IMG/VR virus record: IMGVR_UViG_3300046542_000227
Span: 124,001-188,000 of that record
Length of the DNA: 64,000 nucleotides
Strand: one strand, 5' to 3'
Source of the DNA: a virus
In this document: positions 1 to 64,000 of the stretch, one piece after another
How the letters are laid out: every line of letters starts with the position of its first letter
Position numbering within the stretch: position 1 is the first letter of the stretch
Position numbers and translations under genes: made by a program
Notes under the pieces: generated by a model
Database searches by the model: none
What the model was told of the DNA's origin: nothing
The model's input: only the letters and a program-made list of their open reading frames with translations

Positions 1-2
1 GG

Positions 3-245
3 ATGGGTGCGCAGGTGAAAGAAATCACCAAGTTTCCCTATTCCATAGGGTCAGGTTCGAAGGCAGCACTATTGGCAATGAAGCGCTTGGGCTTTACTGC
101 CCCAGCCGCTGTTGCTTGTGGCATAGACGTAGACCCGCACTCTGGCGGAGAAGTGTGCTATGTAAACTGCCGCGGTAAGGCGAAGGAACGCGAGCTATTG
201 CGTTATACCTACAGTCCTGCCGATATAGACGAATTGTTCGAATAA
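3..245 (+). CDS. C-terminal part of an HslV/proteasome-like (Ntn-hydrolase fold) protein, cut by the window edge
   Basis: The open frame reaches the left window edge, so the methionine at base 3 may be internal and the gene probably starts outside. The visible 80 residues contain YSIGSGSKAALLAM followed by a helix and then DPHSGGEV. A glycine-serine-glycine turn, a helix and a D-x-x-(T/S)-G-G strand are the usual ending of HslV and other Ntn-hydrolase peptidases. The full-length protein encoded at 8054-8668 ends in a similar way (VALGSGAALFDQYY, then DPQSTHQV), so the two look like diverged paralogues. The catalytic N-terminus cannot be judged here. The function may be proteolytic or purely structural. 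Confidence 0.5.
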   Translation: MGAQVKEITKFPYSIGSGSKAALLAMKRLGFTAPAAVACGIDVDPHSGGEVCYVNCRGKAKERELLRYTYSPADIDELFE

Positions 246-250
246 CCCTA

Positions 251-278
251 CCCCTCCCGCCGTTGGGAGGGGTTTATT
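251..278 (+). terminator. Rho-independent terminator
   Basis: Eight-base-pair stem CCCCTCCC/GGGAGGGG with a six-base loop, followed by TTTATTCCG. It lies six bases after the stop codon of the first gene. Confidence 0.85.
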
Positions 279-305
279 CCGTCATCTCCTTATAAGGAAA
301 AACCC

Positions 306-1109
306 ATGAATACGCAAGCAGCTGCCTTCCTCGGTACCTACGGTTCTTACTATCAATCCGTGTGTGACGACGTGCAGATCGCGTTGGGTAATGTGAACGC
401 CCAAGCCCTGTTCGATTCCATCGTTGTTAAAGAATGCCTGACCAGTACTGAGCTGGATGCGGCCATCCATAGCCTGCGTGATCTGGTACCGGGTCTGGGT
501 TATAGCCAGGGTCAGAATCACATCTTCCGTGTCCTGGGCTACCGTAGCTGTGGTCTGGCTTTCGAGATCCGTAAGGTCTGGTCGTCGGTCTGGCAACACA
601 AGGAGCTGTCCCACCCTAACCTGTGGCATCAGTTCCTTTACGTCAACATGACCGATTCGGTATTCGGTTCCCGTGACTACAGCAAAGACCAGTGGAGCCT
701 GCACTACATCGAGTTCCTGTTTGAACCGTTGTTGCGTGGGTTGATCCAGTACGAAGACCAAGTCCCTGAGGTATTGGCCAATACGTTCCTGACCATGCTG
801 AACATCTCGCAACAGAAGACAATGAGCATGCCTATGGTGCGCACTCTGGCCGATCAGATCGAACATGAGATGAACGGTACCGTTCGGCACACCACGGCCA
901 TGAACCTCGTTGCAGTGGCTCTGGGCTACAAGACCTGGCCTGCGATGTTGGAATGCTGCCATGACTCCACCATCAACAACCGTCGTCACCCAAGTCGCTT
1001 CGGCATTGCCCGCTGGATCGTAGAACCACCACTGAACGGTGACCTCTCTGCGTTGAAAGCAGCTGGCATGATCGACGCTATTGGTAGTTACCCAACTGCC
1101 CGCGAGTGA
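306..1109 (+). CDS. Hypothetical protein, 267 residues
   Basis: A full-length unrecognised protein. The start follows an AAGGA ribosome site. It is soluble and mixed alpha/beta with no signal peptide or membrane segment. A short C-terminal motif, VALGYKTWPAMLE, resembles the small 'GY-x-(S/T)-W-x-x-(L/M)' helix found in several unrelated small bacterial proteins, which is not enough for a function. It lies between terminators at 251 and 1483 together with the next gene. Confidence 0.8.
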   Translation: MNTQAAAFLGTYGSYYQSVCDDVQIALGNVNAQALFDSIVVKECLTSTELDAAIHSLRDLVPGLGYSQGQNHIFRVLGYRSCGLAFEIRKVWSSVWQHKELSHPNLWHQFLYVNMTDSVFGSRDYSKDQWSLHYIEFLFEPLLRGLIQYEDQVPEVLANTFLTMLNISQQKTMSMPMVRTLADQIEHEMNGTVRHTTAMNLVAVALGYKTWPAMLECCHDSTINNRRHPSRFGIARWIVEPPLNGDLSALKAAGMIDAIGSYPTARE

Positions 1110-1188
1110 AAGAAATACCCCCCAAGGTATAGTGTGTAGAAATACCACTTCCCAATAAAACCCCAACCAAAAGAAAAAGGATTACCCC

Positions 1189-1458
1189 ATGACCATCTCC
1201 GCCATCGCATCCAGCATCAAAGCCTCCGTAGCCGCAGAACTGGCTAACGTACAACTCCCGGAAGGCGTTGAAGTATCGGCCGAAGTGCAACAGTCCATCG
1301 CCGACGCTGGTGTTCGCGGTACTCTGAACGCCATCGGCGAACTGAACAATGCCAATGTCGTCTACATCAGCGGTTCGGTTGAAGAAGGCAACGACGACGT
1401 CGCCAGCTTCTCCCCATCCGAAATCCTGGGCGAGCTGTTCGGTTCCGTGAACTCGTAA
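1189..1458 (+). CDS. Small acidic hypothetical protein, 89 residues
   Basis: The start follows AAAAGGATTACCCC. The product is alanine-, serine- and glutamate-rich, strongly acidic, free of cysteine and without hydrophobic spans, suggesting a small helical soluble protein. Codons are mostly C-ended, as in the highly expressed sheath and probable shell genes, so it may be abundant. The leader contains GTATAGTGTGTAG, a possible promoter remnant. A perfect TTCG hairpin ends the unit. No family was recognised. Confidence 0.8.
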   Translation: MTISAIASSIKASVAAELANVQLPEGVEVSAEVQQSIADAGVRGTLNAIGELNNANVVYISGSVEEGNDDVASFSPSEILGELFGSVNS

Positions 1459-1482
1459 TACCTGCTCGGCCTGCGCCAGACT

Positions 1483-1504
1483 AGAGGAGCCTTCGGGCTC
1501 CTCT
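1483..1504 (+). terminator. Terminator hairpin with TTCG tetraloop
   Basis: AGAGGAGCC-TTCG-GGCTCCTCT is a perfect nine-base-pair stem. The T-tract is not immediate: ATGTCC follows, with TTTTATTTTTT about 16 bases further on. Confidence 0.75.
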
Positions 1505-1607
1505 ATGTCCGTCTACTGGTTTTATTTTTTACCTGCTGGAATGAGTGTACATGTACAATCCGGTAAACATTACTCGTGATAAACCACAAACCACCGTAGG
1601 TGATCAA

Positions 1608-2339
1608 ATGGATACGACGACTACTGCAGCACAAACCGAAGAACATACCGCCACTCCAGGCGATGTCAATAACAACTGGAACCTGCGTGACGTGTTTGTC
1701 AACATGACCGTTGACGACTATGACGCAGCTTTCAAGAAGGGTTTCAAAGGGACTCAGGAAGAATGGGTTGAGTTCCTCGAAGGGATCACCCATCCGGTAG
1801 ACCCAGAAGCTATCGCAGCCTCGATTCCAGCCATGGAAGAGCTGCCGACACAAGTCAGTGACCGTGCGGTAGAGAAAGCGGCTACAAAGGCCGCTAAGGC
1901 CGCCGTGCAATATCGGACCGGTCCGTTCATCCGACTGATCATGTACATGACTGCAGCTTTCATGTTCCTGGTAACGGCAATGGGTGGGGCTGTGGCTTAC
2001 GTCGCTACCAACTACACGACAGCAGAACGCGTTGAGAACAATCGCCCTTGTGCGCTCAACCAAGAAGGTATCGAGATCTCCGGTACTCGCAGCTACAGTT
2101 ACATCGACCATCAGCTCTTTGGGTATCACTGGTCAACCCCGGACACACTCCTGACCAAGACCGTACTCAATGTCTCCATGAAAGGCTTGACGGTCGTAGC
2201 CATTACCAATGGCGAATCCAAAACAGTTCGGCGTGGTGAAGCAGAAGGTGGGGTATTGATTCTACCCGATGCTGACTACTACGCTTTCTTCTCCGCAGGC
2301 AGAGCCACAGGCGCCGCTTACAACGTACTCTGCAAGTAA
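1608..2339 (+). CDS. Single-pass membrane protein, 243 residues
   Basis: I chose the ATG at 1608 because TAGGTG sits five to six bases upstream. In-frame starts at 1545 (GTG) and 1551 (ATG) would add about 20 residues but have weaker ribosome sites. The first about 100 residues are acidic and then alanine/lysine-rich. They are followed by one clear transmembrane segment (roughly residues 108-130, MYMTAAFMFLVTAMGGAVAY). The last about 110 residues have two cysteines and would lie across the membrane. It is followed ten bases later by 2349, and by a second membrane-anchored small protein at 2824. No family was recognised. Confidence 0.8.
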   Translation: MDTTTTAAQTEEHTATPGDVNNNWNLRDVFVNMTVDDYDAAFKKGFKGTQEEWVEFLEGITHPVDPEAIAASIPAMEELPTQVSDRAVEKAATKAAKAAVQYRTGPFIRLIMYMTAAFMFLVTAMGGAVAYVATNYTTAERVENNRPCALNQEGIEISGTRSYSYIDHQLFGYHWSTPDTLLTKTVLNVSMKGLTVVAITNGESKTVRRGEAEGGVLILPDADYYAFFSAGRATGAAYNVLCK

Positions 2340-2348
2340 GGACCCGTT

Positions 2349-2837
2349 ATGACCTACAACCAAAAACATACGCTCAACACACTGCTGGTGAATCTGGTCG
2401 TGTTGATTCGCGATGCCAAGGTCTCTGAAGAGATTAAAGGTAAAGCGATTGCCATCGTCGACTTCTACCTGTACAACCCGTTCACGGCCAAGCAGGCGAA
2501 CTTCTTCCACATGCTGCACGGTACGGAGTTCTACACCACCAGTCTACGTGGGTATTACCACCCAACGCATGACCACTGTGCTGAGCAGGCATACGTGCCG
2601 TTGCTCACCCACATGCTCAAGACCAACTACGACAGCCTCGAAGCTGAACTGGAACGGTTGAAGATGTTGGAGGGGTTGTCGATTTACGATGATACGATTC
2701 CTACCGCTGAAACACTGAGGAGTCGTTTCGTTGAGGGCATTGCCTTGTACGAGTCGGTGGATCACCGGGACTACAACCAGCTGACCCGGACGCTACCCCT
2801 GCACCTGTTCGCGGAGGTAACCAATGAGAGCGCCTAA
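2349..2837 (+). CDS. Hypothetical protein, 162 residues
   Basis: Starts ten bases after the preceding stop behind AAGGAC. The product is helical, with a leucine-rich N-terminal helix, a histidine/tyrosine-rich middle (YYHPTHDHCAEQAY) and charged C-terminal helices. No metal-site signature is complete enough to name. It overlaps the next gene by 14 bases, implying translational coupling with the membrane protein that follows. Confidence 0.8.
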   Translation: MTYNQKHTLNTLLVNLVVLIRDAKVSEEIKGKAIAIVDFYLYNPFTAKQANFFHMLHGTEFYTTSLRGYYHPTHDHCAEQAYVPLLTHMLKTNYDSLEAELERLKMLEGLSIYDDTIPTAETLRSRFVEGIALYESVDHRDYNQLTRTLPLHLFAEVTNESA

Positions 2838-3177
2838 TCCGAATCGGGTTCTCCCGTGGTTTGCTGGGACCATCGCTCTGATGTTCTTGGTACTGTCTGC
2901 CATGATGCATCCATCCGAAGCGGTATCGAGTACTGACGATACCCAGGACTACTACAGCTCTGTGTGTGCCTCGTTGCGTAACAAGTCGCAGCTTATGCAC
3001 ACTGCTGGTGAAGCGTTTGACCAGGCTACCGATGAGAGCCTTAAGTCAACATTCTGGGACCAGTACCAAGTCGCTCAGGAACAGCGCGAGCGATTGCTGC
3101 AACAACACCGGGCCAATGTGTCCTGGCAAGCATCGATGGGTAACCTGCCACCACGTGGCTCGACCTGTTTGTTGTAG
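2824..3177 (+). CDS. Small exported or membrane-anchored protein, 117 residues
   Basis: A strong GGAGG site lies inside the end of the previous gene. Residues 1-12 are basic, residues 13-28 are hydrophobic (FAGTIALMFLVLSAMM) and a small-residue stretch follows (HPSEAVSS), so this is either a signal peptide or an N-terminal anchor. The rest is a charged helix with three cysteines. It is one of several envelope-directed small proteins in the window (others at 1608, 9077, 27254, 32500 and 42119). Confidence 0.75.
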   Translation: MRAPNPNRVLPWFAGTIALMFLVLSAMMHPSEAVSSTDDTQDYYSSVCASLRNKSQLMHTAGEAFDQATDESLKSTFWDQYQVAQEQRERLLQQHRANVSWQASMGNLPPRGSTCLL

Positions 3178-3250
3178 GGGGACATAGAGCGGCGGGGTAA
3201 CACCCGCCGACTGTGCCGCATTTTATGATGTCAGAATAGGAGTGAAGCTC

Positions 3251-3511
3251 ATGAGTGCGATTCGTCTTTACCGTAATGCTGCGAAGTCGTGGGTATTCGA
3301 TCACGATGGCGCTGAACGTCTGGCTGTTCTGTCTTCTGTGGATACCGATGAGTCATTCCGCTCGTTCGGTCTGCACCCCAACGGCGCTGTGTCCATCAAG
3401 GTATGTCCTACTGGCGAAATCGACGATGTCCAGTTGCTGGATGAAACTCCAGTGGCCGAACTGTACGTGCCTCGTGGCCATAGCCTCTATCGCGACCTTA
3501 CCCCAGTCTGA
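3251..3511 (+). CDS. Small hypothetical protein, 86 residues
   Basis: The ATG at 3251 is preferred to the GTG at 3242 because AGGAG lies eight bases upstream. It is a soluble beta-rich protein with no recognisable motif. About 70 bases with ATTTTATGATG separate it from the previous gene, but no terminator is visible there. Confidence 0.7.
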   Translation: MSAIRLYRNAAKSWVFDHDGAERLAVLSSVDTDESFRSFGLHPNGAVSIKVCPTGEIDDVQLLDETPVAELYVPRGHSLYRDLTPV

Positions 3512-3571
3512 CTTTTTATACTGGGGTGGCCTGCATTATGTAACCATTCCCAAGTATAAGCGAATCAGCCG

Positions 3572-3913
3572 ATGTTCGACATGACGCAGAAACCGAACTG
3601 CACTTGGTCTCACACTAGTTGGGGCCGTGGTAAGCGCACCGTAGAAACCGGTCAAGGCTACTACGTGATCGAGCACATTGCCACTGGTAAGTGCATCGTA
3701 GGTAATTCCACCAACGTCACCAAAGACGTAGACGCTCAGATCGCGGCGTTGATGGCTGGCACGCATCCTAACAAACCGCTGCAGAAACTGGTCAGCATGG
3801 ATATGGACCTGAAACTCATTGAATATGAAGCCATGTCCGCTAAGGTCGCTAAAGACCGTGTCCGTGAAATCAAACGCAGCATGATTCCATCCTATCTCCT
3901 ACTGAACCCTTAG
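3572..3913 (+). CDS. Degenerate GIY-YIG-like fold protein, 113 residues
   Basis: The arrangement YYVIEHIATGKCIVGNSTNV, then an HPN-containing loop (GTHPNKPLQ), then a helical end, matches the strand-strand-helix order and spacing of GIY-YIG nuclease domains. The expected YIG tyrosine is replaced (IVG), and the catalytic arginine is not in place, so an active nuclease is unlikely. The ribosome site is weak; an in-frame ATG at 3581 is possible. The gene at 7534 may share this core. Confidence 0.65.
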   Translation: MFDMTQKPNCTWSHTSWGRGKRTVETGQGYYVIEHIATGKCIVGNSTNVTKDVDAQIAALMAGTHPNKPLQKLVSMDMDLKLIEYEAMSAKVAKDRVREIKRSMIPSYLLLNP

Positions 3914-3923
3914 GGTATTTTGC

Positions 3924-4133
3924 ATGTCTATTAAACCAGGCGACACCGCAGAAGCTCGTGCAACACGTAATATCTCTGTGGCTGAAGATGAAGCACCGAT
4001 CTTGGTGATCAAAGCTGGCGATCGTTTGGTCGCTACCTCAGCTGCTGATGCCAATGGTTTCCAAACGTTTATCCACCTCCCCTCCAGTTTCGAGAACGTC
4101 ACCCTACACAAGGATGACGTAATCCCCGCGTAG
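3924..4133 (+). CDS. Small hypothetical protein, 69 residues
   Basis: Starts ten bases after the stop of the previous gene. The ribosome site is poor (AGGG about ten bases upstream). It is predicted to be a small beta-rich domain (VIKAGDRLVATSA) with no cysteine and no membrane segment. It sits in the same transcription unit as the ART-like gene eight bases downstream. Confidence 0.65.
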   Translation: MSIKPGDTAEARATRNISVAEDEAPILVIKAGDRLVATSAADANGFQTFIHLPSSFENVTLHKDDVIPA

Positions 4134-4141
4134 GCACCCCG

Positions 4142-4669
4142 ATGACTCCAGCACTGCTTTACCACGGATCGCTGTATAAACAGAACGAACTAAAGCCCGG
4201 TTTTCAACATACCGGCAAGCTGGTCCAGTGGGACGGCATTGAAAACAATACCTACCTTTACACTACGTCCGATAAACCTGAAGCGATCAGCCTCGGTCTG
4301 GGTAGTGCGTTGGAGAAGGTGTTGGACTCACGGCGTTACGCCACGTTCGATAACAACGTGGTCGTGTACTTCTTCGGCGATCTCCCTGATGCAGAAAAGC
4401 TGCGTGAGTTGGAGATCTACGTGTACACGATCAAACCTGCCCCGGCTGATGGCTGGGTGAAGAATGAGAACCCATTTAACAATATCGATACCGAATGGGT
4501 AACACAGGCTACCGTGCGTGGCTTGCTCAAGTGTGAACGGGTAGACGTGGCTGGCTGGTTGCAAGATAAGAACCTGCTGTTCACGACCCGCTCTGTGGAT
4601 ACCTGCCCTAAGTCGCTGGTTGATTCCAGTGGCCAGTGGGGTGGTAAGACTGTCCGCGTGCAGCTGTAA
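4142..4669 (+). CDS. Possible ADP-ribosyltransferase-fold protein, 175 residues
   Basis: Three blocks suggest an ADP-ribosyltransferase fold of the H-Y-E/D type: LLYHGS near residue 7, NTYLYTTSDKPEAI near residues 37-50, and DTEWVTQA near residue 119. These recall the YHGT, YxY(L/F)T and acidic blocks of rifampin ADP-ribosyltransferase (Arr) and PARP-like enzymes. They would place the nicotinamide-binding His and Tyr and the catalytic acidic residue. Length fits a stand-alone ART domain. Phage ADP-ribosyltransferases (T4 Alt, ModA, ModB) act on host transcription and translation proteins, but a target cannot be inferred here. The match is by motif only and could be a different small phage fold. 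Confidence 0.75.
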   Translation: MTPALLYHGSLYKQNELKPGFQHTGKLVQWDGIENNTYLYTTSDKPEAISLGLGSALEKVLDSRRYATFDNNVVVYFFGDLPDAEKLRELEIYVYTIKPAPADGWVKNENPFNNIDTEWVTQATVRGLLKCERVDVAGWLQDKNLLFTTRSVDTCPKSLVDSSGQWGGKTVRVQL

Positions 4670-4672
4670 ATC

Positions 4673-4707
4673 CAGGCGAGGGGAAACCCTCGACCTGTTT
4701 TTCTTTT
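4673..4707 (+). terminator. Rho-independent terminator
   Basis: CAGG-c-GAGGG-GAAA-CCCTC-ga-CCTG with a GAAA tetraloop, followed by TTTTTCTTTTATGCCG. It starts four bases after the stop of the ART-like gene. Confidence 0.85.
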
Positions 4708-4765
4708 ATGCCGCCTAGGAGGTGCATTGATCAAAAAGTATACTAGGGTGCCCCATGATGTGTTT

Positions 4766-4798
4766 AAGCCAGGCCTCTGTGGCTTTCTGGCTTTTATT
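4766..4798 (+). terminator. Second terminator-like hairpin
   Basis: AAGCCAG/CTGGCTT outer stem with an inner GCC-TCTGT-GGC stem, followed by TTTTATT. It lies 60 bases after the first terminator and just downstream of AAAAAGTATACTAGGG, so a very short transcript may start and stop here. Confidence 0.6.
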
Positions 4799-4812
4799 CA
4801 GCTGTAAGACCC

Positions 4813-4933
4813 GGCCATTACTACGCCATCTTCGTGGTAGGCCATTCTAACCCTGCGTAAGCGGGACCTTTAGCTCAGTCCAGCGTTCGGCGGTGAGGAC
4901 CGCAAGGATACAATAAGACGCCCGTCAGAGCTA
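4813..4933 (+). ncRNA. Structured non-coding stretch or leader upstream of the 4947 gene
   Basis: The 277 bases between 4670 and 4946 hold no gene. In this part four pairings can be seen: GGCC 4813/4840 closing a bulged hairpin, CCTGC-GTAA-GCGGG at 4852-4865 with a GNRA loop, GCGGT-GAGG-ACCGC at 4890-4903, and TAGCTC 4871-4876 with GAGCTA 4928-4933 enclosing the latter. The last pairing ends 13 bases before the downstream start codon. It may be a cis-acting leader or a small RNA. The ACCTTTAGCTCAGT string is tRNA-like, but no T-arm exists. Confidence 0.4.
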
Positions 4934-4946
4934 GTGAGATAAGTAC

Positions 4947-5264
4947 ATGGCAATACGTCAAAGTTACACCATCGCCCACGGTGGTCGTTATGAACTGGGT
5001 AACCATATCGGTAAGATCGGGAGGGTGCAAATCATCTCCATCACCGTTAACGGAAAAGCGATCCGTTACTCAGACTTAACCCATCGGGAATCTGGTACGC
5101 CGAACCGCTATTATGTGGAAGTCGGTCGTTCCTTCGATCCACTTGTCGGTGGCATGATCATGGTCAATAAAGATGCTCACGTAATCGAGACCTTCATTGC
5201 ATCGGATCAGTTCTATGACAGCGTCGTTGTGACGCTTGACATATACGAGGCAGGGGAGTCGTAA
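4947..5264 (+). CDS. Hypothetical protein, 105 residues
   Basis: Small beta-rich protein (alternating hydrophobic strands such as VQIISITVNGKAI) with an acidic end. The ribosome site is weak (GAGATAAGTAC), and the gene follows the structured stretch at 4813-4933, so that stretch may control its translation. Its stop codon lies in the loop of the terminator that ends the gene. No family was recognised. Confidence 0.75.
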   Translation: MAIRQSYTIAHGGRYELGNHIGKIGRVQIISITVNGKAIRYSDLTHRESGTPNRYYVEVGRSFDPLVGGMIMVNKDAHVIETFIASDQFYDSVVVTLDIYEAGES

Positions 5265-5277
5265 GACTCCCTGCTTT
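5250..5277 (+). terminator. Terminator whose loop contains the stop codon
   Basis: GCAGGGGAGTC-GTAA-GACTCCCTGC followed by TTTATG. The GTAA loop contains the TAA that ends the 105-residue gene, so the stem overlaps the last codons. Confidence 0.8.
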
Positions 5278-5301
5278 ATGTTCGCCTACCAGATTTCAAG
5301 A

Positions 5302-5320
5302 CTATATCACCTAAGCGATA
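5302..5320 (+). promoter_or_regulatory. phiKZ-type early promoter element upstream of ligA
   Basis: CTATATCAC, six bases, then GATA. It has the same spacing as seven other elements in the window and ends 22 bases before the ligase start codon. Confidence 0.7.
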
Positions 5321-5342
5321 GATAGAAACGTGGAGAGTCGCA

Positions 5343-7493
5343 ATGGAACTTAACGAAGCTGATCTAAAGATCGGTTTTCTTCGTGACGAGATCACCAAAC
5401 ATGATCATCGTTATTACGTACTGGATGACCCGATTATCCAAGACCAAGCTTATGATAGCTTGATGCTCCAGCTGCGTACGCTGGAACAAGCCTTCCCTAG
5501 TTTGATCATCCCGACATCTCCGACTCAGCGCGTAGGTGGTTGGCGCTCTAACCAATTTGAAGCAGTGACGCATGACTACCCGATGCTTAGCTTGGGTAAC
5601 GTGTTCAACATCGAAGAACTACTGGCATGGTTTAAGACTATCCCACTGGGTACTCACGTTATCGGTGAGTGGAAGTACGACGGCTTGAGTTTGAGCCTGA
5701 CGTATGAAGGTGGGATCCTGACCCGGGCGGTAACGCGTGGTGATGGTGTCGTCGGTGAAGACGTAACGGTTAACGCTGTACACGTCGGCGGTATTCCGAA
5801 GAAGATCAAGTACGCCAGCAAAGCCTCGGTGGTTACCATCCGTGGTGAAGTGGTGGTGAACAAAGAGATCTTCGAACACGTCCAGGCTACATTGGAAGCT
5901 GCGGGTCAGAAGAAGTTCGCTAACGAACGCAACTATGCGGCTGGTAGCCTACGTCAGAAGAACCCACAGATCACCAAGGATCGTCAGTTGCACTTTGTGG
6001 CCTACAGCTGCAAGTCAACCGACGAGGACTTCAAACGTCACAGTGATTCGCTGGAGTACGTGTCGAAGAATGGCTTCCACATTGCACATTGCTTTGGTAC
6101 CTTCGATCTGCCGATTGATGAGCAGACCTTGGGCTTATCGGTAGCGGTGGCTGGTGGTCTGCGTGAGAAGCTTCCTGTCGTTATCGATGGCCTGGTGTTC
6201 AAGGTGGATAACTTCGACATCCAGCGTCAAATGGGTTTCCGTTCTCGGGAGCCTCGGTGGGGGACGGCATATAAGTTTCCAGCGACTCAGGTGACCACCA
6301 CGCTTGAAGCGGTGGACTTCCAAGTCGGTCGTACGGGGAACATTACGCCAGTAGCCCGGATCACACCGGTGCGGGTGCATGGGGTTGTGGTGACTAACGT
6401 CACATTGCATAACCCAGATGAGATCACTCGCCTGGGTGTGGGGATTGGCAGCAAGATCATCATCGAACGACGTGGGGACGTCATTCCGAAGATCATGGGG
6501 ATTGATCCGAACTACAAGGTCAATACCACGCCAATCATTATCCCGACGGGTTGCCCGGTCTGTGGTGCTCCTATCGCTCCTCGGATGCGTAAGGCTGGTA
6601 AGGAGCAAGAAGTTAGTGCGGTGGTTTACTGCACGAACCACAGAGCCTGTGAAGGCCAATTACAAGCACGCATGGAATACTTCGTCGGCAGTGATGGTCT
6701 GGATATTGAAGACCTTGGTGGTGCAACTATCGCTACGCTGATTTACGAAGGCAAGGTGGGTCGTTGGGGCGACATCTACCGACTGACCTACGATGACTTC
6801 GACGGTTTGGATGGCTTCGGGGAAGCTACGATTACCAAACTGCTGAAGAACATCAAGTTGTCGAAGGTGACCACTCAACGTAAGTTCCTGACTGCTCTGG
6901 GTATCACTGGCGCCAGCACTGGTACATGTCGACGTATGGTGGAAGCACTGGGTAGCATCGAACGTATTTTCCATGCTGCATCACAGACTCTGGAGCAGAT
7001 CCGTGACATTGGTCAGGACACAGCCGAAGGGATCATCGAGTGGTATCGGGAGAACTACGGCGACGTTCAGGACTTGCTATCACATCACTTCACCTTCAGT
7101 GACGTTGGTGATGTAGCGGCTGAACTCAGAGGTACCTTCACTGAGAAGGCGCTTATGAAGCTGGCTAAGCGTGATAGTTTGAGTAATGACGGGATCGATG
7201 TGTTGCGCAAGCAATGGGTTGATTGGGGTCTGCATGAGTCCTGCGAAAAAGTAGAACGACTCAAAGGCCCTCTCGATGGTCAGACTTGGGTGCTTACCGG
7301 TAACTTCTCTCACTTCAGTCGTAATGAGGCAACGGATAAGTTGCGGCTGCTAGGGGCAACTGTAACCGATAGCGTATCCAAGAACACCACTTGCGTCATT
7401 GCGGGTCCAGGGGCTGGAGCAAAAGAAACCAAGGCAAATTTGCTCGGCGTTCCTGTGCACGGGGAAGTTTATCTGCGTGCAGTAATCGAATAA
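5343..7493 (+). CDS. ligA: NAD-dependent DNA ligase
   Basis: Joins 3'-OH and 5'-phosphate nicks in duplex DNA using NAD+ as adenylate donor. All domains of bacterial LigA are visible in 716 residues. The Ia NMN-binding helices are at about residues 18-45 (HDHRYYVLDDP). The nucleotidyl-transferase domain has the adenylated lysine K111 in KYDG. An OB fold includes RRGDVIPKI. A four-cysteine zinc finger (CPVCG ... CTNHRAC) follows, then helix-hairpin-helix repeats and a C-terminal BRCT domain (about 642-716). Nothing essential is missing. It is monocistronic with its own early-type promoter, fitting a role in early replication or nick repair. Classical phiKZ is not known to me to carry a ligase. 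Confidence 0.97.
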   Translation: MELNEADLKIGFLRDEITKHDHRYYVLDDPIIQDQAYDSLMLQLRTLEQAFPSLIIPTSPTQRVGGWRSNQFEAVTHDYPMLSLGNVFNIEELLAWFKTIPLGTHVIGEWKYDGLSLSLTYEGGILTRAVTRGDGVVGEDVTVNAVHVGGIPKKIKYASKASVVTIRGEVVVNKEIFEHVQATLEAAGQKKFANERNYAAGSLRQKNPQITKDRQLHFVAYSCKSTDEDFKRHSDSLEYVSKNGFHIAHCFGTFDLPIDEQTLGLSVAVAGGLREKLPVVIDGLVFKVDNFDIQRQMGFRSREPRWGTAYKFPATQVTTTLEAVDFQVGRTGNITPVARITPVRVHGVVVTNVTLHNPDEITRLGVGIGSKIIIERRGDVIPKIMGIDPNYKVNTTPIIIPTGCPVCGAPIAPRMRKAGKEQEVSAVVYCTNHRACEGQLQARMEYFVGSDGLDIEDLGGATIATLIYEGKVGRWGDIYRLTYDDFDGLDGFGEATITKLLKNIKLSKVTTQRKFLTALGITGASTGTCRRMVEALGSIERIFHAASQTLEQIRDIGQDTAEGIIEWYRENYGDVQDLLSHHFTFSDVGDVAAELRGTFTEKALMKLAKRDSLSNDGIDVLRKQWVDWGLHESCEKVERLKGPLDGQTWVLTGNFSHFSRNEATDKLRLLGATVTDSVSKNTTCVIAGPGAGAKETKANLLGVPVHGEVYLRAVIE

Positions 7494-7533
7494 GAGAAAG
7501 CGGACAAGGAAGTCCAATCGTTAGGAGTTAGCG

Positions 7534-7848
7534 ATGCACGACTTTGATGAGCGGTACGGAGCTATTAAGCGTAACATGTCCGATTACAGTAATCAGACAT
7601 CCGTACCTCAGGGGAGGAGATTCATCTATGCTTACGTGGATCTGACCAATCGGATCATTCACTTAGGCAAAACGATTTCACCAGTCAACATTGCCTCGTA
7701 CTACCATGCCTTCAGGCGTAAATATTCAACGGCAAAGTTACCTGCAAAGCTTAAGGGTAGTGACAAGAATACCCGTCTGCTTTTCTTTATCAAAGACGAC
7801 CCTGATGGTAGTGTCTACCAACGAGTCATGCGCCCCAGCCGATGGTGA
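7534..7848 (+). CDS. Small hypothetical protein, 104 residues (possible GIY-YIG-like core)
   Basis: AGGAG precedes the start. The middle (FIYAYVDLTNRIIHLGKT) has the strand-turn-strand-glycine pattern seen in degenerate GIY-YIG domains, followed by basic helices. The conserved second tyrosine and arginine are not clear, so a nuclease is not claimed. It follows ligA after a 40-base gap with no terminator and may be cotranscribed with it. Confidence 0.7.
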   Translation: MHDFDERYGAIKRNMSDYSNQTSVPQGRRFIYAYVDLTNRIIHLGKTISPVNIASYYHAFRRKYSTAKLPAKLKGSDKNTRLLFFIKDDPDGSVYQRVMRPSRW

Positions 7849-7856
7849 CCGACACA

Positions 7857-8057
7857 ATGACCAATCCAAACAACTGTGATACCTGCGACTATAAACAGAT
7901 GCGGGGATCCGAACACGACGACAAACAACACTGCTACATGTTTTACGATTCCCCTGTGGAACAATGCATGCAGCACACCGGTCACCGCGTGGCCGAAACC
8001 AATCTTACTAACGCACTGCGTGACTTCGTAAAGTTCATGCCTAAGGACCTACTATGA
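7857..8057 (+). CDS. Small cysteine-containing protein, 66 residues (putative zinc binding)
   Basis: Cysteines are arranged CDTC-x17-C-x10-C with nearby histidines (CDTCDY, HCYMFYD, CMQHTGH), a likely small zinc-binding domain. The ATG at 7857 is preferred for its GGTGA site; the ATG at 7842 overlaps the previous stop and adds five residues. Its end overlaps the next gene by four bases. Confidence 0.7.
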   Translation: MTNPNNCDTCDYKQMRGSEHDDKQHCYMFYDSPVEQCMQHTGHRVAETNLTNALRDFVKFMPKDLL

Positions 8058-8668
8058 CCACCGTCGTACTTACACCAGACTTTATTTTGGCTGACTGCCG
8101 TGTGACCTGTAAGATCGCTGCGGTTGATGCGATGGGTAAGACCGTCCAGCTTGATTGCATCACCGACGAGTTCGGTAAGATCGGCGAGTGGCGTCAGTCC
8201 CTCGATGGCGATGAGTGCTACGGCTTCGTGTTGTTCGGTGAAGTTGAAACTGCACAGGCCTTGGCTAAGTACTTGGACACAGTCGGTCTGTCCAACCTTA
8301 AGGACAAGCTCGATGCATTGGGTGGTTTCAAGATCAAGCTGCCACAGGTAGCCACGGGCATTGCTTGGGTCACTGAGGCTAAGCGCATGATGTGGGTGAC
8401 CTTGGATCCTCAGGGTTATCAGATCCATGAAGCTGAGCCCGGTAAAGAATACGTTGCCTTAGGCAGCGGCGCTGCATTGTTCGACCAATACTACCAACGT
8501 CCTAAGGACATCATGTCGGCCTTCCTTTATGCAGCCAAGGAAGATCCGCAGTCGACCCATCAGGTCTATGACCGTTGGACGCAAGAAACAGCACACATCG
8601 TTCGTCATCGTATTCCAGATGGCGAAGTCCCTAAAGTACTTGAAGAGTTGTTAACCGGCGGGCTCTGA
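8054..8668 (+). CDS. HslV/proteasome-like Ntn-hydrolase-fold protein, 204 residues
   Basis: The N-terminus reads M-T-T-V-V..., then ILADCRVT. This is the same start as HslV-type threonine peptidases, in which Met is removed and Thr becomes the nucleophile, followed by the (A)DxR(V/T) strand. Later YVALGSGAALFDQYY and DPQSTHQV match the conserved GSG turn and final strand. Length (about 200) suits an Ntn-hydrolase subunit. It may process phage proteins or be a catalytically silent relative. The fragment at 3-245 is a diverged paralogue. It overlaps neighbours by four bases and one base, so it lies in a tight operon. Confidence 0.65.
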   Translation: MTTVVLTPDFILADCRVTCKIAAVDAMGKTVQLDCITDEFGKIGEWRQSLDGDECYGFVLFGEVETAQALAKYLDTVGLSNLKDKLDALGGFKIKLPQVATGIAWVTEAKRMMWVTLDPQGYQIHEAEPGKEYVALGSGAALFDQYYQRPKDIMSAFLYAAKEDPQSTHQVYDRWTQETAHIVRHRIPDGEVPKVLEELLTGGL

Positions 8669-9141
8669 TGTATTCGCAACTGATCGTGGTTGACTTTAGC
8701 AAGGTAAAGAAGCAGATCGACTTCTCTGGACTAACTGGGTTCACTACGGACACTGTGTCCTATTATCGAGACGATCTGTTTCCTGACTTCTCAGCGTATC
8801 TGTTTAACTACGAGCGCTGGGGTGAGCGACCACTATTTCAACTGGCTTTCATGTTTGAAGGACAGCCAGAACCTAACGGGGTTCTTATGAACTCGGTTGA
8901 GGTAAATGAAATCGTACTACGATCCGCTCTGCGTTACGCAGCGTGGGTTAAGGGTGAGCTGTCAGTAGTTACCCATAAAGGCAACCGTACCATATGTGGC
9001 TATGCCTCTACCGAGAAATACCCCGACCTTGGCAATACGTTGCAATGGTTAGTGGAACCAATCGCGGAGAAACAAGATGCGGAACCTAGCAGTGGAGAAG
9101 ATCCAGCGGAACCGGCGGGAGCGCCAGTTCTACCTTACTAA
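8668..9141 (+). CDS. Hypothetical protein, 157 residues
   Basis: The start overlaps the previous stop (TGATG). The N-terminal about 130 residues are mixed alpha/beta (MYSQLIVVDFSKVKKQ). The last about 25 are proline/glutamate/alanine-rich and look disordered; this tail is where a second small gene (9077-9208) overlaps in another frame, so its composition may be forced by the overlap. No family was recognised. Confidence 0.75.
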   Translation: MYSQLIVVDFSKVKKQIDFSGLTGFTTDTVSYYRDDLFPDFSAYLFNYERWGERPLFQLAFMFEGQPEPNGVLMNSVEVNEIVLRSALRYAAWVKGELSVVTHKGNRTICGYASTEKYPDLGNTLQWLVEPIAEKQDAEPSSGEDPAEPAGAPVLPY

Positions 9142-9208
9142 TGTCGGTGTGATTGTTGCCGGTGTTAGTTACGCTTTGTTCGAACTGTTCAAGCCACTCT
9201 TGCATTGA
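9077..9208 (+). CDS. Overlapping small membrane protein, 43 residues
   Basis: An ATG at 9077 with GGAG eight bases upstream opens a 43-codon frame that overlaps the end of the preceding gene by 65 bases and runs 67 bases beyond it. The product has a very basic first half (KIQRNRRER) and then one hydrophobic span (VGVIVAGVSYALFELF), an N-in single-pass topology. The nested arrangement and size recall lysis or envelope accessory peptides, but nothing proves that role. Confidence 0.6.
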   Translation: MRNLAVEKIQRNRRERQFYLTNVGVIVAGVSYALFELFKPLLH

Positions 9209-9233
9209 AGGAAAGTTTTACACATTCTGTAAT

Positions 9234-9244
9234 GGTATGTGAAA
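9234..9244 (+). promoter_or_regulatory. GGTATGTGAAA element, candidate late-type promoter
   Basis: The same 11 bases occur at 55068-55078, and a variant at 60910-60920. Both exact copies sit in intergenic DNA. Here it lies directly before a structured stretch with a terminator. Confidence 0.4.
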
Positions 9245-9471
9245 CAGTCCTTGCATGCTACTCACATAGCTCTTTAAAACCCAGGCAACACCCCCAAGGT
9301 GGGCTTCGTCCCCATCATTAACCCCTATCGTACCAGCGTTTAGGGGCAGCTAAACCCGGAAGTGAAGTAGACCCTCGCAAGCAGGCAGCTGGCCAGCGTA
9401 GCGCGGTCGAACATGAAAGGCAATAGCTCTAGCATTAAGAAGTGCAGACCCCCGCCCTCCGGGGCGGGTCT
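9245..9471 (+). ncRNA. Candidate stand-alone structured RNA
   Basis: The 330 bases between 9208 and 9539 hold no open frame of note. Visible pairings are GGTGGG 9298-9303 with CCCATC 9311-9316, CCCCTA 9322-9327 with TAGGGG 9341-9346, and CAGCT 9347-9351 with AGCTG 9387-9391. A perfect palindrome GCTGGCCAGC lies at 9388-9397, and a terminator closes the stretch. With the candidate promoter at 9234 this would give an RNA of about 230 bases. No known RNA family was recognised. Confidence 0.45.
9446..9471 (+). terminator. Terminator
   Basis: AGACCC-cc-GCCC-TCCG-GGGC-GGGTCT, followed by TATGCCCGTT. It ends the candidate RNA and insulates the promoter at 9497. Confidence 0.7.
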
Positions 9472-9496
9472 ATGCCCGTTCGAACATATTCAACGT

Positions 9497-9516
9497 CTAT
9501 ATCACTGAGTTGAATA
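9497..9516 (+). promoter_or_regulatory. phiKZ-type early promoter element
   Basis: CTATATCAC-N6-GAATA, ending 22 bases before the start codon at 9539, the same distance as at ligA. Confidence 0.7.
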
Positions 9517-9538
9517 CCTACATCTACAGGTGGTCATC

Positions 9539-9940
9539 ATGCATGCCCGTTGCACTACGTTGCAAGAAATGAAAGCCCATAAGTGTGAGCGTCCTACATG
9601 TCAGTTCGCTCCAATGTTTCAGGTGTTCGACGTGAACAGTCATGGACTGCACGAATCGATCTACCTGTGTAAAGACCATTATGCCGACTTGCAGCATGAA
9701 CAAACTGCAGCTCAGGCCAAACAGTATTGTGAGCTGTGCGGTAACCCAGACACAAAGTTCTATGACTCACCGAAGTTTGGTGATGCTAACCCCAACAAGA
9801 TCTACCAGGTTTGTGCTGGTTGCAAACAAGAGCAGGAGGATCTGACGCAGGCGGAGTTCGAAGCTCAAGAAGAAGAACCCGCACCCGACGAAGTCGATGA
9901 TCGTCCTAACATCGACCCTACTCCTTACGATGAGTTCTGA
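9539..9940 (+). CDS. Zinc-ribbon-like protein, 133 residues
   Basis: The ATG at 9539 has AGGTG at the right distance; a GTG at 9530 is less likely. Cysteine and histidine pairs are spread over the first about 95 residues: C7, CERPTC, CKDHY, CELC and CAGC, consistent with two small zinc-binding knuckles. The last about 35 residues are very acidic (EEEPAPDEVDD). It is the first gene of an early-promoter operon of four genes ending at the terminator at 11178, so a role in early host takeover or regulation is plausible but unproven. Confidence 0.75.
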   Translation: MHARCTTLQEMKAHKCERPTCQFAPMFQVFDVNSHGLHESIYLCKDHYADLQHEQTAAQAKQYCELCGNPDTKFYDSPKFGDANPNKIYQVCAGCKQEQEDLTQAEFEAQEEEPAPDEVDDRPNIDPTPYDEF

Positions 9941-9942
9941 AC

Positions 9943-10299
9943 ATGACCGTAGCTAACTTTAAGATCACCGTGGATGGCCGTGAAGTTCACGTGACACCGG
10001 CCGACCATCCAACCCTAGTGGCAGATAGTTTCGGCATGGTGCAACGCATGGGTTACCTGCTGGGTATCTCGACCGGTTATCTGGCGGGGTTGGCTGAGGC
10101 ATGTAAAGACGACAAGATTGCCAAGCTCTACACTACCAAACCGGTAGCCATGGTTACCTTGAGTGGTGAGTTCACAGAGCAGGACGTCGACGATGTTAAG
10201 CGTGCCATGTCCCACATGCTGGGTGTGATCAAAGGACTTACTGATAAGAATCAGGCCTTCATCGAAATCGAAGACCTGTCCTTCAAAATCTACTTCTAA
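9943..10299 (+). CDS. Hypothetical protein, 118 residues
   Basis: Begins two bases after the previous stop. It has N-terminal beta strands (FKITVDGREVHV), a hydrophobic glycine-rich helix (MGYLLGISTGYLAGL) too polar for a firm membrane call, and a C-terminal helix/strand pair. The next product has a similar plan (short strands, then a hydrophobic helix IYLIGFAIGWM), so the two may be distant relatives. Confidence 0.75.
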   Translation: MTVANFKITVDGREVHVTPADHPTLVADSFGMVQRMGYLLGISTGYLAGLAEACKDDKIAKLYTTKPVAMVTLSGEFTEQDVDDVKRAMSHMLGVIKGLTDKNQAFIEIEDLSFKIYF

Positions 10300-10308
10300 G
10301 GATTGCAC

Positions 10309-10650
10309 ATGTCCACCGTTACATTCTCATTACGAGTTGACGACATTGCAGTACAACCAGACACCAATGGTCCGGTTACCTGTACCATCATGGACCAAAG
10401 CATGGCGGTAAACAACCTGATCTATCTGATCGGGTTTGCCATTGGTTGGATGCGTCAGGACTCTACTACCCATGGTGACATGTGGATTTGCACATCGATC
10501 CTCACCCCTAACGAACAACGGGTCGTCGGCAGGTACATGCACATGGCCATGCAATACATGCATGTCCGTACTCGACATCCAGACCTGTTGCATTATGATC
10601 CTAATGGTCAGGTCATTACTATCCACCGCGACGAAAGCCGAGATCTTTAA
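10309..10650 (+). CDS. Hypothetical protein, 113 residues
   Basis: The ATG at 10309 follows AAGGA at good spacing. The layout resembles the preceding gene: strands, a hydrophobic helix, then a histidine/methionine-rich helix (MHMAMQYMHVRTRH). No recognised domain. It ends two bases before the next start, in the same unit. Confidence 0.7.
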   Translation: MSTVTFSLRVDDIAVQPDTNGPVTCTIMDQSMAVNNLIYLIGFAIGWMRQDSTTHGDMWICTSILTPNEQRVVGRYMHMAMQYMHVRTRHPDLLHYDPNGQVITIHRDESRDL

Positions 10651-10652
10651 TT

Positions 10653-11174
10653 ATGGGTATCCGTAGAACATTCGAACCACTGCCAGTATTTGAAGCGCTG
10701 TTTTACATGCAGATGCGTATGATCCCTGACTGCAACGTCATCAATCATTCCTCTGTGTGTGAGAAGCTGGACGTCTACAAAGTGATGTGCATCGGCTACG
10801 CTAAGTGCACCCTTGATGGTCGCCTGCATGGTGTACCGATGTTGGCTAAGTTGGGTGAAGACGGCAGTATCACTAACTGGCTCGTTGTCGGCACTGATAA
10901 GGGCGTGGTGGTGGTCAGTGAAAAGGGTGAGATCTACTGGTCTGATTCCTACAGCGAAAAGGTGAAGAAACACTTCCCCAATAACCAGAAGAAAATCGAT
11001 CTGGTGGTTAAGAAGGCACTGGTCTGTGGCTTGTCCATCCGCCGGTTGTTGACGTATCTGGAACAGGATGTAAAGGGTCCAGATACCGAGCTGTACATGG
11101 TCACCAATGCAATCCACGGTGCTGCTGACTTGATGGGTAACGGTGATCTAAATAAAGAACTCGGTTTCCCGTGA
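10653..11174 (+). CDS. Hypothetical protein, 173 residues
   Basis: Last gene of the unit that starts at 9539. Soluble mixed alpha/beta protein with strands around residues 62-90 (ITNWLVVGTDKGVVVVSEKG) and a lysine-rich helix after them. No family was recognised. The stop is followed by a two-way terminator that also serves the leftward block. Confidence 0.8.
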   Translation: MGIRRTFEPLPVFEALFYMQMRMIPDCNVINHSSVCEKLDVYKVMCIGYAKCTLDGRLHGVPMLAKLGEDGSITNWLVVGTDKGVVVVSEKGEIYWSDSYSEKVKKHFPNNQKKIDLVVKKALVCGLSIRRLLTYLEQDVKGPDTELYMVTNAIHGAADLMGNGDLNKELGFP

Positions 11175-11177
11175 CGA

Positions 11178-11222
11178 CATAAAGCCCCTCCCATCGCGGG
11201 AGGGGCCTATGCCGCTTTTTTA
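11178..11222. terminator. Two-way terminator at a convergent junction
   Basis: GCCCCTCCC-ATCGC-GGGAGGGGC with outer flanks GACATAAA and TATGCCGC, then a run of T. It is the type form of a recurring terminator family. Confidence 0.85.
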
Positions 11223-12098
11223 TTTGACCGAAGCATCGATCCAAGCAATGCAGCCGCGCATCCAGGCGTAGAACGCATCGTAACCGACGCAAGGACGGTT
11301 GTAATACGCATGACTGAAACGAGCCGAGTAGTCGAAGATGTCATTGATCAAGCGGAAACAGTTCCGGTTGTTCTCAACATCACGGCCGTAGGTGGCATTA
11401 GCTACCAGCTTCGCACCGTCTTCACTGTAGAGGTACCAGCGCTTGTTCAGTGTGGTGGCGAACTCACGGTCCCAAGCATCATGATAGCCAGTGTGGCTAT
11501 AGAAGCTGTCGACCATGTAGATCAGACTGGCTACCAGTTTAGTAACCTGCTCTTTGTTCAGGGCAGGTAGGCTAGCACCCTTCTTGCTGACGTCGTATTC
11601 CGTACCCAGCACGTTGAACTTCGGCGGCACGAACTTGAGGTCCATGGTTTCGAGGTGCGCAGCGAGCTTGTCGGGTTTGGTGTAGCCATACGACTTAACA
11701 AACTCGAAGGAGGGCTCTACCTTCTTCCAGTACGGGTCAGCAATCTTCTTGTTGGCAGCGTTCGACTTAACCCAGGCATCGGCCAGCTTACGCATACCGC
11801 CATTGTAGTCGCCAGTGAACGGTTCGCCGTATTGGCTAATCTTGACTTCACCTTCCACGAAGCGGCGCTTAGCGAGCCATTCTGGATCGAGGTAAGTCTT
11901 GCTCAGGGTGGCTTTGTTCAGTTGTGGGTCACCCTTGTCGTCAGACAACTTAGGTGCACGACCATGGCGGATGTTACGGAAGACGTCACCGATTGATTGG
12001 AAGAAACCTTCTTCCGATACAGTCAGATAGTTTTCGATGGAGACGCGTTCGTCGCCAACGGCACCCACGTTTTCATTTAGGAACTTTTCGAGATCCAT
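11220..12098 (-). CDS. Head inner-body-like protein with cleavable propeptide, 292 residues
   Basis: One of four paralogues in this window. The N-terminus MDLEKFLNEN...TVSEEGFFQSIGDVFRN has a serine-x-glutamate site just before a conserved GF helix. phiKZ's head protease is reported to cut after (S/A/G)-x-E, so about 33 residues may be removed during head maturation. The C-terminus ends in IDASVK, as in two paralogues. The middle is helical and lysine/tyrosine-rich. The start codon follows the stop of the next gene directly, so the two are cotranscribed. Expected in the virion head with the DNA. Confidence 0.85.
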   Translation of the reverse strand: MDLEKFLNENVGAVGDERVSIENYLTVSEEGFFQSIGDVFRNIRHGRAPKLSDDKGDPQLNKATLSKTYLDPEWLAKRRFVEGEVKISQYGEPFTGDYNGGMRKLADAWVKSNAANKKIADPYWKKVEPSFEFVKSYGYTKPDKLAAHLETMDLKFVPPKFNVLGTEYDVSKKGASLPALNKEQVTKLVASLIYMVDSFYSHTGYHDAWDREFATTLNKRWYLYSEDGAKLVANATYGRDVENNRNCFRLINDIFDYSARFSHAYYNRPCVGYDAFYAWMRGCIAWIDASVK

Positions 12099-13109
12099 TT
12101 ATTTCACCGATGCATCAATGAGTCGAGCGTAAGCCCGGATGATCGAATCAACATGGCGCAAATGGAATGCGATCATGCGATTCGGAATGCTGTAGACGTT
12201 CTTCATGAGGTCAAACATGCGCTCATGGACGTCAGTGTCGATTGGGTTCTGGCTGGCAGCGTCCGGGCCAGTGTTGTACTCTTCGGCGCGTTCCATGTAA
12301 TCTTCGAGTTCACCGATGTACGACTTGACGACTTGGAAGCCCTTCATGTTGGCGAAGTCCACGCGAAGCTCGGCCATGATATCCAAAGCCTTGGAGACTT
12401 CGATGATACCTTGTGCCGAAGTCATGACTTCGGTTGCAGACAACGCGGCACGTTTGTAGTCTTTGAGCTTAGCTGCGTTGAATGGCTTGTCGCTGTCCAG
12501 CGCTGGCGTCAGGATACGCTGAACGTGGGTGTTACCGAACGTGGTCCGGAAGTCTACAGTCAGGCGCACTTGGGATTGCTCCAGTGCCTCACTGATTGCT
12601 TCGAACTCGAAGTAGTTCAGGTTATCGGCACCCTGAGTGTTGGTCTTGCGCATGATGCGCTGCAGTTCCAGGTCGATCAAACGCAGGTACTGAGAATACA
12701 CCTCGGCAATCTTGCGTTGTTTTTCGAGGAAGTCTGCAATCGGTGCGGCCAGGTCGGTGGTGTTGATTACACCGTCGATACCGATATAGTCGTAAGAACC
12801 ATCGAGCTTGAGGATGGTGCCTTCACGCACACTGCGCCGGGCCAACCAGTCAGCATTTAGATAGGTCTTCTCCAATGCCTTGACGATAACGTCACGACGA
12901 GCAGACCAGCCACCGGCCATGGCACTAACACCTGGCTTACCTGGCTCAGACAACCAAGTCCAGAAACGTTTGAGTACTTCGGTGAAACCCTCTTGGGAAA
13001 TGGTCTCGTCACCATCCACACCAAAGAGCGCATCGACCTGCGATTCGACCGGAACTACCGTGTCGGTATCGGCCGTTGCGTTGTTATCAAGAAAGCTTTG
13101 AATATCCAC
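12099..13109 (-). CDS. Head inner-body-like protein with cleavable propeptide, 336 residues (GTG start)
   Basis: A paralogue of 11220-12098, 16749-17771 and 18639-19568. The longest frame starts at 13157. A GTG at 13109 with AAGGGG six bases upstream gives MDIQSFLDNN, which aligns with MDLEKFLNEN and MDVDKWLASS of the paralogues, so I take that start. TISQEGF supplies the S-x-E cleavage site near residue 40, and the chain ends in IDASVK. The middle is a long helical region. Expected to be packaged in the head and cut by the maturation protease. Confidence 0.85.
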   Translation of the reverse strand: MDIQSFLDNNATADTDTVVPVESQVDALFGVDGDETISQEGFTEVLKRFWTWLSEPGKPGVSAMAGGWSARRDVIVKALEKTYLNADWLARRSVREGTILKLDGSYDYIGIDGVINTTDLAAPIADFLEKQRKIAEVYSQYLRLIDLELQRIMRKTNTQGADNLNYFEFEAISEALEQSQVRLTVDFRTTFGNTHVQRILTPALDSDKPFNAAKLKDYKRAALSATEVMTSAQGIIEVSKALDIMAELRVDFANMKGFQVVKSYIGELEDYMERAEEYNTGPDAASQNPIDTDVHERMFDLMKNVYSIPNRMIAFHLRHVDSIIRAYARLIDASVK

Positions 13110-13193
13110 ATTAGTCCCCTTGGACATGCCCCAAATGTTTACCACATACAATGCCAATTTGCCGTCAGCATTGCATGTGGTAAGCCCTGAGAG

Positions 13194-14918
13194 TTAGAAC
13201 TGTCGCACGTCGAAGTCGACGGTCATCGTTCCGGTGAAGGTTGCTGGTACACCCGATACCTGCGTAATCCGCACGTCGATGTCGTTACCTGGAACCACTA
13301 CAAACGCGCCAGTAAAGCTGAACCGAGGTGGTCCATCCTTAACGTGATCATAGTACGCCACAACGTTGGTAGCCAACCCTGCCACAAACAGCTGCGCTAT
13401 ATAACGCTGACCGTTAGCGGGTACGTTGTTACCTTGGAGGTTACAGATCACACGAGCGAACGAAGCACGCAATGGCGTGTTGATAACGGTAGCACCAGAT
13501 GACACCACACCACACTTATACGGATCCACTGTGGCACCATCAAAACTCATGCGGGTTGCAGAGTTATGTGGGATCGTAGTGCCTGGGTCGGTCCGATGTA
13601 CGCGTGGTTCGATGACCCGTCCTTTATCCGTGTAGCTATAGGTGTCCAACTCAGCCGGCCACAGTGGGCTACCAGGATCGATCTTCATACCGTCGCCAGT
13701 ATAATGGAAGCTGAACGCCTGGTGCATGTCCACACCGTTCCACAGTGTCTTACGGACAGCAATGTAGTCGGTGATGTCTGGAATACCACCATCGAGCGGA
13801 TCGTTATGGATCAGTCGACCTGCGATAGGACCAGTACAGTTGGTATAGCGCACGATACGTGGCATGTGTCCTTGCAACACAATACCACCACGGTCTGGTC
13901 GATCCTGAGCACCGAAGTAGTTAGTGCACGCGTCGTAGATAACACCCACTTCAATGGACGTATCGGTACCTGTAGTAAAGCGTGGTGGTGCTGCGAACCA
14001 GTACACCCCAGGGAGGCCACCGTTTTCACCACCGAAGCGCACCTTCGTCAGACGAATACCACCGAAGGAATCGACCCAACGGCAACGAGGACCGAACACA
14101 CCACTAGGCACCAGCATGATGTCGGATATGGTGAGCAAGCCAACGTGCTTAATAACAGCGGTATCGAGATCGAACCAATCTGAATACGGCTGCATCCAAC
14201 CACCAGAAATGAAGGTGTGGTCGCACTCGGTGAACAGCGAACGACGGCAACGCGACCAACGGCAGTTTTCGAAGATAGCTTGAGTCGAAGTTACACCGTA
14301 GTCAGTCGCAGTGTTATGCAGGTTCACCGCGTAGTCGTTAGAGCCAACGAACGTACAGTTGCGGAACATCCACAGACCGAAGTTAACGTTCTTGTTGTTG
14401 AGGTGAACTTGAGTCAAGCCACCAATGAAGTAGATGTTCTCGTAGTGAGCACGGTAACTGAGGTTCCCCACGATCATGTCTACGTTCGGCCCGGCTTCAA
14501 TAGAAGCAAAGCCATTGGCACGCAGGAACACAGCGGTAGGCATGGTACGGGTGAGTTTAACCCGAGCACCTTTAGGGATCGTTAGACCTGGGGTAACCAC
14601 CACAGTACTAGGCTCACCCGCACCGATCATCGGCTTCCAGTATTTGGTCTTGGAGATCTGCCAGTTAACAGCACGCTCGTATGCATCCGAGTCGTCGTTA
14701 ACCCCATCACCCACAAAACCTTTGAAGTCAGACAGATCACGATTACCATCGAGTTTAATTTCGACGGTCTGATCTACAGTAGAAGTAGAAGTGACATCAC
14801 CAGGACGATAGGTGATTTTACGGGAACCCAAAGAACTTAAAAGGTCTGTTCGGATGCCGGCGTCGTTGATAAGTTGATTGACATAAATAGCTAACTTTGT
14901 TAAAGCACCGGCAGACAT
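13194..14918 (-). CDS. Tail spike or fibre with pectate-lyase-like beta-helix, 574 residues
   Basis: The ATG at 14918 has GGAG six bases upstream; the longer frame would need a TTG. After a short N-terminal part, residues about 74-90 read FVGDGVNDDSDAYERA, the classic entry to the right-handed beta-helix of phage tail spikes and pectate lyase 3 proteins. Short beta-rich turns follow for about 350 residues, then a beta-sandwich-like end. Such proteins bind or cut surface polysaccharide. No catalytic residues can be assigned. It is first in a leftward unit with two inner-body proteins and is probably expressed late. Confidence 0.8.
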   Translation of the reverse strand: MSAGALTKLAIYVNQLINDAGIRTDLLSSLGSRKITYRPGDVTSTSTVDQTVEIKLDGNRDLSDFKGFVGDGVNDDSDAYERAVNWQISKTKYWKPMIGAGEPSTVVVTPGLTIPKGARVKLTRTMPTAVFLRANGFASIEAGPNVDMIVGNLSYRAHYENIYFIGGLTQVHLNNKNVNFGLWMFRNCTFVGSNDYAVNLHNTATDYGVTSTQAIFENCRWSRCRRSLFTECDHTFISGGWMQPYSDWFDLDTAVIKHVGLLTISDIMLVPSGVFGPRCRWVDSFGGIRLTKVRFGGENGGLPGVYWFAAPPRFTTGTDTSIEVGVIYDACTNYFGAQDRPDRGGIVLQGHMPRIVRYTNCTGPIAGRLIHNDPLDGGIPDITDYIAVRKTLWNGVDMHQAFSFHYTGDGMKIDPGSPLWPAELDTYSYTDKGRVIEPRVHRTDPGTTIPHNSATRMSFDGATVDPYKCGVVSSGATVINTPLRASFARVICNLQGNNVPANGQRYIAQLFVAGLATNVVAYYDHVKDGPPRFSFTGAFVVVPGNDIDVRITQVSGVPATFTGTMTVDFDVRQF

Positions 14919-15023
14919 AGATATCTCCAATGGTCGGTTCTATTGCTTATCACATATCGTTAGCAAGGAAATACCGGATGGTTTTATAGTCTGTTACTTC
15001 TAAACTGACATGGACTATTCGCC

Positions 15024-15296
15024 GTGACTGAGATCCTGCCCCGCCATCAATTTGAATTCCTAATGAAACACAACGACTTCGTTATTAATGAGGGTCGTAT
15101 TTCGTGTAACTTGTGTGGCAGTAATTGTGGGCAGTGTGGTGTCGGTCGTCAGCAATCGGACTGTCAGGATTACATTGATCACCATGCTGAGGAATTCGGA
15201 ATCAAACCCTTGCCCAAACTTAAAGACATGCCATTCCCGTCACCGATGGTGATCCTGATGGCTATCGCCTCTATCGTACACGTCTTCGTTCAATAA
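15024..15296 (+). CDS. Cysteine-rich protein with C-terminal membrane segment, 90 residues
   Basis: The start is uncertain: GTG at 15024 or an in-frame ATG at 15063, neither with a good ribosome site. Five cysteines cluster (CNLCGSNCGQCGVG ... C) like a small zinc or iron-sulfur knuckle. The last about 18 residues are hydrophobic (MVILMAIASIVHVFV), suggesting a tail anchor. No family was recognised. Confidence 0.6.
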   Translation: MTEILPRHQFEFLMKHNDFVINEGRISCNLCGSNCGQCGVGRQQSDCQDYIDHHAEEFGIKPLPKLKDMPFPSPMVILMAIASIVHVFVQ

Positions 15297-15305
15297 GGAC
15301 ATCCC

Positions 15306-15713
15306 ATGCTGACCAAAGCCGCCACACCTGAAGTTAAAGCCCTGTATGACCAAGCCATGGCTATCTTTAATAGCTATGCTATCGCTCGGGTTTATGCCAG
15401 CGAGATCACGATGGTGATTGATCGTAAGCCAAATGCCACCGAACACGACATCTGGTTCTACAACTTCAGTAAAGGTCCTGAGCGCTTTGCTCAGCTGGTT
15501 AATGCTGGCGAGTACATGTTGCTGGACTCTGGATTGTCCGAGATCAAGGTGGTGAACTCCATGCGTGGGTTGCCTACGGTATTGACTGAAGCACGTGAAC
15601 GCTGCTGCCAGATCGAAACCGGGCTACCGTATCTTGTCGCTACCGGTAAAGCAGACCTACCCGAACGTCCTCGTGGTCGTGGTTACCTGCGTCGTAGTAA
15701 GGAGGTCGCATGA
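15306..15713 (+). CDS. Hypothetical protein, 135 residues
   Basis: AAGGAC precedes the ATG. Helix-rich, soluble, with a basic C-terminal tail (RPRGRGYLRRSKEVA) that could bind nucleic acid. It overlaps the next gene by four bases (ATGA). No family was recognised. Confidence 0.8.
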   Translation: MLTKAATPEVKALYDQAMAIFNSYAIARVYASEITMVIDRKPNATEHDIWFYNFSKGPERFAQLVNAGEYMLLDSGLSEIKVVNSMRGLPTVLTEARERCCQIETGLPYLVATGKADLPERPRGRGYLRRSKEVA

Positions 15714-16171
15714 CACTGAATCGATATCGTTTTTATAAAACCGAGAACCAGTACTCGGGTCGGTGTCCGGCAGGGATGACGCCTGATCATCTTGGTGCCT
15801 ACTGCTTGGTGGATGATGTCGCTTTAGACCTCGATCAGGCCAAGGCACTACGTGACTTTAACCGACGACTGAAGCGGTTAGGTCATGGGTCGGTACATGA
15901 GTTAGTAGTTAAGCTCGAAGCTGAACAAGAGGCGTTCGATAAGACCCGTGCGCGCATCGAGCCGATGAAACAACATCTTCAGTTCTTCAAGGTAGCCGAC
16001 GGTGAATCCGAACGAGGTTTTAAGGTTGTCCGTGTTCGCGATGACCATGCCCAATTACTGATTGATGAACACATGGAGATCTGGGTAGCTTTTATTAACC
16101 AGAGACCTAGCGATAGAACGATGGTGTTCTTGGATGCCGACTTGCACATCAAGCGCATCATGCATGTTTAA
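15710..16171 (+). CDS. Hypothetical protein, 153 residues
   Basis: Starts inside the previous stop (ATGA). It has a central charged helix of about 45 residues (coiled-coil-like, LVVKLEAEQEAFDKTRARIE) flanked by strands. It is soluble and of unknown role. It is followed ten bases later by the structured 100-base element. Confidence 0.8.
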   Translation: MTLNRYRFYKTENQYSGRCPAGMTPDHLGAYCLVDDVALDLDQAKALRDFNRRLKRLGHGSVHELVVKLEAEQEAFDKTRARIEPMKQHLQFFKVADGESERGFKVVRVRDDHAQLLIDEHMEIWVAFINQRPSDRTMVFLDADLHIKRIMHV

Positions 16172-16180
16172 TTATATACA

Positions 16181-16280
16181 GCAGTCGTAGTGCTTGCACC
16201 TTGAGAACCTTATCTACTCTCTTGACCGATGGCGTACCCGTCCGCATTAAACATCGGTAGGACTTCGGTCCCACGACTGC
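16181..16280 (+). ncRNA. Compact 100-base structured RNA, cloverleaf-like
   Basis: The ends pair perfectly: GCAGTCGT 16181-16188 with ACGACTGC 16273-16280. Inside lie GTG-CTTG-CAC at 16190-16199, GAGA/TCTC at 16203-16221, ACCGATG 16225-16231 with CATCGGT 16252-16258, and GGAC-TTCG-GTCC at 16260-16271, the classic stable C(UUCG)G loop. That is a closed junction with four arms. There is no GTTCGAAT T-arm, so it is not an ordinary tRNA. It could be a small RNA or a leader for the 30-residue gene 25 bases downstream. Confidence 0.55.
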
Positions 16281-16305
16281 GCCTAATTAAACAGAGGATC
16301 GTGAT

Positions 16306-16398
16306 ATGGCAGCGAAACGTAAACCTGCACCTAAGGTCAAACCTGAGGCTAAGCCGGACAATCGTATCAGTATCAAGATCCCGCTGTGCCTGCAATAA
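16306..16398 (+). CDS. Very small basic protein, 30 residues
   Basis: The ATG at 16306 has GAGG eight bases upstream, and the 30 codons are followed by a good terminator seven bases after the stop. The product is lysine/proline-rich (KRKPAPKVKPEAKPDN) and ends in a short hydrophobic stretch. The basic, flexible composition suggests RNA or DNA contact. It is supported by its ribosome site and its isolated position between a structured RNA and a terminator. Confidence 0.6.
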   Translation: MAAKRKPAPKVKPEAKPDNRISIKIPLCLQ

Positions 16399-16404
16399 AC
16401 ATCT

Positions 16405-16425
16405 AGCCCGCTTCGGCGGGCTTTA
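16405..16425 (+). terminator. Terminator
   Basis: AGCCCGC-TTCG-GCGGGCT followed by TTATGCCGTC. Confidence 0.85.
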
Positions 16426-16460
16426 TGCCGTCTCGGACTTGAATGCACTATCCTTGAGAA

Positions 16461-16480
16461 CTATATTGTCTTTGTGAATA
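16461..16480 (+). promoter_or_regulatory. phiKZ-type early promoter element (TTGT variant)
   Basis: CTATATTGT-N6-GAATA, 35 bases before the start of the 58-residue gene. It shares the TTGT form with the copy at 26911. Confidence 0.65.
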
Positions 16481-16515
16481 AGGATCAATCGATCCTTAAC
16501 CATGGAGTAACAATA

Positions 16516-16692
16516 ATGAGCTTCTTTGACATCTTCAAACATGAACCTAAACGTGCTGCTCTGAACCATCGGTTGGCTTCGGCTAAACGTGGTCTGGAAC
16601 GTGCTATGCGTTTGCATGGTATCAACAGCGACCGGGCTCGTGAGTTTGACAAACTCATCGATAAACTGGAAGCCGAGAAACATTATGCATAA
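16516..16692 (+). CDS. Small basic helical protein, 58 residues
   Basis: Preceded by GGAG and its own early-type promoter, ended by a two-way terminator: a complete single-gene unit. The product is almost entirely charged helix (RLASAKRGLERAMRLHGINSDRAREFDKLIDKLEAE) with the positive charge in the first half. Early expression and size suggest a host-takeover or regulatory peptide; this is inference only. Confidence 0.75.
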   Translation: MSFFDIFKHEPKRAALNHRLASAKRGLERAMRLHGINSDRAREFDKLIDKLEAEKHYA

Positions 16693-16700
16693 GTGCATAG

Positions 16701-16745
16701 GCGGCATAGCGCTCTCCCTCACGGGAGAGCGACTATCCTTTTTTC
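16701..16745. terminator. Two-way terminator
   Basis: CGCTCTCCC-TCAC-GGGAGAGCG flanked by GCGGCATA on the left and ACTATCCTTTTTTC on the right, between convergent genes. Confidence 0.8.
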
Positions 16746-16748
16746 TTT

Positions 16749-17771
16749 TTACTTAACCGACGCATCGATCAGATGGATCAGGCCACGCAACATCAAGCCG
16801 ATCTCATAACCACCATTAGAGGTGTTGGCAGACCAGTCGTACTCGATACCGTAAGAGAACGTAGACAAGTCATCAGCCATGCGACCGATCTCATCCACGG
16901 TGTCTTGGTCTTTGACGTGGAACTTGATCATCGCCACTACGCGTGGGTCTTTCTCAGTCCAAGCACGATCAGCACTGCCCTGGGTGTACATGTCGGTGTA
17001 CCAGCTGGTATCCTTGAAAGGATTCATTGGCGAACCATAGTAAACCGTAGTCAGTTGCTGGATCAGACCTGCCGCCTTAACTACACCCTCAGCATCGAGA
17101 TGTGGCAGTCTGGCGTCAGCCGGTTCCAACGCCCACACCATGTCAACGAAGTCAGCACCGTCTGGTACCGCAGCGTTATTCTTGGCACGGACTACACGAA
17201 CCATCTCAGGATCTTTCCAGCTACTGCCAGTGAAGAGATCCAGATACGGCTTAACCTGAGCCAACAGTTTGTTGATGACTGGCTTGTTCTTGTCCGAGCA
17301 AACTTTCATCGCTTGGATCAACTTAGCCACAGTGGCCGCTGGATCACCTTGCAACAGGTTACCACCTTTAACCATGACCTCGCCCGGGATCAGACGACGA
17401 GACTTCACCCACGTCAGATTACCGTACGTGCGTTTGATCTCTTCCATCTTGGACGGCATGTTCATGTCGGACAGTTGTGGTTTCTTGCCACGCATGACGT
17501 TACGCAGCACATCGCCAGCGGCGTCCATGAAACCTTCGTTAGACAATGTCTCACCCAACGGAGCGATCTGGTCATCACTGCCCATACCGACCATTTCCAG
17601 CCAGTCTTCGGTGGAAGACTTTTTGTCGTCTTCATGGTCTTCACGAATTTCTTCGATGTCCGACTTGATGAAGTCCTTGATGGTTTCTTCCGGCAGGTCT
17701 TTCTTCTCACCGAACTCGCGAACCCGTTTAATGGCTTCGCCGATCTCGGCTCCTACGTTCTTCTCCGACAT
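16749..17771 (-). CDS. Head inner-body-like protein with long propeptide, 340 residues
   Basis: A paralogue of the 11220, 12099 and 18639 genes. A lysine/glutamate-rich acidic helix of about 50 residues precedes the shared block: STEDWLEMVGMG, then TLSNEGFMDAAGDVLRNV and GKKPQLSD. The latter closely matches RHGRAPKLSD of the 11220 product. Cleavage at S-N-E would remove about 80 residues, more than in the other members. The C-terminus is LIDASVK. Expected to enter the head with the scaffold and be trimmed by the maturation protease. Confidence 0.85.
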   Translation of the reverse strand: MSEKNVGAEIGEAIKRVREFGEKKDLPEETIKDFIKSDIEEIREDHEDDKKSSTEDWLEMVGMGSDDQIAPLGETLSNEGFMDAAGDVLRNVMRGKKPQLSDMNMPSKMEEIKRTYGNLTWVKSRRLIPGEVMVKGGNLLQGDPAATVAKLIQAMKVCSDKNKPVINKLLAQVKPYLDLFTGSSWKDPEMVRVVRAKNNAAVPDGADFVDMVWALEPADARLPHLDAEGVVKAAGLIQQLTTVYYGSPMNPFKDTSWYTDMYTQGSADRAWTEKDPRVVAMIKFHVKDQDTVDEIGRMADDLSTFSYGIEYDWSANTSNGGYEIGLMLRGLIHLIDASVK

Positions 17772-17782
17772 GAGGTGTTTCC

Positions 17783-18583
17783 TTAAGCGTTAGCCAACCA
17801 CCTGGTCAGGAGGGGCAGTTGACGATGGGGGTCTGGGAATAGCCGTGCCGTAATGCCGAAGCGATCGCTACGATCAAAGCGTTTCCATTTACCTTCGGGT
17901 TGGGCCAACCGGTCGGCAACGATGTACATCGCCATCAGGTTCACACCCAAGCCACAATGGCTGCTATACACTTCGATGTTCTCGGAGCGTTTGGTTTCTT
18001 TCTCGATGCAGCACTGCCAAGCCACGACGCCGTCGGTACGGCTGAAGATAGAAGTGGTCGGTACTGGCGGGGTACGCTTGAAGGCTTCGAACTCAGCGCC
18101 TTCAGGTACGGACTGACCGCTGGAGAGTTCATACAGACGCCATGCAGTAGTGGCCTTAGCCGACTCAGCAAACGGTGTACCCATGGTCACGACTTGGCGA
18201 ACCATGTCAGTGAGTTCATGCGATACGTGGCGAGCGTAGATACCACCCAGAGACCAGCCGATCACAGTGACCTTACGACCACCGTGCAGGGCGTAGACTT
18301 CACGCACCTTAGCGAGGCAGCCCTCCAGCACGCCTTCACGTGGACCACGGTTGACGCCTTGATCCCAGCCGTAAGTGGTGTAGCCGAGGTTGTCCAAGAA
18401 CTCACGCAGTACTGCAGTGGTGAGATCACCCGCACCAAAGCCTGGGAACACCACAACCGGATGGCCATCGCCTTTAGGGGCACGACGCATCAACGGCTTC
18501 GTCAGCAACGCAGTAGCCAGTTCCCCCAGCGCACGCCATTCCAGAGTACGCAGGATATAGCCAGGAGCTTTCAATTCACGCAT
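17783..18583 (-). CDS. Alpha/beta hydrolase (lipase/esterase-like), 266 residues
   Basis: Residues 42-50 (PVVVFPGFG) form the oxyanion strand, and GWSLGG at 109-114 is the nucleophile elbow with S111. D184 (SRTDGVVAW) and H209 (YSSHCGLG) complete a credible Ser-Asp-His triad. There is no signal peptide, so it would act in the host cytoplasm or at the membrane, or be packaged. It sits between two inner-body protein genes in a leftward late-type unit, an unusual place for a bacterial-style lipase. The substrate (phospholipid, triglyceride, polyester) cannot be told. GAGGT gives a good ribosome site. Confidence 0.88.
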   Translation of the reverse strand: MRELKAPGYILRTLEWRALGELATALLTKPLMRRAPKGDGHPVVVFPGFGAGDLTTAVLREFLDNLGYTTYGWDQGVNRGPREGVLEGCLAKVREVYALHGGRKVTVIGWSLGGIYARHVSHELTDMVRQVVTMGTPFAESAKATTAWRLYELSSGQSVPEGAEFEAFKRTPPVPTTSIFSRTDGVVAWQCCIEKETKRSENIEVYSSHCGLGVNLMAMYIVADRLAQPEGKWKRFDRSDRFGITARLFPDPHRQLPLLTRWLANA

Positions 18584-18638
18584 GGTGTTACCTCACTTTT
18601 ATTATTGGCAGTGGGATGATCCCAATTGATAATGCATG

Positions 18639-19568
18639 TTACTTGATGGAGCGATCAATCCAACGGCAAGACGCCAGCAACACGTCACCGTAATAACGAC
18701 GCACGACTGCAAACTCCTCAGAGCCCCAGTACATCGCAGCAGGGTCTAACCGGGTGGACACGTAGATCCAATCCTTTAACTTGCGCTGTGAGCCTTTGGG
18801 GAGCTGTGGGTTCTTGCTGTGACACAGTTGGATGAAGGGACGGGTCTGTACTGGACCTACCACGTCAAACGAAACCCGGGTAAAGGCATCACGCAGGGTA
18901 TTGAGCTCTTCGAGTTGTTCGAGGATACTCGCTACTAGCGTTTCGGTCTGGACGTAGTTCAGTGGACGGGCTTGCCATGCTACTTCAACTGGAGGCTTAA
19001 TCAGGTTAAAAGCTTTAGGGATTAGCCGATCCCCCACTGGAAACACCCGCGGTGGGTTCTTATAGAAGCTACCGACTTCAGGGATACCCTTGAGAAGCTT
19101 CAGGGCCTTGTCTAAGGCTTCATCGGTTAGCCCCGGGGTCAATGCTTCAACCACAGGCTTCACGGCTTTAAAGTAGGCTGTAACGGCTGCTAGCCATTCA
19201 CGGTGGACGGTGATGCAGAATGTCCCTGCATCCACCACCTGTTCACGGAGTTGCTCGGGGAAGATCTGATCCAAGTAAGGCAATAGATCACTACCTTCAA
19301 CTTTGGACTTAACCCAGTTCTGTTTACGCAGCCAGTCCTTGTTACCGTACTGACGACTGATCGCCGTCATGGTGGACTTAAAGTTGTACGTGTGTTCGAG
19401 TCTAACGGGTTTGTAGTCATCCCCTTTCAAACTCTTACCGAGTGAACCAAAGATAAACTCCTTGGCTTTATCGAAGAACCCTTCTTGTGAAATCACCAGG
19501 TTCTCCAGACTAACTCGGGTTTCGGTATCGAGTGCTGCCGATGAGGCTAGCCACTTATCAACGTCCAT
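18639..19568 (-). CDS. Head inner-body-like protein with cleavable propeptide, 309 residues
   Basis: The ATG at 19568 (AGGGGG upstream) gives MDVDKWLASS, matching the other paralogues; the longer frame from 19631 would run through a terminator hairpin and is rejected. LVISQEGFFDKAKEFIFG carries the S-x-E site near residue 34. The end reads WIDRSIK, a variant of IDASVK. It is the most diverged member in the middle region. Confidence 0.85.
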   Translation of the reverse strand: MDVDKWLASSAALDTETRVSLENLVISQEGFFDKAKEFIFGSLGKSLKGDDYKPVRLEHTYNFKSTMTAISRQYGNKDWLRKQNWVKSKVEGSDLLPYLDQIFPEQLREQVVDAGTFCITVHREWLAAVTAYFKAVKPVVEALTPGLTDEALDKALKLLKGIPEVGSFYKNPPRVFPVGDRLIPKAFNLIKPPVEVAWQARPLNYVQTETLVASILEQLEELNTLRDAFTRVSFDVVGPVQTRPFIQLCHSKNPQLPKGSQRKLKDWIYVSTRLDPAAMYWGSEEFAVVRRYYGDVLLASCRWIDRSIK

Positions 19569-19602
19569 GAAAACCCCCTGTTTAAATACACAAGATAAAG
19601 GC

Positions 19603-19632
19603 GGCATAAAGCCCGCCGAAGCGGGCTCCATG
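19603..19632 (-). terminator. Terminator after nrdB
   Basis: On the minus strand GAGCCCGC-TTCG-GCGGGCTTTATGCCGCC, immediately after the nrdB stop. Confidence 0.8.
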
Positions 19633-19634
19633 GC

Positions 19635-20828
19635 TTAGCGTGGCAACCAGATACCTTGGGACTTCGGACGGTGCAGTGGGAAGTCGAAAGTACGACCGTG
19701 GTCATCGTGGCGAACCACGTTCACACGGTACTGACCATTGTCTTGTTCTTGTGGCGAGGCTTGGGTAGCAGCCACGTCCAACCAAGTGGTCATGTAAGGC
19801 AGCGGCATTGCCAGTGGGGCTTTAAAGTCCACTGGGCGCTCCAGTACATCCAGCGCATCAGCTACGTTGTAGTTGATGTAGGAACCAATCTCGTCCCAAC
19901 CTACACCCGGTACAATCGAACCGGAGTCACGTTGGAAATTCCGCCAGCGCATTTCAGAAGCACGTACTTCGAGTGCCATGTCATCGAGCAGTTGACGGTT
20001 GGCTTTCCAGCAAGCACGACCGCGTGGAGTGGACATCTCGTACTGGAGCACGTACTTACCGACGTTAACGTGGATCTCGGCTTCGTCTTGTGCGATGCGC
20101 TGTACCGCTTTGCAGATTGGCATGTAAGCACCAGTCTGAGCGATACCGCCAGTCACAGCAAACGAACCCATGAAGTTCACACGTTCCAGCAGGAACAGAG
20201 CCACGGTGAACATGAACGCAGCACGATAGGCTTCTTCGGAGTCACGAGCGATCAGACCCAGGGAGACCTTCAGACCCGTGCGATAGGATTCACCCATCAC
20301 CCGGCCGATGGTTTCCATACGCGACATGCCTTCTTTGATCTGCAGTACGCCCACCAGCACCGCGTTCGGTGCATCGAAGCTGTAACGGACGATCTCGGAA
20401 TAGGTAGTAGCGTGCAGGTTCTCGTTGGCTACGATTTGGTCCCACACTACTTTAAGTGCAGAATTGGTCACGAAGTGGTTACCCACTGCCATGATCGAGT
20501 TGGCGGCCATGGTGTCGCCTTCCCATTGCCAACCCAGGTTCTGGATCATAGCTTGGGCGATGGCCTGTTGCTCTTTACCTTCTTGCTTGAACTCCAGCAT
20601 ACAAGGGCTGAAGTCAAACTCATTGGTGTCCCAGTCGAGGCCACGCAGGCTACGCCAGAAGTCCCAGAGCTTTGGGTGTGGATCGTTTACGGTGTCGAGC
20701 AAACCAGCCTGCTCACCCAAGAACAAACGGCTGTCGCCATAGTTCTCTTTTTCGGCGTTGAAGATGTTACGGTCAAACATTGCAACTGATCCCGGTAGGA
20801 CCAGACCTGCTTCATTCAAATTGGACAT
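19635..20828 (-). CDS. nrdB: Ribonucleotide reductase class Ia, small subunit
   Basis: Supplies the diferric-tyrosyl radical for reduction of ribonucleotides to deoxyribonucleotides. E136-x-x-H139-x3-Y143 (ENLHATTY) gives two iron ligands and the radical tyrosine; DEAEIH later gives another E-x-x-H pair, and WQWEGD near residue 103 an acidic ligand. At 397 residues it is near the usual family size. It lies downstream of nrdA on the same strand after a 64-base gap with a small hairpin, so both are probably one operon making dNTPs for phage replication. Confidence 0.95.
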   Translation of the reverse strand: MSNLNEAGLVLPGSVAMFDRNIFNAEKENYGDSRLFLGEQAGLLDTVNDPHPKLWDFWRSLRGLDWDTNEFDFSPCMLEFKQEGKEQQAIAQAMIQNLGWQWEGDTMAANSIMAVGNHFVTNSALKVVWDQIVANENLHATTYSEIVRYSFDAPNAVLVGVLQIKEGMSRMETIGRVMGESYRTGLKVSLGLIARDSEEAYRAAFMFTVALFLLERVNFMGSFAVTGGIAQTGAYMPICKAVQRIAQDEAEIHVNVGKYVLQYEMSTPRGRACWKANRQLLDDMALEVRASEMRWRNFQRDSGSIVPGVGWDEIGSYINYNVADALDVLERPVDFKAPLAMPLPYMTTWLDVAATQASPQEQDNGQYRVNVVRHDDHGRTFDFPLHRPKSQGIWLPR

Positions 20829-20861
20829 AGTGGATGTCGTCTATTAAAAATTTGGAGTGAA

Positions 20862-20880
20862 AGCCGGGTGTTACCCCGGC
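20862..20880 (-). terminator. Hairpin between nrdA and nrdB
   Basis: GCCGGG/CCCGGC stem with a six-base loop, followed on the minus strand by TTTCACTCC. The weak T-tract suggests partial termination or transcript stabilisation rather than a full stop. Confidence 0.45.
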
Positions 20881-20892
20881 ATGCCTAAGTAG

Positions 20893-23373
20893 TTAGACGG
20901 AGCACCCGCCGGAAGTACAGACAGGACCGCTGGTGTCGAGGCCATCATCTTCAGCCACTTCACGACGTACCCGTGCCATTACCCCAGCCAACGCCTCTTT
21001 GTCAGACGAATCACTGTTGGTGTAGTACACAGTCTTCTGACCGAGGTGCGCTGCGTAGTTGGTTTCTTCGATCAGGTCGCTGGAGCTAACCTTCTCATCG
21101 CCCTGGAAGGTAGCGTACCAGTCTGCCGAGATCGACATGTCGGTCCACTTCTGGAAGATCGCGTAGGTTTCCGAATGCTGACGACGCGTACGGTTCCAAG
21201 CGATGGAGTACCATTCTTTCAGGGTGTCGGCTTCTGGAGCAACCCAAAGCATCGAGTTGTCACCGTCGGTCTTGGTGATCGACAGTTCACGCAGGTCCAT
21301 GATCGAGTTGGTGCAAGCACTGTACTTGGACGACGACTCACCTGGCATGTAGCAGATCAGGCTGGAGAAGCGACCACCACCGTTGTCAATCAAACGCTGG
21401 GAAACTTCAGGCCAGTCGTATTGGTTAACGAACGGAGCGAGAGCATCGACATTACGGTTGTAAGTCGTTTGCGGAGTCCAGCCACGTGGCCAGTCGGTCT
21501 TGTGGATCCACTCAGCATTGCCACGCTCTTGACCCAAACGGATCGAAGCGTTGATCAAGTGGTACGCATGACGTTCAGCCATGCGATGCAGCTCCTGCAT
21601 GCCTTCTACAGACGTGTACGACAGCTTACGCTGAGCCATGTAGTGGGCAACGTCCATCAAGCCTACACCAGCGTTACGGCGCGCTTGAGCAGTGAGCTTC
21701 ATGTGCGGCAACGCGTAGTTGTTATGGTCGATGCAATAGTCAACCATGTACAGAGCGTTATACGACGTCTCGGCGTACTGCTCTTCGGTGTGGATGTTCG
21801 TTGGGATCAGTGCGGCCAAAGCACAGAGCGATACTTCAGGCTCTTGACGCTTCTCGATCACTTCAGTTACACGATGGTAAGTGAAGGAACCTTTCAAGCG
21901 GAACTCAACACCTGGCTTGAGTTCCAGTGCCGCAACGGCACCAGGGAAGCCACGGATCTCGACCGGTACGTTCGAGTCGAGGAACATGCCTTTCTGCTCA
22001 GCGGTATCGAACTTGATGAAGCCCATGAACTTGGTGCTGTTAAGCTCCATGAAGTTATCATAGTGCCAAGTCGGTTGAGTTACCTCAACACACAGGTTCG
22101 ACGACAGGATCTGATCACGGTGTGGCGTGTGGAAGTTGATCTCATCGATCATGGCCAGATAGAAGCGACCAGTCTCGAAGCCTTCGGAGCGGGCATTGAC
22201 TACCAGCTGACGGGCCGAGATCCAGATCTTCTTGAAGGCCGGGTCTTGTTCGTAGCGCTCGTAGATGGCGATGAACTCATTGAGGTCTTTGCCGTACAGC
22301 GCACGGTACAGGTCTGGTGCGGTGTGGATGTTGAACAGGAACACCTGCTCATCAGCCGCCGACTTCGACAGCAACCAGCGGTTGAGCATCATCGTGTAAT
22401 CGATGCTACGGTTACGCTTGTTGATCGGGGTACGTGGATTCTTCAGAACCATGATCTCGACCACTTCTGGGTCGTAGGCGCTGAAGAACTCGTTCAGGCT
22501 GCCGCCACGGCTGCCTTGCTTGTTCGACTTAACGATACCGGTTTGCTTACCGTAGTACGGAATCTTGCCGGAGTGGATAATGCTACCACCACGGATTGGG
22601 TCACCGAGGCTACGCACCTGCATGTTCTCGCCCAGACCTGCGGACATGTAGGTCATGACTTCAGCAATAACTGAAGAAGCCGTGATCGACTCTTTGGTAT
22701 CGCTGCAGGTAAACAGGCAGCATGAGAAGAAGCCATTGTGGCCAGTGCCCATGTTGTTGTGGTTCGGTGTAGGAGCCGACAGACGCTCGTTAGCCAGATC
22801 GCTGTAGAACGATTCCAGACGGGCCATACGAGTAATCGGGTCATGTGGTTCGCAAACCACCATAGCTACACGAGCCAGTGCATGCTGACGGGTTTCGTAG
22901 ATGCGACCGGTCAGACGGTTGCGCAGGGCATATTTGTCGCGACCCTGCTTGAGCTGGTAATGCGCACAATGGAAATCACGTTCGTGATCAACCCACTTCT
23001 CGATCTGCGCGTACTCTTCTTCGGAGTAGTTCAGCTCAACCAGGACGTTAGCGGCTTGCATGACAGTGTGCACTTCACGCAGCGTCAAACGCTTCTTGCT
23101 GCCAAAGACTTCCTTATGGATGTCGGTGGCGTAGATACGACCAGCCATGAGCTGACCGGCCCAGGTGTTCTCATTCAGGGCATTACGGATAAGGCCGTTG
23201 TTGAATTCTTTCGCGTGGCAGCGCTCAGGCATCTGAGCTACTGTTGCTACGACGATCTTTTGCCAGTCGATAAACTTAGCAAACCCCTTGGCTCCCCATT
23301 TCCCCCAGCCAAGTGCCTTACCGGCATCGAACGATACCACAGTACCATCGCGTTTGATGAACTCTTTAATCAT
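20893..23373 (-). CDS. nrdA: Ribonucleotide reductase class Ia, large subunit
   Basis: The 826-residue catalytic subunit. The N-terminal part is ATP-cone-like (IKRDGTVVSFDAGKA). The active-site cysteines are visible: SCCLFTCSD (reducing cysteine), SSNLCVEVTQPT (the N-x-C-x-E radical site) and the C-terminal redox pair CTSGGC. KTVYYTNS holds the paired tyrosines of the radical-transfer path to NrdB. No intein or intron is seen. It partners the nrdB product and provides dNTPs; DHFR, encoded divergently at 23617, serves the same pathway. Confidence 0.96.
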   Translation of the reverse strand: MIKEFIKRDGTVVSFDAGKALGWGKWGAKGFAKFIDWQKIVVATVAQMPERCHAKEFNNGLIRNALNENTWAGQLMAGRIYATDIHKEVFGSKKRLTLREVHTVMQAANVLVELNYSEEEYAQIEKWVDHERDFHCAHYQLKQGRDKYALRNRLTGRIYETRQHALARVAMVVCEPHDPITRMARLESFYSDLANERLSAPTPNHNNMGTGHNGFFSCCLFTCSDTKESITASSVIAEVMTYMSAGLGENMQVRSLGDPIRGGSIIHSGKIPYYGKQTGIVKSNKQGSRGGSLNEFFSAYDPEVVEIMVLKNPRTPINKRNRSIDYTMMLNRWLLSKSAADEQVFLFNIHTAPDLYRALYGKDLNEFIAIYERYEQDPAFKKIWISARQLVVNARSEGFETGRFYLAMIDEINFHTPHRDQILSSNLCVEVTQPTWHYDNFMELNSTKFMGFIKFDTAEQKGMFLDSNVPVEIRGFPGAVAALELKPGVEFRLKGSFTYHRVTEVIEKRQEPEVSLCALAALIPTNIHTEEQYAETSYNALYMVDYCIDHNNYALPHMKLTAQARRNAGVGLMDVAHYMAQRKLSYTSVEGMQELHRMAERHAYHLINASIRLGQERGNAEWIHKTDWPRGWTPQTTYNRNVDALAPFVNQYDWPEVSQRLIDNGGGRFSSLICYMPGESSSKYSACTNSIMDLRELSITKTDGDNSMLWVAPEADTLKEWYSIAWNRTRRQHSETYAIFQKWTDMSISADWYATFQGDEKVSSSDLIEETNYAAHLGQKTVYYTNSDSSDKEALAGVMARVRREVAEDDGLDTSGPVCTSGGCSV

Positions 23374-23412
23374 GGGTTTAGCTGCCTAATCCGAAGCTTT
23401 AAGTGTTGGGGT

Positions 23413-23488
23413 TTTTCAATACGAATGTTGAAAACCGAATTCATATGAAAACCCGTTGAGTAAAAAATCACGGAGCCCGTCACGTGAC
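23413..23488. promoter_or_regulatory. Dyad-rich divergent control region between nrdA and folA
   Basis: The 243 bases between the divergent genes hold no gene. TTTTCAA 23413-23419 is mirrored by TTGAAAA 23428-23434, and GTCACGTGAC at 23479-23488 is a perfect ten-base palindrome. These are operator-like. No NrdR box and no CTATATCAC element is visible here. An AT-rich stretch at 23512-23530 precedes folA. Confidence 0.35.
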
Positions 23489-23616
23489 TTGACCGAATTC
23501 TTGGGTACTTCTGTATTTAAATTTTTGAACATAGGATTAGCTCATTTGCCTGCTGAGATGGTATGGGTAAATCGAATGCCATAAAGAGCACAAACCAACC
23601 GACAAGGACTAGGGCG

Positions 23617-24099
23617 ATGACTGAAGTGTGTATGATTGTAGCGGCTACTAAAGAGGGGGTTATCGGTACTGGTAATACCTTACCTTGGCATATCAAGGAA
23701 GACCTGGCCTTCTTTAAAGAGAAGACCATGGGTTATCCGGTGATCCAAGGCCGTAAGACCTTCGCTTCTATCGGTCGTCCCCTACCTGGTCGGCAGAACT
23801 TTGTGCTGACACGCAGCCAAGAGCCTATCGAGGGCGTAACGCTGCTACATGAGCCAGTGATTCCCAACATAAAAGCCAAGCGGGTCTTCATCATTGGCGG
23901 CAGTGAGGTCTATAAGGCCTACGAGGACCGGATCGATGAGATCTTCCTGACTGAAGTTGGCTTGGACGTGACTGGTGATGCTTCATTACCCTTCCCGATC
24001 GAAGCCCCTACATGGATTCTCCAATCGGCGGAGTTTAAAGTGTCGTCGAAAGGGGTCAGTCTCTGCTTCCAACACTGGACGAGGAATAAAGATGAGTAG
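23617..24099 (+). CDS. folA: Dihydrofolate reductase
   Basis: Reduces dihydrofolate to tetrahydrofolate with NADPH, supporting thymidylate synthesis. The ATG at 23617 has AAGGA eight bases upstream; the longer frame from 23563 is rejected. NTLPWHIKEDLAFFK holds the substrate-binding aspartate-type residue D29. GRKTFASIGRPLPGR and VFIIGGSEVYK form the NADPH-binding elements. At 160 residues it has the normal length. It overlaps the next gene by eight bases. No thymidylate synthase gene is visible in the window. Confidence 0.95.
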   Translation: MTEVCMIVAATKEGVIGTGNTLPWHIKEDLAFFKEKTMGYPVIQGRKTFASIGRPLPGRQNFVLTRSQEPIEGVTLLHEPVIPNIKAKRVFIIGGSEVYKAYEDRIDEIFLTEVGLDVTGDASLPFPIEAPTWILQSAEFKVSSKGVSLCFQHWTRNKDE

Positions 24100-24580
24100 T
24101 TTTACAAGAGCAAATGCCACGATTGCATTCGACCGCGAAGCTTCGTTGGTGCTGGAAAAGAACCATTGGCGTAACATCGCACCTTTCCGCTTCTACATCG
24201 GCGAGAAGGACTCCAATGAATGGGTGGATGTACCTGCAGGCATTCTGTCTGACGGCGCTACTGTTCCATTCCCGGTTAACGCGTTGATCCCGGCTTGGGG
24301 TAGCTATGGTCAAGCGGTATTGATGCACGATTACCTGTGCAACACCTACACCAAGAAGATTTTGGTGGACAGTGTGGTCACGGTAGTGACGATTGACCGC
24401 GCAGAGATCGATAGCATCCTCAATGAGGCCATGGAAGTGCTCAAGGTTGAAACTTGGCGCCGTCTGGCTATCATGACAGGGGTTACCGGCTATCGCCTCC
24501 TGATGCGCCCTACAGCGCCTCGGCGTAATCCTGCTCGTGTACGGCTGGAAGCTGCCTTCGATCCGAATGCATACGCCTGA
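24092..24580 (+). CDS. DUF1353-like protein, 162 residues
   Basis: DVPAGILSDGATVPFPVNALIPAW followed by AVLMHDYLC matches the pattern of DUF1353 proteins common in phages (a 'D-G/A-(S/T)-(I/V)-P' loop, then an H-D-Y pair). That family has no established activity. The ATG at 24092 follows GAGGA and overlaps folA by eight bases. It ends at a two-way terminator. Confidence 0.75.
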   Translation: MSSFTRANATIAFDREASLVLEKNHWRNIAPFRFYIGEKDSNEWVDVPAGILSDGATVPFPVNALIPAWGSYGQAVLMHDYLCNTYTKKILVDSVVTVVTIDRAEIDSILNEAMEVLKVETWRRLAIMTGVTGYRLLMRPTAPRRNPARVRLEAAFDPNAYA

Positions 24581-24618
24581 CGGCATAGTGCCCTCCCCAA
24601 TCGGGGAGGGCCTTTATG
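24581..24618. terminator. Two-way terminator
   Basis: GCCCTCCCC-AATC-GGGGAGGGC with flanks CGGCATAG and CTTTATGTCG, between convergent genes. Confidence 0.85.
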
Positions 24619-24622
24619 TCGC

Positions 24623-26803
24623 TTATGCCGCTCGGCGGAATCCACCGTACGGGGTTGGCTGTTGATAGCGGTTCACACGTGCTTGACGGGAACGTTCATC
24701 GGTAGCCTGTTTGATCATGGCGTCAATACCCACACCACCTGCATCATCACCGAAGTCGATCTCTTGAGACAGACGACGCAGCTGCATTTCGATACGGGAT
24801 ACGGCCATGTGATCCTTGGTGGTCTTAAGCAGATCCAGCAAGTTGTCGAATACTTCACGCATTTCAGCGTTACGCGCGATCTTACGACGTTCGATAGGGG
24901 AGACGTTCGACTCGTAAGCACGAGCTCGTGTCAGCACCGACCCTGGGGCGATACCATAGTGGAAGAGGTTCTGTCCTTTAATAGCCAGCCAGTGAGCCAG
25001 CAAGTAGGCAATAACCAAGTCGTCGTGTGCGCCTTTGGCGTGGTCAACCCGACCGTCTTTAACGATGAGGGTGAAGAACTCGTTGATGAGCTCTTTGTCT
25101 TTGATGACATGACCACCGTAACGGACAGCCGACATCATGATCTCGCCATACAGGCTATCACGAGAATGACGACCCGAACCTGCGGTGTTGAAACCGAAGT
25201 AGCGCTTGTACGGATTGTAGAAGCTGATCTGACGTTGCGACACTGGGGTCTGCAGACGGCGGAACTCTTCTTTGAAGTCATCCTTCTCATCGACGATGCG
25301 GTTGTAGATCCGTTTGAATGGATCGATACCCAAGGTGTTGAGGACAATGATCAGACTGTCCAAGATAGACAGGCCAGTCGACTTACGTTCGAACATGTAA
25401 GTGACGTTCACGTATTTCACCAGCATGTCTGCGATGAAGTGTGCGTACTGTTCGATGTTGGTTTCGTTGACTCGGCAAGTCATCAGGACTTCTGCAGTCT
25501 CGATGTCGTAGAGGATCATACCCATGGCGTCGTTGTCGCCACCCAGGCCTTCCGATGGGTCGAGGGCCAGGATAGTACGGCTGTTAGCCATACGTGCGTC
25601 TAGCTGCTCACGAGGGATCTGCCAGCGCAACGCGTAACGGTAGTCGTTGATCTCCATGTAGACCGGTTCAACTTCAGACTTGGCGATACGTGCGCGAGTC
25701 TCTTCATCAAACGGAGAACCAGTGGAGTCAGCGGTCCAGATGTTGAAGTAATCTCGGTCAGCCAGTTCCCCAGACGATGCCGAATCACGCAGCTTACCCA
25801 AGAGCCACTCATCAGACATACCCAGCTGTCGATGGTTGAACGCACCATAGACCAATGGCTTAAGTCCAGTGCTACCTTTATCGACGACTTCATGCAGAAT
25901 CGCTTCAGAAGGTAGGTCGAGGTAATGCTCAGACCAAGTAGCCCCACCGGTTAGGAAGGCATGTGCCCATTTACCGTCACGCGTCAGGATCGAACCTGGA
26001 GTCGTAGTGAAGATGTTACCGTAAGGCTGATTCGCTTCACGGGCTTGGTCACGGGCAGCACCAGCCGATGCCAGAGCTACAGGCAACGATACCCCGATCA
26101 AGTTGATGTAGGGTACTTCGTCGAACTGCATGATAGGTACGGTCATACCACGACCGAGTTTGTCGGCGGCGATCTTGTCGTTTCGACCTACTGCGGTCTT
26201 GTACTTGTTGTTCAAACGGATGCAGGTCAACAGGTCGGTGTTGTCGGCGTCGTTCGGGTTGGCTGGGTGAATGTAGTCCGGCATCAAGTCACGGATCTCT
26301 TTCATCCGCTCGACGTTGGAGTTCTTCAGTTTGGTATCTTTCGTGATCAGGTTGATCGTGGTGTTCGATGCCCAGATGTACATCAACGGTGCAGTCAAGC
26401 TATCCGTCGAACCAGATTTACCTGTCTGACGTGGTTGGATCAGTGCGAAGTCAACGTGGTTAAAGAAACACCAGTATAGGGCGAGGTTACCCCGGTTCGC
26501 TTTAAAGCGGATAGGTACGTCGCCGGAGTTGGCTGGGAGTCTTGCAACTTCACGGAAGTAGTACCATGGATTATAACGACATTCCATGGCAATCTTCATC
26601 TTGATCTCTGCCGACAGATCGTCAGCATGTGGATCAATCCCGGAGAGTTCAGGCTGCAGTAGCGCCAGCGGCCACTCGCAGTTATCGATCCCCATCTTCT
26701 TGTAAAGTTTTACGACACGTAGAAAGGATTGGTTACTGGTGTTATAGTCGACTACGGCCGTAGGAAACCTGGCCCAATCGCTCTTACGTAAAATGATATC
26801 CAA
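24623..26803 (-). CDS. terL: Terminase large subunit (packaging ATPase-nuclease)
   Basis: Drives DNA into the prohead and cuts it. Walker A QPRQTGKS is at residues 123-130, Walker B IMQFDE at 224-229. The RNase H-like nuclease domain begins near ILALDPSEGLGGDND and includes the later acidic pair AHDDLV. At 726 residues it is long, as in phiKZ-type phages. The start appears to be TTG at 26803 with GAGGA seven bases upstream; the overlapping ATG is out of frame. The gene stands alone with a candidate late promoter at 26860. Confidence 0.95.
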   Translation of the reverse strand: MDIILRKSDWARFPTAVVDYNTSNQSFLRVVKLYKKMGIDNCEWPLALLQPELSGIDPHADDLSAEIKMKIAMECRYNPWYYFREVARLPANSGDVPIRFKANRGNLALYWCFFNHVDFALIQPRQTGKSGSTDSLTAPLMYIWASNTTINLITKDTKLKNSNVERMKEIRDLMPDYIHPANPNDADNTDLLTCIRLNNKYKTAVGRNDKIAADKLGRGMTVPIMQFDEVPYINLIGVSLPVALASAGAARDQAREANQPYGNIFTTTPGSILTRDGKWAHAFLTGGATWSEHYLDLPSEAILHEVVDKGSTGLKPLVYGAFNHRQLGMSDEWLLGKLRDSASSGELADRDYFNIWTADSTGSPFDEETRARIAKSEVEPVYMEINDYRYALRWQIPREQLDARMANSRTILALDPSEGLGGDNDAMGMILYDIETAEVLMTCRVNETNIEQYAHFIADMLVKYVNVTYMFERKSTGLSILDSLIIVLNTLGIDPFKRIYNRIVDEKDDFKEEFRRLQTPVSQRQISFYNPYKRYFGFNTAGSGRHSRDSLYGEIMMSAVRYGGHVIKDKELINEFFTLIVKDGRVDHAKGAHDDLVIAYLLAHWLAIKGQNLFHYGIAPGSVLTRARAYESNVSPIERRKIARNAEMREVFDNLLDLLKTTKDHMAVSRIEMQLRRLSQEIDFGDDAGGVGIDAMIKQATDERSRQARVNRYQQPTPYGGFRRAA

Positions 26804-26859
26804 GTTGTCATCCTCGGGAAATTAGCGTTTTGCCCACGGCGGAATAAAAGAAAAAGGGC

Positions 26860-26882
26860 GGTAAAAGTCCATACCATTGGCG
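26860..26882 (-). promoter_or_regulatory. Candidate late promoter before terL (TATG class)
   Basis: On the minus strand CGCCAATGGTATGGACTTTTAC, which resembles the element before the 43078-44313 gene (CAATCTTGTGAACTTTTAAC). About 57 bases from the TTG start. Confidence 0.4.
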
Positions 26883-26910
26883 CAACACTTGATTCCACTG
26901 TATTTGAAAC

Positions 26911-26930
26911 CTATATTGTCCATGTGAATT
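26911..26930 (+). promoter_or_regulatory. phiKZ-type early promoter element (TTGT variant)
   Basis: CTATATTGT-N6-GAATT, 45 bases before the start at 26976. Confidence 0.65.
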
Positions 26931-26975
26931 AGGAGCATTAAGCCCCTAATCACCACCCCTTTAAGGAGTAACAAC

Positions 26976-27197
26976 ATGATTCTTCAATACATGTTTCTAC
27001 AGCATTCCTGCGCAAGCATGAGTACTGGTAAGGCAGAAGCTCTCTGTGAGCACTGCAAGCGGCAGCAGGTTCCGGAGTCGGAGCCTGATGTGATTAACCG
27101 GCTGGTCCAGTTCACCGTTAAAGATACGGTAACTGAAGAGGTGCGTGTATACGCCCTGTGTCATGCCCACTTCGTTGATTGGGTTTTGGCAAACTAA
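26976..27197 (+). CDS. Small cysteine-containing protein, 73 residues
   Basis: AAGGAG precedes the start. CEHC and a later CHAH-type pair (ALCHAHFVDW) suggest one zinc site. No membrane segment and no family recognised. It is first after an early-type promoter in a run of small genes reaching 33274. Confidence 0.7.
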   Translation: MILQYMFLQHSCASMSTGKAEALCEHCKRQQVPESEPDVINRLVQFTVKDTVTEEVRVYALCHAHFVDWVLAN

Positions 27198-27202
27198 GTA
27201 AC

Positions 27203-27226
27203 ACCCCTCCCTTTCGGGGGAGGGTT
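27203..27226 (+). terminator. Terminator-like hairpin
   Basis: CCCTCCC/GGGAGGG with a short loop, followed by TTCCTATACC. The T-tract is poor, so read-through to the next small gene is likely. Confidence 0.55.
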
Positions 27227-27253
27227 CCTATACCCCACGCAAGGAATAAATAA

Positions 27254-27334
27254 ATGAAAGACTTCGTCAAGCTCGCAATGGCTACCGTTGTTATCGTGGT
27301 TGTCATCAAGGCTATTAACGCCGGCCGCATGTAA
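27254..27334 (+). CDS. Very small membrane peptide, 26 residues
   Basis: AAGGA lies eight bases before the ATG, and the following two genes use the same AAGGAATAA leader form. The product is MKDFVKLA then a hydrophobic span (MATVVIVVVIKAI), long enough to insert in a membrane. Such peptides in phages often modulate host membrane proteins, but none is recognised here. Confidence 0.55.
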   Translation: MKDFVKLAMATVVIVVVIKAINAGRM

Positions 27335-27368
27335 TCCAACCCCCACTATCCCTGTAAGGAATAAAGAC

Positions 27369-27680
27369 ATGACTATCAAACATGTAGTAGCACCACAAGC
27401 TTTCAACGAAGAACAACACATGCAGATGCGTGCTGACAGTTTCCAGACTGCCGGCAATCGGGTGTATCTGTTTGAAGGTGCTTCGGTACTGGTCGACATC
27501 AAGACCAACACCATCACTGCGATTAATCGCGTTCAGGGCATGACCTTCGAACCGATGATTGCTGTAAAACGTATTGCGTACTACCTCGGGTTCGTCTACT
27601 ATGAAGGCGAGCGTCACGAGTTGGACATCCGCCAGCCTAGTAGTGGTCTGTTCAAAAAGCTGTTCAGCTTCTTCGCTTAA
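27369..27680 (+). CDS. Hypothetical protein, 103 residues
   Basis: The ATG at 27369 with AAGGA upstream is chosen over the longer frame from 27288. A small alpha/beta protein (NRVYLFEGASVLVDIKTNTI) with a basic hydrophobic tail (FKKLFSFFA) that may touch the membrane. No family was recognised. Confidence 0.75.
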   Translation: MTIKHVVAPQAFNEEQHMQMRADSFQTAGNRVYLFEGASVLVDIKTNTITAINRVQGMTFEPMIAVKRIAYYLGFVYYEGERHELDIRQPSSGLFKKLFSFFA

Positions 27681-27712
27681 CCCCAACCCTACTCCTTATA
27701 AGGAATAACACA

Positions 27713-28156
27713 ATGCAATTTGCCAACCGCAAGAACGCTTTGAAATTCTTCAACCTGTCGATGATCGAACACAACCATCGTGATCACGCTGAATACAACA
27801 TGATGAAAATGCATGGTGTGCTCATCGACGGCAAACCACACATGGTGGTGACTGGTCTGGCTGGCGATATCTTCATCTTCGCTCCGACCATCAAACGTGA
27901 TGACCGCAAGCCTTCGGGTTATGCACTGGTGATCGATGGTGCTGTGGAAGACGGTGCCGGTCCTGAACCACTGACCGACATGACCATCAAGTTGTTCAAC
28001 GAAGCAGTATCGAAGGGTCACCACCCAACCGAACTGCTGGCGTGCATCAACGAGCACCGGACCTGCATGTTGGCTCCGGAAGAAATGGATGACTTCGATG
28101 AAGCCTACTCGGAAGAGCTGGCCCATCTGGCAGTAATGCTCGAACTGTTGTCGTAA
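27713..28156 (+). CDS. Hypothetical protein, 147 residues
   Basis: AAGGAATAACACA precedes the ATG. It has a basic N-terminal helix, histidine-rich early part (EHNHRDHAEYN), a beta section (GDIFIFAPTI) and a strongly acidic C-terminal third. No recognised domain. Ends at a strong terminator. Confidence 0.8.
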   Translation: MQFANRKNALKFFNLSMIEHNHRDHAEYNMMKMHGVLIDGKPHMVVTGLAGDIFIFAPTIKRDDRKPSGYALVIDGAVEDGAGPEPLTDMTIKLFNEAVSKGHHPTELLACINEHRTCMLAPEEMDDFDEAYSEELAHLAVMLELLS

Positions 28157-28160
28157 CAAA

Positions 28161-28190
28161 CTGGGGACCTCGGTCCCCAGCTTTCTTTTC
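28161..28190 (+). terminator. Terminator
   Basis: CTGGGGAC-CTCG-GTCCCCAG followed by CTTTCTTTTC. CTGTATCAC right after it is one base from the early promoter core and may start the next unit. Confidence 0.85.
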
Positions 28191-28243
28191 TGTATCACTT
28201 CCTTTTTTACGCTGTACCCTAACTAATCTCGTGGAGACTTAAC

Positions 28244-28909
28244 ATGGCTACTATCAATGCTCAAATCACCGCTCAAGAAGCTAACCGTCTGGTGTTCCTC
28301 GATTCTCGTCGTGCTAGCTATGACGGTCGGGTCATCGAGTTCACCACTACCTACATTGATCACCTCGAAATCCGTGCTATACGTGAAGCTAACGGTAACA
28401 CTGTATCGAGCCGTGAGCTGGCTGGTTGGCCGGAACACCGTATCGCCAACGACAAAGGCATCATGGCCTTGTTCGCTTCTAACAAGAAGTGGAAACAAAT
28501 AAAGATGTGGATGGAATGCTACAAGGTCAAGCTGGACATCGTCGACCAAGCTCAAGTCACCTATCGTGGTAGTAGCTCGCAAGAAGAACTCCTGCATTGG
28601 GTTGAAACTGCTAACCTGATCGGTTACGGTTTCGGCATGATGTCTGGTGGTCCTTGGTCTAGCATGACGGACATCAGTCTGCATGATGCGCTGGGTATGA
28701 TCTACGGTGGTGCTCACAGTCAACTGCACGTCAAGATCCGTGTCGGTAGTTTGGAGATGTACCAGCCGTTCACTCACGTCGCTGCTCAATGCCCACGTCG
28801 GGAACATGAGCCAGTACGTGAAGAAGTAATCACCACTACCGCCGGTGAAGTTATCGGTGCCCTGCTGGGTGCTGGCTTGACCGCTTGGATGGGTCGTAAC
28901 AAACATTAA
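28244..28909 (+). CDS. Hypothetical protein with glycine-rich C-terminal segment, 221 residues
   Basis: GGAG precedes the start. Mixed alpha/beta body. The last about 25 residues include AGEVIGALLGAGLTAWMG, a glycine-rich helix that could contact a membrane. No family was recognised. The next gene starts 18 bases downstream. Confidence 0.8.
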   Translation: MATINAQITAQEANRLVFLDSRRASYDGRVIEFTTTYIDHLEIRAIREANGNTVSSRELAGWPEHRIANDKGIMALFASNKKWKQIKMWMECYKVKLDIVDQAQVTYRGSSSQEELLHWVETANLIGYGFGMMSGGPWSSMTDISLHDALGMIYGGAHSQLHVKIRVGSLEMYQPFTHVAAQCPRREHEPVREEVITTTAGEVIGALLGAGLTAWMGRNKH

Positions 28910-28927
28910 TCCTCTTAAGGAATTGAC

Positions 28928-29275
28928 ATGTCTATTAATCTAGCTAACCACGTTGCACCTGTTGAGTTCATGACCACTGATGCCGGTCAGGTCTACATCT
29001 ACGTCAGCGACGTACTTGCTGACGGTGGTATGGACGCTGCAAGTATGGCTGCCTTGGCGTGGGCAGTCGAAGCTGTTGATCATGAAGACAAGGAAAACAA
29101 CCTAGCCCTGACTCTGGATATCCCAGCGTCGGTTGCGGCTTGCCTGGACTTCTACAATGAAGACAAGGCTGAGGGTATCACCATTGCACTCGAAGTCAAG
29201 CCACAGTTTGATGTCCTCCGGGCTAAGCTGGAGGAAGCAATAAAGATCATCGACAGTGTACGGTGGATTGAGTAA
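28928..29275 (+). CDS. Acidic hypothetical protein, 115 residues
   Basis: AAGGAATTGAC precedes the start. Acidic, alanine/valine-rich and soluble. Probably cotranscribed with 28244. No recognised motif. Confidence 0.8.
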   Translation: MSINLANHVAPVEFMTTDAGQVYIYVSDVLADGGMDAASMAALAWAVEAVDHEDKENNLALTLDIPASVAACLDFYNEDKAEGITIALEVKPQFDVLRAKLEEAIKIIDSVRWIE

Positions 29276-29286
29276 ACAACTGAGTG

Positions 29287-29321
29287 TGCCTACCCTTCGG
29301 GGTGGGCATTACTTTCTTTTT
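29287..29321 (+). terminator. Terminator
   Basis: TGCCTACCC-TTCG-GGGTGGGCA followed by TTACTTTCTTTTT. Confidence 0.85.
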
Positions 29322-29369
29322 AATGTCTGGTGGTCTATTCTTTGTGACCCACCAACCTAGGCAATTGAG

Positions 29370-30044
29370 ATGTCAGTCGATATTACGAAGTACTTGATCG
29401 CTACTCCACTCCCGGTGTCATTGGAAAACCCAGTAGCCTTAGAACTGATGGGTGATGAAGCATTGCTCTACTGCCCAGAAGTAATCAGTCTGTTGGCTGA
29501 TGGTTCCGTACAGCTTACCGCTCCTACTAAAGGCGCATCCAGCAAGAGCACGCATCGTACACGTTGTGAATGGAAAGAACCTGAGTACTGGACTCTGGAC
29601 AGTGCGGCTAAACATTGGAGCCGTCAGGAAATGACGGTAACCAAAGTCAACGCTGCTGGGAAAGTAGTGATTGCGCAAGTCCATGTGAAGGACGCCACTA
29701 CACCACCGCTTAAAGTGTTCTGGAACAAAGGTAAGATTACCTGCGGTTTCCGTGCTAGCTTTGTTAGCCCAGAGATCGTTAACAGTACACTACATCCAGA
29801 TGTTCCTTTGGGTGCACGCTTTAAGATCAGCATCGGTGTTACTGCTGCTGGCTCGGTCTCGGTTAATGTGTTGTGCAACGGTGTGCCTTCAGCGAAGGTC
29901 ATGATGCGTCTGGGTAGTTCCTGGGATAACCAATGCCTCCAGTTCCATGGTGGTGTCTACAACCAGATCGATTATAGTGACGACACCTTAGCCGAAGATG
30001 GTTCGGTGTGCGTTATCCACGACCTCAGTACAACCCACGAGTAA
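29370..30044 (+). CDS. Hypothetical protein, 224 residues
   Basis: Almost entirely beta strands with many Thr/Val/Lys repeats and no membrane segment, suggesting beta-sandwich domains. The region just upstream (CTATTCTTTGTGACC) resembles a shortened form of the TTGT-type promoter. No family was recognised. Followed by a terminator. Confidence 0.8.
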   Translation: MSVDITKYLIATPLPVSLENPVALELMGDEALLYCPEVISLLADGSVQLTAPTKGASSKSTHRTRCEWKEPEYWTLDSAAKHWSRQEMTVTKVNAAGKVVIAQVHVKDATTPPLKVFWNKGKITCGFRASFVSPEIVNSTLHPDVPLGARFKISIGVTAAGSVSVNVLCNGVPSAKVMMRLGSSWDNQCLQFHGGVYNQIDYSDDTLAEDGSVCVIHDLSTTHE

Positions 30045-30052
30045 AACATATA

Positions 30053-30087
30053 CCCTCTACCTTAATGCGGTAGAGGGTTTTATTCCG
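30053..30087 (+). terminator. Terminator
   Basis: CCCTCTACC-TTAATGC-GGTAGAGGG followed by TTTTATTCCG. Confidence 0.85.
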
Positions 30088-30102
30088 TTTAGGAGTTTCG
30101 AC

Positions 30103-30954
30103 ATGCTAACTAAAGAACAATGGAAAGCCTGGTACGACTACCGTGTACAGTTCACCAAGGATACTACCGGTCGTGAAGAAGAAGAGTCCTACCTGAAGAT
30201 CTTTGCTGATCTCTTCGACATCACTACCTACGACGATGACATGGATGAGTACTTCGGTCAGAAGATCCTCACCGTGTTGCTCAGCATCGTTAACAAAACC
30301 CACTGTGATTACCATGTAGAGCGTCAGGGTTACATTGACTACCTGATGGTCTGCCAGTTCAAGGGTGTCTACCCATTACTGGAGTGGGGTACATCGATCC
30401 GTACTGCATGGATCAACCCGCCAGATAAAGGTTGGGATCTGAATGACGTGCTGGGTGATTATTGTGGTGCTCCAGCTGGCCCTGTCCTGCGTACTCGTGC
30501 AGAGATCGAAAGCTTTATCTTGATCACGGCCGAACTGATCGTAGAGCAAGTGGCTGAGGTGCACCGGAATGCTGCTGACGCTATTGCTGCCAGCACTGCG
30601 ACAGAAGTATCGTGGATTGCACGCATGGCGCCCACCATCGACATGCCGCTGCCGTCTCTAGCCGAAGTCTACTCAGACGACCAGCGTGTTCTGCACCACA
30701 CCCACTTGGCAGCTCTTACTGCCGAAGTAAACAAAGTCCTGGGTGTAACGCTGGGCAATACACACGTTAGCTCCATCGAACAACTGGACCTGCTTATCCG
30801 CGATACCGTAACCAACATGTTAGGGGCCAACGACGGCAGTACGCTTACTACCGGCGCTACCGCCACAGTAACAATGCGTCGTGGTGATCAGAAGATTGCT
30901 TGGCAGATCATCCTCGAAGCACACGGCCTTACCGCTGAAATCATAATCGACTAA
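30103..30954 (+). CDS. Hypothetical protein, 283 residues
   Basis: The ATG at 30103 with AGGAG upstream is preferred to the longer frame from 29998, which would run through the terminator. A helical N-terminal half rich in aromatic and acidic residues and an alanine-rich helical C-terminal half, with no recognised domain. It is first of an operon of short-spaced genes to 33274. Confidence 0.8.
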   Translation: MLTKEQWKAWYDYRVQFTKDTTGREEEESYLKIFADLFDITTYDDDMDEYFGQKILTVLLSIVNKTHCDYHVERQGYIDYLMVCQFKGVYPLLEWGTSIRTAWINPPDKGWDLNDVLGDYCGAPAGPVLRTRAEIESFILITAELIVEQVAEVHRNAADAIAASTATEVSWIARMAPTIDMPLPSLAEVYSDDQRVLHHTHLAALTAEVNKVLGVTLGNTHVSSIEQLDLLIRDTVTNMLGANDGSTLTTGATATVTMRRGDQKIAWQIILEAHGLTAEIIID

Positions 30955-30970
30955 GTACAAGGAGTAGACC

Positions 30971-31498
30971 ATGGAACATTCTCAGAAAGCATTGGATCTG
31001 TTAGAAGATAGTCTCGACGATGACTTCTGGACCGGGCAAGAACTGGATCCAGAGATCAACGTTGTTCAGTTGGAAATGGTTCTGCGTCAGTATGGCTTCC
31101 CGGGGCTGGTGGATCTGGCTACGGTGCGTTATGCCGTTAAGAACAGCGACGATCGTACTACCCGTATCGGCATCGTTACCGATAAGTTCTTCTACGAGAT
31201 CGATGCTGATAACCTGCTGATGCGTACAGCTATGGTTGGTCGTTGGCCACTGGTCATGGATCAAGCCACCTTTGATCTGTATCGCCACCACAGCAAGAAC
31301 CCAAGCCAGGTGATTACTTGGCCTGCTGGTGTTACCCACTTCGAACTGACCAAGGTGTCGTACGACGTCATGCGTTGGGAAATCCCAGAACTGGGTGACC
31401 GTGGACACAATGTCCAACTGCGGCGTTCTGCCGATATCCACAAGTCACCAACCACTATCTACATCGGCGATCCAGTGCCGAACGAGGAAGAAGAATGA
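30971..31498 (+). CDS. Hypothetical protein, 175 residues
   Basis: Acidic soluble protein ending in PNEEEE. The stop overlaps the next start (ATGA), implying coupled translation. No recognised motif. Confidence 0.8.
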   Translation: MEHSQKALDLLEDSLDDDFWTGQELDPEINVVQLEMVLRQYGFPGLVDLATVRYAVKNSDDRTTRIGIVTDKFFYEIDADNLLMRTAMVGRWPLVMDQATFDLYRHHSKNPSQVITWPAGVTHFELTKVSYDVMRWEIPELGDRGHNVQLRRSADIHKSPTTIYIGDPVPNEEEE

Positions 31499-32214
31499 GC
31501 ACTCCATTCGTAAGCGTCCCAACCGCTAGCCGTGTTTTCTGCAAGTGTCCACTGTGTGAGCAACATGAGTTCGGTGTTAGCCACCTGTTCCACGATGCGG
31601 CTAAATCGGAGAAGGGCTTCTATGAAGTGCACTGGAGCTGCAGTCAGTGTCATGCTAAGTTCGACATCCGTATCTTCGCCGATCGACATGTGGAGTTCTC
31701 ACAGTCCGGTGTGAATGAAGATCCGTTCATCGAGTCGGTCGTGCTGCTGCGGTCGAATACTGGTACCGATGCCCACCCGATCTATGCGGTCGTGCGCACG
31801 CGTTCCTTCAAGAAATCCTTGGAGGAAGAGAAAGCAGAACCAGGTAGTTCGGCCATGCATTTCTACTACACCGAAAACACTTGCCCTACCAACTGGTTCC
31901 GTGACACAGTTGCATTGATCCAAGACGGTGACGATGACCCGCATGGTTGCTTTGAGTTCCTAGCTGCTCGTTCGGAAGCTGAAGTCATTGCGGCACTGAA
32001 GCTTAACTCTGGAGTCGACATGCAGCAGTACGACGAGAAAGACCCGACTGACTTCATCAAAGATAACGTCCGGTTGATCTTCCCTGAACTGTTCGAAGGT
32101 GGTGATACCTTCGACGCTGAGCGCGGCTTAGTTGGTATTGAAATCGAAATGCCGAAGGATGGCTCGCTAGGTCGTGGGGCTTCGTCGGTTCTGTTGATTG
32201 CACCTAAGGACTAA
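31495..32214 (+). CDS. Zinc-ribbon-containing protein, 239 residues
   Basis: FCKCPLC near residue 17 and CSQC near residue 51 form a C-x2-C ... C-x2-C zinc ribbon. Residues about 60-120 are strand-rich and the remainder is acidic. A ribbon at the N-terminus suggests nucleic-acid or protein binding. Overlaps the previous gene by four bases. Confidence 0.8.
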   Translation: MSTPFVSVPTASRVFCKCPLCEQHEFGVSHLFHDAAKSEKGFYEVHWSCSQCHAKFDIRIFADRHVEFSQSGVNEDPFIESVVLLRSNTGTDAHPIYAVVRTRSFKKSLEEEKAEPGSSAMHFYYTENTCPTNWFRDTVALIQDGDDDPHGCFEFLAARSEAEVIAALKLNSGVDMQQYDEKDPTDFIKDNVRLIFPELFEGGDTFDAERGLVGIEIEMPKDGSLGRGASSVLLIAPKD

Positions 32215-32216
32215 AG

Positions 32217-32528
32217 ATGTGTAACAATGCTGAGGGTTATGTTTGGACAGCTGCTCAACGTAACCGTCTACGATACGCCTCCTTTAAACGGGAGGCTACT
32301 ATTCGACAGAAGGTCATGATCAATGGCAAGATCTTCCCTAACCTAACACAAGCTGCTAAGGCTTTGGGTGTAAGTGCCAAGACCGTGAAGCGTTGGGCTA
32401 CTGAAGGTATCCCTGCACAGTCTGCTCGAAATGGCGATGTGTCCAAAGAACTGCTGGCTTCGATAAAACTAATCCAAATGGTAGATGAGGTTAATCCCAA
32501 TGCGATCCCGGGTTCGGCGCTACAATAA
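32217..32528 (+). CDS. NUMOD1-like helix-turn-helix protein, 103 residues
   Basis: INGKIFPNLTQAAKALGVSA followed by TVKRWATEGIP is the pattern of NUMOD1/IENR1 DNA-binding modules found in homing endonucleases and some phage regulators. No nuclease domain is attached, so this is either a stand-alone DNA-binding protein or a remnant. It starts two bases after the previous stop. The last 29 bases overlap the next gene. Confidence 0.75.
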   Translation: MCNNAEGYVWTAAQRNRLRYASFKREATIRQKVMINGKIFPNLTQAAKALGVSAKTVKRWATEGIPAQSARNGDVSKELLASIKLIQMVDEVNPNAIPGSALQ

Positions 32529-32841
32529 GCTCAGGCTATTGCTTGGGTGGCTTTATGTGGTTGGTTTCTGTATTGCCATCGGTGCAACACGACCGCTGGT
32601 CTACGCTTGGCAATACTGGCAAGGTTGGCGCTTACGTACATTGGCTGATGAAGCTACGGTGTTGTCACTTGCCCGTACTTACAACCGTCAACTGTATCCC
32701 ACGATACAGGGTTTTGTTAGTTCGTTCTTCCTAGGTGGTGCTCACTTTACTTACATGAGACTACCGTGTTGGCAACCCGGACTAAACAAAACAGTTATCT
32801 CAAGTGGTTCGTTCAAGCTTGTCATTATATCTCACCTTTGA
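32500..32841 (+). CDS. Membrane protein, 113 residues
   Basis: The ATG at 32500 has GAGG nine bases upstream, inside the end of the previous gene. A strongly basic N-terminus (MRSRVRRYNKLR) precedes a hydrophobic segment (LLLGWLYVVGFCIAIGA), an N-in signal anchor. A weaker hydrophobic segment near residue 75 (GFVSSFFLGG) may be a second pass. No family was recognised. Confidence 0.7.
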   Translation: MRSRVRRYNKLRLLLGWLYVVGFCIAIGATRPLVYAWQYWQGWRLRTLADEATVLSLARTYNRQLYPTIQGFVSSFFLGGAHFTYMRLPCWQPGLNKTVISSGSFKLVIISHL

Positions 32842-32851
32842 GGGGAAACGT

Positions 32852-33274
32852 ATGTCCTGGGTTACTAGCGAAGCAGTTAACCGTTTGAGTGAAGTATTCG
32901 TTCGTGGTGTGGTCAGTGGTGACATGGCCGATAAAGGGGTTGAAGACGTACTGATCATGTTGATGGTTAACGCCATCGTGGGTCTGCCCGACAAGATGGT
33001 ACGTAGCAACATCGTCATCGGTCGTAAACCACTTCCTGAGGGAGCGCTATACGAGATCCACATGTTGGAACGCGGTCAGGAACGTGAATTGCCTTCTGTC
33101 GTTACTGTCAAGATGACCGCCAAGTCCACAGTCGAGGAATTCTGGTACGGTACAGAGCGACCGGCTAACTACGACTACGTGGTGATGATGGCTAACCATA
33201 CGGCGTTCTTGTACGACATCTTCTACGTCTACGAGCAATTGTTCAACGTGGACCTCGTCCGCGGTAAGTGGTAA
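32852..33274 (+). CDS. Hypothetical protein, 140 residues
   Basis: The ATG at 32852 with GAGGGG upstream is preferred over the in-frame start at 32804. A helical N-terminal half and beta C-terminal half with several tyrosines (DYVVMMANHTAFLYDIFYVYEQ). No recognised domain. Last gene of the rightward block. Confidence 0.8.
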   Translation: MSWVTSEAVNRLSEVFVRGVVSGDMADKGVEDVLIMLMVNAIVGLPDKMVRSNIVIGRKPLPEGALYEIHMLERGQERELPSVVTVKMTAKSTVEEFWYGTERPANYDYVVMMANHTAFLYDIFYVYEQLFNVDLVRGKW

Positions 33275-33279
33275 CAAGC

Positions 33280-33330
33280 GACATAAAACCCCTCCCGTAA
33301 CTGGGAGGGGCTTATGCCGTTTTTCTTTTT
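33280..33330. terminator. Two-way terminator
   Basis: CCCCTCCC-GTAACT-GGGAGGGG flanked by GACATAAAA and CTTATGCCG, then TTTTTCTTTTT, between convergent genes. The stem is at 33289-33310. Confidence 0.9.
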
Positions 33331-34972
33331 ACGTGCGGTACACGGACAGTGCAGTTGTTGCCAAATGCAGGTCAGTGTCGTAGGTGCGTTTAATCCAGCG
33401 GATGAACAGCAACTCACCATTGGCCAAATCGTTGTTGACGATCTGATCTTTGTTCCAGTCCCCTACTGGGAACTCGTAAGCGTTGTTCATGAACTGCAGG
33501 ATGAAGTGAGTCGGTTGCGGCGCATCTTCCTCGACTTCGATGTTGAACAGTGGTTCGGCAGCGTAGTACATCTGATTCAGCCAATTCGCCATGGTGGTGT
33601 TACCCATGCCGAGGTTCAGCTTCCAGTTGTTCACGCTGACGTAACGCATGCTGGCGATCATGCTGCGACCATAGCCTGCGGTTTGGTTCGGGGTGAACAG
33701 GATTTCCCAGTTCGCCGGTTGGTTGTCACCGCTGTTGAGCAACGCGATGCGCATGGTCTGCACATGACGGTACTGAGCGAAGCGACCATCGACCTTGTTG
33801 ATGTCGATTGCCACGGTGATTTCCTGAACCACACCGTAAGACTTCGGATCGAACGGATTGGAGTTGGTGCCCAACTCGACGTACGGAGTGACGTTGTAGA
33901 ACGTCTGACGATCGAGGTTGTACATCCAGTACTCCATCCGGTAGCCCAGTGCAGCACTGACCCAGATCGGATAGCCGAACAGTTTGATTTCGTAAGCACC
34001 ATCAGCTGCCACAGTACGTGCACTGTAATCAACCGACAGGGTGCGGTTCAACGAAGGCACCATGTTGAAGCTGACTTCATCGTCAGCCAGTTGATAGTTC
34101 AGAACCATCGGGAACTGCTGGCCGATCTCGGTAGCGATGTAGTTACGCAGGCCGAACAGAGTGAACTGTCCACCGTTAACCGACTGACGCGAGATCGTGC
34201 CATCGCTGTAGGTAACGATCGCAGTCAACGGCAAGGATTCTACCGTAACGTTGAGCGGGAAGCCTACAACTTGTGGATCAGCCGAGGAGATGAACGGCGA
34301 GTCCAGATGGATGCCCTGTACGTAACGCTTGCTAGCGTCAGCACGACGGATCGCTTTGGAGTTCTGGATCAACAGTTGAGCTTGGGATACCGGAGTGCCT
34401 TGCTCACCGTAGAACACCACAGTAACGAGCTGACCATTGTCAAACGCTTCCATGGTGTACCCAGGCGCTGGCGCTTTAGCCGGCTTGCTGGTCACCGGGT
34501 CGTAGATCTCTTCGATTGGCACGGCGGTCCCGAGGAACGTCCCCGATGGATCGTACATAGCCGAGATCACCTTACCGAACTCTTCCGAGATGTCAGCACC
34601 CAAGAAGACTTGGTAATGCTGCATTTCACGGTGGTAGCTGTGCAGACGGTAATCTGGGGTCAGCGTGTGCGGAGTAACCGAGGTATCCAAGAACATCCGG
34701 AAAGATTCCGAACTGTAACCAGGACCTACGGCAACCAGTTTCGCATCAGCATCGCCATCAGAATCAACCGGTGGCTTCCATGGTACCAACACCGAATAAC
34801 CGGTGGTGATGTCCACATCCACTACACGGAAGTAACCTTGGGCCCAGTCCAAGATCTTGTCGTCTTTGTTCGGTACCCATTTGCCGTCGCTACCTGGGGC
34901 AACGATTTCCCAGCGGCCAAACTCGCGATAGCCCCGCTCGGGGTCGCGATAAACAGAATCATCAAAAGCCAT
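33329..34972 (-). CDS. Probable virion structural protein, 547 residues
   Basis: Beta-rich, few cysteines, no enzyme motifs, with a long series of aromatic strands: the composition of tail or baseplate proteins. It follows the 895-residue protein after three bases on the same strand, and the unit lies next to the sheath and tube genes. The precise location in the particle cannot be told. Confidence 0.75.
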   Translation of the reverse strand: MAFDDSVYRDPERGYREFGRWEIVAPGSDGKWVPNKDDKILDWAQGYFRVVDVDITTGYSVLVPWKPPVDSDGDADAKLVAVGPGYSSESFRMFLDTSVTPHTLTPDYRLHSYHREMQHYQVFLGADISEEFGKVISAMYDPSGTFLGTAVPIEEIYDPVTSKPAKAPAPGYTMEAFDNGQLVTVVFYGEQGTPVSQAQLLIQNSKAIRRADASKRYVQGIHLDSPFISSADPQVVGFPLNVTVESLPLTAIVTYSDGTISRQSVNGGQFTLFGLRNYIATEIGQQFPMVLNYQLADDEVSFNMVPSLNRTLSVDYSARTVAADGAYEIKLFGYPIWVSAALGYRMEYWMYNLDRQTFYNVTPYVELGTNSNPFDPKSYGVVQEITVAIDINKVDGRFAQYRHVQTMRIALLNSGDNQPANWEILFTPNQTAGYGRSMIASMRYVSVNNWKLNLGMGNTTMANWLNQMYYAAEPLFNIEVEEDAPQPTHFILQFMNNAYEFPVGDWNKDQIVNNDLANGELLFIRWIKRTYDTDLHLATTALSVYRT

Positions 34973-34975
34973 GGT

Positions 34976-37663
34976 TTATATCCCGTTGTCAACGAAGACA
35001 AACACTGAGACATCTGGAGGTACCTGGAGGTACGTCTTCAATGCCCGTTTCAAGAAGTTGTAGCGTTCGATTGGTAGCCCCACCGGAGCCCCTTTCCAAT
35101 GCGGGTAAACCTGCACATGGTTTTCGTTGTATGCTCGGTTAGCCAGATCGTGTTCCAACAACCATTCGTAGCTAGCCAGCCACGTACGGATATCGGCTTC
35201 ACTGTAGTGATCCATAATCCCTGGAGGATTCAGATACCCAGCTTTCAGGTCATGTACCAGCTTGTTGGCAAAGCACGACACCACAGCGTATTGCCGGGTA
35301 ATCGTGTCGACTGGTCCACGCACACGTTTCGGATACAGGTTGCCCATGTAAGCACCCACCGCAGCATCTTTAGCATTGTCCTCATCCCGGGCCTTACAGT
35401 CGTAGATGTAGACATCGCGGAACACCATCGGTGGAGTCTGGATGCTGTACGGTGCACCGTTACGCTCATCGGTAACCAACACCGTGCCCCACTCCTCTTC
35501 GAAATGCAGAGTAGCCGGATCGCGGTAGTGACCATCGATGATGATCCGTTGGACCTTGTGAGTGTGCAGGTTGTAGGTTGCATCGTTAGACAGCAGACCG
35601 TACTCGATGAACCCGAACTCCGATTGAACCGGACGGGTCAGATCACCTTCACACATGCCGTAACCACGCACGAGGATATCCTGCATTGCCGTAGCATTCA
35701 GGTATTCCATGTTGTGGATCACGATCTCAGGCCACTTGACGGTGTAGTCAAGGTCTTCAATAAGCGGACGTTTGTTGAGGAAGATATCGAGCTGAGCGAA
35801 TGGTACTTCCAGCAGCTTGTATTGATCCAAGCCCTGGTGGGTTTCATAGCTCGCCACACTGAAGCGCAACTGACCCGCGTCCTTATTAAGGCTCAGGGTG
35901 TAGTTGAGGAAGGCGTCGTCTTGACGAACGCAGCCATACCACTGGGTTTCGTCATACGACCACACCCAACGAGGGGTAGGTCCAGACTCATCCATGTAGC
36001 CCCAATCGATGCGGTTCGGTAGATCCGTGATATCAAGCCAGCCACCCTGCTGTATCCCCGCGTACAGTGCAACCACGTAGATACGGTAGTTGTAGCCATC
36101 CTTGAGTGTGACAGGAGTTTTGTCGTAAACCGTGTTCAGGGAGTTCCCACCCTTACCGACGATTGCTTCAACCCGCACTGCCGCAGTATTACGAACTGGA
36201 TAACGACGACCCGCCGCATGATAGTGGTATTCCAGCATGACCCCAGCGGCATCGAACTCATACACCGTGGCATTATACCAGTAGGCATAAGCAAGCTCAG
36301 CTTCACGACGACCGCCGTTGTTAGCTACCAGAGCAGGGGTTTTAGCCAGAATGCTAGCAGCAGCGTGATAACCAAACACAGCCCCAGCAAACTCTTGCGC
36401 AGCACTCTTCTGTTCTGTGGTGACGTCCGGATCCATGTAACCGATCGGTACGACCTGGGATTGTGGCGCACCCATGAACTTGACGTAGGCCGCCTTCTCC
36501 AAGTTAGCCGCTTTCCACAAGGCCAAGGACGAGTTCACCCCAGTCATTGCAGCCACTACCCGAGCATCCGACATCCGGTAGAGCTCATGGATACGAGACG
36601 CTTCCGGTTGGAGTGGACGGTCATAACCAGACTGACGGAAATACACCCGCAGTTTGAGTTCAGACAGACTGGTCCACTTGTCTTCGGTGAACTTGGTCGC
36701 ATCGATGATAAAGCGTGGATCGGTTGGGTGGTTCTGCATGAAGCTGTTCAGCCGTTCCACTGGGACCGAGTAGTCCTTGTGAGTCAGCTGGCGCACCCAG
36801 TTACCTTCGTTACGATGGTAAGTCGCCCCGAGGAACCGTCCATTGCCACCACCTTCCTTAATAAGGAAGATATCCAGGTCGTCGTAGAACTTGATCGACT
36901 TAACCGTTGGATCGTTGTAGTGGATGAGGAACTTGTTCTCGTTGTCCAACGTCGACAGGAACGTTGGGATGCTACTCAACGGAAAGTCAATGTACTTATC
37001 GATCGACGAATCGATGATCAGTTCCATCGCATCGCCCGGTGAGCAGTTCATCAAGCTCAAGGCATTACTGAAGCGACCGTTGACGTAGTAATACGGCGTG
37101 CGCCCTGGCCGTGCTGTAACCGCTTGGTTCATGGCGATCTGCAGTGCAACTACTTCCTGAGTCGACTTCGGGGTACCACCCATCACGAACACGTACTTAC
37201 GTGCCGCATCGGTCGAACGCTCGGAATCGAAATAGGCGTTATTGTAAAAGCGCAGATAAACGTCTTGCAGATCCAGCGTGTGCACCCGTTCGTTGATCTT
37301 GACGGCAACGATCAGGTTCTTGGTCTTGGTCAGCAACAGGTGAACGTTGTGACGTGGGAACTGAATCCCGTTGTTCAGGTACAGCTCCGAATACAACGCT
37401 GTCTCGTTGGCGATATCAGCCAACGACATCCAGTCATTGTAACGCTTCGGAATACCCAGTAGCGTCGGCTCTACTTTGCCGATCTGGTAGATCTGGTAAT
37501 AATCGCGCTCGGTCGGCAGTAGGTACCGTTCGAAGTCGACAGTGTAGGCTGTGTGCACACCAGAGCGAGGGGATAGCCGCACGAGACGATACACGTGCTG
37601 CCGGTCCATCGATGGGTTACACCAAACCGTACTGATCGCATGGCGCAGAAGGTACTCGTTCAT
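34976..37663 (-). CDS. Probable virion structural protein, 895 residues
   Basis: The longest protein in the window. Beta-rich with many tyrosines, asparagines and glycines, no transmembrane span and no visible catalytic motif, suggesting a baseplate or tail component. AGGT lies before the ATG. It heads a two-gene leftward unit whose 22-base upstream element (37710-37731) is nearly identical to that before the 37798-38718 gene. Confidence 0.75.
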   Translation of the reverse strand: MNEYLLRHAISTVWCNPSMDRQHVYRLVRLSPRSGVHTAYTVDFERYLLPTERDYYQIYQIGKVEPTLLGIPKRYNDWMSLADIANETALYSELYLNNGIQFPRHNVHLLLTKTKNLIVAVKINERVHTLDLQDVYLRFYNNAYFDSERSTDAARKYVFVMGGTPKSTQEVVALQIAMNQAVTARPGRTPYYYVNGRFSNALSLMNCSPGDAMELIIDSSIDKYIDFPLSSIPTFLSTLDNENKFLIHYNDPTVKSIKFYDDLDIFLIKEGGGNGRFLGATYHRNEGNWVRQLTHKDYSVPVERLNSFMQNHPTDPRFIIDATKFTEDKWTSLSELKLRVYFRQSGYDRPLQPEASRIHELYRMSDARVVAAMTGVNSSLALWKAANLEKAAYVKFMGAPQSQVVPIGYMDPDVTTEQKSAAQEFAGAVFGYHAAASILAKTPALVANNGGRREAELAYAYWYNATVYEFDAAGVMLEYHYHAAGRRYPVRNTAAVRVEAIVGKGGNSLNTVYDKTPVTLKDGYNYRIYVVALYAGIQQGGWLDITDLPNRIDWGYMDESGPTPRWVWSYDETQWYGCVRQDDAFLNYTLSLNKDAGQLRFSVASYETHQGLDQYKLLEVPFAQLDIFLNKRPLIEDLDYTVKWPEIVIHNMEYLNATAMQDILVRGYGMCEGDLTRPVQSEFGFIEYGLLSNDATYNLHTHKVQRIIIDGHYRDPATLHFEEEWGTVLVTDERNGAPYSIQTPPMVFRDVYIYDCKARDEDNAKDAAVGAYMGNLYPKRVRGPVDTITRQYAVVSCFANKLVHDLKAGYLNPPGIMDHYSEADIRTWLASYEWLLEHDLANRAYNENHVQVYPHWKGAPVGLPIERYNFLKRALKTYLQVPPDVSVFVFVDNGI

Positions 37664-37709
37664 TTAGGCTACCTGTGAACTGAGGTGACAAATTATACTG
37701 GCATGCTTA

Positions 37710-37731
37710 GTTAAAGCTCATAACATCGAGT
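37710..37731 (-). promoter_or_regulatory. Repeated TATG-class late promoter candidate
   Basis: On the minus strand ACTCGATGTTATGAGC then TTTAAC, differing by one base in 22 from the copy at 38803-38824. It lies 47 bases upstream of the 895-residue gene's start. Confidence 0.5.
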
Positions 37732-37744
37732 GCTATGCTATCAA

Positions 37745-37790
37745 GACATAAAGCCCTCCCCTTTCACGGGGGAGGGTATATGCCGCGTTG
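37745..37790 (-). terminator. Terminator
   Basis: CCCTCCCC/GGGGAGGG with a seven-base loop (TTTCACG), flanked by GACATAAA and TATATGCCG. It ends the leftward 306-residue gene. Confidence 0.8.
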
Positions 37791-37797
37791 TGTGAAA

Positions 37798-38718
37798 TTA
37801 TTTGAACTGTTCTGCGACTTGGCGGTAGACCAGATCCGTGAACGTTTTATGGTCACGGTCACTGCCGGCCGATTTGGCCCGCATGAAGATCGCCGACTTG
37901 CGGTAGGACTTGTCCTCCAGCGCACAATAAACCATGGCAATAAAGGTAGGCAAGTGTTCCAGTGCCACACCAATGTTCTCACGATAGTTGACACCGCTGA
38001 AGCTACCAGCAACCAACAGCCAGATGTCCGGGAACTTCAGCTTACCCATGCGAATGGTGCCGAGGTCTTCCGAGACAGTACGGGCCAAGTCATCGAAGGT
38101 AGCCAGTGACTTGATCGTGTCAGCCACTTCCATTACCGTACGCAGGTCTGCCTTGGTAACCCGTTGCACGATGTTCGCCATTTCCAGGCGAGCTTCCGGA
38201 TCGGTCGCTACCGCGTCGTCCGACATGCCCAGGTAGTAGTAGGCAACCGCAATGCTGACCTTCAGTTCAGCAGCCAAATCCAAGTTGAACTTCTGGCTCA
38301 GGGCCAGAGTAATCCAACGAGTAAAGGTGATCATCGGTACATCGCCGAGGCGGCGAATAACTGCTTTATCACCCTTCATCAACTGCAAAGTCAGTGCCCC
38401 ACGAATGCAGTGGAACATGTAATCGTTTTCAGCAGTTAGACGGTATGTACCTGTACGGCGATCGTATCGCATATACGGTCGACCATCCAGGACAAGCCTG
38501 GGTTCCTGATCAGTCCCCAGATTCACATATTGGGTGAAGCCGTTGACGTCCTCGTGTTCTTCGCTTGGGGTAACGAAGTGAAAGTTTTTAATAACGTTAC
38601 CACCAGGAGTCTCAACCTCAGGGAGAGGAAGATCGATCTGGGCGCGCTTGATCTGGCTGATGATTTTATCAGTTTGATACATGCGTCCTTGGTGGGTATC
38701 GTAAGGCATGAGAATCAT
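37798..38718 (-). CDS. Probable virion protein, 306 residues
   Basis: The ATG at 38718 (MILMPYDTHQ) has GGAG seven bases upstream and is preferred over a GTG at 38760. Helical, with no recognised motif. It has its own copy of the repeated late-type element and its own terminator, beside the sheath gene, so a structural or assembly role (for example tail completion) is plausible. Confidence 0.7.
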   Translation of the reverse strand: MILMPYDTHQGRMYQTDKIISQIKRAQIDLPLPEVETPGGNVIKNFHFVTPSEEHEDVNGFTQYVNLGTDQEPRLVLDGRPYMRYDRRTGTYRLTAENDYMFHCIRGALTLQLMKGDKAVIRRLGDVPMITFTRWITLALSQKFNLDLAAELKVSIAVAYYYLGMSDDAVATDPEARLEMANIVQRVTKADLRTVMEVADTIKSLATFDDLARTVSEDLGTIRMGKLKFPDIWLLVAGSFSGVNYRENIGVALEHLPTFIAMVYCALEDKSYRKSAIFMRAKSAGSDRDHKTFTDLVYRQVAEQFK

Positions 38719-38802
38719 GCTGCGACTCCATCGTTGGTCGATTAAAAATACATTGGTCACTTAATAGCGCCAATGCTGTTTAATATCTATGGATTGAATT
38801 GG

Positions 38803-38824
38803 GTTAACGCTCATAACATCGAGT
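38803..38824 (-). promoter_or_regulatory. Repeated TATG-class late promoter candidate
   Basis: On the minus strand ACTCGATGTTATGAGC then GTTAAC. GCTCATAACATCGAGT (plus strand) is shared exactly with 37716-37731. It is 85 bases upstream of the 38718 start. The sheath gene begins 34 bases away in the opposite direction. Confidence 0.5.
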
Positions 38825-38857
38825 CACCGTGCACCACGCCCTCCTAGGAGACAAAAG

Positions 38858-40924
38858 ATGGCATCTATCAACTCGACGCCGCGGATCGTTTACGGCGGCA
38901 TCAACGACAAGTCCCGTGGGACTCCGTCGCGGGCACCGATCACTTACCCGCAGCACGCGCCTCTGTTGCGCCTGTGGTGTGAAACCGGTACCGACAAAAC
39001 CGTTTTTCTCGGCAACGAGAACAGCGACTTCAATACCATGTTCGGTGCGCAAACGCTGGCTCGTCGTGGTAAGTTCTTTAACCTGCAATCGCTGCTGGCA
39101 GAAACCCTGCTCGGCGCCGGTAACGGTTTCTTCGTTAAGCGCCTGATTCCTCAGGATGCCAAGAAGTCCCGTTTGATCGTAGGTCTGGAAATCGTTCGTG
39201 ACGATATCCCGGCTCTGCTGGAGCGCCTGTCGGGCTTCAACTACAACGGTCAGATCCCGGCTCAGAACGCTGATCCACTGCCTCCTATCGATGGCCTGCG
39301 CGCACGTATTGTCGTCGTGCCAGCTACCGGTGAGCCAGGTACTGCCGAAGTTATGCCCGGCACCCTGTTGGCGGAGAAGGATGGCACTCAAGCTGACATC
39401 TATCCACTGTTCGAATTGCCTGCCTCGTACTTCGGTGCCAGCGGTAACAACCTGGGCATCCGTGTCTGGGCTCCGAACGACAAGACCAACGAAGTCTGGG
39501 ACGAGGCTACGGCCGAGACCTTCAAGACCCGTATGTTCCGCATGCAGTTCATGCAGAAAGTCGCCAACACCAACATCCCGGCCATCGTGCTGACGGCGTT
39601 CGGTGAAGACTACGTTGATGTGTGCTTCACTCCTGGTGCGTACAGCGCTACCACGGACAAAGAGTACTACCTCGGCGACACGCTGATCAAAGCCTACAGC
39701 GACGACGGTATCGAGTCGGGCCTCGCGCCTCTGACTTCCCCGTTCAGCAAGGTCTACGTCTACGACGAGCACATCAAAACTGTGCAAGACCTGATCTACG
39801 CTCGTGAACTGGCCAACAACCCAGCTCTCGCAGCGAGCGTTACCCAGTCGAGCCAGATCGATTTCCTGACCGGCACTGGCACCGACGGCGACCTGTACCA
39901 ATCCTTGTACCTCCTGGGTGCTCTGGATGGCGGTATCGTGTTGGGCGACGGCACCACCGTTTACGCTAAAGGCGGCGAAGACGGCACCATGACCCACGCT
40001 GCTTATGAAGAGCTGGTGACTGTTGAAAACACCGCGTTCGGCCAACTGGGCGATCTGTACGAGAACACCGCGCTGTATCAGTTCTCGCACATTTACGACA
40101 CCGGTCTGTCGATGGAAGGCAAGTTCGCAATGATGAACGTGCTGGGCCAACGTCGTGACCTGAAGACCATCTTCACTACCTACGTCGAATCCGAACAGCG
40201 TGCCCCGACTCTGTCGGAAGAGCTGTCTCGCGGCCAGGTTCTGATGACCCGTCTGAAGGCCTATCCGGAATCGACTCTCTACGGCACCGGCATCTGCCGC
40301 GCCGAAGTCATCTATCAGACCGGTGAGCTGATGGGTGGTGGTTACAGCAAGCCTGTGCCACAGATCATCGACTACGCGAACAACTGGGCGAAGTTTGCTG
40401 GTGCTGGCACCGGTATCCTGCTCGATGGCGCTGACATCGATATCGACCCGAACAACATGGTCACCTTGGTGAAGAACCTGAACGTGCCGTACTTCCCGGC
40501 CCGTGCTCAGTCCAACGCCTGGGAATCCGGTGGTACCTACTCGTTGACGTACGACACGCGTAGCAACTACTACCCTTGCGTGCGTTCGGTTTACCAGGAC
40601 GAGACTTCGGTTCTCCTGTCGCCGATCACCACCAACATCGCCTGCGACATCGTGCGCCAGATCATCCGCATTCACCAGAAGTTCTCTGGTAACGCGAAGC
40701 TCACCAAAGAGCAGCTGATCGAGCGTTCCGACAAGGAGATCCTGCGTATTGTTGAAGGTCGTTACGCTGGCCGGGTGCAGATCCGTCCAGAGACTTACAT
40801 CAACGATGCCGATGCCAACAATGGTGTGACCTGGCACTGTAAAGTGCGGTTGTACGCGAACAACCCTCGCACCACCATGTTCTTCGAACTCGAAACCTAT
40901 CGCATGGACGCCCTGGCCGAGTAA
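38858..40924 (+). CDS. Contractile tail sheath protein
   Basis: A 688-residue protein beginning ASINSTPRIVYGG with the early block APLLRLWCETGTDKTVFLGN and RRGKFF typical of myovirus sheath N-termini. The C-terminal about 150 residues (IACDIVRQIIRI ... VRLYANNPRTTMFFELET) have the usual sheath core. Length is close to the phiKZ sheath (gp29, about 695). AGGAG precedes the ATG. Codons are strongly C-ended, as expected for an abundant protein. The tube gene follows 34 bases downstream, the same order as in phiKZ. Confidence 0.9.
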   Translation: MASINSTPRIVYGGINDKSRGTPSRAPITYPQHAPLLRLWCETGTDKTVFLGNENSDFNTMFGAQTLARRGKFFNLQSLLAETLLGAGNGFFVKRLIPQDAKKSRLIVGLEIVRDDIPALLERLSGFNYNGQIPAQNADPLPPIDGLRARIVVVPATGEPGTAEVMPGTLLAEKDGTQADIYPLFELPASYFGASGNNLGIRVWAPNDKTNEVWDEATAETFKTRMFRMQFMQKVANTNIPAIVLTAFGEDYVDVCFTPGAYSATTDKEYYLGDTLIKAYSDDGIESGLAPLTSPFSKVYVYDEHIKTVQDLIYARELANNPALAASVTQSSQIDFLTGTGTDGDLYQSLYLLGALDGGIVLGDGTTVYAKGGEDGTMTHAAYEELVTVENTAFGQLGDLYENTALYQFSHIYDTGLSMEGKFAMMNVLGQRRDLKTIFTTYVESEQRAPTLSEELSRGQVLMTRLKAYPESTLYGTGICRAEVIYQTGELMGGGYSKPVPQIIDYANNWAKFAGAGTGILLDGADIDIDPNNMVTLVKNLNVPYFPARAQSNAWESGGTYSLTYDTRSNYYPCVRSVYQDETSVLLSPITTNIACDIVRQIIRIHQKFSGNAKLTKEQLIERSDKEILRIVEGRYAGRVQIRPETYINDADANNGVTWHCKVRLYANNPRTTMFFELETYRMDALAE

Positions 40925-40958
40925 TCGGCCAGTTCGTTCTTCACAAGGGTAAATACCA

Positions 40959-41825
40959 ATGGATCGTTACAGCAGTCCGTTTATCGGTCAGAACGGTTAT
41001 GGCCGGGGCCAGTCCCCGGGCACTATCAACCTGGCTCAAGCCGGTACCCACACCATGGCACCGGATCTGGCGAACATCGCCAGTAACACACCACTCGTCG
41101 CACGGAACCTGGTACCGTTCCTCATCGAGCCGCCACGGTTCTTTGAATTCTTGCCGAACCGCGAACTGGCAGTCCGCTGCCTGAAAGCGTTCATCGAGAA
41201 GCACACCCGCACCATCAACGGTCTGAACCAGCAGATCTCGGTCGACACTGCCGATAACCCCTACGGTGGTTCCGGTGAAGCGATCAAGGTTGCGACCAAC
41301 GTTACCCGTGCCCAGTCGAACCCAACCTTCGGTGGTTGGGAACTGCAAGGCCGCGCGGTTACCCGCTTCATCAAGTGGTGGATCCAGTACGGTATTGGTG
41401 ACGAAAACACCAAGATCCCTCTGGTGGTAGCCGATGGTGCAGTACGGGCCGATCAGTATGATGCATCGTTCTACGGTGCTACCATCCTGTTCGTTGAACC
41501 GGACGCGTCCTTCTCCGAGCCGATCTCGGCTTGGTTGGGTACCAACATGTTCCCTCTGGCGACCCCGCCTTGGGAAGGTCGTAAGGATGCTGGCCAGTTG
41601 GGTCAGAACCTGGAGTTCGATATCGAGTTCTCCATGGTCTCCGACGTTTCTGTGGGCACTACCATCTTCGCTCGCGAAATGATGCGCTCCCTGAACCTGC
41701 GTGGCATGAACCCGAACGATCGTCGTCTGTGGTTCACCGGCGTTAGCGCCGACGTGGCAGCTGCTCAGAATGGCCTGCAACAGCAGCTCACTGAAGGCGC
41801 TGCTGCTCGTCAGAACGTTGGTTAA
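40959..41825 (+). CDS. Tail tube protein (probable)
   Basis: 288 residues directly after the sheath gene, the position and size of phiKZ gp30. Beta-rich centre (FGGWELQGRAVTRFIKWW; FYGATILFVEPDASFSEP) with a glycine-rich N-terminus. Codon usage matches the sheath gene. It would line the inside of the contractile tail. The assignment rests mostly on gene order. Confidence 0.75.
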   Translation: MDRYSSPFIGQNGYGRGQSPGTINLAQAGTHTMAPDLANIASNTPLVARNLVPFLIEPPRFFEFLPNRELAVRCLKAFIEKHTRTINGLNQQISVDTADNPYGGSGEAIKVATNVTRAQSNPTFGGWELQGRAVTRFIKWWIQYGIGDENTKIPLVVADGAVRADQYDASFYGATILFVEPDASFSEPISAWLGTNMFPLATPPWEGRKDAGQLGQNLEFDIEFSMVSDVSVGTTIFAREMMRSLNLRGMNPNDRRLWFTGVSADVAAAQNGLQQQLTEGAAARQNVG

Positions 41826-41838
41826 GGAGTAATCCTTA

Positions 41839-42012
41839 ATGGCAGCCGTGTTGAATCAACCTACCTCCACAGCCGGGACTCCGGCACCCGCACAGGCAAC
41901 TGAGCGAAAGGCCCAGGGTCAACTGGTGTCCACCGGAGTCGCGGCTGCTCTCAACGGACTGGCTGGTGGTCTAGAGCAAGCTGCTAAAGAGCGTGCACTG
42001 GACAACCTGTAA
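41839..42012 (+). CDS. Small alanine-rich protein, 57 residues
   Basis: AAGGAG lies nine bases upstream of the ATG, and the gene follows the tube gene after 13 bases. Composition is Ala/Gln/Thr/Gly (a proline/threonine-rich N-terminus, then helix VSTGVAAALNGLAGGLEQAAKERA). Cotranscribed with sheath and tube and closed by a terminator, so perhaps a minor tail or chaperone protein. Confidence 0.7.
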   Translation: MAAVLNQPTSTAGTPAPAQATERKAQGQLVSTGVAAALNGLAGGLEQAAKERALDNL

Positions 42013-42021
42013 AAACATACT

Positions 42022-42050
42022 GCCCTCCTCGATATGAGGAGGGCTTTATG
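42022..42050 (+). terminator. Terminator of the sheath-tube unit
   Basis: GCCCTCCTC-GATAT-GAGGAGGGC followed by TTTATGCTG. Confidence 0.85.
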
Positions 42051-42075
42051 CTGTCCACTGCATTTAGTCTGAGAC

Positions 42076-42095
42076 CTATATCACTGAAGAGATAA
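42076..42095 (+). promoter_or_regulatory. phiKZ-type early promoter element
   Basis: CTATATCAC-N6-GATAA, ending 23 bases before the start at 42119. Confidence 0.7.
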
Positions 42096-42118
42096 ACCAC
42101 CCAATCTAAGGAAGTGTT

Positions 42119-42385
42119 ATGTTCAAGTCTCTACTGGTTGTCATGCTATCTCTGTTCGCGATCTCGGCCTTTGCTGATACCGACGAGGAGATGTACAAGA
42201 ATAGCTACATGGTCATGTGCGAAGGTTACGTGTGCCAAGACCTGCGCAACAATGAATGGTTCCCAGTGGCCGATACTGAAGAACCACAGTACGGCTACGT
42301 GTTGCACTTCACCAAAGACTACACCGATGTGGAAGTACTCAAAGCCACGCCTTACATCCTAGAGCGACTTCGCGGGGAGCAGTAA
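42119..42385 (+). CDS. Secreted (periplasmic) protein, 88 residues
   Basis: Residues 1-20 are a textbook Sec signal peptide: one lysine, a hydrophobic core (LLVVMLSLFAIS) and cleavage after AFA before DTDEE. The mature part of about 68 residues is acidic with two cysteines nine apart in the periplasm (CEGYVCQD region), able to form a disulfide. It is first behind an early-type promoter, so export early in infection, perhaps to exclude other phages or alter the envelope, is an inference. Confidence 0.8.
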   Translation: MFKSLLVVMLSLFAISAFADTDEEMYKNSYMVMCEGYVCQDLRNNEWFPVADTEEPQYGYVLHFTKDYTDVEVLKATPYILERLRGEQ

Positions 42386-43035
42386 TGTCTAAAGTACACC
42401 AGTTGACACCAAAGCACGTTGAGGGTGTGGACTCGATGGGTAACCCCTTCGTGATCCACTTGTTGGGTTTTATGCCGTCCAATCTGGGTAGTCTGGCGGA
42501 ACTGCCTAACGTCTACCTGTACGAGCCCGAAAGCCAGTTCCACTTCTTCTTGCGGTTTGAGTTCGTTGGTGACATTAACACCACTCGGACTTTTATCAAC
42601 AACTATGAGTTGGACATCCTGACCAGCATGTATTGCGCTTTGATCAAAGCGCATATCCGTGATGCCGGGTTCAGTCTGCCTGAGCAAGTGGTGATCAGTG
42701 ACGTACACCAAATGCTACTCACCTTCCGGGATTCTGGCGTGTGTCATTCTTACGGGTGGTTGTACCGTGGGATGTCGCAAAGCTTTATCTTCGAGATGGG
42801 TGCAGTGTTCTTCCATGTCTATCGTGAAGAGAAGGCCGATCGTTGGTCTATCCCAATCGAGGTCAATGGCGTACGTCATCAGATCTACTTGATCACCAGT
42901 CCTACGAAAGTACGGCTGGATCCACAGACGGTGTTTGAAGGTAACGCCCAAGCGTACAGCGAACTCGAAGATTGGTTTAACAAGACCGTCAACGAATCGC
43001 CGTATACCCGGGCTGAGTTTGTAATGGTGCGGTAG
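42385..43035 (+). CDS. Hypothetical protein, 216 residues
   Basis: Starts on the last base of the previous stop. Mixed alpha/beta, no signal peptide, no membrane segment. No recognised domain. Cotranscribed with the secreted protein from the promoter at 42076. Confidence 0.8.
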   Translation: MSKVHQLTPKHVEGVDSMGNPFVIHLLGFMPSNLGSLAELPNVYLYEPESQFHFFLRFEFVGDINTTRTFINNYELDILTSMYCALIKAHIRDAGFSLPEQVVISDVHQMLLTFRDSGVCHSYGWLYRGMSQSFIFEMGAVFFHVYREEKADRWSIPIEVNGVRHQIYLITSPTKVRLDPQTVFEGNAQAYSELEDWFNKTVNESPYTRAEFVMVR

Positions 43036-43036
43036 A

Positions 43037-43078
43037 CGGCATAAGGGGAGGCTAGGCCTCCCCAGTGCTTTTTCTTTT
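43037..43078. terminator. Two-way terminator
   Basis: GGGGAGG-CTAGG-CCTCCCC with GACGGCATAA before it and AGTGCTTTTTCTTTTTA after it, between convergent genes. The stem is at 43045-43063. Confidence 0.85.
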
Positions 43079-44313
43079 TAGCGTTTGGTGTAGTAATCTT
43101 TCGTCATCGCACGCAGCACGATATACAGAAGGGTCCCGGTTCGCACAGCTGCGATCTGGGCCTCGTATTTATTCCGTCCCGTGGCTTGACGCACCAGCTT
43201 CTCAGCTTCAGTACGCAACAGCATTACCGATGGGTCGGTGGAACGCGAGGCTGTCAACAGTGCTTTGAGTTTGGCGATGTTGGTAGCAAGGTCATTACGC
43301 TGAACCGAAGGTAGACGGTTTACATAAAGGTGATCGAAGGAGTAGAGCAGCACTTCCTTAACGATCTCTTGCAGGTAGTTCTGATGCGGGGCGAAGTAGT
43401 TGTTCGACATGTAACGCAGTGTCGTAACCAACAATGGCTTCGGCATCGTGTTCATACCCGACGCTACGACGTCTACAAGCTCGTCTCGGATGAAGTTGCG
43501 CTCAGATGGGATAATGTCATTGATGTACCGCATAAACGACGCATAGCCGTTCTTACGGTCTTTGAGCACCATCTCACCATCAGCGTTGATCGTGGTATCT
43601 GACGTGGTCTTCACTCGCACGCCAGTGTCACTGAAGTGTTTGTGGATCGCGTAGATCTTCTTGATCAATTCACGGATACGAGATTGGGTATCGGTAACCG
43701 TACGGATCAACATGCCGTCTGGCTGGAAGTCCTGCAGGCAACGATAGTAGATCGACTTGGCCGACACAATGTCTTCAGCACGAGCACGGATCAAATCACG
43801 CCACGAACCATAACGACGAATGTCGAAACGACCGTTGAGGGCGAGGTAGGTCGCTGTCGCAACCTCTTTGTCTGCTGGGTACTGGAACCGCTTCACCAAC
43901 AACGAGGTGATAAAGCGATAGTGTAGAACCATGTACGCATGCACCATAGCCTCATGGCGCAACGATTGGGCAACACCCGTGGCTTTCATCAACCGATGGA
44001 CGATGTAGGCTGGTGTGTAGTTGAAGGCGTCACTCATGACGTTGAATTCATGGTTGATCGCATCGATCTTACGGAAGTCCGCAAGAAACAGATCTTCGTC
44101 GACTTCCAGTACGTCTTCGTACCAGCTGTCTCGGTCACTGTCAAAGAATTTGACGGGGTTAACCCCCAGGAGAACACCACCAAAGAAAGCAGAGTGGTCT
44201 TCATTACGGTTCATGAAACGGATGGAGTACTGAATCACCCGCTTACAGAACTCGGCATCGAATTTAACGTGATCGAATTGACGATCAAATACCTCTTTAA
44301 TCGTAACGCCCAT
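43078..44313 (-). CDS. Hypothetical, possibly virion protein, 411 residues
   Basis: Helical and rich in Arg, Tyr and His, with no membrane span or enzyme motif. It is a single-gene leftward unit with a TATG-class element upstream, like the other leftward virion genes, so a late or structural role is inferred from context only. Confidence 0.75.
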   Translation of the reverse strand: MGVTIKEVFDRQFDHVKFDAEFCKRVIQYSIRFMNRNEDHSAFFGGVLLGVNPVKFFDSDRDSWYEDVLEVDEDLFLADFRKIDAINHEFNVMSDAFNYTPAYIVHRLMKATGVAQSLRHEAMVHAYMVLHYRFITSLLVKRFQYPADKEVATATYLALNGRFDIRRYGSWRDLIRARAEDIVSAKSIYYRCLQDFQPDGMLIRTVTDTQSRIRELIKKIYAIHKHFSDTGVRVKTTSDTTINADGEMVLKDRKNGYASFMRYINDIIPSERNFIRDELVDVVASGMNTMPKPLLVTTLRYMSNNYFAPHQNYLQEIVKEVLLYSFDHLYVNRLPSVQRNDLATNIAKLKALLTASRSTDPSVMLLRTEAEKLVRQATGRNKYEAQIAAVRTGTLLYIVLRAMTKDYYTKR

Positions 44314-44330
44314 GTCCCTGTACCGGTTGG

Positions 44331-44353
44331 GTTAAAAGTTCACAAGATTGAGC
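44331..44353 (-). promoter_or_regulatory. TATG-class late promoter candidate
   Basis: On the minus strand CTCAATCTTGTGAACTTTTAAC, alignable to the repeated elements at 37710 and 38803 with one gap, and to the one before terL. Confidence 0.4.
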
Positions 44354-44374
44354 AGTCTCAAAAACAATACAAAC

Positions 44375-44394
44375 CTAGATTATCCTCATGTTAA
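44375..44394 (+). promoter_or_regulatory. Degenerate early promoter element
   Basis: CTAGATTAT-N6-GTTAA keeps the spacing of the eight clear copies but has several mismatches. 23 bases before the start at 44418. Confidence 0.35.
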
Positions 44395-44417
44395 ACAATC
44401 CACGCGAGGGCTTGATT

Positions 44418-44678
44418 ATGGATCTCTTCGATCTGGAACGTGAAGTAGCTGAACAAGAGAATGTACGCATTGCATTCATCCACCCCGAAAAGGACTTGGT
44501 GTTGACCAATTCCTATCGAACCCTGCATCCAGTTGCCTTGCCCGATGGCGCTGACGACAGCATGTTGGTAGACCGTGTTATTGACGTGGTGGGTCACGGT
44601 CGTCCATTCATGCTGTTGCTGGAAAACGAAGCCACTGTCTTCAATACCAAAACAGCACCACAAAAACAACTCAACTAA
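44418..44678 (+). CDS. Small hypothetical protein, 86 residues
   Basis: The ATG at 44418 with GAGGG seven bases upstream is chosen over 44388. A small alpha/beta acidic protein with no recognised motif. It precedes the queC-like gene by 13 bases and is probably cotranscribed. Confidence 0.7.
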   Translation: MDLFDLEREVAEQENVRIAFIHPEKDLVLTNSYRTLHPVALPDGADDSMLVDRVIDVVGHGRPFMLLLENEATVFNTKTAPQKQLN

Positions 44679-44691
44679 GTAAGGGTTTCAC

Positions 44692-45459
44692 ATGGCTGAT
44701 AGCAAGCGGATTTTGATTCCATGGTCGGGTGGTGCCGACTCTACGTTGTTGATCGCCGAAGCACTACGTGCCAAAGATCGCATTTGGTACTGTACCTTCG
44801 AAGCGGGCCAACCTAATACCCAGATCATGGCAGAAGCAGTAGCTCGGGAAAAGTTAGAGGAACGGCTCAAGCGGCGTTTCGCTGAAGCGCCAGAGATGCA
44901 CCTACACCGGAGCAAACTGGTGTTGGATACCAGCGGTACCAACTTGCCGATGAAACAGCTTCCAGCATGGTTCATGCACTTGATCACCATGGTTGCTGAC
45001 AAAAGTGGTCAGTTCTATTTCGATGAGATCCATCTGGGTTACTTGCTCAACGATGATGCTGCCTATTCGCTTAGCAATTTGAAGTTAGCTTGGCACCACA
45101 TGTGTCTGGCTGTCTACGGGATTGACCGTGATCCACCGAAGCTGATGTTCCCATTGCTGCGTTATCGCAAAGGGCAAGTGTTGGCTGAGTTAACTCAATT
45201 GGGTCTGATCGACCTGATTTCGATCTGTGAGCTACCCCAGCTCTATGACGACGGTTGGCGTCAGTGTAACGAATGTCCATCCTGCCATAAACACAACACC
45301 GCCAAGGCCGTAGACGATCTGCACAATGGCATGCGCTGGCGTGGTGACTTGTTGGTTGATTACGATCACCGTACTAAACCGAATCCTGAACTGGTTGATG
45401 AAAGTCAACTTACCGAATACCCACTCGAAAAGGAAGCTACCTGTGAACAAACGTCTTAA
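44692..45459 (+). CDS. queC: QueC-like 7-cyano-7-deazaguanine synthase (PP-loop ATPase)
   Basis: SGGADST at residues 12-18 is the ATP-pyrophosphatase P-loop. Near the C-terminus C-x12-C-x2-C-x2-C (CNECPSC) matches the four-cysteine zinc site of QueC. QueC converts 7-carboxy-7-deazaguanine to preQ0 with ATP and ammonia, for queuosine or, in some phages, deazaguanine in DNA that resists restriction. The length (255) is slightly above bacterial QueC. QueD, QueE, FolE or DpdA are not visible here. The next gene overlaps by 17 bases. Confidence 0.8.
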   Translation: MADSKRILIPWSGGADSTLLIAEALRAKDRIWYCTFEAGQPNTQIMAEAVAREKLEERLKRRFAEAPEMHLHRSKLVLDTSGTNLPMKQLPAWFMHLITMVADKSGQFYFDEIHLGYLLNDDAAYSLSNLKLAWHHMCLAVYGIDRDPPKLMFPLLRYRKGQVLAELTQLGLIDLISICELPQLYDDGWRQCNECPSCHKHNTAKAVDDLHNGMRWRGDLLVDYDHRTKPNPELVDESQLTEYPLEKEATCEQTS

Positions 45460-46213
45460 CGTAATGACCACCCTGGGCCAACTGCTGTCGATGCATATCG
45501 CTGACTACGCACGTGGTCGTGCTGGCCGCGCCCCCAAGCTGTCGATCCATGGCAAGCAGCAGAACATCAAGATGCAGTTCCAGATCCATGAGAAAGTCGT
45601 GGGTGAGTTGGTACTGGTCTGCCCGAAGAACGACCCGGATCCAGAGAACTACGTCGGCCGCTTCGGGAACTGGGATGTGACGCTGCCTGAGACCGAGGAC
45701 TGGGCACATGCGATCCGTAAGCTGCCACATGCCAAGCGTCAGGAACAGCGTGACTACTGGGCAGCTATGGACATCCTGTACATGATGGCCATGGTGGGCT
45801 TTAAGGTCGTTACCTTCGACGGTAAGAACAGTCACATCCATGCGGCTGGTGTATTGGCACCGGGTGGCGCTGAAGGCTATGGTCGTTTCCATTTCAACTT
45901 CAACGTAACTACGGCGTATGACTCACACCGCAACTTCTACGGTCAACACGGTGGTGCAATGCCTGTCCTACCGGATCACCTGAAGACGGATGAAGACCGT
46001 CAGGCTGAGATCAGTGCGGCGCTGCAGGATCCATCGACAGAAGTCGTACGAGTTGTACCTGGTGTTGAAGCTATTCACACCATCCGTGGTCGTGAGACCG
46101 GTGTGGTAACATTCGGCGCAATGGACCAGGTGACGCCTGAAGAAGCAATCCAGATCCAACAGGCGATTGCCACCGGTGGTTCTTATGAGGGTACCAAGAA
46201 TGAACCAGCCTGA
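45443..46213 (+). CDS. Hypothetical protein, 256 residues
   Basis: The GTG at 45443 has AGGA eight bases upstream within the end of the queC-like gene; the ATG at 45464 lacks a site. Residues 1-30 are basic. The middle has strands and FDGKNSHIHAAG. The C-terminal third is acidic with a TPEEAIQIQQAIATGG helix. No family recognised. Tight overlap with queC suggests a linked role. Confidence 0.75.
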   Translation: MNKRLNVMTTLGQLLSMHIADYARGRAGRAPKLSIHGKQQNIKMQFQIHEKVVGELVLVCPKNDPDPENYVGRFGNWDVTLPETEDWAHAIRKLPHAKRQEQRDYWAAMDILYMMAMVGFKVVTFDGKNSHIHAAGVLAPGGAEGYGRFHFNFNVTTAYDSHRNFYGQHGGAMPVLPDHLKTDEDRQAEISAALQDPSTEVVRVVPGVEAIHTIRGRETGVVTFGAMDQVTPEEAIQIQQAIATGGSYEGTKNEPA

Positions 46214-46619
46214 TCCATGCCAACTCACCAGAGCGCATCTCGACCAGTTCATGGACAAGCTGGCTGCACGTGCTCCATTCCGTAAAAGCATTGTGGTACC
46301 ACGTGACGATGGTCGTCGCGGTAAGGTGTTCCGCACCCAATGCGATGGCATCGAGATGGTGATGCCCTTACCACCAGGTGAGTACGTGGAACAACCGCCC
46401 GAATGGCAAGGATCAGTACCGCATCCAAAGGCTATGTACTACGACCCGCGATCGTTCGGTACTGCGCCGTACGAACCTGACCTAATCAGTCATATCGACG
46501 TGGTCGATGCGGCTGGTAACCGGGTAGATGTTGCTGCTGTACCGCAGCGCTATTTGATTGCCGAGTTCGAATCCGCGCCGCGCGCCGCGTCCGAAGTTTT
46601 GGCTAAGGGCGATGAGTAG
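46200..46619 (+). CDS. Hypothetical protein, 139 residues
   Basis: The ATG at 46200 with GAGGGT upstream overlaps the previous gene by 14 bases. Proline-rich, beta, soluble. No recognised motif. It ends the 44418-46619 unit, followed by a 416-base gene-free stretch. Confidence 0.75.
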   Translation: MNQPDPCQLTRAHLDQFMDKLAARAPFRKSIVVPRDDGRRGKVFRTQCDGIEMVMPLPPGEYVEQPPEWQGSVPHPKAMYYDPRSFGTAPYEPDLISHIDVVDAAGNRVDVAAVPQRYLIAEFESAPRAASEVLAKGDE

Positions 46620-46634
46620 CGCTTCGCTAATGTG

Positions 46635-46955
46635 AGTGTTTCCTTAAACACTTATCCATTACCAAGGGTTTCTGTTCTTTAGGGATTGACAGAATAAAGA
46701 CAGAGGGGGTAAACCCCTCTGATCTTATTTTGTTTTTTGATTTAAAGAGAAAATAAAAATACTAGATATATAGATTAATTGGGGGAGGGAGCCGGTTAGG
46801 CGACCGACTCCCAATTAATATCCTTATTCTTTAGTAATAACCCCCCTCCCCCTGTTTGGGGGGTCTTATTCCGTGTTGGGGTAAATCCACGAGTGAGTGA
46901 CAAAACACTCACCGTGTTAATCTCATACGGCAAAAAACCCTTCCCGAAGGAAGGG
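46635..46955. other. Gene-free stretch carrying six hairpins
   Basis: Bases 46620-47035 hold no gene. Hairpins: AGTGTTT-CCTT-AAACACT (46635-46652); CAGAGGGG/CCCCTCTG (46701-46721, with a T-rich tail); a 46-base dyad at 46774-46819 with arms ATTAATT...GGGAG-c-CGGT mirrored; ACCCCCC/GGGGGGT (46840-46864); GTGAGTG-acaaaa-CACTCAC (46893-46912); and CCCTTCC-CGAA-GGAAGGG (46938-46955). An AT-rich run lies at 46738-46780. It could be stacked terminators, a transcribed structured RNA, or a replication or packaging locus. Confidence 0.6.
46701..46738 (+). terminator. Terminator of the queC unit
   Basis: CAGAGGGG-GTAAA-CCCCTCTG followed by ATCTTATTTTGTTTTTT. The bases before it (ATTGACAGAATAAA) resemble TGACAGAATAAA at 55109. 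Confidence 0.75.
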
Positions 46956-47035
46956 CTAGCTTTCGCTACAGATGGGTGCCCTGACAAATGGATACCCGAT
47001 TCCCAACCAAAGGAACATATCATTAAGGATTCGCT

Positions 47036-48025
47036 ATGCAAACGTGTGTTGTAGCCATCGTGGGTTTGGAGTTCACCGATAACTTCCGTCATCTGCCGCC
47101 AGTATTCGAAAAGCAACTCGGTGACGAAGACGTGCGCTTTCTGATCCACTCGACTCCGGTGACAGAACAACACAACGGTCGCTTGGTGTGCAACTACGAT
47201 CTACTGCTGGACGTGGGTTATGAAACCGCTCATCCGAAAGCGGACTACGTTTCCAAACGTTTGAGCAAGACCGATCAAGCCATTGAACTGGCGAGCATCG
47301 CTGCTGAGATCGGTGCACGGCATTTCGTTCCAGTTCCGGTACTGAGCAAGAAACCCAACCCGACCAATATCTACGACATGCTGCACATGCCACCGCTGGT
47401 GCTCATCAAGCCAACCGATGGGGCACGTGGTGTGGGACACATTGTGTTCGATAACACCAAAGCGAGTATGTTCAGGTTCTTGAACGAGTTGCGTAACCGT
47501 AGCCCAGAAGGTACGGTTGAGGAAGTCTTGGCCAAATACGCTGACGCCATCGAGCTCCACAATGGAACCTCGAACTATCCTGGCGAAGCGGCCTACATGT
47601 TGACCAGCCAATCGCTGATGGTCACTGGCTTGATCCGTGGCATCACCCAAGAAGTTCGTGTGGTTACCAATGCACATAGCGAAGCGACGTTGGTCAAAGT
47701 ACGTGAGCGTAAGAGCAACGTAGATCCAGCGTACGACAAGCAAGGTAAGTACGAACAAGCCACCGGCGCTAATCGTGATAACGACAGCCTGTACTACGAC
47801 CTCGATAGCGTGATTGCTAACGTCGATGTGTTGGCTGAAGTCAAAGCAATGCTCAAGCGACTGCCACCTCTGAACTCGGTGGACCTGTTCTTCAATGAGC
47901 GGGGTTGGGGTATCTTCGAATACTGCAACCAGTTTGGTACCGAAGCCTTCGAGATCGATGACTCGGTCAATCTACACACCAACCTGTTGGCGTCATTGTA
48001 CCTGAAGAAATTCAAACCAGAATAA
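47036..48025 (+). CDS. ATP-grasp-like protein, 329 residues
   Basis: PPLVLIKPTDGARGVGHIVFD (about residues 119-139) is the lysine strand and flexible glycine loop of an ATP-grasp domain. NSVDLFFNERGWGIFEYCNQFG near residues 280-300 resembles the final Mg-ATP site (acidic residue, then E and N). ATP-grasp enzymes ligate a carboxylate to an amine or thiol; the substrate is unknown. It is preceded by the hairpin-rich stretch and by AAGGA. Confidence 0.7.
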   Translation: MQTCVVAIVGLEFTDNFRHLPPVFEKQLGDEDVRFLIHSTPVTEQHNGRLVCNYDLLLDVGYETAHPKADYVSKRLSKTDQAIELASIAAEIGARHFVPVPVLSKKPNPTNIYDMLHMPPLVLIKPTDGARGVGHIVFDNTKASMFRFLNELRNRSPEGTVEEVLAKYADAIELHNGTSNYPGEAAYMLTSQSLMVTGLIRGITQEVRVVTNAHSEATLVKVRERKSNVDPAYDKQGKYEQATGANRDNDSLYYDLDSVIANVDVLAEVKAMLKRLPPLNSVDLFFNERGWGIFEYCNQFGTEAFEIDDSVNLHTNLLASLYLKKFKPE

Positions 48026-48028
48026 GAA

Positions 48029-48048
48029 CTATATCACTGACCTGAATA
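48029..48048 (+). promoter_or_regulatory. phiKZ-type early promoter element before the phuZ unit
   Basis: CTATATCAC-N6-GAATA starting three bases after the preceding stop; 51 bases before the start at 48100. Confidence 0.7.
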
Positions 48049-48099
48049 ATCCTACGCTAGGGACATAGCGAATAACTTTCCAACAACGGGACTTTACTC

Positions 48100-48456
48100 A
48101 TGCAGCAAAAATCCGAATTCCCTTTCGACGACCTTACCATGGAATCCGAACACGAAGTCTCGCGGGTCATCCGCTACTTCACGCTTCCCGGCATTGAACG
48201 TTGGGATGATCCCCAAACGGTCGAACACCACCTGCAGCAAACCAGCGGTGACTTCGCCTTGTTCTTCGCTACAGACGAACACCGGATCCCACGCATTGTC
48301 GTGGTCTTCGAAACCGGCTTCACTTTCAACTTCTACCTGTACCAAGTTGGTATCTCGCAGGATGATGCCGTGCGCTTGTTTAACGAGTTCATCGAAAAGA
48401 ACACCGATGCCGTTTGCGAGTTCATGCTCGAACATCCCCTGTGGTTGGCCGCTTAA
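48100..48456 (+). CDS. Hypothetical protein cotranscribed with phuZ, 118 residues
   Basis: Acidic alpha/beta protein (TFNFYLYQVGISQDDAVRLF) without recognised domain. It shares the early-type promoter at 48029 with the tubulin gene 27 bases downstream, so it may be a partner or regulator of that protein. Confidence 0.8.
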   Translation: MQQKSEFPFDDLTMESEHEVSRVIRYFTLPGIERWDDPQTVEHHLQQTSGDFALFFATDEHRIPRIVVVFETGFTFNFYLYQVGISQDDAVRLFNEFIEKNTDAVCEFMLEHPLWLAA

Positions 48457-48483
48457 TCCCCCTTTTCTACCTGGAGTAAAACC

Positions 48484-49482
48484 ATGCAACAAGCACAATT
48501 GCCAGCAGTACCAAAACTCGCCATCTTCTGTGCCGGTGCTTTCGGTATCACCACGGGCCTGCGTCAGCCTCAGAATGCTGATACCCGGGTTACCTACATC
48601 GACACCAGCGAAGCCAACCTGACCAGCGACATCGACGACGCCAAGTGCTACCGCATTCCAATGCCACCGGAAGCCGATGGTCGTGTAGTACGTGGCGGTG
48701 GTGGTCAAGATCGTCGCCGTACGGCCAAAGCGGCAATGCCACACATCGCTCCGATCCTGGAGCGTTTCGTGCCTGGCGCATTCAACCTGCTGGTGTTCTC
48801 GTGCTCGGGTGCATCCGGTTCGGTTATCTGCTCGTTGCTGGCTCGTCAACTGTCGGCCGCTGACCACAGCTTCCTGCTGCTGTGCGTTGGCGAAACCACC
48901 ACCACGAAATACCTGACCAACACCCGGGATACCTGGAAAGGTCTGGAGAACATGGCGCTGTCGACTGGCCGCCCATTCGTGATGTCCTACCACCACAACC
49001 GTCAAGGCGTGCCACAATCGGCCGTGGACCAAGATGTCGACTTCGTGATCGAAGCCGTCACCGCCCTGACCTGCCAGTTCAACAAAGACCTGGACGCCAG
49101 CGACATCCACAACGCCCTGAACTTCAACAACGTGACCTCGGTGCCACCACAACTGGCCACCATCTCGATCAGCGACAATCGCAAGACTGCCGCCGCCGTC
49201 ATGGAACCGATCACCCAACTGTCGCTCTACTGCGATCGCGACGAAGCCAGCGTCATCGGCACGCCGCATTACAGCAAGTTCGGCTACCCACAAGAACCAC
49301 TGGTCAGCGCTTTCGATCAGCTGCACTTCATCGTCAACACCATCTCGGTCGACGAGATCAGCAAAGATCTGCGTGAAGCCGAAACCGTGCAACAACAAGC
49401 TCACGGCAACTATCGCAAGCGCGCTGCGCTGGTGAATGTCCGTGATGACGAAGTGACCGCCGACGGCCTGGTTCTGTCTTAA
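48484..49482 (+). CDS. phuZ: PhuZ-like phage tubulin
   Basis: 332 residues with the tubulin/FtsZ order. An N-terminal strand and glycine loop (IFCAGAFG) are followed by IDTSEANL. The G-box appears as FSCSGASGS (108-113, in place of GGGTGSG). The T7 catalytic loop DLDASDI around residues 202-208 keeps two aspartates (compare D-F-A-D in FtsZ). PhuZ builds a bipolar spindle that centres and rotates the phage nucleus and carries capsids. GGAG lies before the ATG. Codons are C-ended as in highly expressed genes. C-terminal charged helices (SKDLREAETVQQQ) suit the PhuZ tail contact. Confidence 0.85.
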   Translation: MQQAQLPAVPKLAIFCAGAFGITTGLRQPQNADTRVTYIDTSEANLTSDIDDAKCYRIPMPPEADGRVVRGGGGQDRRRTAKAAMPHIAPILERFVPGAFNLLVFSCSGASGSVICSLLARQLSAADHSFLLLCVGETTTTKYLTNTRDTWKGLENMALSTGRPFVMSYHHNRQGVPQSAVDQDVDFVIEAVTALTCQFNKDLDASDIHNALNFNNVTSVPPQLATISISDNRKTAAAVMEPITQLSLYCDRDEASVIGTPHYSKFGYPQEPLVSAFDQLHFIVNTISVDEISKDLREAETVQQQAHGNYRKRAALVNVRDDEVTADGLVLS

Positions 49483-49495
49483 GTCACACGCCTAA

Positions 49496-49525
49496 AGATG
49501 GGGTGCCTTCGGGCACCCTTATCTT
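49496..49525 (+). terminator. Terminator of the phuZ unit
   Basis: GGGTGCC-TTCG-GGCACCC followed by TTATCTT, with an outer GAT/ATC pair. Confidence 0.85.
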
Positions 49526-49603
49526 GTGGTAAATCCAATACCAAACTTTTTCTTTTTCTAATGGAGATGAAGCTATCGCATTTACACCCTGAGGAGTTAC
49601 CAG

Positions 49604-50107
49604 ATGGGGAAATCATTAACCAAGCAAATGGATGAGTTACTCGCCGATGACTTAGCGCTAGACCTCTTCCAGTTTACGGTGACCATTAAACACACATTGA
49701 AGCTTACTCGTGTGATCACGGGCTTCGTCTTTGCCTACAGTAAAGACAACCAGATCTACTACGACATGGTCCCATTGGTTTACGAACGCAATGGCATGCG
49801 AATCAAACTCCCCAAGTTTGCGATGCCCCCTGTGGTGAAGCAACGTATAGCCAAACATCAGTACCAGCGCTGGTATGTTTACAGTGACACGGTACTCTAT
49901 CCACTCCAAACGGCAAAACCCAATGTGCTCGAAGAATCCTTTATATTCACGGTAGACGATAACCCGTACTACCAAACACAAACCGCGTATCAAGAGGAAA
50001 CGATGTTCCTACGCAAGAAAGCATTGATGCATTGCCGACCCTTGAAGCCCGGATGGGGTGTTACATTGCGACGTAAACAAGTTGTAGAAAAGCTGGAACC
50101 AGCATAG
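49604..50107 (+). CDS. Hypothetical protein, 167 residues
   Basis: GAGGAG precedes the start. Basic, beta-rich, no membrane span (PKFAMPPVVKQRIAKHQYQRWYVYSD). No recognised domain. It stands alone between terminators, and the 121 bases upstream show a T-rich stretch but no clear promoter. Confidence 0.8.
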   Translation: MGKSLTKQMDELLADDLALDLFQFTVTIKHTLKLTRVITGFVFAYSKDNQIYYDMVPLVYERNGMRIKLPKFAMPPVVKQRIAKHQYQRWYVYSDTVLYPLQTAKPNVLEESFIFTVDDNPYYQTQTAYQEETMFLRKKALMHCRPLKPGWGVTLRRKQVVEKLEPA

Positions 50108-50108
50108 A

Positions 50109-50149
50109 CCCCTCCCAGTGCCGGGAGGGGCTTATGTCGTTTTTTATTT
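50109..50149. terminator. Two-way terminator
   Basis: CCCCTCCC-AGTGCC-GGGAGGGG followed by CTTATGTCGTTTTTTATT, between convergent genes. Confidence 0.9.
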
Positions 50150-50509
50150 CTGTGCTGGATCATTGGGTACGAGATAGAAGCGATAGGTCTCTTCAATCAA
50201 ACCTTCCCGTGATGGATGTGGATCCCAGTAGAGTGCATCACCTGACATCACCACACAATGGATCGATCCCCGTGGAGAAGGACCCGATGCAATACTGAGC
50301 ATGCCATCGTTGTGGGTATAACGCAGCGACAGGTGGTTATCCTCAAGCCAGTCTTCCACACGATCCCAGAACACCTCTGCCGAACAACCATCGTGATGGA
50401 AGTGCGGTACATCAGCCATCGGTCGATTCAGGTAAGTAGCAATACAAGCCTGCAGACAGTTCCCGAAGCGACCATTAGCTGGATCATGCAAGATGGACTG
50501 GTCGTGCAT
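50144..50509 (-). CDS. Papain-like cysteine peptidase fold protein, 121 residues
   Basis: GNCLQACIATYL places a cysteine (C18) at the start of a helix. SPRGSIHCVV gives H84, and WDPHPSREGL gives D96, so a Cys-His-Asp triad of the papain/C39-like type is visible. VPHF and the tryptophan helix (FWDRVEDWL) between them match a small phage and bacterial family with this layout. The activity is untested; it could cut a peptide, an amide or an isopeptide bond. The start follows the stop of the upstream gene directly. Confidence 0.8.
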   Translation of the reverse strand: MHDQSILHDPANGRFGNCLQACIATYLNRPMADVPHFHHDGCSAEVFWDRVEDWLEDNHLSLRYTHNDGMLSIASGPSPRGSIHCVVMSGDALYWDPHPSREGLIEETYRFYLVPNDPAQK

Positions 50510-51310
50510 TTAGATAGCCCCTACCATAGTGCGCAGTGTGCGACGGCGGGATTCTGGATCGTTGAAGTTCTGTGCCACGTTCTTCCACTTCTTCAGCGCC
50601 AGCTTGTAGTCTTCCAACGCGGAGGACCATTCATTGACGGCATCACCGAACACGCCGAGCTCTTGACCACCCGACAGGAACGCTTGACCGATCTTGACGC
50701 GATAGGTGTTGAAGATGTAAGCCTTGGTCGCCAGTACACAGAGTTCAGCAAAGTCCAAGATCGCTTGTGGGCGAATAAAGGTCAGCGCTTCATCGTTACC
50801 CAGACGGCAGCGCAAGAACGCAGCAGTATAAGGCAAGTAGGTGTACTTGACGATGAACGTGTTGTGGTTGATCAGGTTGATGTAGGAAGTAGCAGCTGGT
50901 GGAGTGCGCAGTGCCGAGTCGAGCACCTTACGCATTTCACCACCCATGGCCGATTCAGGGTAACGCATCACACCCGAGGCTACGCTGTAACCCAAGATGC
51001 CGAAGTGCACCGAGTAGATCTGACGGATCGGACGGTTCTGGGTGAGCTCTTCCGGGATGTGGTACATCACGGTGTATTGATCGATGTACTCGCTGGTGAC
51101 TTGACCGTCCAAAGGGATGTATGCCTCGGTGCCACCTACGATGTCCATGTCCACCAAAACCTTAGCATCGATGATCGCTTCTTGTAGGCGAGTCCGCATC
51201 GAGACCGGGCTGGAGCACATGTAAAAATCAGCCTGAGTAAAGAAGGCCTTCAAGATTTCTGGAGGGATTTCGAATTCGATGTCATCCAGAGCTTTAACCA
51301 ATGGGTTCAT
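50510..51310 (-). CDS. Hypothetical, possibly virion protein, 266 residues
   Basis: A perfect AGGAGG precedes the ATG. Mixed protein with no enzyme motif. It is on the leftward strand with a TATG element upstream (GGTATGAGGG on the minus strand around 51361), like the virion genes. No family recognised. Confidence 0.75.
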   Translation of the reverse strand: MNPLVKALDDIEFEIPPEILKAFFTQADFYMCSSPVSMRTRLQEAIIDAKVLVDMDIVGGTEAYIPLDGQVTSEYIDQYTVMYHIPEELTQNRPIRQIYSVHFGILGYSVASGVMRYPESAMGGEMRKVLDSALRTPPAATSYINLINHNTFIVKYTYLPYTAAFLRCRLGNDEALTFIRPQAILDFAELCVLATKAYIFNTYRVKIGQAFLSGGQELGVFGDAVNEWSSALEDYKLALKKWKNVAQNFNDPESRRRTLRTMVGAI

Positions 51311-51413
51311 AAAGCCTCCTAATTTGCCGTGTAAGGCGTTTTAACTAAATAAAGTACCCTCATACCTGATAGTATACTAGAGGGGGCGTATACGTGATCT
51401 AAAGGCGTTTCAG

Positions 51414-51436
51414 AACTACATCATAGACGTAGTTAA
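51414..51436 (+). promoter_or_regulatory. Degenerate early promoter element with dyad
   Basis: CTACATCAT-N6-AGTTA is one base from the CTATATCAT form in the first box and keeps the six-base spacing. AACTAC 51414-51419 and GTAGTT 51429-51434 also form a perfect inverted repeat around it. Confidence 0.4.
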
Positions 51437-51451
51437 CCTCGGGAACCACCT

Positions 51452-51787
51452 ATGAACAAACAAAACACGGCGATGTCTTACAAAATAGACATAGCGGCTG
51501 TGCTCAACGAGGTGCGCAATGTTCCGCCTACCCTCAATGGGTATCTGGTGGACGCTGATACGTTAGTTGACATATTCATACTGCGCACACTGAACTCATT
51601 CGAGGTCTGTACCTATTTCCCAACACCGCCGGTGATAACAGACCCGATCGTTCTGGCATGGATCGACAGCTTAGAATACGCAAAACGATTGTTGTGGCAA
51701 CTGTCCAAGGTCCCGCCGCAACACTCAGGAACACAGGTTTCGTATATACGTCAAGGCGAAAGCATTTGGCTATTCTACATCATTTAA
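51452..51787 (+). CDS. Hypothetical protein, 111 residues
   Basis: Starts MNKQNTAMSYK; an in-frame ATG at 51473 is an alternative. The ribosome site is weak. Helical and soluble, with no recognised motif. First gene of a long run of small overlapping genes. Confidence 0.65.
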   Translation: MNKQNTAMSYKIDIAAVLNEVRNVPPTLNGYLVDADTLVDIFILRTLNSFEVCTYFPTPPVITDPIVLAWIDSLEYAKRLLWQLSKVPPQHSGTQVSYIRQGESIWLFYII

Positions 51788-51802
51788 CGGAATGCGAGAA
51801 AT

Positions 51803-52903
51803 ATGAGCGGTAAACTGTTCAGCCTGAATACCCGTTGCTACATCAGCCTCCTCCTCACTGTATCCGCCAACTACTGCAAACACCATAACGAGATCGCACA
51901 ATCAGGCCGCATTACTGAACCGTTCCACCGTACCTTGGTCACCCAACCGTTGATCCCATTCGATGCTCAACGCGCCATTGCGTTTATCCATGCCATGGTT
52001 AAAGCCGACGTGTCTTCGTTCTTGGCTTATGGCAAAGGCGATACTCAGTCCGACGTCATGGCTGAACTGTTGTTCGGCGAAGGCACTCAGTTGACCGGTG
52101 GTATCGGTCAGGTTGTGGATGACTTCATGTCGGTGGAAGAAGTCGATGACATTTATATGGACATCGATGGCCAGCTCTCACGGTTCTTGGAACGTGACAC
52201 GTGGGCGGTGGTTGACGTCTACGACATGGGCAAGTCGGTCAGCGTAGTCATTCAAGAAGACATGCGTATTAAGGAGTGGAAACAACTGCGTGGGTATCGC
52301 AGTACATTCACCCCAACGCTGGAACTTGAACTGTCTGACATGTTCAGCTACCTGCGCACCAAGACCAACCAGACCCTGAAGAAGATCGAAGTAAAGAAAG
52401 ACGAGGCTACCTTTACTGTGTGGCCGGGTGAACGTCTGGACTTCAAACCGATGTTGCTGGAAATGTTGCTGGTTCGTTATCCGAACCTGCGTACGGATTC
52501 CCAGATCGGTGCATCGACTGAACGTACTGCCGCTGGCGGTCCACGTAATGTTGAAATACTGGTGGCTGCAGGTCTGGTGAATAATGGCACTCAGGTTATT
52601 GACCTGAATGACCAACAGATCCGTACCGTCAACAACTTCATCGATCGTCTGGTTACGCCGGTCGTAGAATCCTACGCAGTACATCGCTTCATGCAGACGC
52701 TGGATCCACTGACTGTTTACACGGTCGAGATCACCAGCGCCGAGAAACTGGTCATCACCCGTCAAGACGACGACGTGGCGACTGTTACACCTGCTGACGA
52801 CAATGTGCGTTTGAAGGAACTGGCAGAATCCTACCTGCGTGGTGATTTCCTGCCAACCAAGGAACGTGAAGAAGCCGAACGCTACATTCAAGAAAACCAA
52901 TAA
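51803..52903 (+). CDS. Hypothetical protein, 366 residues
   Basis: Soluble, acidic, with helices N-terminally and beta strands in the middle (VVDVYDMGKSVSVVIQED). The C-terminal about 40 residues are charged helix. No nucleotide-binding or metal motif. Codons are richer in C-endings than those of its small neighbours, hinting at higher expression. Confidence 0.8.
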   Translation: MSGKLFSLNTRCYISLLLTVSANYCKHHNEIAQSGRITEPFHRTLVTQPLIPFDAQRAIAFIHAMVKADVSSFLAYGKGDTQSDVMAELLFGEGTQLTGGIGQVVDDFMSVEEVDDIYMDIDGQLSRFLERDTWAVVDVYDMGKSVSVVIQEDMRIKEWKQLRGYRSTFTPTLELELSDMFSYLRTKTNQTLKKIEVKKDEATFTVWPGERLDFKPMLLEMLLVRYPNLRTDSQIGASTERTAAGGPRNVEILVAAGLVNNGTQVIDLNDQQIRTVNNFIDRLVTPVVESYAVHRFMQTLDPLTVYTVEITSAEKLVITRQDDDVATVTPADDNVRLKELAESYLRGDFLPTKEREEAERYIQENQ

Positions 52904-52911
52904 CAACGCTG

Positions 52912-52940
52912 AGCTCTGGGGTGACCCAGGGCTTATGCCC
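52912..52940 (+). terminator. Terminator
   Basis: AGC-t-CTGGG-GTGA-CCCAG-g-GCT followed by TATGCCC; the loop is a GNRA tetraloop. Confidence 0.7.
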
Positions 52941-52951
52941 GGGCTACGACC

Positions 52952-53326
52952 ATGAGCAAGTCATTTATCTTCGTATTTGATCCCGAGATCTTATTGCCAG
53001 ATGGCCTGGCCAAGGAACCTTTTCGTAACAGTGAACACTACTTCCATGCCTTAGCATTCCTAACCAGCACGATCCGTGACTTTAATAGCGGTGTGAGTAT
53101 CTACCAAGGTGAGGATTACAACGAGAGTATGGATGAATGGTTTACCTCGTACATGGAGAACCACGACCTGTATCACCTAGAGGATGTTCGGGGCAGCATG
53201 ATGAAGAAAGCCACGCACATGCATAACCTGTTACCAGACGGAATCTTCGAACGGCTAGACATCCATGAGCTTAGACCTCGCGGTGTGTTCTATTCGGGGA
53301 TCATCCATGACATCGATTACCGTTAG
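52952..53326 (+). CDS. Hypothetical protein, 124 residues (tandem paralogue 1)
   Basis: Starts MSKSFIFVFDPEILLP and ends around LLPDGIFERLDIHELRPRGVFYSG. The next gene has MSRTFLACFSPEDLLP and LLPMGDISDMRLHCLHERGAFYTG, so the pair arose by tandem duplication. The middle is acidic. Function unknown. Confidence 0.75.
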   Translation: MSKSFIFVFDPEILLPDGLAKEPFRNSEHYFHALAFLTSTIRDFNSGVSIYQGEDYNESMDEWFTSYMENHDLYHLEDVRGSMMKKATHMHNLLPDGIFERLDIHELRPRGVFYSGIIHDIDYR

Positions 53327-53340
53327 TTTGGAAGCCTCTC

Positions 53341-53709
53341 ATGAGCAGAACCTTCTTAGCGTGTTTCAGCCCGGAAGACCTGCTGCCTAGAGATCCAGTC
53401 CTTAGGAAGCAGTATCGCTACGACATGGATTACTTTGACTCCCTAAGCATAGCTGCCGAAGCAATGCGGTTGCGTGCATGGAATCTGACCCATTCTAAAA
53501 AACGGACAGACAAACACTACAAAGCGATCGATGATATTGCCCATGGGCAGATCGAAGAACGGGTTGGGTTCAAGTACGTTCACATCGAAGAGATCTTAGC
53601 CGAGCGTGGGGAATACATGCAGCGGTTGTTACCGATGGGTGACATCAGCGACATGCGTTTGCATTGTTTACATGAACGTGGTGCCTTTTATACGGGGGTA
53701 TTGCAATGA
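53341..53709 (+). CDS. Hypothetical protein, 122 residues (tandem paralogue 2)
   Basis: A paralogue of 52952-53326, sharing both ends but with a basic rather than acidic middle (HSKKRTDKHYKAID). It begins 14 bases after the first copy. Function unknown. Confidence 0.75.
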   Translation: MSRTFLACFSPEDLLPRDPVLRKQYRYDMDYFDSLSIAAEAMRLRAWNLTHSKKRTDKHYKAIDDIAHGQIEERVGFKYVHIEEILAERGEYMQRLLPMGDISDMRLHCLHERGAFYTGVLQ

Positions 53710-53723
53710 AGGAGTTAATCGTC

Positions 53724-54077
53724 ATGCCAATGACCCCCAAGAACAACATGTACGCTATCCGCATCACGGATCTGTTTACCGAACAGGAGATGGCTGTAGC
53801 CTTAACCCGGTTCAAGACCCGGCAAGGTGTGATCGAGTTCCTTGTAGACTTTACCGATTACACCTACATCTTCACCCATGATCTTACTGCGAAAGAGGTG
53901 GATCTGGGTAAGGTGCCACATGTCTTCGATGCGATTGTCAATGCGGCTCGACGACTGCGTTCGATCATCGGGTTCTCAGACACACGCCAAGTCGACAGCT
54001 ACCGGCTTACCCGCACAACGGTGTTCATCGTAGTCAGATACGAGGTCCCAACCAATGAACATACTGGTGACCTTTGA
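53724..54077 (+). CDS. Hypothetical protein, 117 residues
   Basis: The ATG at 53724 has AAGGAG nine bases upstream; a start at 53706 overlapping the previous stop is less likely. Small alpha/beta protein. It overlaps the next gene by 23 bases. No family recognised. Confidence 0.7.
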   Translation: MPMTPKNNMYAIRITDLFTEQEMAVALTRFKTRQGVIEFLVDFTDYTYIFTHDLTAKEVDLGKVPHVFDAIVNAARRLRSIIGFSDTRQVDSYRLTRTTVFIVVRYEVPTNEHTGDL

Positions 54078-54564
54078 ATCAAGGTCGTTACAGTTTGGCC
54101 TATCCAAGTTTGACGATCATGAATCGGTTAAGGTAGCCATTACGTTGGTACTCCAATGGTTCCTTAACGCGGTGCATAGAAAGCTAACCCCTGACGACGT
54201 TATTGATAACATCGCACAGGTGGTTAGCGATACTTACGTTTATGCCGAGTATATGCTTGGCGACAATAGTTTGATCGACAATCGTACTGGGGTAGTGTCA
54301 ACCCTCAATTATCCAACGGTGCACAGTGAGTCTGATAAAAATTACCGGTTTGGCGAATACAGTACAGCCCATAGCAACTTGTACTGTCGTTACGGTGAAA
54401 TAGTCGAACACATCGTGCTGAACTACGCACGTCAAGCGATGGGGTTTCTTCAGACCCTAGAGCAAGACAAGCACGGCACCAGCATTCAGTGCTTGGAATA
54501 CACCGAGCGGTATATAGCTGCCCTCGTGCATTGCCGGAATCTTATCGAGTACAACAATGAATGA
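54055..54564 (+). CDS. Hypothetical protein, 169 residues
   Basis: GAGG lies ten bases upstream, inside the previous gene. Helical and soluble, with several tyrosines. It overlaps the next gene by eight bases, so the run 53724-55063 is translationally coupled. No recognised domain. Confidence 0.75.
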   Translation: MNILVTFESRSLQFGLSKFDDHESVKVAITLVLQWFLNAVHRKLTPDDVIDNIAQVVSDTYVYAEYMLGDNSLIDNRTGVVSTLNYPTVHSESDKNYRFGEYSTAHSNLYCRYGEIVEHIVLNYARQAMGFLQTLEQDKHGTSIQCLEYTERYIAALVHCRNLIEYNNE

Positions 54565-55063
54565 CATCGTACGTACTGCCCCGTTTCATGCCCACGTAAT
54601 GGTGGACACTACTTTCGTCATGGAACAGTTCCGCCCGATCATGACGATGATGGAAGCCTGCATCTCCAATGCTGATGCTGCCATGTACCGCGCCTTCGAT
54701 ATCGATGGTGCCTACATGCGTCTGTTCGAAGCAGCGGATCACTTCCTAGCTTTCGAGCTGGGACGAAAGCGGGGCAACATTGGCTTTGACTTCTATATAC
54801 AGGAGTACTTTGCCCAACCTGCCCAGTACCTCATGGCTAACCAAGACTTCATGCGTGCTGGTGGTATCTACTTCGCCAATGCCGTGGGTTACCTAACCCG
54901 TTGCCTGAACCTCGCTAGACTCAATGCTGAGGAGATCGGTGCGGTGGTGGTTGAGGTTGACTCCACCCCGTATAACGGATGGGGGTTGTTTACCTACATC
55001 GTGACTGCTCATTTTGACAATCACCTGTATGTAGATGTACAAACTCCCGGCATGGTCTACTGA
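54557..55063 (+). CDS. Hypothetical protein, 168 residues
   Basis: Alpha/beta protein with a methionine-rich early helix (MEQFRPIMTMMEA) and a final strand VEVDSTPYNGWGLFTYIVTAHFD. Last of the overlapping run. No family recognised. Confidence 0.75.
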   Translation: MNDIVRTAPFHAHVMVDTTFVMEQFRPIMTMMEACISNADAAMYRAFDIDGAYMRLFEAADHFLAFELGRKRGNIGFDFYIQEYFAQPAQYLMANQDFMRAGGIYFANAVGYLTRCLNLARLNAEEIGAVVVEVDSTPYNGWGLFTYIVTAHFDNHLYVDVQTPGMVY

Positions 55064-55067
55064 ACGG

Positions 55068-55078
55068 TATGTGAAAAG
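55068..55078 (+). promoter_or_regulatory. GGTATGTGAAA element, candidate late-type promoter
   Basis: Identical to 9234-9244. It starts five bases after the preceding stop and about 70 bases before the next start. Confidence 0.4.
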
Positions 55079-55149
55079 AACAACCGATCTTGACGTCCGT
55101 GACTAATGACAGAATAAATCGGATACCAAGATCGTTTAGGAGCATCACC

Positions 55150-55533
55150 ATGAACATCGCCATCAACTTCTATAGTGCGGACTACGCCAAGTTCGTTGAA
55201 GAGCGGGTCGAGGAAGTCTACCGTGACACGGACGCTGAATACAATGGCGTTCGTTTGCTGCAAGGTATTGCCCACGACATGACCATTCGGTTTTACGATT
55301 ACCTCGTGCCGAACACCATCAGTCGTGAAGACCTGTTGGAAGACGAAGACCCAGTATTGGTTTTGTTAACCCGCCTCATGATCCTGTTAGAAAAGACTTA
55401 CCCCACGGCCAGCGTTATAGGCTTCTACCCCGTGGACCTGAAAGGGCATGTCCTCGGCGTGATTCATGTACCCAACGGCCAAGGGTTCATCAATGCCACC
55501 TCCATTAACCACTTATCAGGATGCGCAACATGA
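55150..55533 (+). CDS. Hypothetical protein, 127 residues
   Basis: The ATG at 55150 with AGGAG upstream is preferred to 55090. Acidic helical first half (EERVEEVYRDTDAEY), beta second half. The stop overlaps the next start (ATGA). No recognised motif. Confidence 0.75.
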   Translation: MNIAINFYSADYAKFVEERVEEVYRDTDAEYNGVRLLQGIAHDMTIRFYDYLVPNTISREDLLEDEDPVLVLLTRLMILLEKTYPTASVIGFYPVDLKGHVLGVIHVPNGQGFINATSINHLSGCAT

Positions 55534-55946
55534 GTACTGATATTAGCAACATCCAGATCGGCCAACGGTTCTCCTTCGAGGTGTATCCGTCGTCGATCAT
55601 GGGCAACAACTTCAAGGACGTCGTGCTGGAAGGTGTGCTGAGTCCAGACATGGCCCGTGCGTTCGGTATCGACATTGTTAGCCTGCACGCTAACGTGTAC
55701 CGTACCTTGCCTTCCACGGTGCCCAATGACCCCACCAAGTACAACTACATTCGCGTTCGTCACCAGAACAACAGCTTCAGCGTTGTAGGTATCCCGTACG
55801 TGCGTCCAGACAGCGTCGTGATCTCTACCCACGGCGTACTGAACCTGCGCTTTGACGGTGTGACCCAACAGGACCAAACCCGGATCCTCAACGCACTGTC
55901 GGCCAACGGTTACTCACCATCGGTAAACCTGTTGACGCAACAATAA
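55530..55946 (+). CDS. Hypothetical protein, 138 residues
   Basis: The ATG at 55530 with AGGA eight bases upstream overlaps the previous stop. Beta-rich soluble protein (IGQRFSFEVYPSSIMG) with C-ended codons. Ends before a strong terminator that separates it from the DNA polymerase gene. Confidence 0.75.
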   Translation: MSTDISNIQIGQRFSFEVYPSSIMGNNFKDVVLEGVLSPDMARAFGIDIVSLHANVYRTLPSTVPNDPTKYNYIRVRHQNNSFSVVGIPYVRPDSVVISTHGVLNLRFDGVTQQDQTRILNALSANGYSPSVNLLTQQ

Positions 55947-56005
55947 TACCCTTGTGTTTAATGGATTGCCATGGTCGACTCATGGTAATTCTCCGATCGA
56001 AATTT

Positions 56006-56033
56006 GACTCCCCTTCGGGGGAGTCTTTTATTC
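56006..56033 (+). terminator. Terminator before the DNA polymerase gene
   Basis: GACTCCCC-TTCG-GGGGAGTC followed by TTTTATTC. The next start codon is only 11 bases further, so the polymerase mRNA must arise by read-through or from a start within the hairpin region. Confidence 0.9.
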
Positions 56034-56043
56034 AGGATGGCAC

Positions 56044-58215
56044 ATGGGTATTCGCAATGCATTCGTTCTCCCGGATTCGGAATATATCCGGGATCTGAAT
56101 ATCATCGACGGCACCATCGACGATAACGCCCGTTACGTTTCGTTGATGACACAAGACCCGTACGAAGAGTGCCGTGTGTTTGTACACGGTCTGCTCGCAC
56201 CAGAAGGTGAATTCAAACTGCGTAACCCCAAAGCGTTGATCCTGGACAAGGATCTGAACGGTGACCGTAAAGCGGTGACTGGAAACGTCATGGGTTTCAT
56301 CAAACGTGTGGAGCAACAAGGTCTCCTCCTGTCGCCGTCGATGACGGCTTATATGCCCTCAGCTCAACGCCAATCTACCCACGCTCTCTACATCGAAGAA
56401 GGTGTAAAGAACCGTTCGGTGGTAAAGCGGGAGATGATGGACTCGGAGCGTGCCGCTACTACGGAGAAAGATCCGCTCAAGAAGACGACACACAAAGAAC
56501 GTGCGCTGATGAAAAAGGGTGCACAAAACAACCTGAAGATCAACAATAACTCCTACTCAGGAGCCACGGTATCTGTTGCAACGATTCTGCATTACAAGTC
56601 GACTCACTCTTCATTGACCTCGACCTGCCGTAGTGCAACCTCTTACGCGAACGCTTCGAACGAGAAGTTCATCCGAGGCAACCGCCACTATTACACACCA
56701 GAAGTGGTTAAGGCCAACCTGGTAAGTTTGGTTAACCTTGCGCCATTGCAACAGGTTGAACAAGCTGTTGAGCAGTACGGTCTGTGCTACCCATCGCCAG
56801 ATCAGGTGATGGAGATGGTTTGGGAATCCAGTCGCCACTATTGGCAAGAGACTCCTGAGCTGGACAAGATCCGTCTGATGGTGACTAACATGACGCCAGT
56901 GCAACGCGCTGCGGTTATGTACGTCGGTGACATGTACCACCTGTACCTGCTTAACAAAGAACCAATCCGCAAGTTCCTGTTCCAGCTCTCGGCTGTGGGT
57001 AATCCAGCTACCGATATGCTGACTGACTCCGAGTACGACGATGTCGATGGTGACACGAAGCTGCTGGCTACCTTTATCTGCTATCAGGAAGTGGCTGGTC
57101 GCAAGATGAAGGAAATGAAAGAGCAGAACATGGATGACTATAACAAGGTCATCGCTACTGCCGGTAACGTACTGAAGACACTGGAAGAATACGAGCTGAT
57201 GCTCAAAGCGTTCTTCCTGACCAAGTGCTTGCCTTCATCTATTCATGCCTTCCCATCGATCCGTCGTAAAGCTGTACCGATCTCCGACACAGACTCCACG
57301 ATGTTTACATTGATGTGGTGGGTCAATGAACTGTTCGGTGAAGAAGAAGCCTTCTCGGCTGCTGCTCGCCGTCTGACGTTCGCCATGGTGTTCATGGTAT
57401 CGGAAGTGGTAATGCACATCCTCGCTGTGCTGTCGCGCAACATGGGTGTGGCTGATGACAAACTACGCTTGCTGGCGATGAAGAACGAGTACTACTTTGA
57501 AGTGCTCAGTCTCACCGCTCGCTCGAAGCACTACTATGCGTCTCAGGACGCTCTGGAAGGCCTCATGTTCAGCAAAGCGAAGATGGAGGTGAAAGGAGTA
57601 GGGCTCAGGGACTCTAAGGTTCCTCCGCGCATTCAGGCCCAAGCCAAGAAGATGATGGAGCGTATCATCAACACCATCAAGGCTGGCAAGAAGATCCAAC
57701 TCCACGACCTCCTCACCGAAGTCGCCAATATCGAACGCAGTATCAAACACTCGTTGGAGACTGGTCAGTTTGAATACTTGACCACAGCTCAGGTTAAACC
57801 GGCTGACTCCTACAAGTCGGATGAGAACGCAACCTTTAAACAGTACTCGCTGTGGCAGGATGTGTTTGCTCCGTCGTTTGGCAATACCCAGAAGCCGCCT
57901 TACCAAGCGGTGAAGCTCAGTCTGGTTACGCACAACAAAACCGAAGTCGATGCATGGTGTGAGAAGATGAACAACCCGGCGCTGGCGCTGCGGTTGAAGA
58001 CCTGGATGATGAAAGAAGGTAAGCGTGATATGAATACCTTGATCATCCCGGCAGCGGTAGTAGAGTCCTCCGGTATTCCCCGTGAGATTACCTGTGCTAT
58101 CGATACCCGTCGCGTTATCAGTAACGTAATGGGTGCGTTCTACATTATCCTTGAATCACTTGGCATCATGTTGGTAGAGAAGAATAACATCCGTTTGATC
58201 TCTGACTACTATTGA
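56044..58215 (+). CDS. Family B DNA polymerase, palm/fingers/thumb part (divergent)
   Basis: KINNNSYSGA near residue 165 is motif B (K-x3-N-S-x-(Y/S)-G) and ISDTDSTMF near residue 413 is motif C with the two metal-binding aspartates. These identify a family B polymerase catalytic region. The two motifs are about 245 residues apart, far more than the about 60 of T4-like enzymes, so a large insertion lies between them. No motif A (D-x2-S-L-Y-P) or exonuclease motifs are seen before motif B, so the 723-residue product is either N-terminally incomplete or works with another polypeptide. AGGA precedes the ATG. Confidence 0.8.
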   Translation: MGIRNAFVLPDSEYIRDLNIIDGTIDDNARYVSLMTQDPYEECRVFVHGLLAPEGEFKLRNPKALILDKDLNGDRKAVTGNVMGFIKRVEQQGLLLSPSMTAYMPSAQRQSTHALYIEEGVKNRSVVKREMMDSERAATTEKDPLKKTTHKERALMKKGAQNNLKINNNSYSGATVSVATILHYKSTHSSLTSTCRSATSYANASNEKFIRGNRHYYTPEVVKANLVSLVNLAPLQQVEQAVEQYGLCYPSPDQVMEMVWESSRHYWQETPELDKIRLMVTNMTPVQRAAVMYVGDMYHLYLLNKEPIRKFLFQLSAVGNPATDMLTDSEYDDVDGDTKLLATFICYQEVAGRKMKEMKEQNMDDYNKVIATAGNVLKTLEEYELMLKAFFLTKCLPSSIHAFPSIRRKAVPISDTDSTMFTLMWWVNELFGEEEAFSAAARRLTFAMVFMVSEVVMHILAVLSRNMGVADDKLRLLAMKNEYYFEVLSLTARSKHYYASQDALEGLMFSKAKMEVKGVGLRDSKVPPRIQAQAKKMMERIINTIKAGKKIQLHDLLTEVANIERSIKHSLETGQFEYLTTAQVKPADSYKSDENATFKQYSLWQDVFAPSFGNTQKPPYQAVKLSLVTHNKTEVDAWCEKMNNPALALRLKTWMMKEGKRDMNTLIIPAAVVESSGIPREITCAIDTRRVISNVMGAFYIILESLGIMLVEKNNIRLISDYY

Positions 58216-58221
58216 TACACC

Positions 58222-58250
58222 GCCCCGGGTAATACCGGGGCTTCTTTTAT
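58222..58250 (+). terminator. Terminator
   Basis: GCCCCGG-GTAATA-CCGGGGC followed by TTCTTTTATTCCG. Confidence 0.9.
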
Positions 58251-58272
58251 TCCGTCTATGGGGACAATAACA

Positions 58273-58644
58273 ATGCAACTGGAAGATCGCGTACAAAACA
58301 ATTTGATCCGTCTGGCTACTGAGGACTTCGGGGTTATCTTGGCTCCGGTCTTTGAACGTGTCGGTAAGCGGGCTTTCAACATCGCTAGCTACCCACCGAA
58401 GATGGCCAACAACGATGAGTGGTTCGGTCAGGGTATCTACATTGATCGTCGCTTCGGTACCCGTTACGCGGTCCTGGAAATGGATGACCACTTCCTTATC
58501 TACAATGCTGGCGTGAATACGCGAATGTATCGCCAAGACAAACTGGGCCTCCAGTACCACCTACCCATCCATGCGACCACTGTCACCATGCGTGCTGATG
58601 AGTTCATTCCTGCTGTCAAGAAGCTGAATGAGAAGTACGCCTGA
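58273..58644 (+). CDS. Hypothetical protein, 123 residues
   Basis: The ATG at 58273 with GGGGA upstream is preferred to 58258. Basic alpha/beta protein with IYIDRRFGTRYAVLEMDD strands. No recognised domain. Between the polymerase piece and the motif-A-bearing protein. Confidence 0.75.
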   Translation: MQLEDRVQNNLIRLATEDFGVILAPVFERVGKRAFNIASYPPKMANNDEWFGQGIYIDRRFGTRYAVLEMDDHFLIYNAGVNTRMYRQDKLGLQYHLPIHATTVTMRADEFIPAVKKLNEKYA

Positions 58645-58677
58645 ATACCTTCTATCTACAGTAACAAGGATTAGCCA

Positions 58678-59538
58678 ATGCAATTCTCAATGAATGGTAA
58701 AGTTTCCGCATCCATTGCTGACATGCTCGATATTCCTGCAGGTCGGGTTACGTTTACCGATCGATCCAGTCCTTACCTGCGTGGTGGTTCCCTTAACCAT
58801 GGTTTGCGCCGCGATGAGCTGCCGGTACTGACTAGCCTTCGGGTTGGCCATGGTGGGCATGTTACGGGTTCTTGGGGTAGCACCAAGATTCAGAATGCCA
58901 GTTATTCCGGCATGCGGTTGCCCATGGGTAACTACATGGGTAAGTCTATGGCTAGCTGGTATTACAGAGAGCCTATGTTCAGAGGTATGGCTGATCTGGC
59001 TGTGGCGCTCCACCACTGTAAATACCTGTCGGTGAATGTCTCACAGTTACGCCTTACACCGCTGATCTTCGTGCATGAGTTGTTGTCGATACATAACAAC
59101 TTCGTCATGCACCACGCGCGCAACGTAGGCAAGTCATGGTCCATTCAACGGATGCTGGGGATGCTCCAGCGGGGTTTGGTAAGCGTGCCGATGTGGTCTA
59201 CTCTGTTCGAGCGGTCAGAGTTCAGTTCGGACTACCTGCCTGAGTCCTACCGCAAAGCTAGATCACGGTTTAGCTGGATGTCAGACATACACTTCGGGTC
59301 ATTCGACAGTAGCCTTTACCCTGAGTATGGTGGATATGTCTTGTGTGATTCGATCACCCAGTATGACTACATGTCGATATTCCCGGAGCGTGGACTGCCA
59401 GTAACGTCCGAGTGTCTGCGTCGCAAGATCTACGGCGCATCTATCCCTGCTAAGCGTAGTAAAAAGAAACCAGTAGAACCCCGCGTGTTGTTCCCATCGC
59501 AGACCCCTGCTCAGATCTCTGCTTGGGTAAACCGTTAA
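58678..59538 (+). CDS. Hypothetical protein with polymerase motif-A-like strings, 286 residues
   Basis: AAGGA precedes the start. Basic protein with two similar strings close together near residues 209-236: FDSSLYPEY and YDYMSIFPER. The second fits the family B motif A pattern D-x2-S-(L/I)-(Y/F)-P. Since the polymerase gene at 56044 lacks motif A, a split enzyme is conceivable, but the rest of this protein shows no exonuclease motifs and the gene order would be reversed. The C-terminus is lysine/proline-rich (PAKRSKKKPVEPR). Confidence 0.75.
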   Translation: MQFSMNGKVSASIADMLDIPAGRVTFTDRSSPYLRGGSLNHGLRRDELPVLTSLRVGHGGHVTGSWGSTKIQNASYSGMRLPMGNYMGKSMASWYYREPMFRGMADLAVALHHCKYLSVNVSQLRLTPLIFVHELLSIHNNFVMHHARNVGKSWSIQRMLGMLQRGLVSVPMWSTLFERSEFSSDYLPESYRKARSRFSWMSDIHFGSFDSSLYPEYGGYVLCDSITQYDYMSIFPERGLPVTSECLRRKIYGASIPAKRSKKKPVEPRVLFPSQTPAQISAWVNR

Positions 59539-59540
59539 AC

Positions 59541-59576
59541 GGCATAAAGCCCTCCCGTAATGGGAGGGCCTATGTC
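59541..59576. terminator. Two-way terminator
   Basis: GCCCTCCC-GTAAT-GGGAGGGC with flanks GGCATAAA and CTATGTC, between convergent genes. Confidence 0.85.
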
Positions 59577-60651
59577 AACTCACCATCTTCAATACTTGCT
59601 CGACTTGTTGCTTGTAGATACGTGCCAGTTCAGGATCACCAATCGTACCGACGGTGTTATCCCACTTAGCCTCCAACAAAGCAATCTTGATTTTACCCAG
59701 CGCAGCGCCATCGGTCCGGTTAGATGTAAGCACCTGACTGACCAGATACTTCACGTAAGGTAATCGGGCGAGAATGATCGCCCATTCATTTTGCCGTGTC
59801 ACAGGATCCTTAGGAATCCCTGCGGTATGGAACAGGTTATCTCCAGACAGCACCGGGGTTGACCATGCCAGTTGTTCGATGTCTTCGCTACGATGAGCAG
59901 AGGCACCATTCACCACTGTACACACCCGGTCAATCCGTGGAGCCATGTCAGTAAGATAGAAAGGATGCGCAATCGGGAAGTTGGGAGTACCAATTCCCTG
60001 AGCTGCCCGCGCCAGTCTATTAAAGAAGGCAATGTCCAGATAGCTATCAATCGCATTCGGTAACACGAACCCACCGATAAAACGATAGACGGTATCTTTA
60101 GGACCACCCTGAGGAACATGATGACGCAACCAATGGCGATACATCACCGCCAACATCGGAACGTTCAACGACGCTACCCCGTAACCTTTACCCGGGGTTT
60201 TGTTGTTCATGATCGGCAGGTTGAGATCTGTCCGCGAATGGTAGAGGTAACGGAACGGTTGCAGTTCACGCCACGTCTGTTTGAGGTTGCTGGTATCGAA
60301 GCTTTCAGTGTTGGCAATAATGACCTCACTGGTAGCCTCACCCAACGTCACCCCACCGACGTGTGCTTTACCCTTACTAATAGAAGAGGTCATGCCGAAC
60401 GCTTTGATCAAGGGATCACAAACGTCCTCGACCATGGCTGCGAATGCACGGTCGTCCAAATCCATGCGCATGTGAATATGCAGAAGGATGTTGCCAAGGA
60501 TGTTCTTGCCGTCGACCTGTTTGGGGTTACGACGGTAGTAGGACTTGACATCCTCCAGCATTCCCACGTAGCTACGCCGAACGTAGATCAGATCGGGGAA
60601 TACATAGGGACTCGTCTTTCGGGACGGTACCCCTTTGAAGAGATCGTACAT
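59575..60651 (-). CDS. Hypothetical, possibly virion protein, 358 residues
   Basis: Single-gene leftward unit. The product is mixed, with no enzyme motif or membrane span. The N-terminus is basic. Leftward orientation and isolation match the virion genes elsewhere, but no family is recognised and no clear TATG element precedes it. Its upstream region overlaps the early promoter for the opposite strand. Confidence 0.75.
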   Translation of the reverse strand: MYDLFKGVPSRKTSPYVFPDLIYVRRSYVGMLEDVKSYYRRNPKQVDGKNILGNILLHIHMRMDLDDRAFAAMVEDVCDPLIKAFGMTSSISKGKAHVGGVTLGEATSEVIIANTESFDTSNLKQTWRELQPFRYLYHSRTDLNLPIMNNKTPGKGYGVASLNVPMLAVMYRHWLRHHVPQGGPKDTVYRFIGGFVLPNAIDSYLDIAFFNRLARAAQGIGTPNFPIAHPFYLTDMAPRIDRVCTVVNGASAHRSEDIEQLAWSTPVLSGDNLFHTAGIPKDPVTRQNEWAIILARLPYVKYLVSQVLTSNRTDGAALGKIKIALLEAKWDNTVGTIGDPELARIYKQQVEQVLKMVS

Positions 60652-60682
60652 GACTAAATCCCGAATGAAAAATAATTAACCA

Positions 60683-60702
60683 CTATATCATCGTTGTGTA
60701 AT
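60683..60702 (+). promoter_or_regulatory. phiKZ-type early promoter element
   Basis: CTATATCAT-N6-GTAAT, 28 bases before the GTG start at 60731. Confidence 0.6.
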
Positions 60703-60730
60703 TGAACCTGTAATAGCTAAGGAGCTAGTA

Positions 60731-60883
60731 GTGAGTACTCTGTCTTTGGAAGAACGTGTAGCCATCGCCGCTGACAAGGGAGCGCAGATCGCTACCGAAG
60801 ACTGGACCGGTTCGGAAGAAGGAAAAGCTGAGCTTGGCTCCTTCCTGGATTCCCTCGACGTTCCTCGTGAAAAGGAAGACTGA
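60731..60883 (+). CDS. Small acidic protein, 50 residues (GTG start)
   Basis: AAGGAG lies seven bases before the GTG. The product is acidic, helical and soluble (LEERVAIAADKGAQIATEDW). It has its own early-type promoter and lies next to the chimallin unit. The 211 bases after it hold AGTATGTGAAC at 60910 and a weak TAGGT/ACCTA hairpin near 60972 but no gene. An early regulatory role is inferred from context only. Confidence 0.7.
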   Translation: MSTLSLEERVAIAADKGAQIATEDWTGSEEGKAELGSFLDSLDVPREKED

Positions 60884-61022
60884 AAAAAGAATTACACGTC
60901 GTAGTGTATAGTATGTGAACTAGCATATGGTTCATCGCACCTTTGGTGTATGTTCCTATGCTGCCGACATTTAGGTCTTTTTACCTACCCCACAGAAAAG
61001 TGGAATTAAAAATACCTGAAGC

Positions 61023-61042
61023 CTATATCACGTAGAAGAATA
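61023..61042 (+). promoter_or_regulatory. phiKZ-type early promoter element before the shell gene
   Basis: CTATATCAC-N6-GAATA, leaving a 52-base leader before the start codon. Confidence 0.75.
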
Positions 61043-61094
61043 ACCGCAATCGGTTACGCTTACGTATATACCCAACCAAAAGGAAACAAGAGTC

Positions 61095-62969
61095 ATGGCA
61101 ATTCAAGACGAAGAGAATGGCGCACAAAACAACGGCCAGCAATCGGCTCCGGGCACCATGGGTACTCAGAACCCGTACAACGGCACTGCTGAACAGTCTC
61201 AGGCCCGCGCCACTCACCTCGGTGATGTGAACAGCCTGCTGGCTCGTGGCGGTAAAGCCGATAACACCGAAGGCCGCTCCGGCGAACTGCTGACCGCTCT
61301 GACCCTGAACGGTAAAGAAGCAGTTGCAGCTCAGAACCTGACCCCGGACTTCGAACTGGTTCGCTTCGATCGCGATCAACATCGCGTCGGCGTCGGTGCC
61401 ATCCTGGTACTGCGTGCGTACCGTAAAGGTGCCGATACCTACATCGCTGTTCGCCCACTGCTGGTCGACAACAAGCAGGTTTCGCTCAAGCCTCGCATCC
61501 TGACCATCGGTCAAGAGCGCCTGGAAATCCCTACCTACGTCGCCGACGTACTGTCCGACGAATACTGGAACCGTATCACTCGCCACGTGCAAGACCACGT
61601 TGCCAACCCGAAGGCGATCGTCGCCAACGCTGGCTACCTGGAAGTACCGAGCGACTTCGACGTGTCCGACAAGAACTCGGCCGACGTTACCAAGCTGTTG
61701 TCCGTATCGGTCAACCGCTGCGACGACGTGCTGGCTCGCGTTAACGGCGAAACGCCTTTCAACATCGCTGTCTTCAAAGCAGCGAACGAAGTGCTGACCG
61801 CCAAGCTGGACTTCTCCGGTACTCCGCGCACTGACCTGTTCGGCCAACCGATCCGTTCCGACATCCAGGTGTCCATGAACCGCAGCATCCGCGGCAACGC
61901 TGAAGCTGATCCGTTCTACGACGCTGACACCCAGTTCTCCTCGGTGAGCTGCTACGTCAACCTGGAATACGCACCGGCCAACGCCCCACAAGGCTACGCT
62001 CCGGCTGCCGTAATGGAAACTCAGCTGTTCACCCCGACCATCGTCATCACCGACGTACGTCAGGCCAGCTGGATCGGCGCCAACACGCCTGAGCTGTACT
62101 TCCTGGCTCTGTCCAACGCCTACCGCACTACCGCTGGTACTGCATGGGCCGGCAGCCTGCTGCCAGACGTTGCCAAGAAAGACGACCCACGCGACATCGG
62201 TGCTCTGACCTACCTGACCAAGGACGCGAAGAAGACCAAAACCAAAACCGATACCTTCACCCCGGCTCACTTCGGTGAACTGATGTTCATGCTGGTTCGT
62301 CCTAACCCGACGTTCCTGATCGACATCAACCCGGTCGGCGAAAACTCGGCAATCGAAAACGTCCTGCTGATGGCGGCCAGCGATGGTCCGAACCGTGAGC
62401 GCGCCGTAGCGATCCTGGTATCGAGCCTCAACAACCTGACCGCTGGCCACTTCAGCCAGATCTTCGACCACACCAAGCACCACTTGATCCGCATGTACGG
62501 CACCGACGTACACCGCGGCTACTACCTGGACGCACGCGAAGATCGTCACGATCTCCGTGACCTGGGCACGCTGGAAGCGCTGAACGCATCGGGTGGCAAC
62601 ATCCAAGAGTTCATCGCCTACTACCGTACCATGTGCGACCAAGCGATCCACCCGGAAATCCGCCTCAAGCAGCGCGTCGGTTACGAGCGTCAGTACCTGA
62701 GCCAGAACCTGGTGATCCGCGGCAAGTACCACCGTCTGGTCTGGACTCCTGAGTTCATCCTGGCGCTGGACAATGCGGTTAAAGCTGCAGGCGTATCCGT
62801 CGACGTGGAAAACGTGAGCACCGTTTACGGTTCTCAGCGCTTCACCGGCAACACTGCTGTTACTCAGTTCGCTGTGGCTCAACAAGCACAGTACGGCCTG
62901 GGTGCCAACGCAGGTCAGGGCGGCTACGGTCTCCCAGGCGGCGCCGGTGCTGGTACCATGATGTACTAA
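61095..62969 (+). CDS. chmA: Probable chimallin (phage nucleus shell protein)
   Basis: Chimallin forms the protein lattice enclosing phage DNA during infection. I could not align sequences; four points support the call. Length is 624 residues (201phi2-1 chimallin about 631, phiKZ about 602). A Gln/Asn/Gly-rich N-terminal tail of about 50 residues and a glycine-rich C-terminal tail (GLGANAGQGGYGLPGGAGAG) fit the flexible segments that link neighbouring subunits. It has an early promoter, a strong terminator and very biased C-ended codons, as expected of an early abundant protein. An RNA polymerase beta'-like gene follows, as after phiKZ gene 54. The alternative, major capsid protein, is less likely: no maturation cleavage site and an early promoter. 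Confidence 0.7.
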   Translation: MAIQDEENGAQNNGQQSAPGTMGTQNPYNGTAEQSQARATHLGDVNSLLARGGKADNTEGRSGELLTALTLNGKEAVAAQNLTPDFELVRFDRDQHRVGVGAILVLRAYRKGADTYIAVRPLLVDNKQVSLKPRILTIGQERLEIPTYVADVLSDEYWNRITRHVQDHVANPKAIVANAGYLEVPSDFDVSDKNSADVTKLLSVSVNRCDDVLARVNGETPFNIAVFKAANEVLTAKLDFSGTPRTDLFGQPIRSDIQVSMNRSIRGNAEADPFYDADTQFSSVSCYVNLEYAPANAPQGYAPAAVMETQLFTPTIVITDVRQASWIGANTPELYFLALSNAYRTTAGTAWAGSLLPDVAKKDDPRDIGALTYLTKDAKKTKTKTDTFTPAHFGELMFMLVRPNPTFLIDINPVGENSAIENVLLMAASDGPNRERAVAILVSSLNNLTAGHFSQIFDHTKHHLIRMYGTDVHRGYYLDAREDRHDLRDLGTLEALNASGGNIQEFIAYYRTMCDQAIHPEIRLKQRVGYERQYLSQNLVIRGKYHRLVWTPEFILALDNAVKAAGVSVDVENVSTVYGSQRFTGNTAVTQFAVAQQAQYGLGANAGQGGYGLPGGAGAGTMMY

Positions 62970-62990
62970 GTACCAGACCACGGTAATAAA

Positions 62991-63022
62991 GAGAGGACCT
63001 TCGGGTCCTCTCTCTCTTTTTT
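62991..63022 (+). terminator. Strong terminator after the shell gene
   Basis: GAGAGGACC-TTCG-GGTCCTCTC followed by TCTCTTTTTTT. Confidence 0.92.
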
Positions 63023-63048
63023 TGCCCTCCGACACAAAAGGACCAAGT

Positions 63049-64000
63049 ATGGGTGTTAGCCTACAGTGCGTCGATCACGATCAGGTGTTCAATAACCTCC
63101 CTTACGAACCTTTGATGGTGAGCTCTCTTGATACTTCCACTCCCGAGAAGTTGATTGAGTTCAAACGCCATATTTACAGTCACTACAACAACAGCGATAC
63201 GATTGAGGAATCGGCTGCTTGTACCTGTAAAAAGATCACTGATGTTGAGAAGATCGGTACCTTTTGCCCGGATTGCCACACTAAGGTGGAAGGCAGCAAC
63301 GAGCGTCCTATCGTACCGTCAATGTGGATGGAAGCGCCAGAAGGCGTAACCAGTCTGATCAGTCCACACCTGTGGATTATTCTGGACAGCAACACCACGA
63401 CGAAGGAGTTTAACTTCCTTCGCTATCTGACTGACACCAAATACAAGTTCGTGTTCGAACGCTTGAGCTCTAAAGAGACCAAGCGCAAGGTTGAGAAGTT
63501 GTTGGCACAGAACTTTGAACGTGGCCTCAACGCGTTCATCCGTGACTTCGATCGCATCATCGAGTTCTTCTTTCAAGCGAACATTATCGACAAGAACAAA
63601 GCCGAACTGGCAGCGTTCATCGGTAACAACAAAAAGGCCTTCTTCCCGCAAGTGCTACCACTGCCATCGCGGGTGTGTATGGTGGTTGAATCCACCACCA
63701 GCGGTACCTACATCGATAAGCCAATCCTCCTTGCGGTGGACGCTGCTTTGTCGATGGCTTCTATTGGGTCAACCAGCTTTAAGCTGAAGTCCATTGAAGT
63801 TCAGAACATCACCGCTCAGTCGATTGCGACCCTGAGCATGTTCCACCAGATTTATGACAAGGAGCGCCTGGCGCGTAAGCCTGGTCTGATTCGCCGACAT
63901 GTGTTGGCCAGCAGCCTGTATCTCACAGGCCGTAACGTGATCACCTCGATCTCGAAGCCACACAACTACGAGCAGATCGAACTGCCGTGGGGGATGGCGG
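63049..64000 (+). CDS. Phage multisubunit RNA polymerase, beta'-like N-terminal subunit (3'-truncated by window)
   Basis: AAGGA precedes the ATG at 63049, and the frame stays open to the window end (317 codons). C58-x-C60-x12-C73-x2-C76 has exactly the spacing of the zinc finger in bacterial beta' (C-x-C-x12-C-x2-C). Near the end, KPGLIRRHVLAS, YLTGRNVITSI and ELPWGMA follow the beta' block in which a lysine/arginine-rich strand leads to (Y/D)-S-G-R-x-V-I and L-P-x-x-M-A. The catalytic N-A-D-F-D-G-D would lie beyond the window. phiKZ relatives carry two such split enzymes (virion and non-virion); position after the shell gene suggests the non-virion one. Confidence 0.85.
   Translation, partial: MGVSLQCVDHDQVFNNLPYEPLMVSSLDTSTPEKLIEFKRHIYSHYNNSDTIEESAACTCKKITDVEKIGTFCPDCHTKVEGSNERPIVPSMWMEAPEGVTSLISPHLWIILDSNTTTKEFNFLRYLTDTKYKFVFERLSSKETKRKVEKLLAQNFERGLNAFIRDFDRIIEFFFQANIIDKNKAELAAFIGNNKKAFFPQVLPLPSRVCMVVESTTSGTYIDKPILLAVDAALSMASIGSTSFKLKSIEVQNITAQSIATLSMFHQIYDKERLARKPGLIRRHVLASSLYLTGRNVITSISKPHNYEQIELPWGMA

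What the first reader, a model, noticed from the sequence alone, without database searches (positions are those of the whole stretch)
11220..19568. Four paralogous head inner-body proteins sharing a cleavage site and an IDASVK tail
Products of 11220-12098, 12099-13109, 16749-17771 and 18639-19568 each carry S-x-E just before a G-F helix (TVSEEGF, TISQEGF, TLSNEGF, VISQEGF) after a short propeptide, and end in I-D-(A/R)-S-(V/I)-K. The S-x-E site fits the reported specificity of the phiKZ head protease. The strictly C-terminal signature shared by all four is a second constraint; a targeting or assembly tag at the chain end is inferred.
Basis: partly seen in the sequence, partly recalled or inferred. 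Interest (0 to 1): 0.72.

Follow-up and report, generated by a model that had tools for sequence, protein, structure and literature searches.

The report
Protease-released modules inside jumbo-phage heads
Four neighbouring genes of a Noxifer-like giant phage encode precursors of a head-protein module that the phage's own protease should cut free; relatives carry the same module singly, in tandem or fused to a known inner-head protein, and in phiKZ relatives a whole module has been exchanged at the cut site.

Summary
In detail: exactly four of 1062 ORFs in the 267-kb record carry both S-x-E|G-F near the N-terminus and the ID(A/R)S(V/I)K end. They are real but remote paralogs (22-28% identity) of one family whose best-known member is phiKZ gp303, an MS-identified, processed head protein; 201phi2-1 gp455 is another MS-identified virion member. 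The family is not Pfam PF12699, the classic phiKZ inner-body family, of which this record has its own set. All 29 full-length module copies compared have [S/A/G]-x-E at their start, so the cleavage reading is well supported. The C-terminal-tag reading is not: in phiKZ, 201phi2-1, Psa21 and D6 the same motif lies 9-553 residues before the chain end, and both AlphaFold models place it in the last helix of the domain. The more interesting result is architecture. The roughly 260-residue module occurs alone, in tandem with a cleavage site before each copy, or fused behind a PF12699 domain. phiKZ and KTN4 are 97.7% identical up to 11 nt past the site, then carry different modules, then are 98.9% identical again just past the stop. 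I propose head-packaged, protease-released, exchangeable modules, possibly ejected effectors analogous to T4 internal proteins (function inferred).

The parts
11220..12098 (-). W1, 292-aa precursor; orthologs Noxifer gp219 (64%) and IMG/VR contig G001 (59%)
12009..12017 (-). W1 protease site S28-E-E30 | G31F; a second S-x-E (RVSIE, E22) lies 8 residues earlier
11223..11240 (-). W1 IDASVK, end of the last helix (273-290) in the model
12099..13109 (-). W2, 336-aa precursor (GTG start; longer starts possible up to 13157)
12990..12998 (-). W2 protease site S38-Q-E40 | G41F
12102..12119 (-). W2 IDASVK domain end
16749..17771 (-). W3, 340-aa precursor, longest propeptide (79 aa); contig G001 keeps only the propeptide part
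17535..17543 (-). W3 protease site S77-N-E79 | G80F
16752..16769 (-). W3 IDASVK domain end
18639..19568 (-). W4, 309-aa precursor, beside nrdB (19635-20828) as gp303-type genes are in phiKZ relatives; in the same deep clade as the phiKZ gp303 last module
19482..19490 (-). W4 protease site S27-Q-E29 | G30F; second S-x-E (RVSLE, E22)
18642..18659 (-). W4 IDRSIK, end of the last helix (284-307) in the model

Best explanation
The four genes encode precursors of one head-protein family, the 'gp303 module': a short N-terminal propeptide, a cut after S-x-E by the phage's S80 prohead protease (the phiKZ gp175 homolog), and a roughly 260-residue, mostly helical mature module. The propeptide, not the C-terminus, most likely brings the precursor into the prohead; the protease then frees the module during head maturation and it stays in the head with the DNA, probably to be ejected into the host. 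The IDASVK end is the conserved last turn of the module's terminal helix, kept by folding. The unit is modular: other jumbo phages string two or three modules together with a cleavage site before each, or fuse one behind a PF12699 inner-head protein, and modules have been exchanged at the cleavage site. Shown here: homology, site conservation, module boundaries, exchange. Known from relatives: virion location and cleavage. Inferred: propeptide targeting, ejection, effector role.
For: A profile from the W1/W3 group finds W2 (E 2.8e-4), W4 (3e-4), phiKZ gp303 (8e-14), 201phi2-1 gp455 (1e-12), Psa21 (2e-22), D6, RVTF4, Phabio, KTN4, DT01, Erwinia RAY; hhalign E 4e-13 to W2, 4e-9 to W4, 6e-14 to the gp303 C-terminal module. 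MS: gp303 cleavages in phiKZ virions; gp455 a virion protein. [SAG]-x-E at the start of 29 of 29 full-length modules. Conserved S-x-E in this phage's homologs of other phiKZ head proteins: gp93 VSNE-14, gp153 TVSEE, gp86 TISQE. Module boundary equals site: the record's fifth relative matches the D6 middle module from the site onward (89-322 vs 348-577, E 6.5e-15). Exchange: phiKZ and KTN4 97.7% identical over nt 1-1109 (site ends at nt 1098), no DNA similarity after, 98.9% identical again just past the stop; 12 records phiKZ-type, 35 other, sampled as KTN4 and SL2, which share one module. Tree: phiKZ and KTN4 last modules in different deep clades (96/95); RVTF4 last module with 201phi2-1 (100/98) although its first module groups with D6 and Psa21 (100/99). 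Fusion to PF12699 in PS119XW.
Against: No virion proteomics for this phage. PMC10449902 built a C-terminal FLAG construct of PHIKZ303, but its text does not list gp303 among the proteins validated as injected. W1-W4 match no known effector or defence-related family, and the W1 profile and model match no solved structure. AlphaFold confidence is moderate (pLDDT 72 and 70). The propeptide-targeting motif was found post hoc.
Confidence: 0.72

Rival explanations
1. One reading: the shared C-terminal hexapeptide is a targeting or assembly tag that docks these proteins in the prohead core or inner body.
For: Near-identical ends in four proteins of 22-28% overall identity, kept in Noxifer and G001. 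Precedent: in SPN3US the C-terminal propeptide of the prohead protease is proposed to target it to the core (PMC7411985).
Against: The motif is followed by 11 residues in phiKZ gp303, 323 in 201phi2-1 gp455 module 1, 272 in Psa21 and 553 in D6. KTN4, with an exchanged module, has LMQASIS 22 residues from the end, and SL2 the same ending. It lies in the last domain helix in two models. Several phiKZ inner-head proteins of other families are packaged with C-terminal 3xFLAG tags (PMC10449902).
Confidence: 0.08
2. Ordinary structural head proteins: the modules are scaffold, core or inner-body building blocks with no role in the host; copy number and exchange are neutral turnover.
For: No function is known for the SPN3US head paralog families, and paralog numbers vary widely between giant phages (PMC5694885). 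Weak fold similarity to virion and internal head proteins of other jumbo phages (Foldseek E 0.02-0.1).
Against: A whole-module replacement between nearly identical phages, with breakpoints at the protease site and the stop, is unusual for an interlocking structural part. Contig G001 has lost the mature part of W3.
Confidence: 0.3
3. The S-x-E-G-F element is not a cleavage site but only the conserved start of the folded domain.
For: The element directly precedes a predicted helix; there are no cleavage data for this phage.
Against: MS maps cleavages to phiKZ gp303 (exact positions are not in the text read). S/A/G-x-E is the phiKZ protease motif (PMC10449902), and the SPN3US E protein site is AAQE|GWK (PMC7411985). 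The models place the site in a low-confidence stretch (residues 10-59 in W1, 7-30 in W4).
Confidence: 0.08

Closest known systems
phiKZ gp303 / 201phi2-1 gp455 (PHROG 24656 and 17428), processed head proteins
   Same: Homologous module, same S-x-E|G start and same terminal motif; W4 sits beside nrdB, gp303 one gene away from nrdB
   Different: gp303 and gp455 are polyprotein-like with a long N-terminal part; here the modules are separate single-module genes with 29-79-aa propeptides
PF12699 phiKZ_IP internal head proteins (phiKZ gp92-96, gp162, gp163; SPN3US gp53/54)
   Same: Head-internal location, S/A-x-E processing, paralog expansion; fused to this module in PS119XW; weak fold similarity
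   Different: No sequence homology detected (hhalign E 0.11); this record carries a separate PF12699 set
T4 internal proteins Ip1-Ip3
   Same: Works like: short N-terminal leader removed by the prohead protease, variable mature part; Ips are injected and block distinct GmrSD enzymes (PMC12373910)
   Different: No homology claimed or tested; injection and target unknown here; modules can be strung as polyproteins

Membership tests
gp303-type head module | Sequence homology to phiKZ gp303 over the module | tested here: met
   HMM E 8e-14 for gp303 with the W1/W3 seed; hhalign W4 vs gp303C 1.3e-8, W2 vs gp303C 1.7e-7
gp303-type head module | S/A/G-x-E immediately before the module | tested here: met
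   29 of 29 full-length modules; three partial copies (N-half of phiKZ and KTN4 gp303, D6 downstream ORF) show none
gp303-type head module | Present and cleaved in the virion | not testable with these tools
   Known for phiKZ gp303 (PMC10449902) and, presence only, 201phi2-1 gp455; no data for this phage
PF12699 phiKZ_IP | Pfam profile match | tested here: not met
   No match in W1-W4 at E 1; hhalign E 0.11 against gp92-96, 162, 163
PF12699 phiKZ_IP | Shared fold | tested here: inconclusive
   Foldseek hits to internal/virion head proteins only at E 0.02-0.1
Substrates of the phiKZ-type S80 prohead protease | Protease gene in the same genome | tested here: met
   Record 51410-52186, 51% to gp175; Pfam Peptidase_S80 E 5e-84
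Substrates of the phiKZ-type S80 prohead protease | Cleavage at the motif | not testable with these tools
   Needs N-terminal peptides
T4 internal proteins (analogy) | N-terminal packaging leader shared by unrelated mature parts | tested here: inconclusive
   Pattern L-x-x-[YFW]-[LI]..VSxE finds W1, W4 and three inner-body-cluster genes among 7 hits in 348 ORFs, and gp93, gp153, gp163 in phiKZ (3 of 194), but it was designed post hoc
T4 internal proteins (analogy) | Injected and acts in the host | not testable with these tools
   gp303 is not listed among injected proteins in the text of PMC10449902
SPN3US paralog family B | Homology to SPN3US gp138-154 | not tested
   SPN3US proteins were not fetched

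The most novel reading that the evidence does not exclude
Jumbo phages of the phiKZ group use the prohead protease to liberate a mixed payload of exchangeable, ejected modules from polyprotein or single-module precursors, and swap payload modules at the protease site while keeping the head-routing part: a giant-phage counterpart of the T4 internal-protein locus, here expanded to at least four separate genes.
Probability: 0.4. Interest if true: 0.78.

Novelty: new variant of a known kind. Interest (0 to 1): 0.55.

Why it matters
Giant phages carry many unexplained proteins in their heads, and what protects the genome before the phage nucleus forms is open. A module family whose boundaries are set by the head protease, and which has been swapped whole between phiKZ relatives, gives a short list of candidate ejected effectors and a natural cassette for testing. 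It also replaces the tag idea with a testable routing model (the propeptide routes, the module acts).

Tried and rejected
C-terminal tag: rejected (motif internal in polyproteins, helix end). PF12699 membership: rejected by Pfam and hhalign. Known effector or defence-related families: nothing (Pfam, PADLOC). Solved folds: none at E 0.001. IMG/VR scans with W1, W2, W3 and PS119XW gp099 found no relatives, W4 found only Noxifer; alignment A1 gave no search pattern; A2 and gp303 added G001 and PA7. The 2012 phiKZ proteolysis paper is not in the library and supplements could not be read, so the gp303 cleavage positions were not checked. A third (SL2) allele suspected from the breakpoint table turned out to be the KTN4 module with a nearby indel.
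Full report
Identity of the window. The window is bases 124001-188000 of a 267,320-base virus record. Its nearest annotated relative is Pseudomonas phage Noxifer (77.9% over part of the region), and the neighbourhood holds RNR beta and alpha, DHFR, terminase and tail genes in the Noxifer order. It is a phiKZ-group jumbo phage: its record holds close homologs of the phiKZ major capsid protein, protease and RNA polymerase subunits.

Observation. The four ORFs, sites and ends are as described. Only these four of 1062 ORFs in the whole record end in [ILV]Dx[ST]x[KR], and all four carry SxEGF near the N-terminus. Shuffled ORFs give the tail 4 times in 106,200. Noxifer has one-to-one orthologs with the same sites and ends; a third contig (G001) has W1, W2 and W4, while its W3 ORF stops after 75 residues, keeping the propeptide and losing the module.

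Family. Neither Pfam nor PADLOC recognises W1-W4. PHROGs link W1 and W3 to phrog_24656, a head and packaging family. phiKZ gp303 is 646 aa and lies one gene away from nrdB; W4 lies beside nrdB here. A profile of W1, W3, their orthologs and the PS119XW/HPP-Temi C-terminal domain finds W2, W4, gp303, 201phi2-1 gp455, D6, Psa21, RVTF4, Phabio, KTN4, DT01, Erwinia RAY gp186 and Proteus phage 10 in one pass, and hhalign confirms the groups. W2 and W4 are the weakest links by direct sequence (E about 3e-4 against 1570 ORFs) but are significant by profile comparison (4e-13, 4e-9). The W4 model retrieves the W1, W2 and W3 orthologs of Noxifer in a fold search (E 0.0017-0.015, probability 1.00); this is not independent, because the alignment behind the model contained those groups. 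The classic phiKZ inner-body family PF12699 is distinct by sequence (hhalign E 0.11) and is present separately in this record.

Virion location and cleavage. For this phage both are inferred. For relatives: 201phi2-1 gp455 is annotated 'identified as virion protein by mass spectrometry; similar to phiKZ gp303'; PHIKZ303 is annotated structural head protein; semi-tryptic virion peptides map cleavages to gp94, gp177 and gp303, and the motif is S/A/G-x-E with LSxE enriched (PMC10449902). All 29 full-length module copies start at [SAG]-x-E; three partial copies (the N-terminal half of phiKZ and KTN4 gp303 and a D6 downstream ORF) show no such start. The copies are related, so they are not 29 independent observations. 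The SPN3US E protein gp53 is cut at AAQE|GWK, the same local arrangement (PMC7411985). The record encodes an S80 protease 51% identical to gp175, and its homologs of phiKZ gp93, gp153 and gp86 keep S-x-E at or near the corresponding positions.

The tail. In single-module proteins the motif ends the chain. In polyproteins it does not: WVDRSIK + 11 residues (phiKZ), YLDVSIK + 323 (201phi2-1 module 1), YMERSIK + 272 (Psa21), YMERSFK + 553 (D6). AlphaFold places it at the end of the last helix in W1 (273-290) and W4 (284-307) (mean pLDDT 72 and 70, 11-row alignments). The simplest reading is a conserved helix end of a domain that happens to be last.

Modularity and exchange. The module occurs singly (window, Noxifer, G001, DT01), as two or more copies with a site before each (201phi2-1, Phabio, Psa21, RVTF4, D6; phiKZ gp303 has one full copy plus a partial, diverged one), and behind a PF12699 domain within or beside internal head genes (PS119XW gp099, HHBS36_1, HPP-Temi). 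The segment between the two modules of 201phi2-1 gp455 matches an internal head protein PHROG (phrog_6807, E 3e-5). D6 has a middle segment behind TISNE|G that is not detectably the same domain, and this record carries that segment as a stand-alone gene (record 247987-249093) whose similarity to D6 begins at the site. phiKZ and KTN4 are 97.7% identical over nt 1-1109 of the gene and dissimilar after it; the site ends at nt 1098; identity returns (98.9%) within about 10 nt past the stop. Of 47 matching records (some of them duplicate entries), 12 hold the phiKZ type and 35 lose similarity at nearly the same place; the two of these read in full, KTN4 and SL2, share one module. The counts by themselves fit a single exchange on the phiKZ tree. 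The phiKZ-type module also resembles 201phi2-1 module 1 whereas the KTN4 similarity to 201phi2-1 ends just past the site. The two modules fall in different deep clades (96/95), and RVTF4 shows a second mismatch of first and last modules. The difference between phiKZ and Churi gp303 had been noted as low conservation (PMC11849849) without this explanation in the passage read.

Mechanism. Shown by sequence: precursor = leader + S-x-E + module; module boundary = cleavage site; exchange at that boundary. Known in relatives: head location and cleavage. Inferred: the leader routes the precursor to the prohead. Suggestive only: a short N-terminal pattern L-x-x-[YFW]-[LI]..VSxE is shared by W1, W4 and three genes of the inner-body cluster, and in phiKZ hits only gp93, gp153 and gp163, all reported as injected, but the pattern was drawn up after looking at some of them. 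Inferred: ejection and a host-directed role, by analogy with T4 internal proteins, which share only a leader and block different GmrSD enzymes (PMC12373910). Against ejection: a PHIKZ303-FLAG construct was made, yet gp303 is not listed as injected in the text.

Verdict. Observation confirmed; cleavage and head location well supported through homologs; C-terminal tag not supported; a new, modular and exchangeable variant of the known class of processed giant-phage head proteins.

Noticed in passing
record G000:C1:247987-249093 (-), outside the window: Fifth related precursor (368 aa, VVSME|GLLSAIKNFL), ortholog in Noxifer (55%), equivalent to the middle segment of the phage D6 polyprotein.
   Followed up: yes
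window 17783-18583 (-): Alpha/beta-hydrolase gene (Abhydrolase_1, E 1e-6) inserted between W3 and W4; absent at this place in Noxifer and G001; no S-x-E leader.
   Followed up: partly
window 13194-14930 (-): 578-aa tail-spike-like ORF with no PHROG match between W2 and W3; G001 has three ORFs of this kind (758, 782, 608 aa) beside its W2, Noxifer has none there.
   Followed up: partly
L041:6078-6305 (-): G001 homolog of W3 is a 75-aa ORF that keeps the propeptide (77% identical) and abuts W4: the mature module is missing.
   Followed up: yes
window 29370-30044 (+): Protein starting MSVDITKYLIATPLPVSLEN fits the leader pattern of the inner-head proteins (phrog_31475, unknown function); could be another protease substrate.
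   Followed up: no
L037:570-3222: In phage PA1C the gene matching the PF12699-module fusion is annotated as three adjoining or overlapping ORFs, a possible frameshift or sequencing error.
   Followed up: no
L022:28165-30105 and L030:2915-4798: The gp303 N-terminal half (nearly identical in phiKZ and KTN4) contains a diverged, partial copy of the module (residues 39-200) without its own recognised S-x-E start.
   Followed up: partly
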